The position numbers were made by a program, and so were the translations under genes. Positions 1-64,000 of a DNA stretch of 64,000 nt are shown here, in pieces. The DNA is taken from the NCBI GenBank assembly GCA_018873225.1, contig JAEILZ010000001.1, forward strand, positions 1,178,001 through 1,242,000, given 5' to 3'. The notes under the pieces were generated by a model. The model ran no database searches. It was given only the letters and a program-made list of their open reading frames with translations, and was not told the origin of the DNA. Within the stretch, counting starts at the first letter, position 1, and the number at the start of each line of letters is the position of its first letter. Source of the DNA: [Phialemoniopsis] sp. UDSM-2020 (lineage: Eukaryota; Ascomycota; Sordariomycetes; Thyridiales; Thyridiaceae).

Positions 1-2
1 TT

Positions 3-134
3 CCGCCCACCAACAAATTACGCAAGGATGGGTACGACGCGGAGAATTTGGGGGCTCTTGACTTGGACGACTTTGTACAGATTCAATTTGGAAAGTCACA
101 GAACAAGGAGATGGTTGATGAAGTAGCTAGATAG
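3..134 (+). CDS. 3' end of an unidentified gene (partial)
   Basis: An open frame runs from the left edge to a TAG stop at 132-134 and encodes the last 43 residues of a protein that starts outside the window. The visible tail is acidic (it includes DAENLGALDLDDFVQ) and ends in MVDEVAR. No domain can be recognised in so short a piece, and an exon edge could lie inside it. It is called only because the frame is open from the first base and codon use looks coding. Confidence 0.4.
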   Translation, partial: PPTNKLRKDGYDAENLGALDLDDFVQIQFGKSQNKEMVDEVAR

Positions 135-546
135 CGTGAACATTCCATATCAATCACATTCAAAATCTTTTCCGGCAAGTCTTGGACAATGTCAGCATCA
201 CAAGATCGAATCTAGCACACCGCACTTGGTATCCAATTGAACGTTCCCGCTCAGGGTGGGCAGGTTTTCAGCTTGGTGGCTCTCATCAGCGAGCTTACTC
301 CGTCCGGTCAGGGGACCCTGGTCAATCACGCACCATCAGTCCTCAGGCAATTATGCATGTGCCAATCTGCATTGTGCAGCACTCATTCGCGGCTTTCCTC
401 TCGGGGACACCACTCAGTCAGCGCAAGAAAGCCTACTCAGTGTCCGTGGATCATTCGCGTTTCCGCTGGACCCCGAAGGACTTGTCAAAGGGCATTCTAA
501 AACTACACTATTCGACGGGCATGCTACACTACTAAGAAGGAATACA
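135..546. other. intergenic spacer upstream of the NLR-like gene
   Basis: This stretch should hold the 3' UTR of the left gene and the promoter of the NLR-like gene. Overlapping open frames exist in several phases, but none shows a domain or a convincing splice join. No clear TATA box or repeat was seen. Confidence 0.4.
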
Positions 547-3500
547 ATGTCCGATTCTGGTTCCGATGACGGCTCCAGTTCCAGCGGGTCTGCTACGTCT
601 CGGCGAGCTTCTCTCCAGCCGCCGAGTGAGCCAGCAAACGAGGGACCCGACCACAGGGCTGAAGGCGATCATGAGCTAGAGAGCAAATCGCTATTGCTCA
701 TTCCCGACTCGGACACGAGTTCATCCACAAACTCCAGCTCAGCCCTAGAGCACCATGGCTTGTTCCTGGAATGGCAGAACGAGGACGCAGCTGTGCTGCC
801 GAACACCAATGCTGATGATCAGGAACCTCGGCTTATAGAGTGAGTATCAAATTACCAGTCCTCTACGGCATGTTGACGTATAGTCAGTTTCGTCGTAGTT
901 CCTGGTGTCTACGGCAGTGAAGTTGGCATATGTCCAGGCTCAGGAAGCTCTGCTTGGGTACCCAAGTTTGCTGGAAAGCCACCCGAATCTCAGGCAGACA
1001 TACCCGTGCCAAGCGACTCAAGTAATTTCTGCCGGGTTCTTCGATTCGAGTATGATTCGTTTGAAATCTACTCTGGCCGTCGGAGCCGCCAGGCGATTCA
1101 CCAGATAGCCCTGAAGCTCCTCCGAGGCTTACAACAAGGACGCAAGACACAGACAAAGGTTTCAGAGCCCAAGACCGCGAGTCCTTCCTTGAAATGTCAG
1201 GACAGTCTCACTAATGAACCTCATTTAGAAACGGTTGATATACTTCATCGCTCATGACATCGGTGGCACTATTGTCAAGGATGTATGACTTCTCTGCACT
1301 GTCTATGGAGCAATCGTATTGACACATATGTAGGCTCTTGTCACTGCAGCCCTTGACGGGCATGCTTGGATGGACATTTCGGAGATGACACGGGTCCTGG
1401 TAAGTCCTTGATCGCGCAAGTACTGTGGTGAATAATTTCTAAATTTGAATCAGATCTTCAATGGTTGTCTCCATCGATATTCCAACAAAGTCGACCTACA
1501 AGACAGGTTGACTCGCTTCTTATTCGCGAACTATGACTCAGACTACACAAGAGCTAGGCCTCCCGCATCCTCGATACCAGGTCTTTGTGAGGCCATCAGT
1601 CAGATAAACGGGCTCTTCATCGATTCCAAAATCCCTTTGCGCAGCTGGATTGTCAACATTCATTCGCGAAAGGCTGGGACATCTGGCATCCACCAAGTGA
1701 GCTTCACTATCTGCTGCGGATACCTAGAGAGTGATACTGACATGGTCTTAGGCATTTGATAAGTTTGGCGGAACTCTAGGACTACCACTAGAAATACGAC
1801 TACCGGAGCCGATAGAGCCAGAGTACTTTGCCCTAACGAATCGTCTCAGGTCACTAGAATGGGGTTAGTATCCAAGATCAATACCCCGTGATCCAACTCC
1901 AAGCGGCAGAAGTGTATGAGTCTGCTAACTTCCAATCGTAGACATCAAAGAACCACTTGAAGCGGAGCAATACCGCCGGGAAAGGGAGCTTCTGGCTCTT
2001 GCATCTCCCGTATATCCTTTGAGGAGTGCCGAACGATTCAACCCTCTCCAACATCTACCTGAGTATCAGGCCTGGCTCAATAACGCGGCACCTCAGATCC
2101 TCTACGTACATGGCAGCCCCGGCGTCCAAGACATTGCCGAGCAAGTATTCTACTCCCTCGAGGGCGAGACCGACAAGGTCAAGCGACGGGCCATGGTCCT
2201 CTACTTTTCCTTTGACCGGTGCGATGTTCGATGCGACTCCATTCGGGACATGATTGCTACCTTTGTGGCGCAAATCGTCAACCATTATCCTAAAATGAAA
2301 GGGTCCAAGCTGTTTGCGCAACTACACGCCGAACGTGGCTGGACCGAAGCAGACCTGGTGCAGTTCTTTGAGCGATTCAGGACAACGGATGAAGTCGAAC
2401 AGACCATGATTGTCATCAACCATTTCGACGAATGCACCAAGGGCTCTCGCAAGACTTTCCTCGACAACATCGTATACAGAAACCAGCAGGATGAAAGCCC
2501 CTGGAGGATAGTCGTCACAAGTAACAAACCCGGCGCCTTGAGTGACGAGCTGTGGGGTCCCTTCTGTGTGCCTATCAATCTGCCCAGAACAGACTCGGCA
2601 AGCTACAGTGTCGAAAAGCCTTTTTACGATTTGGAAGAAATCAAGAAAGTTCGACCGGATCTCTCAAACAGGGTAGTGCAGATCGTCAAAGACTTCAAAG
2701 TCATAGATGAGCTCGTGCCTCCGGCGCGACAAATTCTCTATGCGCAAGCCATGGTACGTGACGAGTGGCCGGACGAGACGTCGACCCAGGACTTGTTCGC
2801 CTCCTTGAACCTCACAAGTCTCCTTGGCGATGACGAAAAGACGCTCAAAGAAGTCTTGGACTGGGTTCTGAGGCGATTCCCCGACCAAGCTTTAATTCGC
2901 CGTCTCCTTTCGTGGCTCCTGTATGCTGTGAGACCGCTCACAGTGTGGGAGCTTGCCACCGTACTCTTATTCGACAAAGATCAAGGGGTCGGTTATATTC
3001 TACCCAGTCTTTCGACTGTGGAACGGCTTATCTCGGACATTCAGAAGTGGTTGGCCGGTGTCGTCGAGGTGAACCACAACGAGGTCAAATTCTCACATCC
3101 TCGGTTGCGCCACATCATGCGCACGAGCAGTCATCCCGAGAACGCGTCGACGGGCCAGCAACATCTATGGGATGAGATTAAAGACACAGCCCATTCAGAA
3201 ATCATTCGCTGTTGTCTCGAGTATCTTTCCATAGCCAGTCTTCGAGTACATCTCGAGGAAACCTTACAGGACGCCGGTTCAGATACCTGGGAGACTCCTA
3301 CCTTTGCCGACCGCACAAATCTTGTCTCGTATGCAACTCAAGCATGGATGCATCACTACTCCCTGAGTTCCTCGGTTCCCGACCTGTCGAAATTGGCTTC
3401 AGAACCGGGGTTTGTGGCAATGCTAGCTAGGGGACATTGGGTTCTGGCAAATCCGATCACGAGAAGCCCAATTTGTTTGCAGACGCTGTTCCCTTTCTTC

Positions 3501-6500
3501 GCGGGATTGGGATTACCTGGTGTTATCCAACCCCGAGATGACACCGATGCATTTCAGGGCCTCCTTGAGGCTGCTCGAAAGCAGCAGGAAAAAGTCGTCC
3601 ATGGCCTCCTGGAGGGGTACAAATTCACCGAGAGCCAGCTGTGGGAAGTTCTCCAAGCTGCTGCATCTTCGGGGAACGAGGACTTGATGCTCAGCCTACT
3701 AGATCGGGTCATCTCGACGAGCAAGAAACCTGAGGATATTCAGTGGCCGCCGGTACTGATCTATCGAGCATCCTGGCTGAACCTTGACCGTTTTGCAGAA
3801 AAGATACTTGCACTTGGATGTCCCCCTGATCCGGAGGTCGAATGGAGGAGTACCATGGAAGTATCGCCTCTCGCCCAAGCAGCAAAGGCGGGCCATGTGA
3901 AACTCACTCGCCTCCTGCTCAAGCATGGTGCTAGTATGAACTTTACTGCTAATTACGATCGCAATCCGCTCCATCTTGCTGCGACCGAGGGCCACACAGA
4001 AGTCGTCAAGCTTATCGTCGAGGAGGGCAAGGCAGATGTCGACTGCCCTTCTGATCAGAGCTTCACCCCACTATATCTCGCAGCAGTCTTTGGGCACCAC
4101 AAGGCGACTGAGCAACTCCTGGACATGGGTGCGGATCCTAACATGAGACTGTCTCTCGATTCGTCAGACCATGACCAGTGGACACCGCTGGTTGTGACAT
4201 GTGACGACGGTTTTGAGCGTTGCGTCCAGTTGCTGCTTGACAGAGGAGCAAATCCCAACATTCCTGGTCCAGGAGGACCCCCTCTCCGTTGGGCAGTTAT
4301 CAACGGCCACGTTGAGATTTTCAACATGTTGATCGCTGCAGGAGCCGATCCCAAGAGCGAACACATCGAGACGCCACTTATAGCCGAGTGCGTCGGCTGG
4401 GACTTCAAGGCCAGTAACCTCCCGATGCTCGAACGACTGTTAGAGCTTGACATAGATGTGAATGCCAAGGATGTTGGCGGCGGCCGGAGCGCGTTGGTGT
4501 ACGCGACACAGTCTTATCCAGCCGAGTACAAGGACGGTACCGCCGTTTACGAACTCGATCCCCAGAAGGACCTTGCGATACAATGGCTCCTGGATCACGG
4601 TGCCGACCCCAATTCGACCACTTCAGGTGGTGAAACAGCACTGCATTATGCAGCGTCAAAGCAGCAATACAACGTCGCCAAGATGCTCCTGGAAAAAGGC
4701 GCCGACCCTAATAAGATGTGCAGTCTTGGCACGACGCCTCTCTTCAGTTCTTTGCAGAAGGCTGACATCGCTGGACTACTGCTCGAAAAAGGGGGGAAGC
4801 CCGACCTTCGAATGACCACTGGCTGGACCGGTTTGACGTATACAGCCTACTATGGCTTCGAAGAGTCTACGAGAGAACTACTCGCCCACGGGGCAACAGT
4901 TGACCTGGCGTACGGCGAGGACGTTGCAGAGCCAGACACGCCCGGATTCAAAGGCTGGACCCCTATCATGATGGCTGCTTCCTCGGGATATCCTGGCATC
5001 GTGCGCATTCTCGCCGAGGCAGGAGCTAATCTGCAACACAAGGTCGTCGAGTTGGACCAGCTCGTCCTTCATATAGCAGCGTTCAACGAGACGCTAACAG
5101 CCTTGCTGGAGTACTCGGCGCGAGTCGACGTGAACCAGGCCGACAAGGACGGCTGGGCCGCTCTTCACTTTCCTGGAATCCCGTTCGACAACTTCAAGCG
5201 TCTCATCAACGCCGGGGCAGACCTCGAGGCCGCCAACGACAGGGGCGATACTATCCTCACGTCCTGCGTCTGCTATGATTTCGAGCGCACGAAGTATCTG
5301 GTTGAAAAGGGGGCCAACATCCACCACATGTCGCCGTGGTACGGGGCGGCTCTTCACCAAGCCTGCAGAGTGCCAAACTTCGACAGCATCAAGCTTCTCG
5401 TGGAGAAGGGTGCCGACGTGAACCAGATTTGCGATGCACAACCCGGCACCCCTCTACAGTCGCTGTGTCTCAGACATGCAACGGACACCACTCCCTCGTC
5501 AGCTGAGGAAATGATCCGGTATCTCCTGGACGAAGACGAGGAGAACCCCCATGTGCGGCCGAAAGAGCGCCGGGCTGACGTGACGGCCAGAGCCGGGATC
5601 TTGGGCTACGCCATCAACGCCGCCGCTTACATGGACACGCCATCTATCATCAACCTCATCCTAGATCGAGAGGGGGCAACAATCGACGTGAAGGACGACG
5701 TGGGCCGCATGCCGATACACCTCGCCGCCATCAACGGCATCAGCAACCTCGAGGCCATCCTCGACAGAGGTGGCGACATCCACGCCAAGGACAAGCTAGG
5801 TCGCACAGCTCTGCACTGGGCCGCACACGGGGGCCGGCGCCAGGCTGTCGAGCGGATCATTTCGCGTCTGGACGATGACAAGAACGCCATCAACACGCCG
5901 GACATCGATGGATGGACGCCGCTCTGCTGGGCTGCACGGGGGCCGTCTTCGTGGCTGAGCGAAGAACGCGCGAGTGAGCCAGCTGCACAGGCAGACCTTA
6001 TCAAGCTCCTCCTTGAGCACGGAGCTGACCTCAATTTGGTGACGACCATCGGCGATGAAGAATGGACTGCGTTGAAGATTGCTCGCTACCACAGGTGCTC
6101 CCCAGAAGTCATTTCGTTGTTGAGGCCTGTGCCTACTCCAGACACTATCAATGGTGAGGCACAGAAGGAACCTCCAAGTGCTGGCGGCGGGCTGGACGGT
6201 GACAATAAGGAGGGGCTCAAGTGGAAGATTGGTCTCCCGCAAAAGAGCTGGACCTGCGATGGGTGCCAAGCTGTAAGTCTATGCCCAGCTCCTGTGTGTT
6301 CTCTGGATGATGTGTGCTGACACAGTTTGTAGGAAATAATGGGGTTTGCTTGGTCCTGCAAGACATGTCCGTGGATATGTTTCTGCTTCAAATGCTATCC
6401 CCGTGTTGCTTTGCTACACACGCCGGACCATGAGTACGAGAGAGAAGGTACAGAAGAGTACGAGGAGGACAAGGCAGACGAGACAGCCTCGGTGACATCT

Positions 6501-6551
6501 GGCTCTTACTCGGACTCGGATAATGATTCGGAAACCTCGAAGAACTCGTAA
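547..6551 (+). CDS. NLR-like protein: alpha/beta-hydrolase-like N-terminus, NACHT-type NTPase, ankyrin repeats, ZZ-type zinc finger
   Basis: Eight exons (547-839, 888-1158, 1229-1282, 1334-1399, 1454-1696, 1752-1863, 1942-6272, 6333-6551) join in frame to 1862 aa. Residues 1-97 are Ser/Asp-rich and probably disordered. Residues ~98-350 resemble the SesB/lipase-like N-terminal domain of fungal NLRs (VVVPGVYGS, later FIAHDIGG), but the usual nucleophile Ser in the elbow is Asp. A NACHT-type region starts near residue 400. Its P-loop reads HGSPGVQD and lacks the Gly-Lys-Ser/Thr, while a Walker-B-like VINHFDEC is kept. Residues ~620-1700 are mostly ankyrin repeats (LLLKHGA, GADPN and DGWTPL signatures). 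The C-terminus has paired CxxC motifs (CDGC, CKTC, CFKC) and a following His, as in ZZ fingers, then an acidic Ser-rich tail. Fungal NLRs act in non-self recognition and regulated cell death. Both catalytic motifs look degenerate, so this one may work as a scaffold or sensor. Confidence 0.85.
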
Positions 6552-6746
6552 TGACGATCAAGGGGGTTCATGAGGACGTAGGTTCACAGCCGTCAATCAG
6601 AGGAGCGCCGTTCAGGGTCAGTGCAATGTAGGATCATTCATGATATTATTGAAAATTAAGACTACCCATGAAAATGCTAAATGCCGACCAAAACAATTGT
6701 CGCTCGCTTTGAAAATCTCACTTTTCCTCCTTTTGCCATCTCAAGC

Positions 6747-7892
6747 CTACTCGTTCAGAAAGTCATTGTAGTCCGCATCGGGCTCGTAGACCTCGTTGAG
6801 GGTGGTCTGGATGTACTCGAGCTGTTCGGTGAGGAAGGCCCGCATCTCGGTGATGTTGAACTTCTTGCGCTCGACCTGGCGGCGCTTCTCCTGCTGCAGG
6901 GCGCGGCGGAAGCGCTCCTCGAGGTTGGCGAGGCGGTACTCGGTGTACTGGGGGTAGAGCTCGTCGATGTGGCTGATGACGCGGGAGCCGGTGAGGATGG
7001 TCTCGTCGCGGACGAAGGGGTTCTTGGGGCGGAAGGCGGTGACCATGGCGATGCGCTCGCGGCCGCCGAAGGCCTTGAGGGCCTGGTGGTAGATGTAGCG
7101 TCCTTGCATGACGACGCAAGTACCCTGAAGGAGATATTGTCAGCGGATGTTGCTCTTCTGAGGAGACTGGAAGTGACTAGAACTTACCATGGCAGGGCCA
7201 CGAACCCTCCTCTCCTCGCCGTTGGGCAGCTTGATGGCAGTCTCACCGCCAACCATGCCGGTGCAGTCGGCAGCCATGGTAACGCAGACAAAGGGGAAGC
7301 TGTCGTAGTGCCACGCGACGGCCGAGGTCTGGTCGCCGTAGGTGACGACCTCCTTGGCGTTCTGGTCGTTGATGGAGATGTTGACGTTGGCGACCTCGTA
7401 GTCAAAGGCCGGGACGAGCTCGATGCCAGCTGCCTCGGAGACCTTGGCGAGGATCTCCGGGGACCACCAGGCGTCGTAGGTGAAAGGCGCGCGCTCGTGG
7501 CCCATGCCGCGGACCATGTTGGCGTTGAAGTCGGACTTGAAGCGGCAGTCGCGCATGACGGCGTCGCTAAAGATCTCGCGGCGGATCTGCATGATGGCGT
7601 CCTTTGTGAAGAGCGGGAAGGGGTCGGTGACGGCGACGGGGGAGATGCCGTGGCCCTCGAGGCCGATGTCCTTCATGAGGTGCTGGACGACCTCGGTCTT
7701 GGGGGCGACGTGCTTCTCCGGGTTCCATGCCTCTACGGGCACGGCGCGAGCCTCGTCGATGATCTCTTGCGGGATGGGGGCAGTCGGGCGCATAGCCTTC
7801 CTCTGGCTGGGGCCAATGACATGGGGGGCCTTGGGGACCTTGGAGGCCGCGATGGGCGCGGGAGGAGGGGAGGCGGCAACGAGACCGGGCAT
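6747..7892 (-). CDS. 2-oxoglutarate/Fe(II)-type dioxygenase
   Basis: Two exons (7892-7188 and 7124-6747; 63-nt intron with GTAAGT donor) encode 360 aa. The likely iron-binding facial triad is visible: WHYDSFPF supplies His-x-Asp, and IYHQAL supplies the distal His. A downstream Arg (TAFRPKNP) is placed to bind the 2-oxoglutarate carboxylate. The N-terminus is Pro/Ala-rich with no signal peptide or TM segment, so the enzyme is probably cytosolic. Substrate is unknown; such enzymes hydroxylate small molecules or amino-acid derivatives. It lies divergently from the permease across a 2.7-kb spacer, so membership of the catabolic block is only inferred. The start is the first ATG of a long, strongly biased frame. 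Confidence 0.8.
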
Positions 7893-8369
7893 TTTGTGTG
7901 TGTGTATTGTTGAAGCAAGATGTTGAGGGGGACGGATTCAAACCGAGTTCAATGTTGCTTGGTTATGGTGATGATAATGATAATGCTAATAGATGTAGTG
8001 GTTTACTTCTGAGTTGTCTGATGAGATAGATTGATGTGACAGGACGGGTTGCTTGTCTTCATTCTTATAATCATAGAGGGGGTTGCGAAGCCGCCATCGT
8101 GTGTCAAACTAGACTTACATGCTACCATTGTTGTGGGGAGTGTTCTCACTCTCCCTTCCTCTCTCTAACTACTTTGCTGCATCTCCAGCACCTCCGCACA
8201 AGCCGGCCGGCACGCGTCGTGCTCCCGATCGTGCACTATCGAGATTCCCATTTGGCTCATCGAGTGGTCACCTGGGAGAACCTCCAACAGCCCGAGGGAG
8301 GTCTAGACTCGGGCAGGCCAGCCACCCTCGCCTCGTTGAAACGCACACGGGCCATCAGTCCGAGCTCTT

Positions 8370-8384
8370 GACCCCGTGGGGGTC
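8370..8384. promoter_or_regulatory. GACCCC-N3-GGGGTC inverted repeat
   Basis: A perfect 6-bp inverted repeat with a GTG spacer lies about 480 bp upstream of the oxygenase start. Related GGGGTC/GACCCC arms occur upstream of the SSADH gene (15997-16012) and, less perfectly, of the hydratase gene (18866-18881). It could be an operator for a dimeric regulator, but chance is not excluded. Confidence 0.25.
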
Positions 8385-8490
8385 CTCGGATCGTGTTCTT
8401 GGGGAAGTGTGTACGTGAAGCAGTGTTGGTCGGCAAGTGGGTACGAGAAAGATTGATTGCATCGGATCAATCTCTAGTTACACAGATTAC

Positions 8491-8561
8491 TAACAGATTG
8501 AATGATCCATGTGCGCTTAGGTAGTGGGATAATCATGGGTAATCAGTTATGAGTTGAGGTA
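8491..8561 (+). repeat. dispersed repeat, copy 1 (longest)
   Basis: The first 49 bases match 20837-20885 at 41 of 49 positions. The right part matches the reverse complement of 57495-57540 around a shared core TAGTGGGATAATCATGG or close variant. Copy 1 therefore spans both partial copies. No coding capacity or clear terminal repeats were seen; it may be a decayed mobile-element end. Confidence 0.55.
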
Positions 8562-10449
8562 TATCGAGAAAGCAAGCCGTTAACTAATCTGCCACCCACT
8601 TATCGGATGGCTCGGCTTCCAAGCCGAGCCCACCACCAAAGCAACCCAACCTAACACCTGCAGCTCAAGCCATCCCGAGCCGCTCCCAAAGAATCTTCCT
8701 TCTTGAGTAAGTTTGATGAGAGCTTGATGGGAATGAATTTTTGTTACTCGAAAGATTGCGCGTCTCGAGTGACACGATCTAACTTGGGGATGGCATGAGG
8801 CAACGTTCTCTGAACAAGGCTTGGCTGTATCATCGTACGACGAATCTCGGAAGGAGGACTGGGGACTCACTGTTCACATAGTGTTAATAGAAGATTTGCT
8901 GCCAGTTGAAGACATTCTTCTCGCCGTTTCTTTCTCGTCATGCAGATGAAGATCAACGTCTCGCCCAATAGCCGTCAAAACTTTACCTCACGACAACTGT
9001 TTTCCCAATGTCCAAACATGTCGGAATTCGTCCTTGATCATACAATATGTCCACATGAGCTAAGTCTTCTTCGCCACAAATGGAGAGTGTGAGTTACAGA
9101 TTGGTTTCTACCCCAGTTGTTTCGGAATAGGGTGGCGTCCAGCTTGGAGAAGTGACCCTTTCCAGGCGACTACCGGAACCAACCAACCACACGATCGGTT
9201 AAGCATGCTTACTAGGGGACTCAGCCAGTCTAGTCCCCAAAAGGGAGATAGTCTTTGCTGACTCTAACTTGTTGATATGAAGCTATCGCGGTTCATCGAA
9301 TCGCGGTGGCACAAAGGGTGCAGCCTATCACAACGTGGCTAGATTGGAGTTGACAATAGCGCCGGGGTCTTGAACGTTCTCGCCCTTCCATTCCTATCTG
9401 TGACCAAGCTGTTTGTGGATGGCAGGGTTGCCCCAATCTACATACAACTCCACCCTCGTGATACCAAAGTGGCAGGTCAGATAGACGGGCGACTGGGGGG
9501 ATGATAATGGAGGTGGAGATGGCCCTGGCTTGGCTGGGGATGCCGAGCCCATCCCGATTTTGGTAATTTCGATGAGTGGTGGGTCCGCGCCGTCGGTTTG
9601 GTTATCGCTGAACCCTTGCCTGCAGACACCCACCATTACGTCGATCCTGGCGATGGTGTCCCTCTAAATTGAAGAAGCTTCAGGGCATCAGGTCCTGCGG
9701 TGGATAACCCAGGGCCAATACGCCCGTTGGACTGTTGAGCGGCGTTCGCGTGGTGTAGTTTCGAATCATAGTGTTTGGTTAACAGTTGAGTAGATAGCAG
9801 GTTCATTTCGCTGATCATTCGTGGATTTCTCCCTGTGAGACACGAGTGCCAGAGGAATATTCACCGCGAGTGTCCTTGTTCATACCGCTTCGCCTGACCT
9901 TCCAGAACAATGTCTTGAGCCAAGGCGCCTCCCCGCACACCCTGAGGATGTCTATGTCTTCTCAACCCCTCGGAAGAGATAGGTTGGGGTTGTGTGGGAC
10001 GTGGGGAAAGTACCTTGATATCGCGTAAATGATCCCCGGAGATGCACTGAGCGAGACTGACTCGCCTGGAGGCCCTGGAGTGTACCTGCTGGAGAAGGTA
10101 CCTGCACACCGACGAGGAACCGGGGCAGCCCTTGGAGATTTTTGGTGTGGCCTTGCCCATCCCGGTTTAGCCTCCGTCCGTGTTCCGACTAGGTGTCCGG
10201 TATTGACCCAGACCCCCGCTAAGCTAGATCTTTTGTACCGTCATCACCACCCGGGCAAACCTCGTTAGACGACGTTGGACACCAATCATCTCGGGTCCAT
10301 TACCCCAGTACCCCACGGAAAAGATACAATGTACTCCTCTCTCGGCGGATCCTGGCACTACCACACACCACCAGACGGGTCCTTCTCCTGAGCCAACTTG
10401 TCCGTCGCATGCGCTACTCCAATGTCAAGTTTATCTGCGGCAAATTTTG

Positions 10450-10600
10450 TATAAAGTCAGGATGCATCACGGCGTCCTCTTCCTGATTCAGTTCCTCTCA
10501 TCTCCTCCAACCTCACTTCACCCTCTTTCACCCCTCTCGACTCTTTGCTCTGTCCTTCCTCTCCCCTAGCATTCCTTCACACAAACCTCCAGGTTCAAGA
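10450..10600 (+). promoter_or_regulatory. permease core promoter: TATAAAG and CT-rich leader
   Basis: TATAAAG at 10450-10456 lies 168 bp before the permease ATG. It is followed from about 10481 to 10600 by a strongly pyrimidine-rich tract, a common feature of highly expressed fungal genes just upstream of or within the 5' UTR. Confidence 0.5.
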
Positions 10601-10617
10601 CATATTCCCCCGGGAAG

Positions 10618-12397
10618 ATGTCTGACCTCAAGGCGAGCCCACCAACATCAGGAGGACCCTCGCTACGCACATCAATGGAGAAGCCCGGCCATGCGTCCCA
10701 CGCCGAGGGCGGCGACCGCGTCGCCGGCGAGCTCTACCCCGTCACCACCGCCGGTGAGCTGCACCGCGAGATGTCGATCCGGACCATCTTCATGCTCGGT
10801 ATCGGCGGCGGTATCGGCACCGCGCTCTTCGTCAGTATCGGCTCCACGCTCAACTCTGCCGGCGCCGGCAGTCTGCTCCTCGGCTTCATCGTCTACAGCT
10901 TGGTCCTCGCCAACATCAACAACTCCATGGCCGAGATGACGACCTACATGCCCGTCAGCGGCAGCTTCATTCGCCTGGCCGGTCACTGGGTCGATGACGC
11001 CCTGGGCTTTGCGGGAGGCTGGAACTTCTATATCTACTTGGGCCTAATTGTTCCTTTTGAGATTACGGCTCTGAGTTTGGTGCTATCGTACTGGAGCCCG
11101 CATATTCCTGCGGGGGCGATCTGTGCCGCTTGTATCGTGCTCTACTTGTGAGTTTCCCTACCGCCGAAGTCACGCGAGAACTTGAAAAATGGTTTGCTGA
11201 CATTCCTTCAGTTTGATCAACATGTTTGCAGTCAGAATCTATGGCGCAGCTGAGTTTTGGCTCTGCAGCGGCAAAGCGCTGCTGATGGTCATTCTGATGA
11301 TGTTCACCCTCGTTGTCATGTGTGGTGGCAACCCTCAACACGACGCCTTTGGTTTCCGACATTGGAACGACCCCGGCCCGTTCCTCGAATACTATAGCAC
11401 TGGAACCACGGGAAGATTCGAGGGGTTCCTGACCGCTCTGTGGACCGCCTCCTTCACCTGCGTCGGACCCGAGTTCCTGTCCATTGCCGCCAGCGAGGTC
11501 AAGCACCCACGGAGATACGTCAAAACCGCTTATAAGGCTCTGTTTGTCCGTATCCTCATCTTCTTCATTGGCGGCTGTCTCGCCGTCACGATCATCCTCC
11601 CGGCCCACGACAAGGTCCTTATGGATCTCTACCAGCACGGCAACGGCAGCTCCGGCAGCGCCGCGGCCTCGCCGTACATCATCGCCATGCAGAACCTCGG
11701 TATCCGCGGCCTGCCCCACCTCATCACGGCCCTGTTCGCCACGACCATCTTCGCCGCCGGCAACACTGTCTTCTACAGCGCCACACGCTGCCTCTACGGC
11801 CTGTCCCTCGAGGGCCGCGCCCCCAAGTTCCTGCAAAAGGTCACCCGCAGCGGCACTCCGATCTACTGCTTCCTCGTCACCATGATCTTCCCCATGCTGT
11901 CCTTCCTGCAGCTCGGCAGCGGCAGCTCGACCGTGCTGACCTGGCTCATCAACCTCGCCACGGGCGCCACGCTGCTCTACTTCATCACGGCGCTCATCAC
12001 CTACATCCGCTTCAACCGCGCGTGCCAGGTGCAAGGGTTCAACCGCGACAAGCTGCCCTACAAGGGCTGGTTCCAGCCCTACAGCGCCTGGTTCGCGCTC
12101 ATCTTCGAGATCGTCATCATCGTCTTCTACGGCTACCGGTCCCTCGTGCCCTTCAACGTCAGCGGCTTCGTCACGGCCTACTTCATGCCGCTGTTCGTCC
12201 CCTGCCTGTTCGTCGGCTGGAAGCTCATCAAGAAGACCAAGTTCATCCGCGCCAAGGACGTCGACCTGGTCTGGGAGGCGCCGCTGATCGACGCATACGA
12301 GGCGTCGCTGGAGGAGCCGCCCGTCGGCTTCTGGAGGGATGTGTGGCTGATGCTGCGGGGCTGGGCCCCAGGGAAGAACAACACGGCCGAGGTTTAG
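10618..12397 (+). CDS. amino acid/polyamine-type permease (fungal AAP family)
   Basis: Two exons (10618-11147, 11212-12397) encode 571 aa. The N-terminal cytoplasmic segment (~60 aa) is followed by the conserved first helix with IGGGIGTALFVSIG, then NNSMAEMTTYMPVSGSF, both typical of fungal amino acid permeases. About twelve hydrophobic helices follow, and the C-terminal tail is hydrophilic. It should be a proton-coupled plasma-membrane importer; substrate cannot be read from sequence. It lies 3.4 kb before the SSADH gene, so a GABA-like, aromatic amino acid or related carboxylate substrate would suit the neighbouring enzymes. A long GC-rich open frame opposite this gene is a shadow. Confidence 0.88.
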
Positions 12398-14179
12398 AGG
12401 GTCGACGGCCCCCAGTTCCTACCCAACGAGGCTCACCTTTTTTCATAGAATATCCAATCATGTACCTTACATAACGCATTTGTGCGGACATAGAGGGATG
12501 AATTCGAACTCGTCAAGTGGTGCCCAATTCCAGCTGTAATCACGTCCATCGTACTGTGCAAACGAACCAAGATTTCCCATAAAGATACCAGTGGTGCTTT
12601 TCGTGGACCCTTCGCGTTACCTGATACAGAAGATTCGATAGGCACAGGGGCAGCTCTGGAGTTACCCCTGAGCAGAGACAATCGTGGATCTATCGGTCCC
12701 CGGTGACCACCCTGCGACATTTTAGTGTCTACCCCAGGGCTTATCTCTCTAGGTTTCTGCAACTTTACACGACCTTTACCGGCACTCGACACGGGTGTCC
12801 CTATCAAGTGTTGACCAGACCATCTTGGACACGCAGATCAGATCAGTCTATCCCTGCCCACCTCGATATCCAACCGTTCATAGATAACATCAACAATCCA
12901 ATATCCTTCCTGATCCCTTCTGCCCAACGTAAGACAGGCCCCACTGCCCTGGCCAAGGTCACGAAAAGACCGCACAGCAAGATATGACGTAGAAGGGACC
13001 CGTACCGCGTGTCCTCGTGGGGTGCAGAGAGACGCGCAAAGATGGAGTCTCCCAATTTGATAACGCAGAGAAAGCAGACGGCGCAAGACCGGGTACCCTG
13101 ACAGCGTTATCGCCCTCGCAGTCTACACCGTACCTCAGTCAGTCGGAGAGCCCGAGTGGTCCCCCGTCCAAAGGTATGCCAGATTTTCAAAGCCACCCTC
13201 CTCGAGCGGGACAGGACGTCTCCCATCATTGCAGAACCTGGCCTAGTGTCGGTTTGTGGGGCCGAGGAACGGCGCTTGTGAAGAAGCCAATGCAAGTCGA
13301 TCTGCGGCATCCGGGACCTAAGCCTCATCTGTCGCACTAATGTCGACCCCTGCGCACACAGAGGTACTTCTCACTGGAATTGCCGTTTTGGGGCTTTGCG
13401 CTTGTGTCAATGGTCTGGGATGGTGGCGTCTCAAAGTGCCGAGTCTCGGAATCCAGAGGTGGCTCCCGATATCTCTGCTCTGCCCTGCCTCTTCTCAGCA
13501 TTGAATGTGCTATTCCCAGAGGTATGGAGAGGATCTATGTACCGTCCCGTAAACGTCCCTGGAATTACCCGACCTTCGTTTCTCTGCCGGGCTCGGTGCT
13601 GGTCTGATACCTCTTGAGCAAGACTGGTCAGGGATGTGCGACAAACTTGACCCAAGCGTTGCTGGCTAGGCGCCGTTTGGTACCACTATCAACTAGTCTG
13701 ACCATGCAGCTCTCTGCCGGATCTTGTCTGGAAGGAGAAAGTAGGTACCTTTCGTTGCGAAGGGTCGGCGAGCTAAACCATGCAGATCCTTGGTGCGAAG
13801 TCATAAACTTGTTCTAGAATCGTCCTGAATTGGCGATTGTTTACATCCAGCGTAGATCTCAAGGACAAGTCCCTGTGGGCCACATTCTAACATTGGTTCA
13901 TAGTGACTTTGGAGATGTCACATGCTGAATCATTTGGGTTGTAAAAGGCGTCAGTGCTTACCCATCCAGTAATAGCAGGCAGGCGGGTGTCGACGAATCC
14001 AAAGCTCAGACACAAGCAATTAGCTCTGACGTCTAGTAGAAGTATTTTGAAGTTGATATGTTATTCGAATCCATATCCACCTATGTGTGGGCTTCGCTTT
14101 TATTAACTCATCAAATCTTAGTCTATGTGTGAGTTCGTTTCGTTGCGGAATCAAGCTTTCAATCCCAGACAATGCTCCT
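12398..14179. other. intergenic region between convergent genes
   Basis: This region lies between the 3' ends of the permease and the SSADH gene. Many short frames on both strands lack domains and consistent splice joins. No repeat, tRNA or promoter signal was recognised. It is long for a convergent gap (1.8 kb), so an unrecognised non-coding RNA or gene relic is possible. Confidence 0.4.
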
Positions 14180-15803
14180 TTACAACTTGTAGTCGGTGTT
14201 GACGCCACCAGTGACGATCGACTTGAGCACCAGATAGTCGTCCAAGCCATACTTGCTGCCCTCGCGGCCGAAACCAGAGTACTTGACACCGCCGAATCTA
14301 TTATCATGTGTCAGCATGTGATTTTCAAACAATCCTGGGATAAGGTCAATACTTACGGTGCTGCGGGGTCCGAGATGACACCAGTGTTGATGGCAACCAT
14401 GCCAAACTCCAGCTTCTCCGAGACACGGTATTGCGTGTTCAGGTTGCTGGTCATGAGGTACGATGCCAGGCCAACCTCGGCAGCGTTTGCCCTCTTGATG
14501 ACCTCGTCCTCGGTCTTGAACTTTGACAGCGCGGCCAGCGGGCCAAACGTCTCCTGGCTCATGACAGTCATGTTATCCGTCACGTCGCCCAGCACAGTGA
14601 GGTCGTAGAACTTGGGGCCGAGGTTGGTCAGACGCTTGCCACCGAGCAGGACTGTTGCTCCCTTGCCGACGGCGTCCTGGACGTGCTCGTCGGTCTTGTC
14701 GACGCCGATGGTCAGCGGCCCGTGCGTGACGGAACCGTCCGCGCCGTTGCCGACGCGGAACTTCTGGACCTCCTCGACGAGCCGCTTGCTGAAGCGGTCG
14801 TAGATGCCCTCCTGCACGTATATCCTGTTGGCGCACACGCAGGTCTGGCCCGTTACCTTGAACTTGGCGATGACGGCGGCGGTGACGGCCGTCTCGACGT
14901 CGGCGTCGTCAAAGACGATGAAGGGGGCGTTGCCGCCGAGCTCGAGGCTAAGCTTCTTGAGCGTGTTGCTAGACTGCTGCATCAGAATCCTACCAACCCT
15001 CGTTGAGCCAGTGAAGGAGATCTTCTTGACGGCCTCGGACTCGCACAGCGCCAGGCCGAGCTTGGGCGTGTTGTCGAGGGCGGTCACGATGTTGAGGACG
15101 CCCTTGGGCAGGCCGGCGCGCTCGGCGAGCACGGCGAGGATATTGGTCGCGAAGGGGGTGACGCCGTCGGACTTGAGGACGACGGTGCAGCCGGCGGCGA
15201 GCGCGGCGGCGACCTTGCGGCAGGCCATGGCGATGGGGAAGTTCCAGGGCGTGATGAGGCCGCACACGCCGACGGGCTGCTTGAGGATCTGGATGCGGCC
15301 GTTGGCGGCCGAGTGCGGCGCGACGTCGCCGTAGATGCGGGGCGCCTCCTCGGAGAACCACTCGAAGAAGCCGGCGCCGAACAGGGCCTCGCCCTCTGCG
15401 TCGGGCTTGGCCTTGCCGTTCTCGGCCGTGACGATCCTGCCAATGTCGACCTTGTTCTCGACCATCAGGTCGTAGATCTTGCGGATGATGCGCCCGCGCT
15501 GGCGGCCCGAGTAGGCCCTCCAGGTCTGGAAAGCTTCCGAGGCGGCGTCGATGGCGGCGTTCAGATCGTCGAGGTCGCACTCTGGGGCGGTGCCGATCGT
15601 CTCGCCCGTCGCTGGGTTTGAGACCTCAAAGGTCTTGCCGGACTTGGATGCAACCCATTGTCTTGCTCGTATGTTAGCAACTGCTTACATCTCCACGGCT
15701 AGGTAGACTAGGGTATCAGCTGGGATCTGCCTTACCCGTTGATGTATGCCTTCTCCTGGACGAGGGAGGTGTCGTTCAAACCATTTGCGATCGCGGGAGC
15801 CAT
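14180..15803 (-). CDS. succinate-semialdehyde dehydrogenase (aldehyde dehydrogenase superfamily)
   Basis: Three exons (15803-15736, 15661-14357, 14297-14180) encode 496 aa, the normal length for the family. ALDH motifs occur in order: ITPWNFPIAM (cofactor domain), FTGSTRVGR (Rossmann turn), LELGGNAPFIV (general-base Glu) and GQTCVCANRIYV (catalytic Cys), then KYSGFGREGSKYG near the end, which is characteristic of GabD/Uga2-type enzymes. The reaction is NAD(P)+-dependent oxidation of succinic semialdehyde to succinate. No targeting signal is obvious. It is divergent from a Zn2Cys6 regulator across 853 bp. With the nearby hydratase and HpaI-type aldolase it would complete a lower meta-cleavage route. 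A GABA-shunt role is the main alternative, but no GABA transaminase is present here. Confidence 0.9.
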
Positions 15804-16656
15804 TGTGATAGCTTCTGACAAAAACAGTTTCTAAGATGAATTGCAAGAAACAGAGCAAAGAGTATGTAAACAGCAATGTTTGAGGATGAAGAGGGGTAAC
15901 TTGGCTCCAGAGAACTGCTACGCTTATAAGGGACGAGATGCTCTCACTGGTGTGACCTCATTGCTTCTAGCTCGTGGAGCTTCCCCCACCACAAATTGGG
16001 GTCTGGACCCCAGTTTTCAGTGTTCGGAGGTGCAACCCGGAAGGGCGGAGGGGGAAACGCCATGCGTAGACATGGAAAAGCCGGTCATTATCATGGCCAA
16101 AAACGCCGTCCCGACTCGGAGGGTATTGCGAATACCCCAATTGCTAATGGCCGACGCTTCCCCATCGGCGTTAAACCCAACCAGACCCTCCTCAAGGTTG
16201 CCTCGGGTGCCAATCCGAGACTCCACCTCCTCCCCGGCTTGTCTTCGTTGTAGCCGTGATAACACGATAGGGATCCGATGCAGGCCAGATGAATCGTGCA
16301 CAATCAGTAGAAAGACACTATCAAGATATGTTGGCTGGCCTATCTCTTGACAACCAGGTGACGTGACCCGATCTGGATGGGCGATACGACCCCAGATATT
16401 TCCCAAGTGTGTTGCTTGTCTTGTCCTTCTTGACGAGGGGCCCCGGTTCTTGTTATAGGAATTGTAGTCTTTCAATATCAGCTTTGGTCTGCTATCAGTC
16501 TTCGAAGCTTGGTTGATATTGGTTGGCACTGCTTCATCAACAGTATTGTCACTCCTTGCCCATCCTCGCCGCCCCCGTCAGCACTTGGATGGGCATTGAT
16601 GCGATGCATGATTGCTTGTGTGGACTCAAGGACAAGATCTTGGTACACTCTTCTTC
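15804..16656. other. divergent promoter region, SSADH / Zn2Cys6 regulator
   Basis: This 853-bp region is shared by two divergent genes. It contains a TATA-like palindrome CTTATAAG at 15923-15930, about 120 bp before the SSADH start, and an inverted repeat at 15997-16012. No gene is supported. Confidence 0.45.
15997..16012. promoter_or_regulatory. TGGGGTC-TG-GACCCCA inverted repeat
   Basis: A perfect 7-bp inverted repeat with a 2-bp spacer lies about 195 bp upstream of the SSADH start and within the divergent promoter. It is a candidate operator, possibly for one of the two neighbouring Zn2Cys6 regulators, although classic sites for that family use CGG/CCG half-sites. Confidence 0.35.
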
Positions 16657-18504
16657 ATGTCTACACTCGTCCAGCTTCAATACAGTCCATCCCTGAGCTC
16701 TCCCTTCTTCTCTACTGCTTGCAGGTCTGCAGCGGGTTTCGAGAAGCCTCCCCGGAAGAAGCGACGTTCGCGGCGCGCGATGGGATATGCCAAGAGGCCC
16801 TATATACCAAAGATTAAAGGTAAACGCCCCTTTACTTGCATCAGCAGAGGCAGACTCTGTCTCAAAAACCGTTAGCCCAGCTGATCCTTAACCAGGGTGC
16901 TTCGAATGCTCGCAACGTCGAATCAACTGCGATAGAAGCGAGCCGGAGTGTGAGAAATGCAAGGCGAAAGGGCTTGAATGTAGTGGACTGAGTGGCCAGA
17001 GATCCAGATTCCGGAATGCATTTCCTAAACAGAAGACACAGGCAGGACCGAGCCGATCTAGTCCTCCTGAGATTAGAGATGAGCCGGCTGCCGGTCCTTC
17101 TGGCGGATCATCGCAGCTTCTGCAGTCGACAGGCGAAGACTTCAGTTTCGCTCCAGAGACGGATCCTGAGGTTGTCTTGATCAACCCCGACTATGAGCCT
17201 ATCAGCCCCTTGCCTCAGGTTGATGACGACTGGAGTGCGCAATACGGGTATGGGCTCATTGCCACTACAGAGATGGTAAGGGTAAGTACGATGTCCCTGC
17301 GAGGTATTGACCTGTATGGCGTTAGGTAGTGGGCTAACCCTCTTGCCAGCAGTCGGTACCTGACACAGGGATCGAAATTTCAGCCTGCAACCTTCGTACG
17401 CCGCAGAACCTACAGATTGGGCAAACTTTGGATCATGTTGCCCCTTGGCAACGCTTTCTATTAAAGCACTGTGAGTAGATTACACATCCAATGTACCAGA
17501 GAGGATCTATCTGACTTGAAACACACAATGAAGTCTCAGATCATATCGCTCCAAACATGGAGATCATCGATGACCGCAGAAATGGATGGCGGTGCGTCTT
17601 ACTACCACTCGCTTGCAATGATGACCTAGTAATGAGCTCTGTCTTGTCCGCTGCTGCCTTCCACTTAGCTGCAAGCGCACAAGAGCAGCAGATTGCGGAC
17701 CCTATGGTACTCTATTCGAGATCAATCTACGAGCTGTGGAAGAGACGAGATCTCTCCAACTGTGATTCAGGCACCAAACAGCGCGTCCTGATGAGTATCG
17801 TGGTCCTCTTGTGTGCCACCTTGGTGAACGGGAGCCCGGATTACGCCATCATTTTTCGAATGCTACAGTCCGCGATGGATATGACGTATGATGAAAATGA
17901 GTCCTCGAATGATGGGCAGCTGATTACCGACTTCACGGCGAGGCATATTCGAAGGTATGAGATGAGATGGCCCCGTGATATCACTTGGAGAAGCTCGTCA
18001 CTAACATTTATATCTCTTAGGATGCAAGTCTACATCGCCCCGTTCATCAGCCAGAATGCCGGGGTCACTGCCATTGCCAACCAGACGCGCCATAACTGGG
18101 CTGGCCAACAAGATTACATCATGTCGTACCCCGACCATTCGCACAACCTCGTCTTGATATCCGAACTTCGAGACCTAGCATATCAGATCTATCTCGAGCA
18201 AGCCGCCGCGGCAGGAGAGCCTGTGACTTCGGAGCTTCTACTATCGAAATTCAAGACAATGCTCGAGATGCTTCCAGAGGACGCTCCGCAGCATGTCTTG
18301 ATCTGGCCTGTCTTCATTGCTGCCGCGGCGAGTCAGACAACTGAGTATAGGGAGTTCTTTGCCGGCTTCTTGGATAGGCAATTTTCACGTAGTCATTTCG
18401 GGAATATTCGCAGGGCGTTGGAGGGTTTAAAAGCAATCTGGGCCAGGAACGGCGTAGAAGACTGGACGGCTCTGTTGCCGGACCAGAATGTGTTTGTCAT
18501 GTAG
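16657..18504 (+). CDS. Zn(II)2Cys6 transcription factor with Fungal_trans_2-like domain
   Basis: Five exons (16657-16819, 16896-17281, 17353-17470, 17534-17954, 18021-18504) encode 523 aa. After a basic leader (KPPRKKRRSRR) the binuclear zinc cluster reads GCFECSQRRINCDRSE then CEKCKAKGLEC, with all six Cys. A Ser/Pro-rich linker leads to RFLLKHFSDHIAPNM and NGWRCVLLPLAC, the hallmark start of the Fungal_trans_2 ligand or activation domain. It should be a nuclear regulator; divergence from the SSADH gene suggests it controls that gene or the block. Start uncertainty: 16657 fits the frame, but a later ATG at 16780 just before the zinc cluster is possible. The last intron (17955-18020) is 66 nt with no in-frame stop, so retention would insert 22 residues. 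Confidence 0.85.
17292..17370 (+). repeat. intron/exon segment repeated at 50311-50388
   Basis: This segment covers most of an intron and the start of the next exon of the Zn2Cys6 gene. It aligns over about 78 nt with sequence downstream of the M1 aminopeptidase. The core CTGCGAGGTATTGACCTG continues TATGGC and differs at one base of 24. A piece (TTAGGTAGTGGGCTAAC) also resembles the core of the 8491 repeat family. Confidence 0.5.
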
Positions 18505-19199
18505 TTGATTTCCTAAGCTTACTTAATGTTCGAGTAACCTCTACCAAGAAAAAGCTGTGTCTCCTTCACACTTATGCATGAAGATTTTCGCCTTTCAAAG
18601 AATATGACATCCAGCGAGCTGTGTTCAAGGGCCGTTATCAGACAAACCAAGGGTCCCGCCCAGGGTGCACACTAGCCCGAGCTATGATCTGTGTTCGAAG
18701 CTTCCATGCCTTCCACCGACCAATTCTGCCGAGACTAAAATCGGCGACGATAGGATGCGCAGGGTCCCATTTGCCGGCAGATAAAGACGTGGTCTGGAAC
18801 AGACCTATCCGTGGATCTGTATCACGGATGACCAGTCCGAGGACAAGCATCCCCCGCGCGCACCCGGACCCCCCACGGGGCTAAGTTCTGGCACCGATCT
18901 CGGGAGGTGGGAGACCTTCTCCAACAGCCTCCCGACGAGCATCGGCTCGATCCCGATCCCCACAAAACCAGCTTCACAAAGTGATAAGGCAACCTTGGAC
19001 AAACGGCTCTCAGCCGATTGCCTGATTTGGTCATTTAGATGGAGGGGTAAACGGTGAAGTAATCGTATAAGTGTACCATATATAAGTTGTCTTCCGAGCT
19101 CTAGGGACGTGGCATATCCATCGTACGATATTGTATGAGACCAGGGACCATCTATTTTGCTTGCATCTTACACTATTCCAAAGCCCCATATCCATCATA
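18505..19199. other. intergenic, hydratase promoter
   Basis: No gene is supported. TATA-like sequence (CATATATAAG near 19077-19086) lies about 115 bp before the hydratase start. An imperfect GACCCC...GGGG element is at 18866-18881. Confidence 0.4.
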
Positions 19200-19985
19200 A
19201 TGAGTGCCCAAGAGCTGAACGAGATCGCTGTCGCGCTGGAAAAGGCGCGCATCAGCCAGACCCCCATCGATCCTCCCAAGAAGACATACCCTGCTCTCAC
19301 GCCAGATGGCGCCTTCGAGGTCCAGAGAATCACCGTCCAAAACGCTGTCAAGAACGGTGACCGCCATGTAGGATACAAGCTGGGCAACATCGCCAAGGTC
19401 ATGCAGGCGGCCTTCGGCCTGGACCACCCGGACTACGGCTTCCTGCTGGGAAGCTTCTTCCTGCACGAGGGCCAAAAGATCTCGCTGAGCAAGTTCATCA
19501 AGCCCTACGTCGAGCTGGAGCCTGCCTTTGTGCTCAAGGGCCCGCTCAAGGGCCCGCACTGCACCATCGCCGACGTCGTGCGCGCCATCGACTTCGCCAT
19601 CCCGGCCATCGAGATCATCGACTCGCGCGTCAAGGACTGGGCCATCGGGCTCGAGGACACGCTGGCCGACAACGGCTCGCAGGGCGGCATCATCCTCGGC
19701 GGGACCCCGCGGCAGATCACCGACCTCAACCTGCACAACACCAAGGGCGTGCTCAAGTTCAATGGCACCGAGATCATGGCGGGCAACACGCAGAACATCC
19801 TGGGCAACCCGTTGGCGGCGACGGCGTGGCTGGTCAACCGGCTCGCGGACTACGACGTCGAGCTGCTGCCGGGCCAGGTCATCATGCCCGGCAGCTGCCT
19901 GCAGGCGATGCCGATGGACAAGCCCGGGCGGTGGACGTGCAGCTTCGAGGGCTGGGGCAGGGTCGAATTCGACGTCGTCGAGTAA
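19200..19985 (+). CDS. 2-oxo-pent-4-enoate / 2-oxo-hept-4-ene-dioate hydratase family (MhpD/HpaH-like, FAH fold)
   Basis: A single exon encodes 261 aa, the usual length for MhpD/HpaH hydratases. Family features are GYKLGN and YGFLLGSFF in the first third, VELEPAFVLKGPL (the Glu-x-Glu metal ligands), then AIEIIDSRVKDW and DTLADNGSQG, which form the core of this FAH-fold family. These enzymes add water to a 2-oxo-4-enoate, giving a 4-hydroxy-2-oxo acid, the substrate of HpcH/HpaI aldolases. One such aldolase is encoded 4 kb downstream, and SSADH 3.4 kb upstream. A decarboxylase (HpcE/DmpH-like) role in the same superfamily is the alternative. No signal peptide is seen, so it is probably cytosolic. 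Upstream in-frame sequence before the ATG lacks another ATG. Confidence 0.85.
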   Translation: MSAQELNEIAVALEKARISQTPIDPPKKTYPALTPDGAFEVQRITVQNAVKNGDRHVGYKLGNIAKVMQAAFGLDHPDYGFLLGSFFLHEGQKISLSKFIKPYVELEPAFVLKGPLKGPHCTIADVVRAIDFAIPAIEIIDSRVKDWAIGLEDTLADNGSQGGIILGGTPRQITDLNLHNTKGVLKFNGTEIMAGNTQNILGNPLAATAWLVNRLADYDVELLPGQVIMPGSCLQAMPMDKPGRWTCSFEGWGRVEFDVVE

Positions 19986-20883
19986 AAAATGGGGCTTCTC
20001 TGGCGGCGGATGACTTGGGCGGTTCAGACTAGCGACGCATCTTGATTCAGGTACCTGGTTTCGGTATTCATTCCCCATAGATTTGTGGATAGACCTAATA
20101 TTAGTGTGCATCCTCTTCGGTTTCTTCATCCGATCCCTGCTTGCTCGGTATCGCGAAACGGCATCCTAGAATGTTGCTAGAAGCCACTAATGCTCCTGCA
20201 TCTCCACATGAACATCCGATGGCACGCCGTTATGATGCTGTCGAGAACACTGTCTAGATGGGGATTCAGGAAACGACCACATGTTGCTGTCGGCTCCACA
20301 GAAAAGGCTTCTTTCCCCTCATCTCATCTGCTTTTTATTCCTTGAAGCGAAGCACCATGTTGAAGGACTTGCTGGGCATGGTGAGGGGAGCGTGCGAAAT
20401 TGGTGCAATTAACATGTAGTCGCAGCTCGTTCTTTCGGTAGATTAGAGAGTACTGGTAATACTTGATGATGCGTGGGACAAGACAGATGAGTGGGTGACA
20501 GATTAGTAGACGTCTTGCCTTCTCGATGCACCTCAAATCATTCTCGCATTCTTTCGCGCACGGAAGGCTTGAAGGAAGTCGTGGGCGGGCCAATTGAGCA
20601 CCGGGCGCCATCCAGTGCTGTGTCGTCTCCAGGACATTCATTTGGCGTATCGTGCGGGGTAGAAAGCTCAGCCAAACCTCGTGACAGCGTTACTTCTAGC
20701 GTGGTCTAGTGGCCGCGTCGCCCAGTTTCAGGGCCCAATCCCCCCAAAGCACCTGCCAAGTTGAAGCTCGAGATCCATCCATGGATTGATCAACCCTTCC
20801 TTCCATTTCCGTCTCTCCCATGAAATACATCTTGCCAACAGACTGAATGATCTATATCCGCGTAGGTAGTGGGATAATCCTGG
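19986..20883. other. intergenic between hydratase and second Zn2Cys6 gene
   Basis: No gene is supported. The right end contains copy 2 of the dispersed repeat, which runs up to the start codon of the next gene. Confidence 0.4.
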
Positions 20884-20885
20884 AT
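20837..20885 (+). repeat. dispersed repeat, copy 2
   Basis: This copy matches 8491-8539 at 41 of 49 positions. It abuts, and slightly overlaps, the start codon (20884) of the second Zn2Cys6 gene, so repeat-derived sequence forms that gene's proximal 5' region. Confidence 0.55.
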
Positions 20886-23817
20886 GGACCCCGACACGTC
20901 ACAGACTGAGCCGCGGAAGGCGCGGCGGACCGCCAACGCGTGAGTGACCCTTGTCATGACAAGACGAATTCTTTGTCTAATACTGCAAATGTAGATGCGT
21001 CCCCTGCCGTCAGAGTAAGATCAAATGCTCGGGCGAGGAGCCATGCCAGAATTGCCAGAGGCGCACGGTGCAATGTCATTTCGCCGAGGGCAACAACAAA
21101 GTGGTTGTCACAGAAAAGTTGGTTCATCATCTTTCACACTCCGGTCTGGACTCCTCTGCTTACACATCCTACTTTTTTCGGAAGATATTTACAGGACTTG
21201 CAGAAGCAGGCTGAAGCACACCGGCTGTCCTCGGCGGCCACGGCGGCCACGGCGGCCACGGCGGCCACGGCGACCACAGCCAGCAACGGTGACCAGAGGT
21301 CTCAGTCGGGCAGCCAGTACAGTCCGTACCACGCCCCGGTGTCGGTACCGGACTCGCGGCAGACGGCCCCAACGTTCAGCTCAGCATCTCCGATGTCACG
21401 GTCCTCTATCCAGGGTGAAGCTTTACTCGGACACAAACGCTCAAGCGAGACTGCTTTCGGGGTGAATGGCAGTCCCTACGGCCCAGTGAGGATCGACACC
21501 ACTCCAACACCTACCCTCATCATGTCTAATCTCCCGTTCCAGCAAAACCTTGTACGTCCTGGCTCTGGTCCTGGACCTCTTCCTGGCTCGATCACCGACC
21601 CTTTGTCCGGACCTACCTCGTGCCCTCTGCCCGGCCCTGGTCCTGTTGCCGGCCCTGGTCCTGTTGCCGGCCCTAGCCCTGGCTCTGTCGTTGGTCCCAG
21701 TCCCGGCTCATTGCCGCCACCTCACCCTCAAGTCGCCACTCCCCTCAACAGCATATGGTCCAGTACGTTTACTATACCGGCCAAGACGATCAAAAACACG
21801 CAAAGAAACAAAAGAGCTTGGAGTAAGTCATCATTTCTCCAGCACTCACACATTGATCTAGCTGATTGTAGTGGTGCTAGTCTGGCTGGCTCCATGGTCT
21901 ACATGGTCCTTCACCGTCCGACTCACTCTCATGCTCTCCGATAAGCTGCATCCCCAAGACTCTTCACTTCCGCCCAGCCTCCTCAGCACGGAGATCTACA
22001 GTATCACATATAAGACATCAACAGTCCATGATGTCCCCGACGTTACCGGCCTTCCCTCGCTGAACCATGCACTTTATCTCTTCAACACCGTCAAGTTTCA
22101 CCTAGGTCAAACGTATCGATTGTATGACGAAGAAGAATTTGAGCATCAGATCCGGGATTTCTATCCCAATGCGCTCCAGAGAGCAACAGAGTGTCCCCTT
22201 TGGTTCAGCAAATTCCTCCTCACCCTAGCCTTTGGAACTGCCTTCCACGCTCCTCCAAGAAACAGCGCAGACCCACCCGGCTCGAAATTCTTCATCAGGG
22301 CAATGGCGTTGATGCCTGACTCTACGTCCCTGTGGAAAGACAGCTTCCTGGCCATGGAGACTCTGGCCCTGGGAGGCTTGTATCTGTATTCCATCGACCA
22401 GAGGGAAGGTGCAAATTTCTTCGTATGTGCTCCCACACCTCACGCAGGCACGCTCGCAATGATCTGTCTTACTCATGAAACTTTGTAGCTCGGTCAAGCG
22501 ATACGAATTGCGCAGCTAGAGGGGATGCATACTCACCTTCCAGAACATGAGCTGGGCACCAAAATGGCTACGTACGCTCGTGATCTTTGGTGGACACTCT
22601 ACATCATGGACAGGCACTTCTCATCTTCGGTCGGGTTGCCCATGTCTGTCCAGGATAGCGACATCACTACCCCCGTGAATCCGCCCGGTCTGGGTAGCGC
22701 GGTGGACAGCGCCCGGAGCCTTCAGGTCAACCTCTCGCATCTGATGTCGGTCATCCTCACCAGTAAGTCCCAACTGACTTTCTCACATGATATTCAATCA
22801 AGCTCATAGTTGCAGCTGTCTACAAGCCCAGTGTGACGGAATTAGCAACATTCCTCGAGCAGACAAGATCAATCCTGCACACACTGGCACACCACGCTCA
22901 AGACATTGAGAGAATAATCAGCCTGAAATTTCAAAATTTTGCGGGCACAATGCCGCGAGACACTCGTCTGCTCACCTTACTGTATCATCAGGTCTGTTCA
23001 TCTATTATCCCAATGACATCGCCCTCCATGATCTTAGCTGATTTTGTGAATAGTGTGTGATCTTCGCTACCCGTCCTTTACTTTTGTCCGTCATGAAAGA
23101 ACGCCTGGATTTGCTTGGGTTCCAGGGCGACGAGAACTGGACCGATTTCCTCGCTCAAACTGGTTATGTCATCTCAACAGGAATCAAGTCAGCTGCAAAG
23201 ACTCTCCAAATCCTGACCAGCGAGTTCAGTGTCCTAGGTAAAGACAGCTTTTCTCTGATCGGTCGATTTTCAACACAGAGATTGACATACTGACGTGCAC
23301 TTCAGATGCGTTCCTTCCTTATGACGTCGAGTTTACCTTTGGGGCGGCCTTGAATCTGACCATGGCAAATGCCCTGTTCCCCGAAGTTGTTGACTACAAT
23401 AGCTGTCACGAGATGGCGCATCAAATATTGGATGACTTGGTATATCGAGGAAACCGCTTGGCCCAGGCACGGCGATCAGAGCTTTGCCACCTCGAAGTTC
23501 TCTGCCTTGAACTCATCTCCAGAGGTCAACGCCAGGGTCTTCAGACGCTGCAGCTGTTTGGCCCCGAACCGTCAATGGTACATGCCGCAGAGAAACCGGG
23601 CGGTAGCTTGGTCCCAACCGAGAACGACCCGCATCCCTTGACCGCTGCCATGGGCATCGACCCAAGCCATTCGATGCACATGCTGCCGCATCCGCAACCC
23701 GCAAACGACTTGGAGTTCCTCGATAACATTGGAATCTCCTCTGAAGAGTTTCTCTCTATTGTTCAGCAAATGGGAAACTCCGAGACATTCCCAGACAGCA
23801 TGTTGACTTTGGGTTGA
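20884..23817 (+). CDS. Zn(II)2Cys6 transcription factor with Fungal_trans domain
   Basis: Eight exons (20884-20939, 20995-21117, 21185-21822, 21872-22422, 22489-22762, 22816-22991, 23054-23237, 23306-23817) encode 837 aa. The first intron interrupts the zinc cluster just before its first Cys; the cluster reads ACVPCRQSKIKCSG then CQNCQRRTVQC. A short coiled-coil-like segment follows (YLQDLQKQAEA). Then comes low-complexity sequence: an Ala-Ala-Thr run from a 9-base repeat near 21237-21275, and a Pro/Gly-rich stretch with an 18-base tandem duplication near 21643-21680. The Fungal_trans (PF04082-like) domain contains GGLYLYSIDQREGANFF and RDLWWTLYIMDR. Its position between the hydratase and aldolase genes makes it a candidate regulator of both. 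Confidence 0.87.
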
Positions 23818-24009
23818 AAGACTCATCGCGTGATATTCAAGCTACATACTTGGCATCAATTTATCGCTAAAAACATGGTTAGCACAGCTCGGAAGTGCTT
23901 GCTGGGAGGCCAGCGAGCATTGTTGCCTGTACAAGCGCCCACTAGACCTGGGACTTGTAGGTCAAATCGCTCCGCGAGGCTCGCCAGGAGCCCGCCCATC
24001 AATGGGGCC

Positions 24010-25095
24010 TCAAAAAACGCCTGATGCGTCCGGCTTCGCATCGCCTCTTGCGAAGCTCAGCTCGTCTTTCACAATGTGCTGGATGGCCGTGTAATCCGTG
24101 ACCGCGACAATCATGTCGTAACCCTGCTCGGCGAATTCCCGCGCTTGTTGAGAGTCTTTGCAGTACACACCGCACTTCTTGCCAGCCTTTCGCGTGGCGG
24201 CCAAGATGCGGGACATGGCTGCCTTGAGCTCCGGACCGAGGACGCCCTTTCGCACGGGGTGACCGATGTTGTTCCCTAGGAAGCGACTTGTTAGCCTCAG
24301 TCGCCAAGAATCATCTACCTCTTCCTGACGTACCGAGGTCGAAGGGGCCGATGAAGAGGGCATCGACGCCGTCCACGGTGGCGATCTCCTCGACGCTGTC
24401 AAAGGCCTCCTTGGTCTCGATCTGGATGATGGTGACGAGGGCGTCGTTGGCCTGGTGTAGGTACTCGGTCAGGGTCGGGTTGGGTTCGAAGCGCTCGAGG
24501 GCGATGAGGGAGCCGAAGCCTCGGCGCCCCTTGGGGGGAAACTTGACATCGATGACGAGTTGCTCTGCCTCGGCGACCGTGCGGACTAGGGGGACTAGGA
24601 TCTTTTCGGGGCGCATTGTGTTAGAAGCGATCGAAAGTGGGAGGGAAAATTATGTCGCGTGTCACTTACCCCGTGGGCACCGCTGTCGAGAGCACCTGTA
24701 TGTCATTGTGTCAACAAATCGGTTGTGCATGATTGCTAGAGGGAATGAACTCACGCTTGACCATCCACCCTTGCATGTCGGGTAGTCTGACGAGGGGAGA
24801 GCAGCCTACGGCAGCGATGGCGGGCACGGCCTCGTGCATGGCAGCATCTAGGCATTCACTCGTATTAGTAAATGTTTCGAAGAAGCTCCAAGACAGAGTC
24901 AGTCCACATGAGGTGTTATTTACCGTCAATGTTGCCGTGCTCACAGTCCACCAAGACCCAGTCGACACCTGACCGGGCCAACAACCGCGAGACGTTGGAT
25001 CCCGGGAGCATCTGCCAGGCGCCGAAGGACTGCTTGCCCTCGAGGAAGGACATTTTGAAGCGGTTGGCCGCTTGAAGGGCGGTGGGCTTAGACAT
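24010..25095 (-). CDS. HpcH/HpaI family aldolase (4-hydroxy-2-oxo-acid class II pyruvate aldolase)
   Basis: Five exons (25095-24924, 24847-24755, 24695-24670, 24601-24334, 24275-24010) encode 274 aa, the usual family size; exon 3 is only 26 nt. Motifs follow the family order: VDWVLVDCEHGNID (His base), PLVRLPD (Arg that binds the oxo acid), GAHGILVPLV, QIETKEA (metal-binding Glu) and IGPFDLGNNIG (metal-binding Asp). These enzymes split 4-hydroxy-2-oxo acids into pyruvate and an aldehyde; HpaI itself yields succinic semialdehyde. The upstream hydratase and the SSADH in this block would supply its substrate and consume its product. It is convergent with the preceding Zn2Cys6 gene (193 bp between stops). 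Alternatives are 2-keto-3-deoxy-sugar-acid or macrophomate-synthase-like activity, since those share the fold. Confidence 0.88.
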
Positions 25096-25801
25096 GGTCA
25101 ATGGTAAAGGAAGAGGAGCAAAAGGATATAATCGAATGCTAGATGTAAATGTAAATGGGACGAGATCTATCTACAGGTCGATTACAGGGCAAAGTTAAGG
25201 TCTTGAGAGGTGCTCCTGGAACTCGTGCTATATGTCACTCCCCAGGGTGTAAGTCCAGGGCCCTGCGGGGAAACGACAGCCGTCGTTTGGTAAGCGCGTC
25301 GGGTCTGGGATGTGAGAGAGCCTCCACTCACTTCGGTCAAGCTACTGCTGATCGCGCGATCGGATGCATCCCGAACCCTGTGTGAAAACTAACAATTCCA
25401 TATCTAGTAACTCTTTCTTACCCCGGATCCCCCATATCTGCCTTTCTTGTCTGAGCATCTTCTCCAAAATTCTCGGGTGGTGGATCAGGACCTTGCTCCA
25501 AGAGATCGTGCCTGGCAGCCCGTGCTGTGGAGTGGCATCGGATGTGTCCCGATAAGGCCGTCAAAAGCCACCATCCCTCGTCGAAAAGCGCGGAAGAGGC
25601 TGGTCAGGGAGGGTTCAGCGCACGAGGGTGTTAGGATTTTGGATTTGGTCAAGCTTGCATTGATAGAACACAGTTGCGTAGTGCATTTTTTTGCCGAAAA
25701 AAAAAGTGAGAAAGGAAACTTGTGTGCCGGTTCGAGGGGTAATTAGGGGTGTAAACCAAAAACAGGCCAAAAAATACACAACTAAAAAATGAAAAAGAAT
25801 T
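25096..25801. other. aldolase promoter and tRNA 3' flank
   Basis: No protein gene is supported. A T-run on the minus strand (A-run at 25791-25795 on the plus strand) just beyond the tRNA is a good RNA polymerase III terminator. Another A-run is at 25696-25704. Confidence 0.45.
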
Positions 25802-26001
25802 TGCGGTCTGTGTGGATCGAACACACGGCCTTTAGATATGTGGATTGAAGTTCACTTCACTAGAGGGGGGTTAGTGTTGGTAGTGGTGGTAATGTGGTGA
25901 AAGTGGGTACTGACGTCTAACGCTCTCTGTAGAATTGGTTAGTGCCTGGTAGGCATTGTTGGACATGATAATGTAACATACCCCAACTGAGCTAAGCCCG
26001 C
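25802..26001 (-). tRNA. tRNA-Phe (GAA) with canonical intron plus two GT-AG insertions
   Basis: Read on the minus strand, removal of three inserts leaves a 73-nt tRNA. Acceptor GCGGGCT pairs with AGACCGC except at 5-68. D-stem is GCTC/GAGC, anticodon stem TTAGA/TCTAA with loop CTGAAGA (anticodon GAA), variable loop AGGCC, T-stem GTGTG/CACAC with loop TTCGATC, discriminator A. Insert 1 (25981-25927, 55 nt) sits after nucleotide 20 in the D-loop; insert 2 (25914-25860, 55 nt) after nucleotide 32. Each starts GT (GTATGT, GTCAGT), ends AG (CTACAG, CTCTAG) and carries CACTAACC about 11 nt before its 3' end, matching fungal spliceosomal introns. Insert 3 (25854-25838, 17 nt) is at the canonical 37/38 site and contains CTTCA complementary to the anticodon. 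A box, B box and a T-run terminator are intact. A dead tRNA invaded by introns is the alternative. Confidence 0.85.
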
Positions 26002-28444
26002 ACTGTCATTGGTCCCAGATGTTGAATACGGAATACATGGAGGTAGTATTGATTGGATGAGATTCTATTCCACTTTGATTTCATCCTGACTGCAATCCCA
26101 TCCCTACCGTGCCGTGATTTTCACCCCGACTATGATAGCATCTTGACTAGATTTCATCGTTTGGGACAGATCTATGATCTAATTTCTTATCTCTATCCTA
26201 TTCTGTCAAAACTGTTAAAAACCGAGAAAAGACTTTTCTGAGGCGTTTACACGTAGTGAAGGTTCATTCGGTTCTCAGGATTCTTAACGGTCCTTAGGAG
26301 GTGAAAACAGTGAACAGGCAAAGAGTGCCATTGTTGTGCTTCATAATAAATTAATCGTCTTCATTAATAAGCTCGAGTCCTTCAAATTATAATCACTTTG
26401 GTTTATCGAAACCACAGAGGAGACTGCCTGTCCAAAGACTTGTAGCATCCAGTCACCCAACATGGGGTCTGGTGCTCCTAGACCGATCGCATTCTGACAA
26501 AGATTTCCTCCCGTGTTCGTCCCTTCGAAACAATGGCCCCCCAGCTTTCTTCTCCCTTGATTCGCTCGAGCTACTTCGCTGTAGCTGAGAAGAGCCTTTG
26601 TCCATCATTGCCGAGGGATCACGGCAATATCTTGAATGATCGAAACTGTCGGCGTTGTCGAGACCATTGGTTGCAGTTGATCAACCAGCACCAGTCCCCA
26701 AGAAGCCCCAAAATCCATCATTGTGATGTTGTACTGTTTTGGGCTAGAGATTTGCAGCCTCCTCCTCTCTCCATGACCCTAGTTGTCCCTTGAATAGCCG
26801 CCCGCAGCGGATGGAAACGGTTCCCACAGTTTGTCATGCCTTTCGTCGGTGGCCCAGTTGTGCTCGTATACAGCTCTCTGAATTTGTTCATCGAGGACGA
26901 TCCTGTCCTCCATCTCCTCTCAGGGAAGGAATTCTGATCACCGTGGCTTCTTCTGATACCACGCGCTGAATCGCCGAGCCAGCCTCAGATGCATACTCTG
27001 AAGGATACAGCGGAGCCGATACCACTGCTCTTAGCCGCCGGGAGTTTTCCGAAGACTGTCCCCTCTCCCTAAAGGCGGCGAGGAGGCTTCTGGATAGGTG
27101 AGCCGAGAGTGTGTAGGTGGGCGACATTTCTTCGTTCTGGTCGAGCTTCTCAGTAGCTGAAGTCGCTTTGATGAGATTAGGGTCGGTGATGGTACACGAT
27201 ATTGTGTTGGATATATCTTGACGGGATCAAGAGACAAGCAAGCATTGCGAGCTATGTTGAGATTAAGAAGATCATGAGCAATGGCAAATCTGACCGACAA
27301 CCACCTGTCATGTGGCGTCCTCTGGAACACTCCTTCCATGACATCGTCAGCCCATCCTCAACAGACGATCGAACGATTCATGCAGCTATCTCTCGCTCTC
27401 CAACAGGGTACTACTCAGGGCAGCTCAAGACAGGAGGTCGGCTCGGCAATCTGGTGTGGCAGGGCATTGCTGTTCTGGTGGGGATGGTGGAGATCGGATT
27501 GTTCACCCGAGCCAGCAACCCAGTCTCCACCCTTCAAGACGCATCGTCATCCACCCCAAGAGGCAAACATGATGAGAGGCGGCAACACAACGGAAGTCCC
27601 GAGGTGCCATGCACCCAATCTGAATCTCAATCTATCCCACGGCGCTGGATGCGGATGAGGACGGCGAAAGAGACTGCGGCTCTCGGGGCCGGCTGCTGTG
27701 ACTCGGCTTAGTCGTTTCGAATCTCCTCAATCTGCAATGGCGTCTCCCGGCCTACCTAGGGTTGTAAGTGTTTTCAATTATCTGCCCCTGTGAACTACTG
27801 CTGGGAAATGCCTGCTAATGTTCATTTTAGCCCAGACTATCCCATCTACATCTGAAAACCCGACCAAGCGTCTAGTAAATACAACCCTTTGCAGCGTATC
27901 AAAATGTCATTATCTCCCATATCGCGTTTAAACATGTATCTCATGTTATGGGAGAAGCGTGAACAGTCGCAGGGTCATACACTGGAAAGTCCCTCGCAGC
28001 TATGCCCTTCACATGTAAACGTCCAAATCCCAACAAAGTCGACGTCAGATACAAACCCTTCTGAATTCCCTCTGAGGCTTCAAACCCGGGCACTTCTCAC
28101 CTTACCTAAGCCGCACATAAGCCGCACCCAACTCTCATCTGAGCCTATTCTGCGGTACTTCTTTACGCCTAAATCGGGATTTTCGAACTTCAGGGTGGGT
28201 CGTATAGGCGAACATACCATAGAAGGGAGAGATGCTTTTGAACTTCGAAAACTAGTTTGGGTTATGTAAGCTAATTGGGCCTAGGATCTCTTGAGGTTTA
28301 AGCAGTAAGGAGTGCAAGTGCTTCGCTTTGCGAGATGACGCGTCCCGTGCAATTAATTATCATTAAGGAAATGGGTTGCACTTTGATCTATAAATATACC
28401 AAAAAAAGGAGAAGCGCTCAGTCCTTGGTGGCAAGAAGAACTAG
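26002..28444. other. 2.4-kb region without a supported gene
   Basis: Several frames of 80-170 codons occur in overlapping phases, notably around 27200-27700. None shows a domain, biased codon use or believable splice joins. The region is locally AT-rich (26030-26420). It may hold gene relics or unknown non-coding RNA; nothing specific was recognised. Confidence 0.4.
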
Positions 28445-30635
28445 CTATATGAGCGTTAGAACTTGACGTCCTGCAACTCCCTCAGGGATCATGCTTGGCT
28501 CGTAATCGGCAATACCGATGCGACGATAGTGGTCTGGCAGATCATCAGCTGGTAATGTGATCAAAACCCAGCATCGATCTTCAAGATACGAGTACCCGCA
28601 CGTCATCAAGCAAGTCACCGTTCCGCCGTCTCCTCCAATATCAACGCTGCAGTCAAGATAGACCTTCTCGGCAATATAAGTTGCATCGTCGGTTGCTGTT
28701 TTGAGCCGCGCTCGGATCAAAGGAGCCCTCCCTGCTTCCACGGTACGCCCGTGCTCTCCCTCATCAGGGAGACGCTCTATCAATAATTGAGCTTGCCATA
28801 CTAACCCGTTGAGGTGCAGCATTGAGCTCTGTAACTCGGATGTCATTGGCACACCACGCCAGCCGATCGCAGCGCCAACCAGTTTGATATCGGAATCCTC
28901 TCGGAAAGAGTAGCGCCCAATCCTGGAGATCCTGGAGGAGTCCAAAGCGCAATAGCCTGTTACAGGCCCGTCCACTGAAAGCCACGACCAAGATGGAAGG
29001 CCTTCAATCCGAGCGGTACAGGTTCGAGTGACCCTCCAACACAAGTAAAACGAATGGTAGACCTCCATAAGCCCAGAAGCGACTCGTCCTCCATGGCCTT
29101 TTCAAACGCGGAAGTAATGCCTGCTATCGCAGGCACCTTGTCTTTCTTGAATGAGAGCTCTCGAGCGGAATAATCTTCAACGAGAATAGACCAGCGTTCC
29201 CTCATATTTTGTCGCCTCCCATAAACCCGGGCGAAGACATCACGATGATATTGGGTTCCTTCACCCTCCAAGATAGTCCGGTCTGCCCATCCACCATCCT
29301 CATACTCGACGCAGCTACGGCACTCCCAGTACATTTGCGACGTATCAAAGTGAACGACGCGGGAAGAAAGTGCTACTTCTTGTGTTGTCCATGCTCGCTT
29401 GAAAAGGGGCCGTCTGAACGGGGAGTCTGGTGACGCGGATGCTTCGGAGCTCCAGAGATCACTCATTCTCCGGAACAGGACTGTATCGTCGCCGTCTTGG
29501 AACCTCCATGCAGGTAACAAGTCGTGGAAGAGCCCGCCATCTGCGGCGCTTGACCCGGTAGCCGCGATTGTCAGATACGAGTTGCTGTAGATGGAAGCCA
29601 TGAGTCTCGACTCGGTCTCCCAGTCGTGTCCGTCATCCTGAATTATGCACAAGGAATCAATCCAGATGTACTGCAGTCCGATCTTCCGCGTAACAATGAT
29701 AGCTTCCTGGAATGTTTTAGGCATCTGATCCATATTCAACCTGTTCATATGGCTCTGAAGTGTGCCCCGAGTGGTTCTCATGAATGATCCGCTGCCCCAG
29801 CAGTAGCTCAGAGTTGTGTATTGTCCTCTTTGTCCGGATGAAATGTAGAGTCTTGGCGCCTTTTCCGTACTTCCAACATCTATGACTCGTGCAGGAAGTG
29901 GCGGGCTAGCATCTGCAAGCCGATAACATGCTGAGTGGTTCAAGTCGCACTGACCAAGCCACTGTGGCAGCACATCCAAGCGAGCAGGGAATGCGTCAGT
30001 GCCGGTAAGGCTTTGCCAAAAAGGTCTTTGGGATATGGAATCTATGGAATCAGCACGCTTAGCATCTTGCTGCTTATATTGAACAAAACAAAAAGATGGA
30101 CATCCTTGCCTGGTTTCTTTACATGGAATACCTCCAGAGTACCCGCTATGAAAGGCCATGGGTTGCCCCACTCGCGCCGGATTAAAGGCTGGGCAAAGAA
30201 CAACTGGTTCTCCTTGTTAATCAGCGCTTTCGTAAGGCAGTAAGTGTCGGTGTCGGTGTTGGTGTCGGCGAAAGAATCAGCTATGTCACCGAACCTAGTG
30301 ATGTTTTGATCCCTAGAGGAGGTCAGCGGAGATTGGAGCAGCTCCAGGGTCTGCTCGACGCTGAATCGCCACAAAAGGCTGTTGAATATGGCGAGGCAGA
30401 AGCCGCAGCTGGAACTGTTCAGTAGAATGTAATGATAATCTGCTCCTGACAATCCTGGGATGTAATGATCTCTGCGGAAGACGCCGTTGCGGCATTGCTC
30501 GCAGAGTTGCGACGGGCACTGTACACCACTAGCAAAGAATGCTTGCACCTTCTCTTGCCTCTCAGGGTGGCTTTGAACGCTACTCTGTACAGGTTCCACA
30601 TAGATCATGTGTAGTATATCAGTCCGAGCTTGCAT
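28445..30635 (-). pseudogene. HET-domain protein gene with an apparent frameshift
   Basis: Exon 1 (30635-30123) encodes an N-terminal segment with Cys motifs (CEQC, CGFC) common ahead of HET domains. A 53-nt intron leads to exon 2 (30069 on). The HET core is clear: YTTLSYCWG, then TFQEAIIVTRKIGLQYIWID SLCI-type sequence and RAWTTQEVALSSRV. Such domains act in heterokaryon incompatibility and programmed cell death. Near 29047-29060, after residues GLWRSTIR, the frame must shift by one base to continue into LCWRVTRTC and LPSWSWLSVDG, which belong to the same family. No GT-AG pair repairs this. A one-base loss at the T-run (A-run 29047-29050 on the plus strand) is the simplest reading, either real decay or a sequencing error. 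The start at 30635 is the first ATG; 30608 is also possible. Confidence 0.75.
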
Positions 30636-31460
30636 TTTGGACGCACAGGAATACGATGTAGGGAAGACACCAAGTGAAATACCGACCACAGCCTGGTCAT
30701 GCCGGAAGGCAATTCAAAGATCACACATCAGCATAGTCAGGTGACCATACGTGAAGCTTTGGGTAGCATCAGCTTCAGTGTTGGGCACCAACAAGACCTG
30801 ACTGCAGCCATGTCAAAGTGCAATTTGTCCAGCACCCGTGGTGAGGACGGTGTTAGGGGGAACCACATCTCGGACTCAGCCTGCGCTGAGTTACTGCCAG
30901 ACCAGTGTGTTTACTGCTGTAATATAATTACATAAAGAACGATGTGCCTGTAACATTACTGACTGAGTGGCTGCAGTTGAGAGCCAAGGGATCAGCGTGT
31001 ATGACGGTATTGCCAATACATCAAATTTTATTTGGCTAAACAGATGTACTCGGGTCCTACTCTTGTGGAGCTCTAACTTCGAGGTGATACGACTAAGCTA
31101 AGAGATACTTTGGAGATTTTCAAAGAGCCCTGCGATGCAACAGATCTTTGACGCAAATCCCGATTGCATCTGGATGGTTTCGACGCCTGATCGACCTGTT
31201 CCAGAAATACACGGGAAAGTCAGTGGTTGTGATTATTCTTTTCTGGTCTGAGAAGGACATTTTAATCTCACCTGAAATTAATGACGAGTCCCGTTTCTGT
31301 TGTTCAGAGCTGAGTCCTAGCAACATCTACATGTGTTAGTGAAGCTTACCCAGCGTTAATCCGACCCAAATTCCTCCAGAGTGCCATAGGTAAGTTTGGA
31401 AGTCTCCCTAAGCCGCAAGCATGCGTGGTATCGCTACCTCTAAGACAGGCAGCCACACAT
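30636..31460. other. intergenic, nothing recognised
   Basis: This stretch lies between the HET gene start and the 3' end of the MFS pump gene. It has only short frames and no clear signal, and should hold the HET promoter. Confidence 0.4.
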
Positions 31461-33809
31461 CTAGACGTGCTCATCAACCGTTTTCTCCCCCCTGTCAACA
31501 GGGGCCCGCTCTTCTTGACCATGCTTCTTGTTCTTCTCGTCGTCAGCTATGCCACGCGAGCCGTCAATCTTTTTGTTGACCGTGTTAGTCATGTATTTGG
31601 TGACGTCCTCGACGAAGAAGGAGGCGATGAGTGCCACGCCGACAAAGGCCAGGCTGCTCCAGTACACGACGCGGAAGCTGTTTGTGTACGCCCCCTTGCG
31701 CGCCGCCGTTAGCGCCGTTAGAATGCCGTCGTTCATCCCCGGCACCGCCTTGAGCGCCGCCGCCGTGCCTGCCGTGACCGCCTTCATCAGCTGGCTCACG
31801 CTGCTGTCGGGGAGGCCGGCAGCCTTGACTGCGGGGATGATCTTGGAGGGCAGCTCCTGGTTCAGACGGCTGCCAAAGACGGCGACAAATATGCTGGCTG
31901 TTGGCGTGTTGGTCCTTGGTTAGCTCGCATGCAACGACAATAGCAAACATGGTACGTACTAGCCAGGGTACCCGTGATGCTACGACAGGACGCAAAGAGA
32001 CCCTGCGCGACCCCAATCTCATCCGGTGGAGCTATCAAGCCGACTGAGACGATGGACACGAGTTCGATATATCCGACAGCAAGTCCGATCATAATGGTCA
32101 TCTGGAGAAGAGCTTCATATTAGTAGGCCCGCCGTCTATGACCAAAGTCGGGCTAAGTTTCACACTGACCGCTATTGCGAATGCTTGTCTCGTATCGTCG
32201 GTATATGTGAGAAGTCCCATGAAAAGAGTCAGAGTCACAGTCGATATGACGAGCTGCAGCCGTGTCCTGCCCAGTATCTTCATCATGGGACCGCCGATGA
32301 TTTCTCCCACGGCCAAGGCGGCACCGGTTGTTGACTACGTATTTTGTGGTCAGCCGTCTGCTGAAGATGAGACTCACAAATTAGTACATACAGTGATGAT
32401 GCCAACCTTCACGTTGTCTGTTGTGAACAGAGTTGTGACCTGCTGTGGCCAGAATATGTTCATGGCAAAGTAGGCCATCTGACCCACCGCACCCACAATC
32501 ACGGCAGCCGACAGCGAAACGTTCTTAAGAAGATGGAAAGGGAGAAGCTTCCTCTTCGAAAATCCGTAGGCCTCTGGGGTAATATGTGTAAGCTTCACAA
32601 GCATGTGGATATAGTACAGGAGAAGGTTCATACCCCAGAATCCGAACACGATCAAGGCCACACCCCCAACGGCGACAGTCACATAAACCTTGGGAACCCT
32701 CCAACCTTCGGCTTGGGTGCTCCATACTGGAAATTCGTTAGCCAACAATAAAGTAGCTAGTGGTTTGTGGAATAGTACGGACCAAAGCCGAGAAGCATGG
32801 TGACAAGGCCGCCAGCATAAGCAACTAGGCCAACATAGTCCAGCTCTTTGACGCGAGTCCATCTCGAAGTGCCTTCATTTAGCTGACGAAAGCTGGGTGG
32901 AAAGTAGTAGAAGAAGAACAAAATGGCCGAGACGAAGCAAAAGATTAGATTGATCCAGTATGTCCAACTACACTCGCTCATTAGCAATGCTTCCCAGATC
33001 CAGTGATCAAAAGAACCATGCAACACTTACCGCCAGCCCAAGGCCGTGTGATCGACCAACGAGCGCCCGATCAGAGGACCAAACCCCATAAACGGAAACA
33101 CAGACAGTGTCACGAAGGCCTGGCATATTCCACGGTATTTGTTGGGTACGATCTCTTGCGTGAAGAGGGGGTAGAGGGGCTGGTTCGCGCCGCCAAGAGC
33201 CGTCAAGACTGTGCCGCCGATGAGCACATTCACACTTGGTGCAGTCGCGCTGATGGCTGAGCCGATGCCACTGACGATCTGGCCCCCAATGAGGAACCAG
33301 CGGCGCCCGAATACATCGCTCAAGGCACCATACACGAGCAAGAGGACGCCTTTGATGAGAGTGTGGATCAGGCTAACGATGTAGATGTTCGCGGATGGCC
33401 CTGGATGTTGAGGCACGCCACGTTAGCAGCCACAGGTCATGAGTATTCAGGCATATCGCTTACCGATATCTGCATTGATGACCGATAAGAGGTTGACCTG
33501 TGCATTAGGTTTCTACTTAGCAAGGAGACTGGACAGTCAGGATGGGGGTTCCCTGGTACGTACCGGGATACTATACGATATGAACACGTTGTTTGCCAGT
33601 AGCACCAGAGCTACGCAAGACCCGATAAACTTGGGTGAATACCAGTATTGCATATCTGCATCGTTGTCATCGCCTGGATTGTCCGTTGTGGCCCTGCGAG
33701 AGTCGCCAGATGCTTCAACGTGTTCGGAGAGGTCTCCATCTTTCGTGTAGCCCAGTCGGTGTTCGTGCTGTCCCTTACTTTGAACGGCCATGCTGCGGTC
33801 GACGTCCAT
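31461..33809 (-). CDS. MFS transporter, TRI12/siderophore-efflux type
   Basis: Multiple exons read from ATG 33809 to the stop at 31461, including a 34-nt exon at 33497-33464; the first exons are 33809-33564, 33497-33464, 33400-33031 and 32967 onward. The N-terminus is hydrophilic (~60 aa), then about 14 hydrophobic segments follow. The MFS loop motif is GALSDVFGRRW. YRGICQAF and the long C-terminal half with GLFASCRSITGTLAS fit the TRI12 (PF06609) group, which exports small molecules such as mycotoxins and siderophores. The C-terminus is charged and cytoplasmic. It lies 0.7 kb from the 3' end of an FAD monooxygenase gene on the same strand. Exact joins in the second half (32758-31930) are less certain than in the first. 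Confidence 0.8.
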
Positions 33810-34522
33810 CTAAACTTGGACTAGGACCTGAATATCGAACTGAGAGGGAGAAGCAGGTTTCTAGATATTGGTGTGTGTGAGATTGGACGCAACCAAGACA
33901 AGGACTTGGGCCTTTCTGTCCATTGCAAGAATATTCCCTATTTGGCCTTTGTACAGTGTCGTATCCGTTTATATGTATCTCTTCAGTTATTCTGGACTGT
34001 CACTATCACGGAGACTATCTCACTGATACACCATTCCATCGATTGGCCAATTCGGATTCCACTTAGCTTAGCCGATTCGGGAGTAAAAGCATTTAGCGTT
34101 TAGCGGGTTTGCAGGAAAATCATTTTCCTTGGAATCAAATACATGGCAAAGCTATCCAGCGAAGAAAAATCTAACAAATTGCAGTTCCATGCCTCGAATT
34201 CATCCCTCTTGATGTTTGCGGAGACGCACAGTTGGGGTACCTGGGAAATCAAAGTTACGGTTGTGAAGCCAAGCAAGTTGTGACCTTGCATGACACTAGC
34301 TTGATTCGCCGCGCTAGAAAAGGGTCTGTGGCTATCATATCACAATGCTGCACTAATTACGGAGCGAGGATGAACTGCCCGTCCCCATTCAGGGCAAACC
34401 TCTTCCTTATCTTAACCGAACTTAGTAGCATCACACAAGACGCCCTCTTTTCGACATGCCTTCCTGGAGACTCCTTTCCACACAGTTTGAAAGTAAATGT
34501 AGTACATTCCATGACGATTGTC
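33810..34522. other. intergenic, MFS pump promoter
   Basis: No gene is supported between the MFS start and the stop of the FAD monooxygenase gene. No repeat or clear TATA box was recognised. Confidence 0.4.
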
Positions 34523-35918
34523 TCAAGGAGAAAGTTTGATAGAGTTTTTAGGGATCTGGCGCTCCCAGCTCACGTTCCCATGCGGTAAATCTTCTCCAGG
34601 AACAAAGTCAAGCACGAGACTTTTCCGCACGGCAGGCGAGATGACATAATTGACGAGAAGATTGGTCGTAAACGTCCAAGAGAAGATGACCCGCGAAAGT
34701 AGGTAATGCAGGGGACTCGCCCAGCCATGCAACCTCGTGACCAGAGCCGATCTCTGGTAATCTCCTTGCACTGCTTCGGACCTCTGCTCCTGATACGTTT
34801 TGAAAACTTTGGAAAGAGTCAAGGTGTCCAGCTGTTCGTCAGGTGCTGCCTTGATGGCCGTGTTGAGCCCATTAGCTAGAGCAACAACGTCCTGAATCGC
34901 ATTGTTCAGTCCCAAGCCCGCATTGGGGGTGAACTTGTGAACCGTGTCCCCAATGAGGACAATTCGTCTCCAGCTCCAGTGCTTCACAATGCCCTCTCCG
35001 AGATCTGTCAAGCCCCATGCGGTCCGTCTCGCCAAAACGTCTTTGATTTTCAGAGTTTCGGTCACAGGGTATTCCGCTATCTTGGCAGCGAATGCTTCGA
35101 TATCTGCTTCAGGGTAGACATGCCTTTCTGTCGTTGGCTCCGGCAGCTTGTCGTAGAGTAAGACCCAGCCGCGGTCCTGCCCGGTGAGATACATTGCGGA
35201 GAGATCCTTGCCAGGTGTCTCCACGCACTGACCTGGCTCAGATGGCCGGGGGAAGCTCGCCCACAGGCATCGATAAGTAGCAGGGAACGGGTTCAATAGG
35301 TCCCATTCCCTGCTAGGATCCTCAGCCAGAGCAAGGTCTCGGACGATTCTGCGTGTGACACTGTTCACCCCGTCCGCACCGATCACGATAGATCCTTCAA
35401 AGCTGCTGCCATCTGTTGTGGTGACTTGAACACCTTTCTCTGATGTCTCGATACTGGCTACCTTCTTGTTCGAAAAGTACTGTCGCTGGGCTTCTTTTGG
35501 TACGCTGTCGTAAAAGAACTGAACAAGTTCGGCACGATGAAATGTGACGAGCCCAACTCCATGGCTTGAAAGGTCTTGGTCAGATTCCAACTCGTGGTCA
35601 ACACATCCCTCAGATAACTTACTTTTCTTTGAATGTCTGCAGGTCAGGGACATCCTTGAACACCCGCCCATCTAGGAGAAAGCCTTTGGTGCGATAGTTC
35701 TCGGTACCGATAGCCATCAGCCGCTCGAAAAGCCCTAGTTGCCGCATAACTCTTAAGTTCTGCGGCCCGAGGACCATGGCAGCGCCGCTATCCACGAATG
35801 GGTCGCCCCTTGCTTCAAGTACCACGAAGTCGATGCCGGCTTTGAAAAGAACATGAGCAGCAATGAGACCTGCTGGACCACCCCCAACGATGACGGCCTT
35901 GAACTTTTTGTCCGCCAT
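34523..35918 (-). CDS. class A FAD-dependent monooxygenase
   Basis: Two exons (35918-35623, 35564-34523) encode 445 aa. GGGPAGLIAAHVL near residue 13 is the FAD dinucleotide-binding motif; VIGADGVNSVTRR carries the DG motif, and VLIGDTVHKFTPNAGLGLNNAIQD the GD/second FAD motif. A hydrophobic C-terminal stretch (YLLSRVIFSWTFTTNLLV) looks like a membrane anchor, as in PaxM-like fungal monooxygenases acting on terpenoids or aromatics. It is tandem with, and 318 bp downstream of, the FMN monooxygenase gene on the same strand. Substrate is unknown. The gap to that gene (35919-36235) shows no further gene. Confidence 0.88.
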
Positions 35919-36235
35919 GATGCCGAGAGTAAGACAGAGCCACCTGTATTCTGTTTTGAAGCTTTCACGCGTGTATGAACATAATTGAGGGATGATCTGA
36001 CGATGGATGGGTACACGGTCTGATGGTGTCATTCATCTCGAGATAGCGTCATAAGTCGCCCCGTTTGATTACATGACCTGACTTCTAATCACAAATCGCG
36101 CCATAAATAGCAAACTAAATCGCCGTCTCATTAACAAGACTAGATTTCAAGACGGACGGTAACGTAAAATACGAGATAATCTACCTGCAGTCTCAATACA
36201 TTGATGTGAAAGCCCTCAATTTCGACCGCGGTGAC

Positions 36236-37916
36236 TCAGAGTCCTGGCTCGCTGTGATAAGGCTTGTCTTCCTCGTACACCTCAAACTTGTAAGCGCTGC
36301 CAGTATGATCGCTCGGAAGCGTCTTCCGCTCGCGCCCCAAAACCCTCTCTCGGGCAGTCCACGGTTCAGCGTCCTCTGGCTCGGCCTCAGGGTACACGCC
36401 TCTACGGCGGAGCTCCGGCACCAGGAGCTCGACCACGTCTTCAAAGGTTCCAGGTGTAATGGCATGTGCCAAGTTGAAGCCGTCGACGTCTCCATCTCTT
36501 ATCCATCTCTCGAGCTCATCCGCAATCTTCTCCGGAGTGCCGACGCAGAGCGGACCGAGGCCACCGACGCTCACATGCTCGGCGATTTTGCGGGGAGTCC
36601 ACTTCGCGTCCTTGTTGCTCAATAGACTCTCCAGCTGGCTGCGTACCTTGTTTGCCTCCGTGCTGTCCTCTGCGGTGATCTCCTTGTCGATGGGGAGCTT
36701 GGAGAGATCTATCCCCGACATACCACTGACAAGAACCAGCCCCCCTACAGTGCTTGTATACTTCTTGATCTCGGCAAGCTTGGCTTGCGCCTCCTCATCC
36801 GTGCGTCCGAGGACGGTCGTCACGGTGATAAAGAACTTCAACGAGCGTGGGTCACGACCCTTGGCTGCTGCCGCCGCTCTGATCTTCGCTACTTTGGGCG
36901 CTACAGCTTCAGGAGCGTGGCCGCCTAAGAAGATCGCTTCTGCGTGGCTAGAAGCGAAATCAATGCCGGCAGGGGACGTCCCGGCCTGGAATAGATAAGG
37001 AGTTCGTTGTGGCGATGGGTTCACGATGTGCTTTGTGTTGAGCTTGAAGTACTTTCCGTCGTGGTTGACGGTGCGGACCTTTTCCGGGTCGAAGTAGGCA
37101 TCGTTTTCTTTGTCCGCCAGAGTTGAATCATCTGCCCAGGAGCCCTCCCATAGCCTTTTCATGGAGTCAGTATTGACACATGTGATGTTTCTGGAATTCA
37201 CTCACTTGTACGCGACGCGCAGATACTCGTCGGCTCTGGCATACCGCTCGTCGTGCTCAATGGGTTCGTCAATCCCGATGGCCTTGAAAGCAGCCTTCTT
37301 CCATGAAGTGACAATGTTCCAGCCGAGACGTCCATTTGTGAGATGGTCTAAGGTGGAGAAACGACGTGCTAAAAGGAACGGAGGCTCAAATGAGGTTGAA
37401 GCCGTGATGCCAAAAGCCAAGTTCTTGGTCACTGCTGCCATTGCAGAAAGAGGCTGAATCGGAGTCAGCATCTTGCTCACGCCCACGAAATTTCAGGACT
37501 TACGATGACTGGGTCTAGCACCGGCCATTGTGCAGCTCTCCTGACACAGTTATCAAGGCTCCCTTCATAAGTGTCATATCCACCGTACGTATCAGCTATG
37601 AACAGTGATAGAAAGCCGCCACGTTCCAGCAGTTGGGCCAAGTTGGTCCAGTATTCCAGGCTGGTCTTGCTGGTGGCCTTGTCCTTGGGGTTCTGCGATC
37701 ATTATGATTAGTAGACGATTCTTATCGAGATTGAAAACTAAGAGGACTTGGTACCTTCCATTGGCCAGGTGATAAATGACCGATGGTGAACATATCAAAA
37801 GCATTGAGAAAGATCTGGGTCTTGCCATTGCCGAGGTCATGGTTTCCGCGAGATGGCTGACCTGACACACCATCATGAATCTCTCCCGCCTCAATAGTTC
37901 CAGGAGCCATACTCAT
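36236..37916 (-). CDS. FMN-dependent luciferase-like monooxygenase (NtaA/SnaA/DszA type)
   Basis: Four exons (37916-37755, 37692-37504, 37453-37206, 37154-36236) encode 505 aa, slightly longer than bacterial NtaA proteins. Family features are FLSLFIADTYGGYDTYEGS, PLSAMAAVTKNLAFGITAS, FSTLDHLTNGRLGWNIVTS (the best family marker) and PYLFQAGTSPAGIDFA. These enzymes use FMNH2 from a separate reductase to oxidise substrates such as nitrilotriacetate, sulfur heterocycles or alkyl compounds; no flavin reductase is visible in the window. It is divergent from an ACS-type MFS carrier across 738 bp, so import followed by oxidation is plausible. No signal peptide is seen. Confidence 0.88.
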
Positions 37917-38654
37917 GAAATTTGAAGTTTAGTTGTCTTTAAATGAGTTTGGAATAGCTGTTGATGAGATATAGGTCTGAGACCGTGTCTCTGTCTCTGA
38001 TGGTAGTTCCGATCGGAGCCTTCACCAAAAGTATTCCACGCTATTGCGGGCACGCAAATATAGGCACAAAGCTCGTGCAAAGTTCTAGTTCCAGGGTACA
38101 CATATTCAACGCTTATCTGTGGCTGCGTGATGTTCGCGGGCAGTGGAGTAAAATAGATGGCGAGGGGATGTGGTTGCGGCATTTGCAAGTGAATGACGCG
38201 AGCACCCCAACAAAGCCTTTTGTCGAGCATCGCGCGGCAAAGACAGGGGCCGCCGCAGAGTCGGACGCATCCGACGCAAGAATATTTCCCGAACAAGCCA
38301 CAACGGTCTATGGCACAATCGCACGTCAGACGCTGATAGTCGATGAGCCGGGCCTGGATGATGGTGATGTGTGAGGCATCCCCCAGCATCTCGGCCTCGA
38401 AGGGCACTTAGCATCAACTGTGACAAATCATAACATCGGAAACCTTGACTTTCTAGGTCGTGTGGTAGGCCCAGCATCCCGATAACGGATCTGGGGTCGC
38501 AATGAACCAATCCTCGCCCCCTTTCGTCGCTCATAAGGTCCATTAAACACCCGGAAAAGTCTTGCTGTTCTCCGTCCCGGCGACTGTCCACCGCATTGAA
38601 ACTGCTGCAATCTACAGTGCATTATTTCTCTTTCATATCTACTTGCTTGATGCC
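37917..38654. other. divergent promoter, FMN monooxygenase / MFS carrier
   Basis: This 738-bp spacer lies between two divergent genes. Open frames exist on both strands but carry no domain. No perfect palindrome or repeat was noted. Confidence 0.4.
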
Positions 38655-40296
38655 ATGGTGTGGATTGCTCAAGACGGCAAGACGGGGCGGTCCGAGGAGG
38701 TTGTCAATGGAGTAGCGCCCGGCTTGGCAACGCAAGACTCCGGCAAGGAGAATGCTTGGCTTGTCTTCATGACCAAGCTCGGATGGTACCATAAAGGCAC
38801 AGCCTTGAAAGAGAAACAACTGGTCCTCAAGCTTGATCTCAGCATCTTTGTGTTTGGGTGCTTGTCTTTCTTTACGAAATACCTCGACCAGCAGTCCCTC
38901 ACCAATGCCTACGTCAGGTTCGTTGGATCACCGAGATGCATTTATTGAGTAGCTACTGACCCCCCGCTATAGTGGTATGAGAGAGGAGATTGGACTCAAA
39001 GGTGATGACCTCAACTACATTACAGCAACATTCTGGGCATCTTACTGCACCGCGATGATCCCGGCATGCTACTTTCTCACTCATTATCCTGCCAACCTCG
39101 TGCTACCTAGCTTGGAAGTCGGCTGGGGACTGTGCACCTTCATCCTGGCCTGGAGCAAGAACATCGAGACCATATACGCCATGCGCTTCTTCACGGGTCT
39201 GTTTGAGTGCTGTTCGTTCACGGGCACGATCTACGTCATTGGATCCTGGTACAAGCCGGGCGAGATCGGGCGACGTGTCGCGCTCTTCTACATCTCGAGC
39301 CCACTCGGGACGATGTTCGCAGGCTACCTTCAGGCTGCCGCGTACACGAACCTCAATAAAGTCCACGGTATTTCCGGCTGGAGGTGGCTGTTCATCGTGG
39401 ATGCCATCATCACACTGCCTATCGCCTTTGTGGGCTTCTTCGTCTTCCCTGATATCCCGTCCCGCAAACGGCCACGGTTCATCACTCAAGAACAGCAAGA
39501 GATCGCTCTGAAGCGCATGGAAGGGATCTCAAGGCCACCCCAGCTGAAACTTTCCCGTAGCATCTTCAAGAGAGTCCTCGGTCGGTGGCACTTCTATTTT
39601 TTTGTACTACTGTGGTGCCTTCTTGACCAGAATATCCTCGGAAGCGGCCAGGCGTTCTCGTTGTACCTCAAGGCAAACAGCCAGCGGTACTCGATAGTGC
39701 AGATCAACACCTTGCCCACGATTGGCACGGCCATCAGCATTGTCACTGCTCTGATATGTGGCGTCGTGGCTGACTGGACTGGCCGCTTCTGGATCCCTGC
39801 TCTGTTCGTCACGTTACCGGTCATTGTCGGACACGCACTGCTGGTTGCGTACGACGTCGGTGAGAGCGGGAGGCTTGCTGGCTTTTACTTGCTAGGCTTT
39901 GAGGGCGGTAAGCTAGACATCCGGCTCTCGTCCCCATCTAATTACCTGCTGACATCAACGTCTCCAGGAATATCTCCCATGTCTATGAGTTGGGCATCCG
40001 TCATCATGAGCAACGACGCAGAAGAGCGAGCAGTTGTCACAGCTGCCATGAATGCAATTGGACAGGGCATCATGGCTGGTACTCAAATTGTCCAGTACCC
40101 AGCCTCTGGAGCACCAAACTTCCACAAGGGCTGGAGTAGCAACCTCGGAACGGCTGTCGCGCAGCTCCTTGTCATCCTAGCGATTCTCTTCATGAGCAAG
40201 AGGTTCCCTGGATCAGCTCACGAAGACCCTCAGAAGAAAGAGACAGAGGTGGACAGTGGGCCCAATGTGGTGCCTGACGGAAATGAAAAAGTTTGA
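38655..40296 (+). CDS. MFS transporter, anion:cation symporter type (Dal5/Tna1-like)
   Basis: Three exons (38655-38917, 38973-39907, 39968-40296) encode 508 aa. ACS-family features are LDLSIFVFGCLSFFTKYLDQ in the first helix, MREEIGLKGDDLNYI after it, and MRFFTGLFECCSFTGTIYVIGSWY around helix 4. About twelve TM helices and a charged C-terminal tail are visible. This group imports organic anions such as allantoate, nicotinate and pantothenate. The second intron (60 nt) lacks in-frame stops, so retention would add 20 residues. An earlier ATG is absent in frame, which fixes the start. Confidence 0.87.
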
Positions 40297-42112
40297 GCAT
40301 CAAAAGATGAGAGTCGTGGCGATAACACACTGCTTTGCTTCTGCGGAAACAAAAAATTCCAGTAGAGTCAGGTGGTGCATAGGATTGCATGCGCAAGGGT
40401 CTATGTCGTTGTATCAGGTTTCTAAGGAGGAAGATAAGGAGGAAGAACAGTGTCTATGACGTGGGAAAGGGCGGTAGAGTTAAGGTTGCAGAGCCAAGAC
40501 GGGGGTTGACATACTAAGCAGCGATGGGGATAGCTCTTCATCAATCCGTCCCCATCCAGGCGTCCCACAGTCTTCGAGCACCCTTCTTTCATGGACATAA
40601 CAGAGCAAGGGTAACATTGAAGAAAGGGTATCTTCTTACAGGATCCTTATCTCCATAATTGATAGTCAAATCCCTACTTGAACCCATGCTCAGCAGCAGC
40701 TTAAGTGCTGATGGTAAGGATCACGAGTACGTAAGCTGAGGGAGGGCTCTCCACTTTGATACTGCGGCTCTTGATTTGCTCCACGGATAAGGATGGGGTG
40801 TCGGTTACGACCGTGATGCCTCAAACCCCTTACATTGCCTACACATAAGGACCGAGATCAGCGACCCCTTTGTTCGGTCTTCTCTTCGCGGCAGAGCCGA
40901 ATCACCGAACAGCCCGAGACGAAGCTATGACCAGCGGGAACGCTAGCAAAGGCAGAGAGCTTCACAATGGCTGTCACCAAAGCTGAGGCCAGCAAGCCAC
41001 CAGCCGCATTGGCCGAATGAGATATCGGCTCTAACACTGCTATCGCATATGGAACATGTTAATCGCACATGGTTGCAATGGTTGCATCTGGCTTCCTTCG
41101 TGGACGGAACGCGTAGTCGGCAGCCCGTATCCCGTTTGATCTTTCCACACTGCAACATATACCCGGATGAAGCAAGCCTCAGGCCGGGTTTGAGATCGGA
41201 TTTGTGATTCCCGTCTATCAGTCACCTTTGGACAGGTTCTCCAACCTTCGATGGTATGGCATTATGGTATTGGCTTGCCGTGTGTTGGCATCAAGCAAGT
41301 CATCAGCACCCAAAATGTCACCGGGCCCGTAGACCAACGGCGACGGAGTCGGGCATGCAAATTCTCGGTAGGGCGACACACCCATTCTTGTAGGATTCCA
41401 GACCTCGAGACTACCCTACTCGTATGAATTAAACTACGCCGCTGACCAAGCAGATCCACGGGGCCGGTCCCCCCTGAGTAGGGAGAAGGGAAGTTTTTTG
41501 CAGGCGTCAGCCCTACGCGACGCGGCGCAAATCATGGTGGATCCTGTCACGACTCGGGCCCGGTCCGTTGGTCAAATGTTACGCCGACCACACCCTCCAC
41601 GCCGCGCCAGACCGCACCCAAAATGACTTTTTAGCCGTTTTGGGACATCAAGAAGTTAAATGCCAAGACCAAGATGGAGCCCTGAATCCATTACTCATCA
41701 CGTCCGGCGTCCGTCCCCTTCAATCCCGCCTGGGCCATTTGCACCGGCCCCGGGCGCGCTGATCCACAGTGCACGTTGAGGCGTCACCGATTCTGGCCCC
41801 CCCGGGCGATTGATCCAGAGGCATGCCGTACTACTCAGAAACTTTTTGCCGCCTTAATCAGGAGTTAAGCAGGGCGGAATTAAGCGACCCTGCAGACGTG
41901 TCACACAATCAATCAATCCTTCTGCTTCGTTTGCTTATGGGGTTTTCCGTCCGTTCCTTGTCTCAACTTACACCACGGGCCCCAAAACAGTCCGAGAATG
42001 TGTCACCCCGGCAGGCATATAATGGCAGAGCTCCCCATCCTCTGCTACTGACAGCTGCTCCTGACCTCACGACTCTAATTCCGGTATCATCAGAGAAGCC
42101 AGACTGCCCAAC
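40297..42112. other. 1.8-kb intergenic region
   Basis: No gene is supported; frames are short and mixed. The right end is the promoter of the DHA2 pump gene. GC-rich patches with many CCGG-type steps occur at 41300-41800. Nothing else was recognised. Confidence 0.4.
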
Positions 42113-43926
42113 ATGTCTGCGATAAGTGACAAACCGACCTTGGCTGTCGACGAGCCCGAATCGTCCAAGCCCTCGACCCTAAACATGCCCGAAGAGAAGA
42201 AGGATGCCGGCGATAACGACTCTAGCAGCATCGAAGCTGAGAGGCCGGCCCAGCCCACCCTGTCCGACGACCAGTATCCGCATGGCTTCCGGCTGTGGCT
42301 CCTTGCCGGCGCCTCAATCATCGCCGTCTTCCTGATTGCTTTAGACCAGGTTAGTCCTTTCTCTCATCGCGGGTATTTCGCAGCGCAATCCTAAAACTTG
42401 ACCAGACCATTGTCGGCACGGCAATTCCCAAAATCACCGACGAGTTTCACGGCCTCAGCGACGTGTCGTGGTACGCCGCCGCCTACTTCATGACCTTTGG
42501 TGCCGCCCAGACCTCCGCCGGCAAGATCTACAAGTACTTCAACTTGAAATGGACCTTCCTGATGTCCATGCTCATCTTCGAGGTGGGAAGTCTGATTTGT
42601 GGAGTCGCGCCCAACTCCAAGACCCTCGTCGTCGGCCGTGCCATTGCCGGTCTCGGTGGAGCAGGTCTCTCCGTCGGCGGCGCCAGCATCATCTCCTTCA
42701 CCGTCCCGCCCGCCAAGCGACCCCTGATGATGGGCATCATCGGTATGACCTACTGCATTGCCGGTGTCTGCGGCCCCCTCCTCGGTGGTGTCTTCACTGA
42801 CCGCGTCTCCTGGCGGTGGTGCTTCTACATCAACCTGCCTATCGGCGGAGCCGCCAGCGCCGTCGTCCTCTTCTTCTTCTATCTCCCGGCCGCCGCCGCC
42901 CCTCCCAACATCCCCCTGACGCAGAAGCTGCTGCACATCGACCCCGTCGGCTTCGCCCTGGTCATGGGCGAGATCACCTGCTTTATCCTCGCCTTCCAGT
43001 ACGCCGGCGTCTCGCACGCCTGGAACAGCAGCGTCGTCATCGGCCTGCTCGTCGGCTTCGTGCTCCTCACCATTGCCGTCGTCGCCTGGGAGATCTGGCT
43101 GGGCGAGTTCTCCATGATGCTGCCCCGCCTCTACAAGCAGCGCTCGCTCGCCAGCTCGGCGCCCTTCCAGTTCTTCTTCATGGGCAGCTACATCGTCCTG
43201 CTGTACTACCTGCCGCTCTACTTCCAGAGCATCCAGGGGTCGAGCCCCATCCGCTCGGGCGTCCAGAACCTGCCCCTCATGCTCGCCGCCGCCGTCTTTG
43301 CGCTCGCCGGCGGCATCGTCGTCGCGCAGACGGGCCGCGCGCAGCAGGTCATGATGTTCGGCTCCATGATCACGACCGTCTCGATCGGCCTGCTGTACAC
43401 CTTTGACATCGACACGCCCATGAGCAAGTGGGTCGGCTACCAATTCTTCACGGGTGCCGTCATGGCCTTTGCCATCATGCATGGCCTGAGCGTGGTCCAG
43501 GCCTATGTCGGCAACGAGGACATCGCCGCCGTCACGGCCAACCTGATGTGTAAGTCACAGCACCTGTCACTTATGTTTTGTGTGTGAAACTAATCCTTCT
43601 CTTTCACAGTCTTCCAAACCGTTGGCGGTGCCTTCAGTACCGCTGCCGGCCAGTCCGCCTTCGTCAACAGACTCATCGCCACCCTCCCCAAGACCGCACC
43701 CGGCGTCGACCCGGCCCTGGTCATCGCGACCGGCGCGTCCGAGCTGCACAATGTCTTCCCGCCAGACGTCCTCCCCGGCGTCCTGCAGGCGTACATGGTC
43801 GGTCTCAAGGCTGCCTTTGCCGTCGCCATCGCCTTCTGCGGCGCCGCCTTTGTCTGCTCCGTCTTCATCCCCTTCCGCAAGCTCCCGACCCACGGAAAGG
43901 CCGACGCCCCCATGGCCATGGGTTAA
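42113..43926 (+). CDS. MFS multidrug-type exporter (DHA2, 14 TM)
   Basis: Three exons (42113-42349, 42406-43549, 43610-43926) encode 565 aa. A 60-aa hydrophilic N-terminus is followed by [18 protein letters not shown], the DHA2 signature in helix 1. Motif [12 protein letters not shown] and the antiporter motif [23 protein letters not shown] (helix 5) are conserved. About fourteen TM helices are expected. Such pumps export fungal metabolites or xenobiotics by proton antiport. Strong C/G-ending codon bias in exon 2 suggests high expression and creates a long antisense open frame. Confidence 0.9.
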
Positions 43927-44281
43927 GAAGCTTCATTGGATAGCACACTTGGGTCTCTCCACTCAATGTACGACAAGATTACTAGGAAGCTACGAATGAC
44001 GCATAGCCGTATAAGCACATCTAATAACGTGCAAGAGGAACTTTGATCTTCTTGCTTCATCGCTCTCACTATCTATCATAGAAAATTTTCCAATTAGTAG
44101 AGCCTGGCAAGGCATAGAATATCATCAAGGAACATTAGGAGGCGTTATAGGATCATCATGGACAAAGGCTGCCCTGGGATGGCAGAGTCGATACGATAGT
44201 AGTCATAGAAGAATTCAATCGCTTCTTCTTTCAAATTCGGACGCGCATTATGATCCTGTGATGCGGTGACGCAGCGAGACA
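43927..44281. other. convergent intergenic spacer
   Basis: This 355-bp region lies between convergent 3' ends. It is AT-rich on the left and should hold both transcript ends. No gene was seen. Confidence 0.45.
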
Positions 44282-46814
44282 TCAACTCAACAGCATAAAC
44301 ACATTCATCCGCCGCGTGACGTCCCTCCACGAGACAGTAGCGTCGCCCGCGTCCCGCAGCCTCCACAATTCTCTCACAACCGCCTCGGCGGCGCCGCCGT
44401 TCTGGAACCCGGCCGCGAGCGCGTACCGGATGCAGCAGACCGCGCGCCGGCGCAGGTCCGCCCCGAGCGCCTCGCACGCGGCGACAAAGGCGGGCCAGAC
44501 GATGGTGCCGATGCGCTGGGCCGGGTAGCGCGCCGTCTTGACGGCCTGGTGGCGCTCGAGCAGGCCCACGATCTTACGGACGTAGTGCTGCAGGATGGCC
44601 GGGTGGGTGCGGCGCACCTCGCGGAAGAAGTAGACGAGCAGGGCGTAGTAGAGCGAGAGGTGCAGGCAGGCCGCGATGGAGGCGTCGACGTCGTCGCCCT
44701 CGGCCTCGCTCGCGAGGAGCAGGTCTAGGTCGTCTGCGATTGGGTGGTCGGTGTCCTGGGATAGGAGTTCGAGCATCTTGGGAGAAGTGGAGGTGGAGCC
44801 GAGTGTGGCTGACCAGTTGCATATCTCGTTTTCCAAGGATGCTGCTTCGCCTAGCAGGGCCTCTGGCAGCACATGCGTGGCGAGTCTGTTGGTCCCACCT
44901 GGAGACTCCATCTTCTCGACGAGTCCATTTGTTCGGGTGAGCAGCTCCAAGAGGTTTCCGTGGGTACCGTAGGTACTGCCAGGATCATGGTGTGGCCGAA
45001 TTTCAAGCTGTGCATTTGGTGCAACGAACCAGATCTCAGCTGCTAATGCCATAGGAGCATCTAGGTCGTCTTCTTCGTCTCTACTCGCCTTGAGTAGCCG
45101 TACCTCGTCTGGATGGATGTCGTCGCTCTTCTCTAGAAATTCTATGTAGTCGACCTGGGAGCGACAGAAGGTTGTCTGTTCCATGATTCTTACAAAGCCA
45201 AATATGCCGTGAAGGAGCGGAACAGTGTCTGAAAGGTGCTGTTTGGCCTTGCGTATGATTCCCTCGCAGTGCTGAAGATAGAGCCGCGCATCCCAGCAGT
45301 CCCCGCCGACGATGCCAACGCAAACAAGACTCAGGGCAGCGATGAGCGACTCTTTGTGATCTTCTTTGCATACGGGCTCCGACTCTAGCTGTTTCCGGAA
45401 TGCGGTACGGGCAATGCCCCTGAATTTCTGTGCCTGCTTCTTCCAACGTTCTGAGTTCTCTGTGGCTTGGTAGGCCTCACCGTAGAACGAGTCTTCGGCG
45501 GTGCTGATGTTTGCACATGCATACACAGCGCTCAGGTGATATGAGGTCAGGGAGAGAAGGCTATAAAGAAGTGATACCCGAGCCAAGCTGGTGGACCCGA
45601 GGATGTCCAGCTCCCCATAAGCTCTGAAGGCGGACGGTAGGTGAAGGAGACGCCAAGGTGCCATTTCGCGAGAAATGGGCACACCAGACAGAGAGTCTAT
45701 GACTTGAGTATCATAGTGTTGTAGTAGGAACCGCACATCTGCTGGGAGATATGGAGACCCGGATATGAGACGAGTACTTGGTGATCTGGGACAAGAGAGA
45801 CTTTGCCTCCTCTGTTCCAGAGCACCTAGTGTCTCGAGATCCGTAAACCACGCTGGTGACTGGCTCCGTCGCGTCAAGCCTTCAAGTCCTACATAAGATT
45901 GAGGCTGTTGCCGAAGAGCCTCTGTAGCGTACGTGTCGTTGGCCTCAAGAGACGACTCATCTCTGTCGAAGTCTATACCGGCGAAGAGGTCGGCGCTCGG
46001 GCAGTTCTCATAGTCGGGGCCAAATAGGTATGTATCCAGCACAGAGGCTTGCTCTAAAGGAAGCGATCCCGGAGTGCCGGTGATAAACGACATGTCGAAC
46101 GTCAGGGACTCTATCGCCTCATCACTTTGTAGAGCCACAGGTGTGCGAATTTCAGGCTCCAGTAAGGTATTCAAATCAAAGACATCAAGTCCAGTGCGAG
46201 AAGTCTCTTCTGAAGTCGCCTCAGGATCAGTCATATTGAAGCATTTAGGCGACGGTGTGTCGGCCTTTTCCTTGCAGGTGGACGGGAAGACAGTGTATGG
46301 GCCGACTTCAACCTGAAATTTTAGGTCGCAGGCAAGCTTGTCCTGGTCATCAACGGCTTGTTGTTCGAGACGATCCAGCAAAGGGCCGACATCTGTGTTG
46401 TTGTCATCGATTGTGCCGAGGAACTGGAGCAGTCTTTCTGAATCGTCTTGCCTCTCATAGTCTGGTATTCTGTTAGCCCATCATGACTATGCAAAGATGA
46501 AGACCCTCAAGTTCAGGAAAGGATATTGCCATACCTGGTACAATCTCAGCCCTCATTCCTCGTCTGATCCGACGCCGAGGTATGGAAGACGGTTCCGGTT
46601 GGGTATCATCGCCAGCACCTGCGCTACGGGAAGGATCCCAAGAGGGTAACCAGGAGAGCAGAGCTCCATAGCCGGGACACTTGCGGTTTAGTCGCAGACA
46701 AGCGGCACAATCAGGACGGCCAAGGTCACATTTGACCTTGCGGTTGCGGCAAGCGAGACATCCGGTGAAGGTGCGGGATCGGGGCTTGACATTCTTTGCC
46801 TTGTTGCTCGACAT
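44282..46814 (-). CDS. Zn(II)2Cys6 transcription factor (Fungal_trans_2 / ARCA-like)
   Basis: Two exons (46814-46535, 46461-44282) encode 819 aa. The zinc cluster is at residues ~18-48: GCLACRNRKVKCDLGRP then CAACLRLNRKCPGY, all six Cys present, followed by WLPSWDP and a basic stretch RRRIRRG. The large second exon contains PADVRFLLQHYDTQVIDSLSG and PWRLLHLPSAF, typical openings of the Fungal_trans_2 domain in ARCA/ARG81-like regulators. It is divergent from the M1 aminopeptidase and convergent with the DHA2 pump, so either could be a target. The start is the ATG directly before the basic leader. Confidence 0.87.
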
Positions 46815-47281
46815 GCTGCAACTGTTGCAGACGGAATGCGTGGGCGAGCTCTGAATATACAGAAGAGGAAGTTGTCTCTGCAAGGCAATGTCATGCACAT
46901 CTCCACCTTGACTAATCTGATCCCCTTGAGATGGATGGCGATATCGCCTTGTCAAGAGGGGAAGACATACCGAGAGGTAGGAGGAGGAGAATAAGTGGGG
47001 AGACTTAATTAGTTAGTTGTTCCCAATCCGTCAGAGTCTCCACTTTTCGGCCAGACTTGCCTCGACAGTCGATTAGAGGAGAGTTGATAGCCTCAAAAGC
47101 CGGATGCTGTGAAGTAGAGCAGGAATGGTAGAGGTTTGGTTGTTTCAGAGATGCCCGATTTTTGTATGATTCTTTCATTGTGTGACCATCACTGTTATCG
47201 CCTCTAGCGATAGAATCGTTGCACAATGGCTCAACCTTCTTTGTAAGACATACCACACCCAAGAGCCTCTCCAATTCGATC
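46815..47281. other. divergent promoter, Zn2Cys6 gene / M1 aminopeptidase
   Basis: This 467-bp spacer contains no supported gene and no repeat was noted. Confidence 0.4.
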
Positions 47282-50135
47282 ATGATACTTACAACATCGA
47301 TGCATGATAGTGAAAGCGCGAAAATGAGGCCAATCAACTACCGGCTATCTATTTTCGATATCAAATTCTCACCCGCGTGGCGGTTTTCCGGATTAGTGGC
47401 TATAACAGCATCAGTTGCAGAACCAACTGCCGAGATCAAAATACATGCCACCGACCTTGATATTTCGAACGTACAGATCTCACAGAGCTCTCAAGATCCT
47501 GACCGTATGTGTTTCTTAAATTGGAACCTTCAGTCTTTTATTGGCTAATCCGTTTGCCTTGATCAGTTTTCTGCACATCTGTCAATGTTTCTGGCGGAAC
47601 CGACGGGTTGACATGCATCTCGCTGTCCAAAGAACTACAACCTGGCAATGTCTCAATTCTGATTGACTACCAAGCTTCTATCGGAAAATCTATGGGTGGT
47701 TTCTTCAGGGCCAGATACCGTTCACACTGCGAGTCGACAAGCCTCCTTCGCGATGGCAAAGAGTCGGTTCTCCTTGCAACCCACTTTGAGCCCTGCTATG
47801 CAAGATGGGCCTTTCCTTGTTTCGATGAGCCACACCTCAAGGCGACTTTTGACTTGATGATCGAGGCACCCAAGGAACTTACGACTCTCAGCAACATGCC
47901 GATAGCAAAGACAACCCAGCTATTCGGGTCAAAACAGCATCTTCACAGGGTGGAGTTTCAGCGAACGCCGGTCATGAGCACATACGTAGGTCCCATGTCG
48001 AGCTGGTATCTTCTTCCAACTGCTAAACAAATTATAGCTCCTTGTATGGGTCATCGGAGAGCTAGAATATGTCGAGGACTTCACTGATGATTACCACGGG
48101 GACATCAAAATACCAGTCCGCGTTTACACCCCTCTCGGCCTCAGTCAGCACGCCGCCTTCTCCCTGGAATGTGCTCACAAAGTACTTGATTTATTCCAGA
48201 AATTCTTCAAAGTGGCATATCCCATCCCAAAGAGCGACCATGTGGTCGTGCCCGAGTTTGTGAGCGGAGCCATGGAAAACTGGGGGCTGATCACCTACAA
48301 ACCCACCAAGATCTTGTTTGATCCTGAAGTGTCGAACAATCGCGTCATGGCTAAGGCAGCATACGTGGTCGCCCATGAACTGGCCCATCAATGGTTCGGG
48401 AACCTCGTGACAATGAGTAGTTGGTCCGAACTGTGGCTGAACGAGGGCTTTGCCACTTGGGCTGGTTACTATGCAGTGGATCATCTCTATCCTGGTAAGA
48501 ACTCCGTCTCAATAGTCGAGAGTAACCCGTTATAGATGAACTAACGAGTAGTTTCAAAGAGTGGAATATCTGGGGCCAGTACGTGGTATGTACTGCATCC
48601 GAATCGGGTGTCTCTCGTACACACCGGCATGACTAAATTCGCTGACGTCACACTTACAGTCAGAGATTTTAGACGACGTTCTCAGGCTCGACAGTTTACC
48701 TACTACCCACGCTATCGTGGCACGAGTGGAAGAAGAGAATGATGCCCAGCAAATGTTCGACGAGATCAGCTATTCCAAATCAAGCTCCATTATTCGCATG
48801 CTCGAAGCCGAGCTAGGGCACGACGCATTCTTCGAAGGCGTGTCTCGCTACCTCAACCGGCACGCATACCGAAATGTCACGTCACAAGATCTATGGGACG
48901 CTCTCAGCGAAGTGTCTGGGACAGACGTAGCGGGTTTGATGGACTCGTGGATACACACTCCAGGCTTTCCCGTAGTACAAGTCCTCAGCGCAAATGAGAA
49001 AACGGAGACCGCACAAAAGTCAGTGCTGGTGCACGCGTGTGCCAAAGACATTTGGAAAATACCTACAAAGTTGGGAATGAACGGAGACCCCGGGAGAACC
49101 AATCAATATCGCCTCGACAAAGACCACGTGGGCTACTTTTGCCTAGACTGTGGTCAGGGCGGACTGAAAGACATCGCCAATCACCTTTCAGACTTCACCT
49201 CGATCGATTTGAGCGGCATGATAGTTGACATGAAAAACTTGGTCAGAAATGGTTCGAGGCAAACGTGCGAGCTTCTTAATCTTATATGGGCTCTCAAGGA
49301 CTCCCGCGACTGCTTCGTTTGGATCTCTATCAGCCGCGCTTTGGCATTCCTATGTTCAATCTTCTCAGACGACATATCTATCATTCGGGGCCTCCGAGCA
49401 TACAATGAGGATCTGATCTCCAAGATCAAGCTTGAACTGCAATGGACCAAGGAGACAACAGCGTATACAGAACTGGAGCTGAGCAAGGCCGTAATAGGCT
49501 TGGCGTTTGCCAGTGGTGGTGACGATACCAGTGATCTCATCACACGGAAAGCAAGCCAATGCTTCGAGAATTGGAAAGTCGGCGCCGCAACCACACTATC
49601 GCCCAGTTTGCTTGGCAGTGTCCTGTCTGGCTGTTTGGGGAAAGGAACAGAGGCTGATTTTGAAGCAGTAAAGGCGGCCTTTGAGAAGGAGACAGTATTG
49701 GACGTGCAAGAGATCCTTCTCACGGCCATGGGCTCAGTCAACGACCCAAAGGTCGCTGAGAAGCTCCTCGACTGGGCGTTCCTCAGCGACAAATACCTTG
49801 ATCTTCAGCACCTCCATCTCCTTGGTGGCGCGCTAGGGCAGAACAATTCCTGCCGAATCGTCCAGTGGGAGTACGTGAAGCGAAACTGGTCAAGTGTATC
49901 GGCTAGGCTGTATGCCAACTCTGTTTGCCGTGACTGGTGGATCCAAGAGAGTCTCTGTCACTTTTCTGAGCTTGAACACGAGGAGGATATCCGAGTATTC
50001 TTTGCGCAAAATGCAGGCCCGGAGATCCGGAAGCCAGTCGAGCAGGTAACAGCGAACATCAGAAGAAACGCCACGTACAAGAGAGAGGCCAACGAAGACG
50101 TGTGCAAATGGCTGGCTGAGCATGGTTATCTTTAG
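47282..50135 (+). CDS. M1 family zinc aminopeptidase
   Basis: Five exons (47282-47504, 47567-47985, 48038-48494, 48560-48585, 48660-50135) encode 866 aa, the usual length for cytosolic fungal M1 enzymes (Ape2/Aap1, puromycin-sensitive aminopeptidase group). Exon 4 is only 26 nt. The exopeptidase motif reads SGAMENWG; the zinc site is HELAH in [15 protein letters not shown], with the third ligand in WLNEGFATW. The catalytic Tyr is probably in [10 protein letters not shown]. The second half is the helical ERAP1-C-like domain. No signal peptide is present. In-frame ATGs at 47282, 47300 and 47324 are all possible starts. It is divergent from a Zn2Cys6 gene, which may point to induced peptide use. 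Confidence 0.88.
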
Positions 50136-50557
50136 TTCAGCTATGGTAGCGTTACAAAGTTTAATAGAGTACTCGTTGTCGCGAACACTCCTTCTTGACT
50201 TGTATCTAGGATCATGGTAATCTGAGTTCATCGTTCTATAGGAACCCAGAACATGAGGGCTGCACAACCCCCTTGTGAACCTTAGTGAGAGGTGCTCAGG
50301 ATAAATAAGACGTCGCTGCGAGGTGTTGACCTGTATGGCTTTGAATAGTGGTATAACACTCCGCCCAGCAATCATACGTGACAAGGGGGTGCACAATTTA
50401 AAAGGGTATCTTTTCGAATACACAACCAAGAAAATCGGTCTTCAATATGCTCAATTGTTATTAAAGCGTAGTAATCAATGAATCGGGGAAAGCACGACGT
50501 GAAATAACTCGACCGTTCGGCAATCTCTGGAATCGTGCAAAAGAGACAACTTCAAAT
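50136..50557. other. convergent spacer with a diverged repeat
   Basis: This region lies between the ends of the M1 and NCS1 genes and includes the repeat at 50311-50388. A short inverted pair of C-run/G-run segments (TGCACAACCCCCTTGT near 50263 and ACAAGGGGGTGCAC near 50381) flanks that repeat. Confidence 0.45.
50311..50388 (+). repeat. copy of the segment at 17292-17370
   Basis: This segment aligns over about 78 nt with an intron/exon region of the Zn2Cys6 gene at 16657-18504; CTGCGAGGTGTTGACCTG plus TATGGC is the best core. Weak similarity also extends upstream (AGAGGTGCTCAGGATAAATA against the exon end and donor). It may be a decayed duplicate of a related gene or a shared mobile element. 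Confidence 0.5.
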
Positions 50558-52635
50558 CTACACAGCATGACCCTTCTCGGGCACAGCCATGTTCACACCT
50601 GTTTCCATGTCTCCCTTATTTTCGCCGTCTGGCCTAGAATGAATGACTTGCTCGGCTTCCACATTACGTTCGGGATACTGGTACGGGAAGACCAGCTGCA
50701 ATACGTATGCGAAGACAGCAGCTGCGGTCATTGAGTCTTGTCAGCAACCAATGTGTTCAAGCTGAGAAGTGGTAAAAACAGATCGGACTTACCGAGAACG
50801 AATCCAAGGAGGAAGCTCAGACTGAAAATGCGAGTGGCTCCGACACCGAGTTTCACGTTTGTGTTCACAGAAGCGACAAAGCCCGGCATACTAGGAACCA
50901 CCGCAAGCACCCAGGCAACCACCGTTCGCCAATTGACGCCATAGTGATACCAGTAGGCAGAGTGTTTTGATCCATCATAAAGGTCCGGTATAGCGAAAAC
51001 ACGTCTCTGTATGATCCAGAAGTGGACACACAGGAGTCCAATCATCGGGCCGAGAAACACGGCATACGCTGACAGCACAGACAGGAAACTAGATATTGTC
51101 AGCATGATGACTACACGAGCGGAAGAGAAATCCATGCGTGTCTTACGTTGAGCCTGTCGCAAGTTGCTGCCATGGATTCGGGACCACGGAAAGCGCGGCA
51201 AGAATGTAGGCTCCACGGCGGAGGTTGATGTACTTGGGGAGGATGCTTGCAACATCCAAACCTCCGGCGAGTACATTACCGACGACATTGATGGAGAGCT
51301 GGGATAGGATAAAGACCAGACCCAGAAAGAAGGTAGCAGCCCTGCCACCAGAGCCGTGCTGGTTCTGAATTTCGACGAATAAATCGGCCGGGTTCCATAG
51401 CGCTTCACCATGGCCATAACCTGGGGCAGATAGGTAGGAGTTAGTAAGGTAAAAACAAACAGATACTTTCGAAGTCAATATCTTGCAGCACTTACGTTGC
51501 TGCGTCGCGGCGGTTGTGACCACGCCGATAATGGCGACAGAACACGCGCTGATCATGAAGGATCCAGCCTGAGACCAAGTCACATGGCTGGGCTTCTTGG
51601 CGAAACGGGTGTAATCGTTCTGGTTGAGAATACCAGCAGAGATACTTCCGATGATGGACATCATACCACCGACCATCTTCCACCCAAGTTCCGATGAGGA
51701 GACGGTAGAGGTGCTATCGAAGATACTGCCGTAGCCAGAGCTCGTTCCGACTGCCCATCCTAGCAGGACAAAGAGAGTAATGAAGACCAGCAAGGAAGCG
51801 AAATGAAAGTATGGACGGAGTTGCTGGGGCCGAACCCAGATGAAGATGCAGCAGAGGACGTTGAAGATGATGTAGCCCATGAACTGCGCTGTGGTGATGC
51901 CGATGCCTTCGGGTAGAGTGTTTGGAATACGTTCGTCCAAGTCCATCCAGATCGAGCGGAGGCAAATATGTATCATTCGTCCGCCAATGACAGCTTGTAC
52001 ACCGTACCAGACAATCGAAGTGAGGATGCGGTTGAGAATCGGAAAGTATGAACCGTACATACCTAAGCCGTGTTAGCTAAGGCTCAATAAGACCATGGCA
52101 GAGAGAGCGGGAATGCTTCTTACCCCAAACACTCCGACAGACAATGGGAAATCCGAGGTGACTCTGGGCACCGGACACACTATTGAGCACGGCAAAGCTG
52201 GTAGCCATGGCTTGACCCAGGACAATGACTATGATAGCCTGCCAGAAGGTCAATCCAGCAGCCAGCAGCGCGGAGCCTGACTGGTAGCTGCTCATGTTCA
52301 AATTGACGCAGAACCATAATTCGACGAATTGTAGCGGACCTAAGTTTCATTGGGTTGTTCAGCGTCACGTATGGTCAACGTTCGCATTCTGAAGGAAGGT
52401 GGCAGTCGCACATACCCCAGGTCTGGCGCTCGACGGGCACTGGCCGAATATCCTCATTGCTCCATTGACTGGTGATCTCCTCTTCTGGTAAAGCAATTCG
52501 GCGGAGGGTTCTTTTGACTAGAGACGTCGTCATCTCGTCTTGATGATGTGGAGTGACTCTGCTTGGCCTGCTATGGTGAGAACCTCGAGCTTGATCAGTT
52601 GGTGTTTTCTCTGTACAATGCTTTCCATCATACAT
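50558..52635 (-). CDS. NCS1 nucleobase/hydantoin-type transporter (Fur/Mhp1 family)
   Basis: A multi-exon gene reads from about 52635 (or ATG 52533) to the stop at 50558. NCS1 hallmarks are WSNEDIRPVPVERQTWG at the N-terminus, LNMSSYQSGSALLAAGL in helix 1, and AGILNQNDYTRFAKKP, a signature of fungal Fur-type carriers. About twelve TM segments are visible, and the C-terminal tail is charged. The family imports uracil, allantoin, uric acid or, in bacterial Mhp1, 5-substituted hydantoins. It is divergent from a hydantoinase gene across 672 bp, which favours a hydantoin-like or related cyclic amide substrate. Intron borders in the first third are less certain. Confidence 0.85.
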
Positions 52636-53307
52636 GCAACAACACAATATAAAGCAGGATGGATGTGATAAATACTTGACCTAGGCGGTCACCTTCGTCC
52701 TAGGTGAACGCATGAGGTCTGGCCTTCAAACATATCACAAGATTTGTGTAATCTCCCTGAGAACGGAGATATCAGCACCCAAGATTCTCGAGGGGGCATG
52801 TCTGGCCGAGGTGGCGATAAGGCTTAACCATATTCGTCCAAGATCTGGGGTTTTGTATCCTTAGCGGCTCGTCTGTTATCTGGAAGTGGTGTGCGGGGGT
52901 TGCGTGATAGGGGGGACTCTAGCCTTATGATTAGCGTCTTGGTAATGCGCTGAACCGACCAAAGCCGGGGAAGGGCGACCCCTCTTTCATCAGATCAATA
53001 GATCGGGCAACCCTGGGCGAGTTGTTATCTACTCACAACGATACAGAGACGTGTAGGGACAAGACAAGCGGAGCTCGGAGAACATGATAAGTTGAGCAAG
53101 TATTATCCAACAGGCATGACCTTCGAATGTTTGGGTAAGGAACTTGCAAGTGACTAGCTATATTCGACGATTCTAGTGCTGCACAGGCGTTTCGTGGATA
53201 ACGAGCCCTCCATTTTCTAACCAGGTTTGCAGTCACGCATTGCCCCCTTTCTTACCATTGAGACATCTGGGGAGTCACAAAGTCTTCTAGCCCGCCCGTC
53301 ACACATA
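52636..53307. other. divergent promoter, NCS1 transporter / hydantoinase
   Basis: This 672-bp spacer contains no supported gene. Its position suggests joint control of transporter and enzyme. No perfect palindrome was recognised. Confidence 0.45.
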
Positions 53308-56300
53308 ATGACTGCAACGAAGTCCTACCGAATTGGTGTGGATGTTGGTAAGCCTCTCGCATTAATATAAGATGGGAAACCGGCAGCTGAATACTGACGA
53401 TTGACAATAGGGGGCACCAATACCGATTGCGTGGTTCTTCGTATGTCCCTTCTATGTCTTTAGGTTCTCTGCTCGCCTTGACTGACGTGGATGCTCTTGG
53501 CATGGTAGACATTGGTCAAAGCGAAGCCGAGAATCGGGGAATTTGTAGCACTTTCAAGACGCCGACGACGCCAGACGTGACAGATGGCATTGTCACGGCC
53601 ATTCAAGGCGCCTTGTCAAAATGTGACGTGTCTATCGACAGTGTTGCAGCCGTCATGATTGGCACAACCGTACGTACAATCCCACAGACCGTAGCTCCGT
53701 TTGAACCTTAGATTGGAGCCACTAACACCATGTCCAGCATTTCATCAACGCAGTTGTCCAAGCTGATGATACGAGCCTCAGTCGAGTTGCCGTAATGCGC
53801 ATCTGTGGACCTTACAGCAAAGAGAACCCAGCATTCTTGGATTTTCCTCCAATCCTAGCTCGACTGATGAAGGGCCATGTCTCCTACCTAGATGGAGGCC
53901 TTGAATGTACAATGGAATCTTTTTTTTTCTCTTCTTTTTTTTCTCTTTCTTTTTTTTCCTCTTCTTTTTTTTTCCTCTTTTTTTTTTCTTCTTTTTCTTT
54001 CTTCTCGTTTTTTTTCTCTGTTTCTTTTTTCCTTTGCTTTTACTTATTGCTTGCTAACTCGAATCTTACGGGGGTAGTTGATACCCGTGAGATCATGCCA
54101 CTCGACGAGCAGCAGATCAGAAACGAATGCAAAATCATCCGAGAGAAAGGACTAAACGACATTGCGATTGTGGGCATTTTCTCGCCGCTTGACACCAAGG
54201 GGACTCAAGAAGTTAGGGTCAAGCAGATTGTCCAAGAGGAAATCCCGGGAGCAGATGTCGTGTGCTCACGAGATAGTAAGTACTCAAGAATGCTCTTCCT
54301 CGTCGCCCTCTGATTCACCTACAAATTCACTCACACGTTTTCATAGTTGGCCAGCTGGGCTTTCTCGAAAGAGAAAACGCTACGATCCTGAATACATCCA
54401 TCCTCAAATTCGCCCGCACAACGATACGCGGCTTCAACCTGGCAATGAAATCGCTAGGACTATCTTGCCCTCTATTCCTAACACAGAATGACGGCACCGT
54501 CATCGACGCCGATGCGGCCGAGAGGGCCCCTATCAAGACCTTTTCTAGCGGTCCCACCAACTCGATGACGGGTGCGGCGTATCTTGCAGGACTAGATACC
54601 TCGCGGGGCAAAATGCCGAATGCTCAGGTCATCGTGGCTGATATCGGTGGCACAACCACGGACGTCTGCGCTCTGTAAGTTGCGATACCTCCCCACACAA
54701 CGGTCCATGCACTTCGTGGCTGACCAGAGTGGGTATGCAGACTGCCATCTGGCTATCCCAGGCAGGCCGGAACATGGGTTGAGGTCGGCGGAGTGAGAAC
54801 TGCCTTTCCTATGCCCGAAGTCGTCTCTGTCGCGCTTGGTGGCGGGACCTTGGTAGAAGAAGTGGCTGGTGATCGGATCGTGGTTGGTCCTGAGTCTGTC
54901 GGTCATAGACTGACTCAAGAAGCGCTCGTCTTTGGCGGAGAAAGGCTGACGACTACAGGTGCGTCTCTGCAGCCCGTAGTTCTATGTGGTCGCTGGCTGT
55001 ACCCGTCTTTCACTGACATGTGGTGTGACAGACATTGTGGTGGCAGCCGGCAAGGCTGACATCGGAGACGCCAGCAAGGTCAAAGACATTTCCCCGGAAG
55101 TGATTACGAAGGCCAGAACCAGCATGAAGAAGATTCTGGAGGATGCCATTGATAGCATGAAGCTAAGTGCTGACCCAGCCGTGGTCATTATCGTTGGAGG
55201 AGGGAGTATTGTCAACATCGACCCTTTGGAAGGTGTGAGCGAGCTTATTCGACCCCAGTGAGTACCGCCTGTCGTTTTCTTGATGGACATAATCGAGTTG
55301 GAAATGTTTCAGAACTGATCCAAGGGATATTGCACAGATTCCATGACTGTGCGAATGCTGTTGGAGCAGCCATCGCGAAAGTGTCTGGCTCGATCGATGT
55401 TGTCAAGGTCATGGAAGGACTCAATGAGGAAGATGTAGTCAACTCAGTATGCGAAGAGGCAAAGCAACGCGCGATTGAAGCAGGTGCCGACCCGGCAACG
55501 GTCAAGATTATTGAGCTTGACAACATGCCTCTGCAATACGTCCAGATGCGCGCAAACCGCATCCTGGCACGTGCTGTGAGTTTCATTACTTCCTAGAACC
55601 ATTGACTCAGTTCTTAACCGATGGTAACAATGTAGGCTGGAAACCTGGCAACTGACAAGCTTGCTCCTACAACAAACGGCGACGGACCTCACGAGAAACC
55701 GCTGATTAATACCTGGACTCGATCCAAACGGACGACAGCTAACGCCGAGAAGGACCCAAAAGACTTCATTGTAAGCCCATCTGCGCTTGTTGAAATCACA
55801 ACGTATCGTCCCGAAGTCGACAAGAACGGCACATGGTGGGTGTCCGAGGTTGACTGCGAGTTCCTCGCTATGGGCTGCAGCATACTTGCCTGTGGTGGCG
55901 GCGGTCCAGGATACATGTGCTACATGGCGGCACGAGCAGCTATTCAGGAGGGCCATCGATTACCCATCGTGGACATCGAGACGCTCCCTGAAGAGGGATA
56001 TGTCATGGGCAGTATTTCCTACGGGTAAGTAGAAGCTACGCAAATAAACATGTCGATGCAAGTGCTAATAGCTGCGGATCAGTGCGCCCACCGTCACTCT
56101 CGAGAGAATACCCAGTGGTACCGAAGCTAAAGATGCAACTGATGCTTTGCTCACATGTCATCCGGGACTCAAGATGGCAGCTCAGATTGCGGTATGTGCC
56201 CATACTAGCTGGTGCATTCACTCGGTATCAATCGTCCCCGTTGTTGACAATGATGCAGATCGAGATTGGAGGCATGAACGGGATTCGCCCACTGCTGACC

Positions 56301-57298
56301 GGCATCCACTACGATGTTCCAACGATCGACGGAGACTTCATGGGACGCGCGTATCCGCGCCTGTATCTCCTCACCCCTTACTTATACGGCATGAGTGCAA
56401 CGCCGTGCACACAGAGTGACGGCATGGGCAACGTCGTCACGGTGAACAAGAGCGCCAACATGCACAAGCTCGAGAAGATCCACCGCAAAGCAGGCAACGA
56501 GCTCGGCCTCTTCAGCCAGATGGTCATCCCGCCCATGACAATCAAAGAGGCCAAGCATGTCGGCACACTCGGTACCACTTCGCTTGCGTGGTACATCGGC
56601 CGGGCGGTCTATCTCGCGCGCCAACAGAACACAAGCATCACCAAAGCAATCGTAAGCCTTGTCTCTACTCGATCATCTCACATGTCGGTTGCAGAGTTAT
56701 GATCCCTCGCTAATTAGTATGGCGCAAACTCTGTAGGTTGAAGCAAACCCATCCGGACGTATCCTGTACACAGGCAAGATCATAAGCCTTCAGCGCCACG
56801 TCTCCGCAGGGGGCTACACGGAAGGAACTGTGCGCCTCAAGCCGCTGGCGGACGACGAGCAGGAGTACGGCGATTCTGCTTCTACGGAAGCCCGTGACAT
56901 GGTTCTGCCCTTCCAGAATGAGTACCTGTATGCTGAGTTGATCGATCGTGATCAGCCTACGCGCAGTGCGGATAGACCGCGAGGCGAGATCCTGTGCACA
57001 GTTCCGGATCTGATCTCTTTGATTGGAGCGGACGGTTATGCCCTTGGTACGCAAGACCTGAGGTACGGAGTGAGGGTCAGCGTGGTTGCGTTTGTCGCTC
57101 ACCCTCATTGGTAAGTGATAGCGTCATCCAAACCTGATGGTTGATCTGAGAGGCTGACTTTGCTATTGTAGGTACACCCCACAGGGCATCCGCATAGGTG
57201 GGCCGAAGGAATTTGGGTATGATGACCTGGACTTCATTTCACTAGGCTCACCTTACTACGAACCCAAGAGAGTTACGCAAGAGTTTAGGCCTGAATAG
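53308..57298 (+). CDS. hydantoinase A / DUF917 fusion protein
   Basis: Fourteen exons (first 53308-53347, last 57172-57298) join in frame to 999 aa. The N-terminus RIGVDVGGTNTDCVVL is the ATP-binding phosphate-1 motif of the hydantoinase/oxoprolinase N-terminal domain. VIVADIGGTTTDVCALL starts the hydantoinase A domain, with SVALGGGTLVEEV and ADPAVVIIVGGGSI after it. From about residue 590 a DUF917 (S-Me-THD-like) module follows: MGCSILACGGGGPGYMCY, then EIGGMNGIRPLLTG and MATPC-like sequence. The fusion is a known fungal and bacterial architecture; members open hydantoin or 5-oxoproline-like rings with ATP. The neighbouring NCS1 carrier supports such a substrate. Intron 4 (53907-54077) is unusually long and T-rich; the others are 55-70 nt. 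Confidence 0.9.
53919..54041 (+). repeat. T-rich (polypyrimidine) tract inside a hydantoinase intron
   Basis: Almost 120 consecutive bases are T or C on the coding strand, with only a few G. The tract lies in a 171-nt intron (GTACAA donor, GGGTAG acceptor) and is followed by TTGCTAAC, a branch-point match. It looks like simple-sequence expansion of the intron's polypyrimidine tract. Confidence 0.8.
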
Positions 57299-57873
57299 CC
57301 GGTGAAGGAATTGGAGGAAGCGGAAACCGAGTGTAAATGTGAGCACGTTCAGAGTCTCAGGTCTTTATTAGGGGGTGATGCCGACGTCGACATGTAGCTG
57401 GGACGCGTTTCGCGGCCAGGCTAAACCCACCAAACCACTTTAATCTCAGTCCTCTTATTACAGGGTCTTATCAGCACCTGCTTTCCTTTTAATGTGCCTC
57501 AACTATAAAGTGATCAACCATGATTATCCCACTGCCTGAATATTAATTCCTGAGCAGTAATGTATCGTTCAGTCCGTTCGTAATTTCAGTAGACGATGAT
57601 CCCAAATGTCAACCCACTTGTGAGGCTGGTGATGACATGTAATCAAGTGGCCTCATCAGTCCCACTTGTCATGGAGTTTGGCTTTGGCAATTACTAAGCT
57701 GAGAGTTTATCTCGGTGTGACGGAGCGACTTTCGCTTCACGATTGCATAATCAGGCTTCCTGCGACTCGTTTTCAGATTCATGAAAGGACTTGTTCAAGA
57801 TTTCCACCTCTTGTGCCTTTCTAGAAGCATAACATCGACTTGAGAGCCGCGCCAGTCCGACACGCCTTGCACC
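57299..57873. other. intergenic with a dispersed repeat copy
   Basis: No gene is supported. A partial copy of the dispersed repeat lies at 57495-57540 on the minus strand. Confidence 0.45.
57495..57540 (-). repeat. dispersed repeat, copy 3 (partial)
   Basis: On the minus strand this copy shares AGTGGGATAATCATGG with copy 1 and continues with matching AGTTGAGG-type sequence, so it corresponds to about 8516-8561. Confidence 0.5.
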
Positions 57874-58920
57874 ATGCCAGACTCGCGCAAAGTCCGCTCC
57901 GTGTTCGTCACCGGTGCCAACGGCTTCATTGGCAACGCAGTATGCCGATCCTTCGTGCGTGCTGGCTGGATAGTGTACGGGCTTGTGCGGAAGCCAGAGG
58001 CCGTGTCAGAGCTTGCACTGGAAGAAATCACTCCCGTGCTCGGGTCGCCTGGAGATCGGTCTTTTCTCCCTTCCCTCCTACAGCGACAGCCGGCCTTCGA
58101 CGCCATTGTCTCCGTTACAGAGCAATGGCCCGACTATGAAAGCCACTTTATTGAGGTCTTGGCTTTGATTCAAGAACTCGCCGACTCGAGCAACGCCCAC
58201 GGCGTCCGGCCGCTCGTCATCTTTAGCTCGGGCTGCAAGGATTATGGCACGACTGACCTGGCCGACTCGCCCAGCCTCGCGCCTCATACCGAGGAGTCGC
58301 CGCTCAACGCTCCCAGTCTATTAAAGGCACGGACTGTCAATGCACTCAAGATCTTCGAACAGCAGGACTCATACGATGGGGTCATTATGCGTCCAACTAC
58401 TGTGTATGGCCGAAGTGGTAGTTTCTATGGCCTCATCCTCGACTTGGCTCGCCGTGCAAAGGAGAACAATACACCCCTCAGGCTTCCAGCTCCCGCAAAG
58501 TCAATCATGCATGGCACGCACGTCGACGACTGTGGCGATGCATACGTGGCCGTTGCCGAGGCTGATCGCAGTAAGGTTACAGGCCAGTCGTATAACGTAT
58601 CCGGACGGCGCTACGAGACGGTAGAGGAAGTTGCGAATGCCCTGGTACAAGAGTACAGTTTGGAGAACGGTGTTGTATACGAACCAAGCCAGTCATCTGG
58701 CAATGCGCCATTTGATCCATTGGTTCTGCTCACCAACTTTTCCCAGTGGGTGGGAAGTGACAAGATCAGAAAAGAGCTTGGATGGAAAGACCGCCGACCT
58801 CTCTTCTCCGAGAATGTGGCCTCTTATCGCGTTGCCTATGAGGAGTTTGTCAAACTCGGCTTAGGAAACACGCAACAAATCGGGGAAAATAGCCTGACGG
58901 AGAGATTGGGGAAAGTATAG
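57874..58920 (+). CDS. extended SDR / NAD-dependent epimerase-like protein
   Basis: A single exon encodes 348 aa. VFVTGANGFIGNAV is the TGxxGxxG Rossmann motif at residues ~10-23. IMRPTTVYGRSGSFYG and HVDDCGDAYVAVAEA are typical of extended SDRs (the epimerase/dehydratase group). The usual catalytic Tyr-x-x-x-Lys is not evident: the equivalent stretch reads APSLLKARTVNAL, with Leu where Tyr is expected. This resembles atypical SDRs and NmrA-like proteins, so binding or regulation rather than catalysis is possible. It lies 575 bp after the hydantoinase gene on the same strand; a functional link is not shown. Confidence 0.82.
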   Translation: MPDSRKVRSVFVTGANGFIGNAVCRSFVRAGWIVYGLVRKPEAVSELALEEITPVLGSPGDRSFLPSLLQRQPAFDAIVSVTEQWPDYESHFIEVLALIQELADSSNAHGVRPLVIFSSGCKDYGTTDLADSPSLAPHTEESPLNAPSLLKARTVNALKIFEQQDSYDGVIMRPTTVYGRSGSFYGLILDLARRAKENNTPLRLPAPAKSIMHGTHVDDCGDAYVAVAEADRSKVTGQSYNVSGRRYETVEEVANALVQEYSLENGVVYEPSQSSGNAPFDPLVLLTNFSQWVGSDKIRKELGWKDRRPLFSENVASYRVAYEEFVKLGLGNTQQIGENSLTERLGKV

Positions 58921-59313
58921 AACCTGGAAACTCACTACTGTAGTCAGACGTCTCCTGGCATGACACCCATGCTTTCTGACTTACCTTATTGTTCGAAGCC
59001 AGCCTAGGAGGCATGAGTTGATGTTAAGTTACAAAATTCAATGTCTTATCTTGAGTTCTGGGTGTCATTTATCATGCGCTCGCTGATGGCCCCCATTTTT
59101 TGTGCTGTTGGCTGCAAGGGCTGAAAGGAAACATTCGATTGGATTGATATGAGGTCCCAACCAACAGCAGGTTCGTACTCGTCCTTTGCTCATGTGAAAC
59201 ACAATGTTCCTGTCGAAAAGATTCTCATGTCAGGCCAGATTGATATTGGTATTCAGCACTCCTACGAATTCTTACCATAAGTGACCGTGTCCTCTTCGAA
59301 TGGAACGACAGCT
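58921..59313. other. intergenic, nothing recognised
   Basis: This 393-bp spacer contains only short frames and should include the promoter of the DUF7730-like gene. Confidence 0.4.
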
Positions 59314-60596
59314 ATGACGAAATATTCTGCCGTCGGACGGCTTCTAGCCCGGTTGCGAAAAGCATACCGCCAGCTAGACAGCCAGCCGGTCAGCCAGCCA
59401 AATAGTGAACCAGACAGCGAGCCAGAATGTCAGCCGGTCAGCCAGCCAGACAACCAGAAAGATTCATCGTTTCTTAATCGCTTGCCATTCGATATCCGCA
59501 ATGCTATTTACTTGGAGATCTGGAAAGACGCTGGTCTCAAGCAGCACATCCTCTACCAGGAAGAAGACAGCAAGCCAGGCAAGCTTTCCCACCGACCATG
59601 CGTCGCAGGCTCCAGCGTTGAGGACGACCGTCGAAAAGCTCTTCAAGCCATGTACGATGACACTGATATAATCTGGCATTCCTCACTTGGATATATCACT
59701 GGGGCGCCGGAATGGTCCATCAGGCTATTGTCTCCATGGCACAATCATTGGAAAAGCGAAGAGCACTCGCAATCTGGTCCCCGTCCAGGCAGTCCCTATC
59801 TCCCAATGCTGTTATCGTGTAAAAGAGTGTAAGTATTACGTTGTAGAGAATGAATCCAACAATTAACCCCTGTGCTAATACGCAAAGCTATTCTGAATGC
59901 ATCAAATCAATTTATGAGAATATCACGTTCATCTTCATGGACGCCACGAGCATACAGACCTTTTTCGGCTTTTGCGGACAGACACAGCAGCTTCATCACC
60001 CCCCGGCACCTTTTCTTAAGTATGCTAGATCCCTCGAGCTCTCTATGTCAATCGCTCTCTCCACTACAATTCCTTGCTGTACATATCCGAGGACTCATAA
60101 CGTGTACGACCTGCATTGGCTCCCGCTGCAAGACATGCAAAGCCTCGAGAGAGCCCAGATCTGGATCGAAAATATGTCTCAAAACCGGCGACGCTTACGC
60201 TACCGAACATATCGGATGATTGAGTACTACGATAAGCATTGTCTGCCAGAACCGATTGAGCCTTTGGATACCACTGGTCATCTGGATATCACAGTCAGTG
60301 CATTCATTCATGACAGTGTACATCCCGAAACAGAATTTGGACGGGCCCGAGCAAGTGTAAAGATCTGGGAAAGGGGCACAGATGCTGAATTCGATACCGG
60401 GGACCCAGACCGGTCCATACTGGACTGTGGGTAAGTAGCCGCCCCTTTGAACAGCATCTTTTCTCGGCGGCTGGTGACTGACACGACAACCAGACGCATA
60501 CGCTTTCCTAACCCTATGATAGAGCGAAGTCCCCAACCCAGACGTAGGAAGCGCAGATGGCTCTGGTGTGGCAGACGGAGACGGCATCCGAGCTGA
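59314..60596 (+). CDS. DUF7730-like fungal protein of unknown function
   Basis: Exons 59314-59828 and 59888-60430 join in frame; a third exon (60494-60596) is likely. FLNRLPFDIRNAIYLEIW resembles the F-box-like opening (LP.EIR..IY) of DUF7730 proteins, and YSECIKSIYENITFIF matches the usual second block after the intron. The N-terminal part contains a SQP-rich tract from an 18-base perfect repeat (59383-59400 and 59431-59448). If the third intron (60431-60493) is retained, the donor GGGTAAGT itself creates an immediate stop at 60434, giving 353 aa. Splicing instead adds a very basic tail (RRRKRRWLW). No function is known for this group; neighbours do not clarify it. Confidence 0.65.
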
Positions 60597-60942
60597 TGTG
60601 TGGATAGGCGTGGGGCGGATTCCCGGCTTCAGACTATCTAGTTGTGACTGTGCATAAAGACTGGGGTTGGTGAGTGTCACACTACACTCCACTAGTTTGC
60701 CCCTGCTCCGCATCGCCGGTCTTCTTGGCTCGTCATGACAACACTGAGACTGTAGATTTCGTGCCATGATTGCACTTGGCGCATCTGGAGGCTGTACTAG
60801 TAATGGACGAGCCGATGGATCCTTGACCACCACTTGAAGAACTTGTTACTCGCATTTAACGGTGAATCCGAACACTTTCTACCCACTCCATGTTCTGTGC
60901 ACTTCACTCGTTTTTGTTGCTAAAGGTTGCATTCAAGAAACG
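60597..60942. other. intergenic, MFS promoter
   Basis: This 346-bp spacer shows no supported gene. Confidence 0.4.
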
Positions 60943-62732
60943 ATGAAGTCTCAAACAAATGTAGTTACGACCGCCGTGCTTCCACCAAACACTGAACGCA
61001 CACCACTGTTGGAAAACACGTTGGAGAGCGGCTTGGTCGAGGACGAAGCAGTCAGTCATGTTCTAGTCTTTCATAGGACGTCGTGATGAGACTGAGGACG
61101 TACTGCTAATACACATTGATCACGTAGATCGTAACAGTACAACATGTCGACATCCACCCCGAGATCACTGCGAAACGCAGGCGATCCAGCGTCGAGATTC
61201 TGTCCATACTTTCAGTCCTCTTCCTCGGCGTATTCATCTGTAACGCAGACATGACCTTCCTCATCTCGACATACCCGCGCATCTCCTCCGAGCTGCACGC
61301 CTTCCGCTACGGCGCATGGCTCCTCACGGCCTATCAGCTCGCCATGTGCGCCGTTCAGCCTCTGTACGGGAAGCTCAGCTCCATTTTCGGTCGCAAGGCT
61401 GCGCTCATCACGTCCTATCTTTTATACTCTGCTGGCTGCGCCACTTGCGCGACTGGTACGGGTATAAAGATGGTGATCGTTGGGCGCATGCTGGCCGGGA
61501 CGGGCGGCGCGGGCATGGTCTCCCTCGTGACCATCCTCATTGCTGATCTCGTCCCGCTGCGAGAGGTCGCTGCTTACCGCAGCTACATGAACATCGTACA
61601 GACAGTCGGGAGGAGCGTGGGAGCGCCGTTGGGTGGGCTCATCGTTGAGAAGTTTGGATGGCGCACTGCGTTTGCCGTTGTTGGTCCACTCGGCGTGGTC
61701 AGCGCGGTTCTCGTGGCTTGGAGACTGGACGTCGATGTTCCGACCTCGGACGAAAATGGTCAAACGGTCTGGAACCAGATGAAAAGGATTGACTTTCTTG
61801 GCTCAGGCTTGATTGCCATCGCTGTCGTCTGCGTTCTGCTTGTCTTCAGCTTGGGAGGTAACGAATTGGAATGGGACGACCCCCGGATTGCTGGGGTTCT
61901 AGGCGCCGCGGTGCTCTTTGTCGGTCTCTGGTACGCAACTGAGAGATACTGGGCCGCCGAGCCCATATTTCCTCCCAGAATACTTGCGTACCGTTCAGTC
62001 AGCACTGCCTACGGCATACTCGCCTTCCAGAATGCTGCCCAATCTGCCACCGTTGCAGTGCCCCTCTTCTTCCAGATCTTGCTTTCCGTCGGACCATCCA
62101 CTGGTGGACTGTATCTCCTACCCAGCGTGCTGGGAAACACCATCGGCGGTCTTGTGACTGGTGTATATATCAAGCGGTACGGCCGGTATCGAGTCCTCGG
62201 CATTCTCTCCGGGGTGGTCTCCGCTCTGGCATATCTGCTGATGGCAATGCGCTGGAGTACGGAGTCCAACTTTAGGCCCGTGCTCGAGGACTTCTACGTT
62301 CTTCCCGCGGGCATGGGAACTGGGATGGCGTATGGTGTGACGTTCGTCGTCATTACGTCAGGCCTGGCCGTCAAGTTGCGGGAAAGCGGCAGCACCGTCT
62401 TGAGTGAAGAGACTGCCATTGCTGGCTCGGGCATGTATCTGGCAGGAAACGTCGGAGGAGCAATCGGTATCAGTCTAGCGAGCGCTGTTCTACAATCTTG
62501 CTTCAAGCACCGGCTAGCACTTGACCTTAGTGGCCAGGAGCTAGAGGATGTTACAGCAAAGGCATTGGAGAGTGTTGAGTGGATCCAAGGCCTGCCAAAG
62601 GGCAGTCGTCTCAGAAACATCGTGGTTGGTTCATACATGTATGGCATTCGAGCCACCTTTGTAGTGAGCATGATGAGCTCGTTGATATCGGCGTTCTTTG
62701 GGCTTTTAGTTGTGGAGCATGGACTTGCTTAG
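60943..62732 (+). CDS. MFS transporter, DHA2/Vba-like (14 TM)
   Basis: Two exons (60943-61050, 61128-62732) encode 570 aa. TPLLENTLESG near the N-terminus resembles acidic di-leucine sorting signals of vacuolar carriers. Helix motifs are LLTAYQLAMCAVQPLYGKLSSIFGRK (loop 2-3), VGRMLAGTGGAGM, and GRSVGAPLGGLIVEKFGWR (antiporter motif in helix 5). About fourteen TM helices are visible. Vba-type proteins move basic amino acids into vacuoles; drug export is the alternative. It is convergent with the bZIP gene (56 bp between stops). Confidence 0.87.
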
Positions 62733-62787
62733 AACAGAGGCAAGATAGTTAACAACCGTGGATTCATTCTTTTGTACTTTCCGTGGC

Positions 62788-63896
62788 CTAGTCCTGGTCC
62801 ACATTTACCAACCCTTCGAGTAGAGGAAACTCATCTACCGCACTCTGACGAAGAGCCCAGTTGTCAATATTGCCCAGGTGATCTCGAAACTCGACACTGA
62901 GGTAGCATTCGTCTTGTGATGCTCTGTGCAGACAACTCTCGGCATCTTTCGGCCATAGAACAACTATCTTTTCCAGCAGCATCCTCCGAAATCGTGGCCA
63001 ATGATCCGTGCTCAGCGATTGTATCATATGATCTCGAGCCGCAGGCCAGGGCACGGTATCCATCCATGGCGGATGCGGTACGCGTAACTGCAGAGGCGTT
63101 GGTCGCAGATGCTTGGGCAGCAAATCATACGTCTCTTTCGACAAACACATGCGCCAGCGCACAGTCGTGAACACAGTCCATACCGACGCCAGTCTTGAGA
63201 CCAATGTCGATATAGGTTCATTTGCAATGTTGCAGTGACTGACTAGTATCGTTGAGGCAGTAGGTCGTGATTGCGAAGATGCCTTCGTAAAACTTGTGCC
63301 AGGTGCCTCAAGCATCGGCGCAACATTGGGAGAGGCATCCCGCTCAAACTCTGGGAACCTTACACCTTGTGTCCTGAACTTATGCCCTATTGAATCGAAC
63401 TCCAACAGCATCTTGTCCAGGGCACTCGTCGGTGCTACATTTGGTGGTAGGGTGGCCCATGCTGGGCTTTGCTCATCCGATGGGCTGTGGGATACTGGCG
63501 AAGTTGTCTGAACCGGGGCAGCATGCGCAGATCTATCATCAAGATCCTCGCGGGACATTGATGATGCAGTCACTGCTTCTGGAAACCCTACAGCAGGTGC
63601 CAGCGCATGCGACACCCGGGTGAAGATGGTCCGCAACTCGTCACGTTCGGCCTCAACGACACTCAGATGGGCCCGGAGGAACTGTACTTCCGCCTCGAGC
63701 TCTTGGACACGCGATCTTCTTCGAGCCCTGCAGTTCTCGGTATTCTAGTAAGCAATCTTCCTGAGCATCGATGTGGAGTAGATTGATACCGAGAGATCCA
63801 GCATGGCACATACCGGCACTTGCGCTGCCTGAGCCTATCCGCCGATTGCTTGTCGCGGGATACGGAACTCTCAGCCACCAGGGTAATGTTGTCCAT
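62788..63896 (-). CDS. bZIP transcription factor with DUF3425-type C-terminus
   Basis: Two exons (63896-63814, 63727-62788) encode 340 aa. The basic region is split by the intron: DRLRQRKC before and RARRRSRVQELEAEV after, continuing as heptads (VQFLRAHLSVVEAERDEL). The C-terminal third contains LPKHLRPTPLQLRVPHPPW and MDTVPWPAARDHMIQ, the conserved core of DUF3425 (PF11905), common in fungal bZIP stress regulators. The ATG at 63896 gives a short leader; an upstream exon beyond the right edge is possible because only 104 bp remain. Alternative acceptors for the intron were tested; only the one at 63728 keeps the frame. Confidence 0.82.
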
Positions 63897-64000
63897 GGCC
63901 GCCAACGTTGTTCTTCCTGCTCAACGAGACTCTGCGATTGCGTCAAAGACAAGATCAGCCAAGTCATTCATTGAATTGTGACCATGCAGCAGCAAGGGAG

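Follow-up and report, generated by a model that had tools for sequence, protein, structure and literature searches.

A tRNA-Phe(GAA) gene with two probable spliceosomal introns, and similarly split genes of other tRNAs, in a fungal genome

How could a working tRNA come from a gene in which an ordinary tRNA intron is joined by two further inserts bearing the signals of mRNA introns, and is such a gene alive? It is usual to teach tRNA introns and mRNA introns as two unrelated fields, each with its own machinery. The question is raised by a tRNA-Phe(GAA) locus in the 64,000-nucleotide stretch analysed here (the window, C1:1178001-1242000 of a 44.18-Mb, 11-contig fungal assembly).

Structure of the tRNA-Phe(GAA) locus

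The gene occupies positions 26001-25802 on the minus strand of the window, with exons and introns alternating as 20-55-12-55-5-17-36 nt. Exon 1 (25982..26001, nt 1-20) contains the acceptor 5′ strand, the A box, and the D stem and loop up to G20, and is followed by the 55-nt intron A (25927..25981, GTATGT..CACTAAC..ACAG), which lies in the D loop between nt 20 and 21. After the 12-nt exon 2 (25915..25926, nt 21-32), the 55-nt intron B (25860..25914, GTCAGT..CACTAAC..CTAG) interrupts the anticodon loop between nt 32 and 33. The 5-nt exon 3, TGAAG (25855..25859, nt 33-37), holds the GAA anticodon and is separated by a canonical 17-nt intron of the endonuclease type at 37/38 (25838..25854, called by ARAGORN) from the 36-nt exon 4 (25802..25837, nt 38-73), which supplies the anticodon 3′ strand, the T arm with the B box and the acceptor 3′ strand. 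All of these features lie on the minus strand, as does a T5 run resembling a Pol III terminator (25792..25796), which begins 6 nt beyond the tRNA 3′ end. The A box is whole within exon 1 and the B box within the last exon.

ARAGORN found no tRNA in the unspliced 200 nt, either with the intron option or in a run with no intron option stated, and a scan with the Rfam tRNA model left the unspliced locus unreported. With introns A and B removed, ARAGORN called tRNA-Phe(gaa) with a 17-nt intron at 37/38; with all three inserts removed it called a 73-nt tRNA-Phe, with cloverleaf, anticodon and loop residues present. The single non-pair of the acceptor stem, G5.A68, is common to all four Phe copies (C1, C4, C9 and C10). 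A preliminary description of this DNA had claimed a 73-nt tRNA-Phe(GAA) split by an ordinary 17-nt intron at 37/38 and by two 55-nt GT..AG inserts after nt 20 and 32, each with a branch-like A about 11-12 nt from its 3′ end. The tRNA and its 37/38 intron are borne out by ARAGORN, the coordinates, lengths and positions of the two inserts were right, and the branch-like A stands 12 nt from the 3′ end in A and 11 nt in B.

A HET (heterokaryon incompatibility) domain protein is encoded near the tRNA-Phe gene (window 28963-30216, minus strand). The yme2 ortholog is 94% identical to that of Thyridium curvatum, the other matches listed being at 65-77%; on this one protein we place the genome with Thyridium-like sordariomycetes (Thyridiales). 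A transcription factor in the window had no Thyridium match, and seven of its eight organism-named matches (38-44% identity) belong to organisms that we take to be Chaetothyriales.

Copies of the Phe gene across the assembly

A 203-base query from the window locus recovered copies with both inserts on contigs C1, C10 and C4, the sites of A and B being common to them, and one copy without either insert on C9. The C4 copy is a second apparently intact split gene; its mature tRNA is identical to that of C1 (73/73). Comparing these two genes over 15 signal positions per intron (5′ hexamer, ACTAAC and 3′ triplet), all 15 were alike in each of the two introns. Between the 5′ signal and the branch box, only 16/34 and 15/34 positions were alike (shuffled means 0.44 and 0.48), and whole intron bodies agreed at 21/43 and 17/41. 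The difference between signals and whole body was significant in both introns (Fisher p = 1.9e-4 and 3.5e-5), with the proviso that one and the same search had located the inserts and picked the signals compared. We read this pattern as pointing to selection on the exons and splice signals, since gene conversion would have homogenised the introns too.

The T loop of the C10 copy is partly deleted, and ARAGORN rejects this copy both spliced and unspliced, hence at least one split gene is decaying. Relative to C1 it carries a paired change at 28-42 (pairs read by hand), and its C-G pair at this position is shared with the C9 copy. This C-G pair is also the Neurospora state, and so it may be ancestral.

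In the C9 copy (L008, C9:2980505-2980596) both GT-AG inserts are absent exactly, the 37/38 intron is kept and the anticodon is GAG. ARAGORN with the intron option called it tRNA-Leu(gag) with a 17-nt intron, and a separate run called no tRNA. We rejected it as a working Phe gene on account of the GAG anticodon, a D-stem mismatch and an extra T-loop base. It could be an old copy that was never invaded, or else it could derive from a half-spliced precursor by reverse transcription.

Split genes of other tRNAs

With 63 of its 930 candidates scored, a scan with the Rfam tRNA model is no census. Some of its misread hits turned normal once a GT-AG segment was removed, namely Lys(CTT) (n = 2), Ser(GCT) and Gln(CTG), and a split initiator Met gene adjoins another Rfam hit. 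At that locus (L019, C8 near 1428252) two initiator-Met genes are neighbours, and only one of them is interrupted at 33/34, by a 51-nt GT-AG insert.

The search was widened with the B-box pattern GGTTCGANYCC (188 places, control 241; the first 100 of the 188 were listed) and its T and R sub-patterns (50 and 92 places). Overall 78 + 59 stretches were retrieved, and places of the C sub-pattern were covered as far as C6:2579137. A script sought acceptor, T arm and A box first and then removed GT..CTRAY..AG segments, which added a third Lys(CTT) copy, Glu(TTC), Gly(CCC) (n = 2), Leu(CAG), Arg(CCT) and Arg(CCG). A split Cys(GCA) gene with the 5′ end GCAAGT was added by hand (L167, C11 near 403034); it combines a GC-AG insert (GCAAGT..AACTAAC..ATAG) at 31/32 with a 12-nt 37/38 intron.

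Numbered by hand, the insert sites include 18/19 (Lys, Glu, one Gly and Arg CCT), 19/20 (Leu) and 20/21 (Phe). Further inserts lie at 25/26 (Arg CCG), 31/32 (Cys), 32/33 (Phe) and 33/34 (initiator Met), at 34/35 inside the anticodon itself (Gln and Ser), and at the end of the variable loop (the other Gly).

This partial census covered 68 nuclear tRNA genes that seem intact, and 15 of them carried at least one spliceosome-type insert: Phe on C1 and C4, Lys (n = 3), Glu, Gly (n = 2), Leu, Arg (n = 2), Gln, Ser, Cys and initiator Met. The 68 are the 75 distinct tRNA-like contexts solved, less eight on contig C3 and less L082 and L089, plus the Cys gene and two Thr genes (L059 and L064) called by ARAGORN only. 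Contig C3 looks mitochondrial; its tRNA genes are densely packed and include a Phe(gaa). The Ser gene (L072) gave a solver tie with a wrong anticodon and was counted on the reading that matches its paralog. The Phe copies on C10 and C9 stand outside the 68; with the former, there are 16 split genes and 19 inserts. ARAGORN gave the expected isotype for 15 of the 16 spliced products, while from the unspliced genes it reported no gene in seven cases and a wrong gene in nine, showing how tRNA finders miss split genes. The preliminary description dealt with one gene; judged by these sequence signatures, the inserts are spread over the genome.

Four tRNA-like loci (L082, L089, L148 and L209) were unsolved and kept out of the counts. 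L082 (C1 near 2349252) resembles Leu(CAA) and contains GTGAGT..CACTAAC, and was excluded because, as read by hand, its insert seems to end in ATGG and not in AG at the point where the exon has to resume; maybe it has a mutated splice site or is a dead copy. L089 (C1 near 3474718), L148 (C6 near 1162824) and L209 (C11 near 948019) have a good acceptor, T arm and A box with no convincing standard-tRNA reading, and perhaps contain other insert types. Both His(GTG) genes seen (L067 and L090, C1) have 37/38 introns of 54 and 49 nt by the solver, which are not GT-AG; that of L067 contains, by eye, a long inverted repeat. Lys(TTT) (L065), with a different D-arm form, has no insert. With two mismatches allowed at most, the D arm of an unsplit Lys(CTT) gene was matched once, on the mitochondrial-looking C3 (control 4).

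Splice signals of the inserts

The 19 inserts are 48-72 nt long and begin with GT in 18 cases and with GC in the Cys gene (a GC-AG form), with G at +5 in every one. The branch box is CTAAC in 16, CTAAT in two and CTGAC in one, the branch A lies 10-15 nt from the insert end in all 19, and all end in AG. As the solver demanded GT, AG and CTRAY of most of the inserts, the +5 G and the branch distance are the features less shaped by the search; the Phe C10 and Cys inserts are likewise independent of that demand.

When inserts were dinucleotide-shuffled and the solver left to choose the borders, a two-intron solution arose in 1/200 shuffles for Phe C1 and 0/200 for Phe C4. The control was permissive elsewhere, with 106/2800 over 14 genes and Ser the worst at 24/200; it left out Phe C10 and Cys, both unsolved by the GT-AG solver. 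Given this control and the recurrence of the inserts in other copies and other tRNA genes, we rejected a chance origin. The pattern TAGCNNAGTNGG + GTNNGT + CTAAC, which is blind to D-arm forms like that of Lys, matched only the three Phe genes (control 0).

Ab initio mRNA-like introns in the window (n = 27, 49-93 nt, most commonly GTAAGT) faced control counts of 10, 9 and 17, so the match of the inserts to the mRNA introns of this genome is only rough, and we dropped the window introns as a clean yardstick. There was no sign of an introner family, with near-identical copies at many sites: the 203-base locus matched Phe paralogs only, in a weak test with four candidates scored, and inserts A and B are unlike each other (24/67).

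Probable transcription by Pol III

A run of five or more T lies within 47 nt downstream of all 16 split genes and upstream of one of the 16, compared with 1.7% of random window stretches. Pol III genes would be expected to show such downstream runs; for the non-Phe split genes, A box and T loop had been search criteria. T-run avoidance within the inserts gave no signal (T4+ in 2/19 compared with 4/27 mRNA-like introns, T5+ in neither set). Three U6 loci match the whole model uninterrupted (47 of 2476 candidates scored), hence not every Pol III gene carries inserts.

The spliceosome's usual substrate is capped Pol II RNA, and the tRNAs could in principle be read within Pol II transcripts and spliced there rather than as Pol III precursors. 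The T runs, placed downstream and almost never upstream of the split genes, speak against this, as does the setting of the window gene, where the nearest open reading frames of at least 230 aa end at 21944 and begin at 28960. We regard a Pol II origin as highly unlikely.

Possible cleavage by the tRNA endonuclease

The 37/38 introns of this genome are of the endonuclease kind, and in some eukaryotes non-canonical tRNA introns have been attributed to the same enzyme (PMC4090602, in excerpt). The inserts might then be cut by the tRNA splicing endonuclease at non-canonical places, in the style of archaea, nucleomorphs or Cyanidioschyzon, with their GT-AG appearance a coincidence. We looked for the bulge-helix-bulge, that is, a central helix of 4 bp flanked at the splice sites by bulges of 3 nt each. 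In three registers, the full 4/4 central helix was attained by one insert of 19, that of Cys, which by estimate is about chance, and the folding energy of the precursor equalled that of shuffles (z 0.04). Endonuclease cleavage would also leave unexplained the +5 G and the narrowly spaced CTRAY of all 19 inserts, and the conservation of signals between C1 and C4. This explanation is extremely unlikely in our judgement. Self-splicing group I or II introns were set aside on size.

Evidence on whether the split genes are in use

In eukaryotic tRNA genes, insertions in the D and T arms are mostly taken for pseudogenes (PMC4090602, in excerpt). By that reading the split genes would be dead copies, damaged by intron-like insertions and tolerated since other genes supply the tRNA. 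The decayed C10 copy fits it, as do insert-free copies of initiator Met, Gln, Leu(CAG), Cys and Ser, which match their split paralogs closely: 69/72 for initiator Met (spliced form) and, across the exact insertion site, for Gln, 89/93 for Leu(CAG) with its 37/38 intron included, 70/72 exon positions for Cys, and likewise across the exact site for Ser. These presence/absence pairs are natural material on intron gain outside protein-coding genes.

For Phe, pattern, mature-sequence and D-arm searches of the assembly found no uninterrupted nuclear gene with a Phe anticodon. The pattern CTGAAG..ATCTRAAGG occurred at six places (control 3), all of which were retrieved, and a tRNA was solved in one, a split Lys gene. 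A looser anticodon-arm pattern was counted at 47 places (control 54), the mature tRNA-Phe query matched C9, C4 and C1 only, and the D arm of an unsplit Phe gene, with two mismatches allowed at most, matched only C9 (anticodon GAG) and one place within yme2 (control 5 matches). As far as these sequence searches reach, we find no uninterrupted Phe gene in the assembly, save possibly a very divergent one. The preliminary description had allowed that the locus could be a dead gene if it gave no spliced product or precursor while other intact tRNA-Phe genes existed; of the uninterrupted nuclear kind, none came to light in these searches.

The identity of the C1 and C4 mature exons despite diverged introns also argues against dead genes, as do compensated stem changes in split genes. 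Read by hand, Lys genes on C1 and C6 differ by double changes that keep 28-42 and 49-65 paired, and the split and unsplit initiator-Met genes by a paired change at 7-66. The split genes are thus seen to retain their cloverleaf through paired changes, as far as sequence comparison can tell. In the Lys C6 pair, signals (14/15) and body (32/43) did not differ significantly (p 0.11). Altogether, we consider it exceedingly improbable that the split genes are dead.

A model of maturation

The window locus is very probably a working nuclear gene for tRNA-Phe(GAA) that holds, besides an ordinary 37/38 intron, two short spliceosomal introns of the U2 type, which would be removed first. We infer from sequence that Pol III transcribes the gene, that the spliceosome excises these two introns and in which order the steps occur. 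Pol III would transcribe a precursor of about 200 nt, from the intact A and B boxes to the downstream T run. U1 would pair at GTATGT and GTCAGT and U2 at CACTAAC, and the spliceosome, acting in the nucleus, would release introns A and B in lariat form. Only after that could the D and anticodon arms fold, letting the tRNA splicing endonuclease cut out the 17-nt intron and a ligase join the halves. We place the spliceosome first because the ruler mechanism ascribed to the endonuclease takes its measure from the body of the tRNA (PMC4090602, in excerpt), which could not take shape while the D and anticodon loops each hold an insert of 55 nt.

The preliminary description had offered two readings: either the spliceosome helps to mature a Pol III precursor, or intron-like elements have recently invaded a tRNA gene. 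The former appears supported by signals and exons kept over intron centres at shuffled level, by the failure to find an uninterrupted Phe gene, by T runs after the split genes and by the same signals in many tRNA genes. A recent date finds no support in the case of the Phe introns, the bodies of which have diverged between C1 and C4.

It is also likely, with somewhat less assurance, that the spliceosome would be needed by at least one-fifth of this fungus's tRNA genes, among them all its working genes for tRNA-Phe. Uncapped Pol III precursors would then pass through two unrelated machines in a fixed order, cytoplasmic translation would be hard-wired to pre-mRNA splicing, and the C9 copy may be a half-spliced intermediate reinserted by reverse transcription. 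If true, an uncapped Pol III transcript with 5- and 12-nt exons can be spliced well enough to feed translation, and the system allows one to ask whether the spliceosome must precede the tRNA endonuclease.

Comparison with known systems

No precedent for spliceosomal introns in tRNA genes appeared among the titles and abstracts listed by our literature search, which had preprints and most subscription journals outside its range. An exact pattern had no match in the prokaryotic genome contigs or viral contigs searched. Ascomycete rDNA carries mRNA-type introns. It resembles our case as a non-coding RNA gene with spliceosomal introns (PMC11782384 cites a title on deuteromycete 18S rDNA), but rRNA is a long Pol I product and not a tRNA. 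Excerpts of PMC13148404, PMC4494063, PMC10161547 and PMC11782384 report no spliceosomal tRNA introns.

The 17-nt intron, and the 37/38 introns in other genes of this genome, resemble canonical eukaryotic tRNA introns, whereas inserts A and B occupy other positions of the tRNA and bear the signals of the spliceosome. In eukaryotes, tRNA introns of a non-canonical kind are rare, with cases known from nucleomorphs and Cyanidioschyzon merolae (PMC4090602, in excerpt). As here, the Guillardia theta nucleomorph and C. merolae have several introns per tRNA gene, with D-arm sites included, and tRNA-Phe(GAA) of G. theta also has two introns. However, the introns of G. theta are 3-24 nt long, those of C. 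merolae go with bulge-helix-bulge motifs, and in the excerpted account both are credited to the tRNA endonuclease, with none described as GT-AG with a branch box (PMC4090602).

A close likeness is to the introns of fungal U6 snRNA and U3 snoRNA genes, which are also short mRNA-type introns in genes of small structured RNAs. U3 and U6 were, in the excerpted text of a 2017 paper, the only such RNAs so far known to be often interrupted by introns (PMC5832005). Our results differ in that the interrupted genes encode tRNAs for ten amino acids and have exons down to 12 and 5 nt, that a second, endonuclease-type intron often coexists, and that the three U6 matches of this genome are themselves uninterrupted. 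Spliceosomal introns in small RNA genes are known, and we rate tRNA as a new and surprising host for them.
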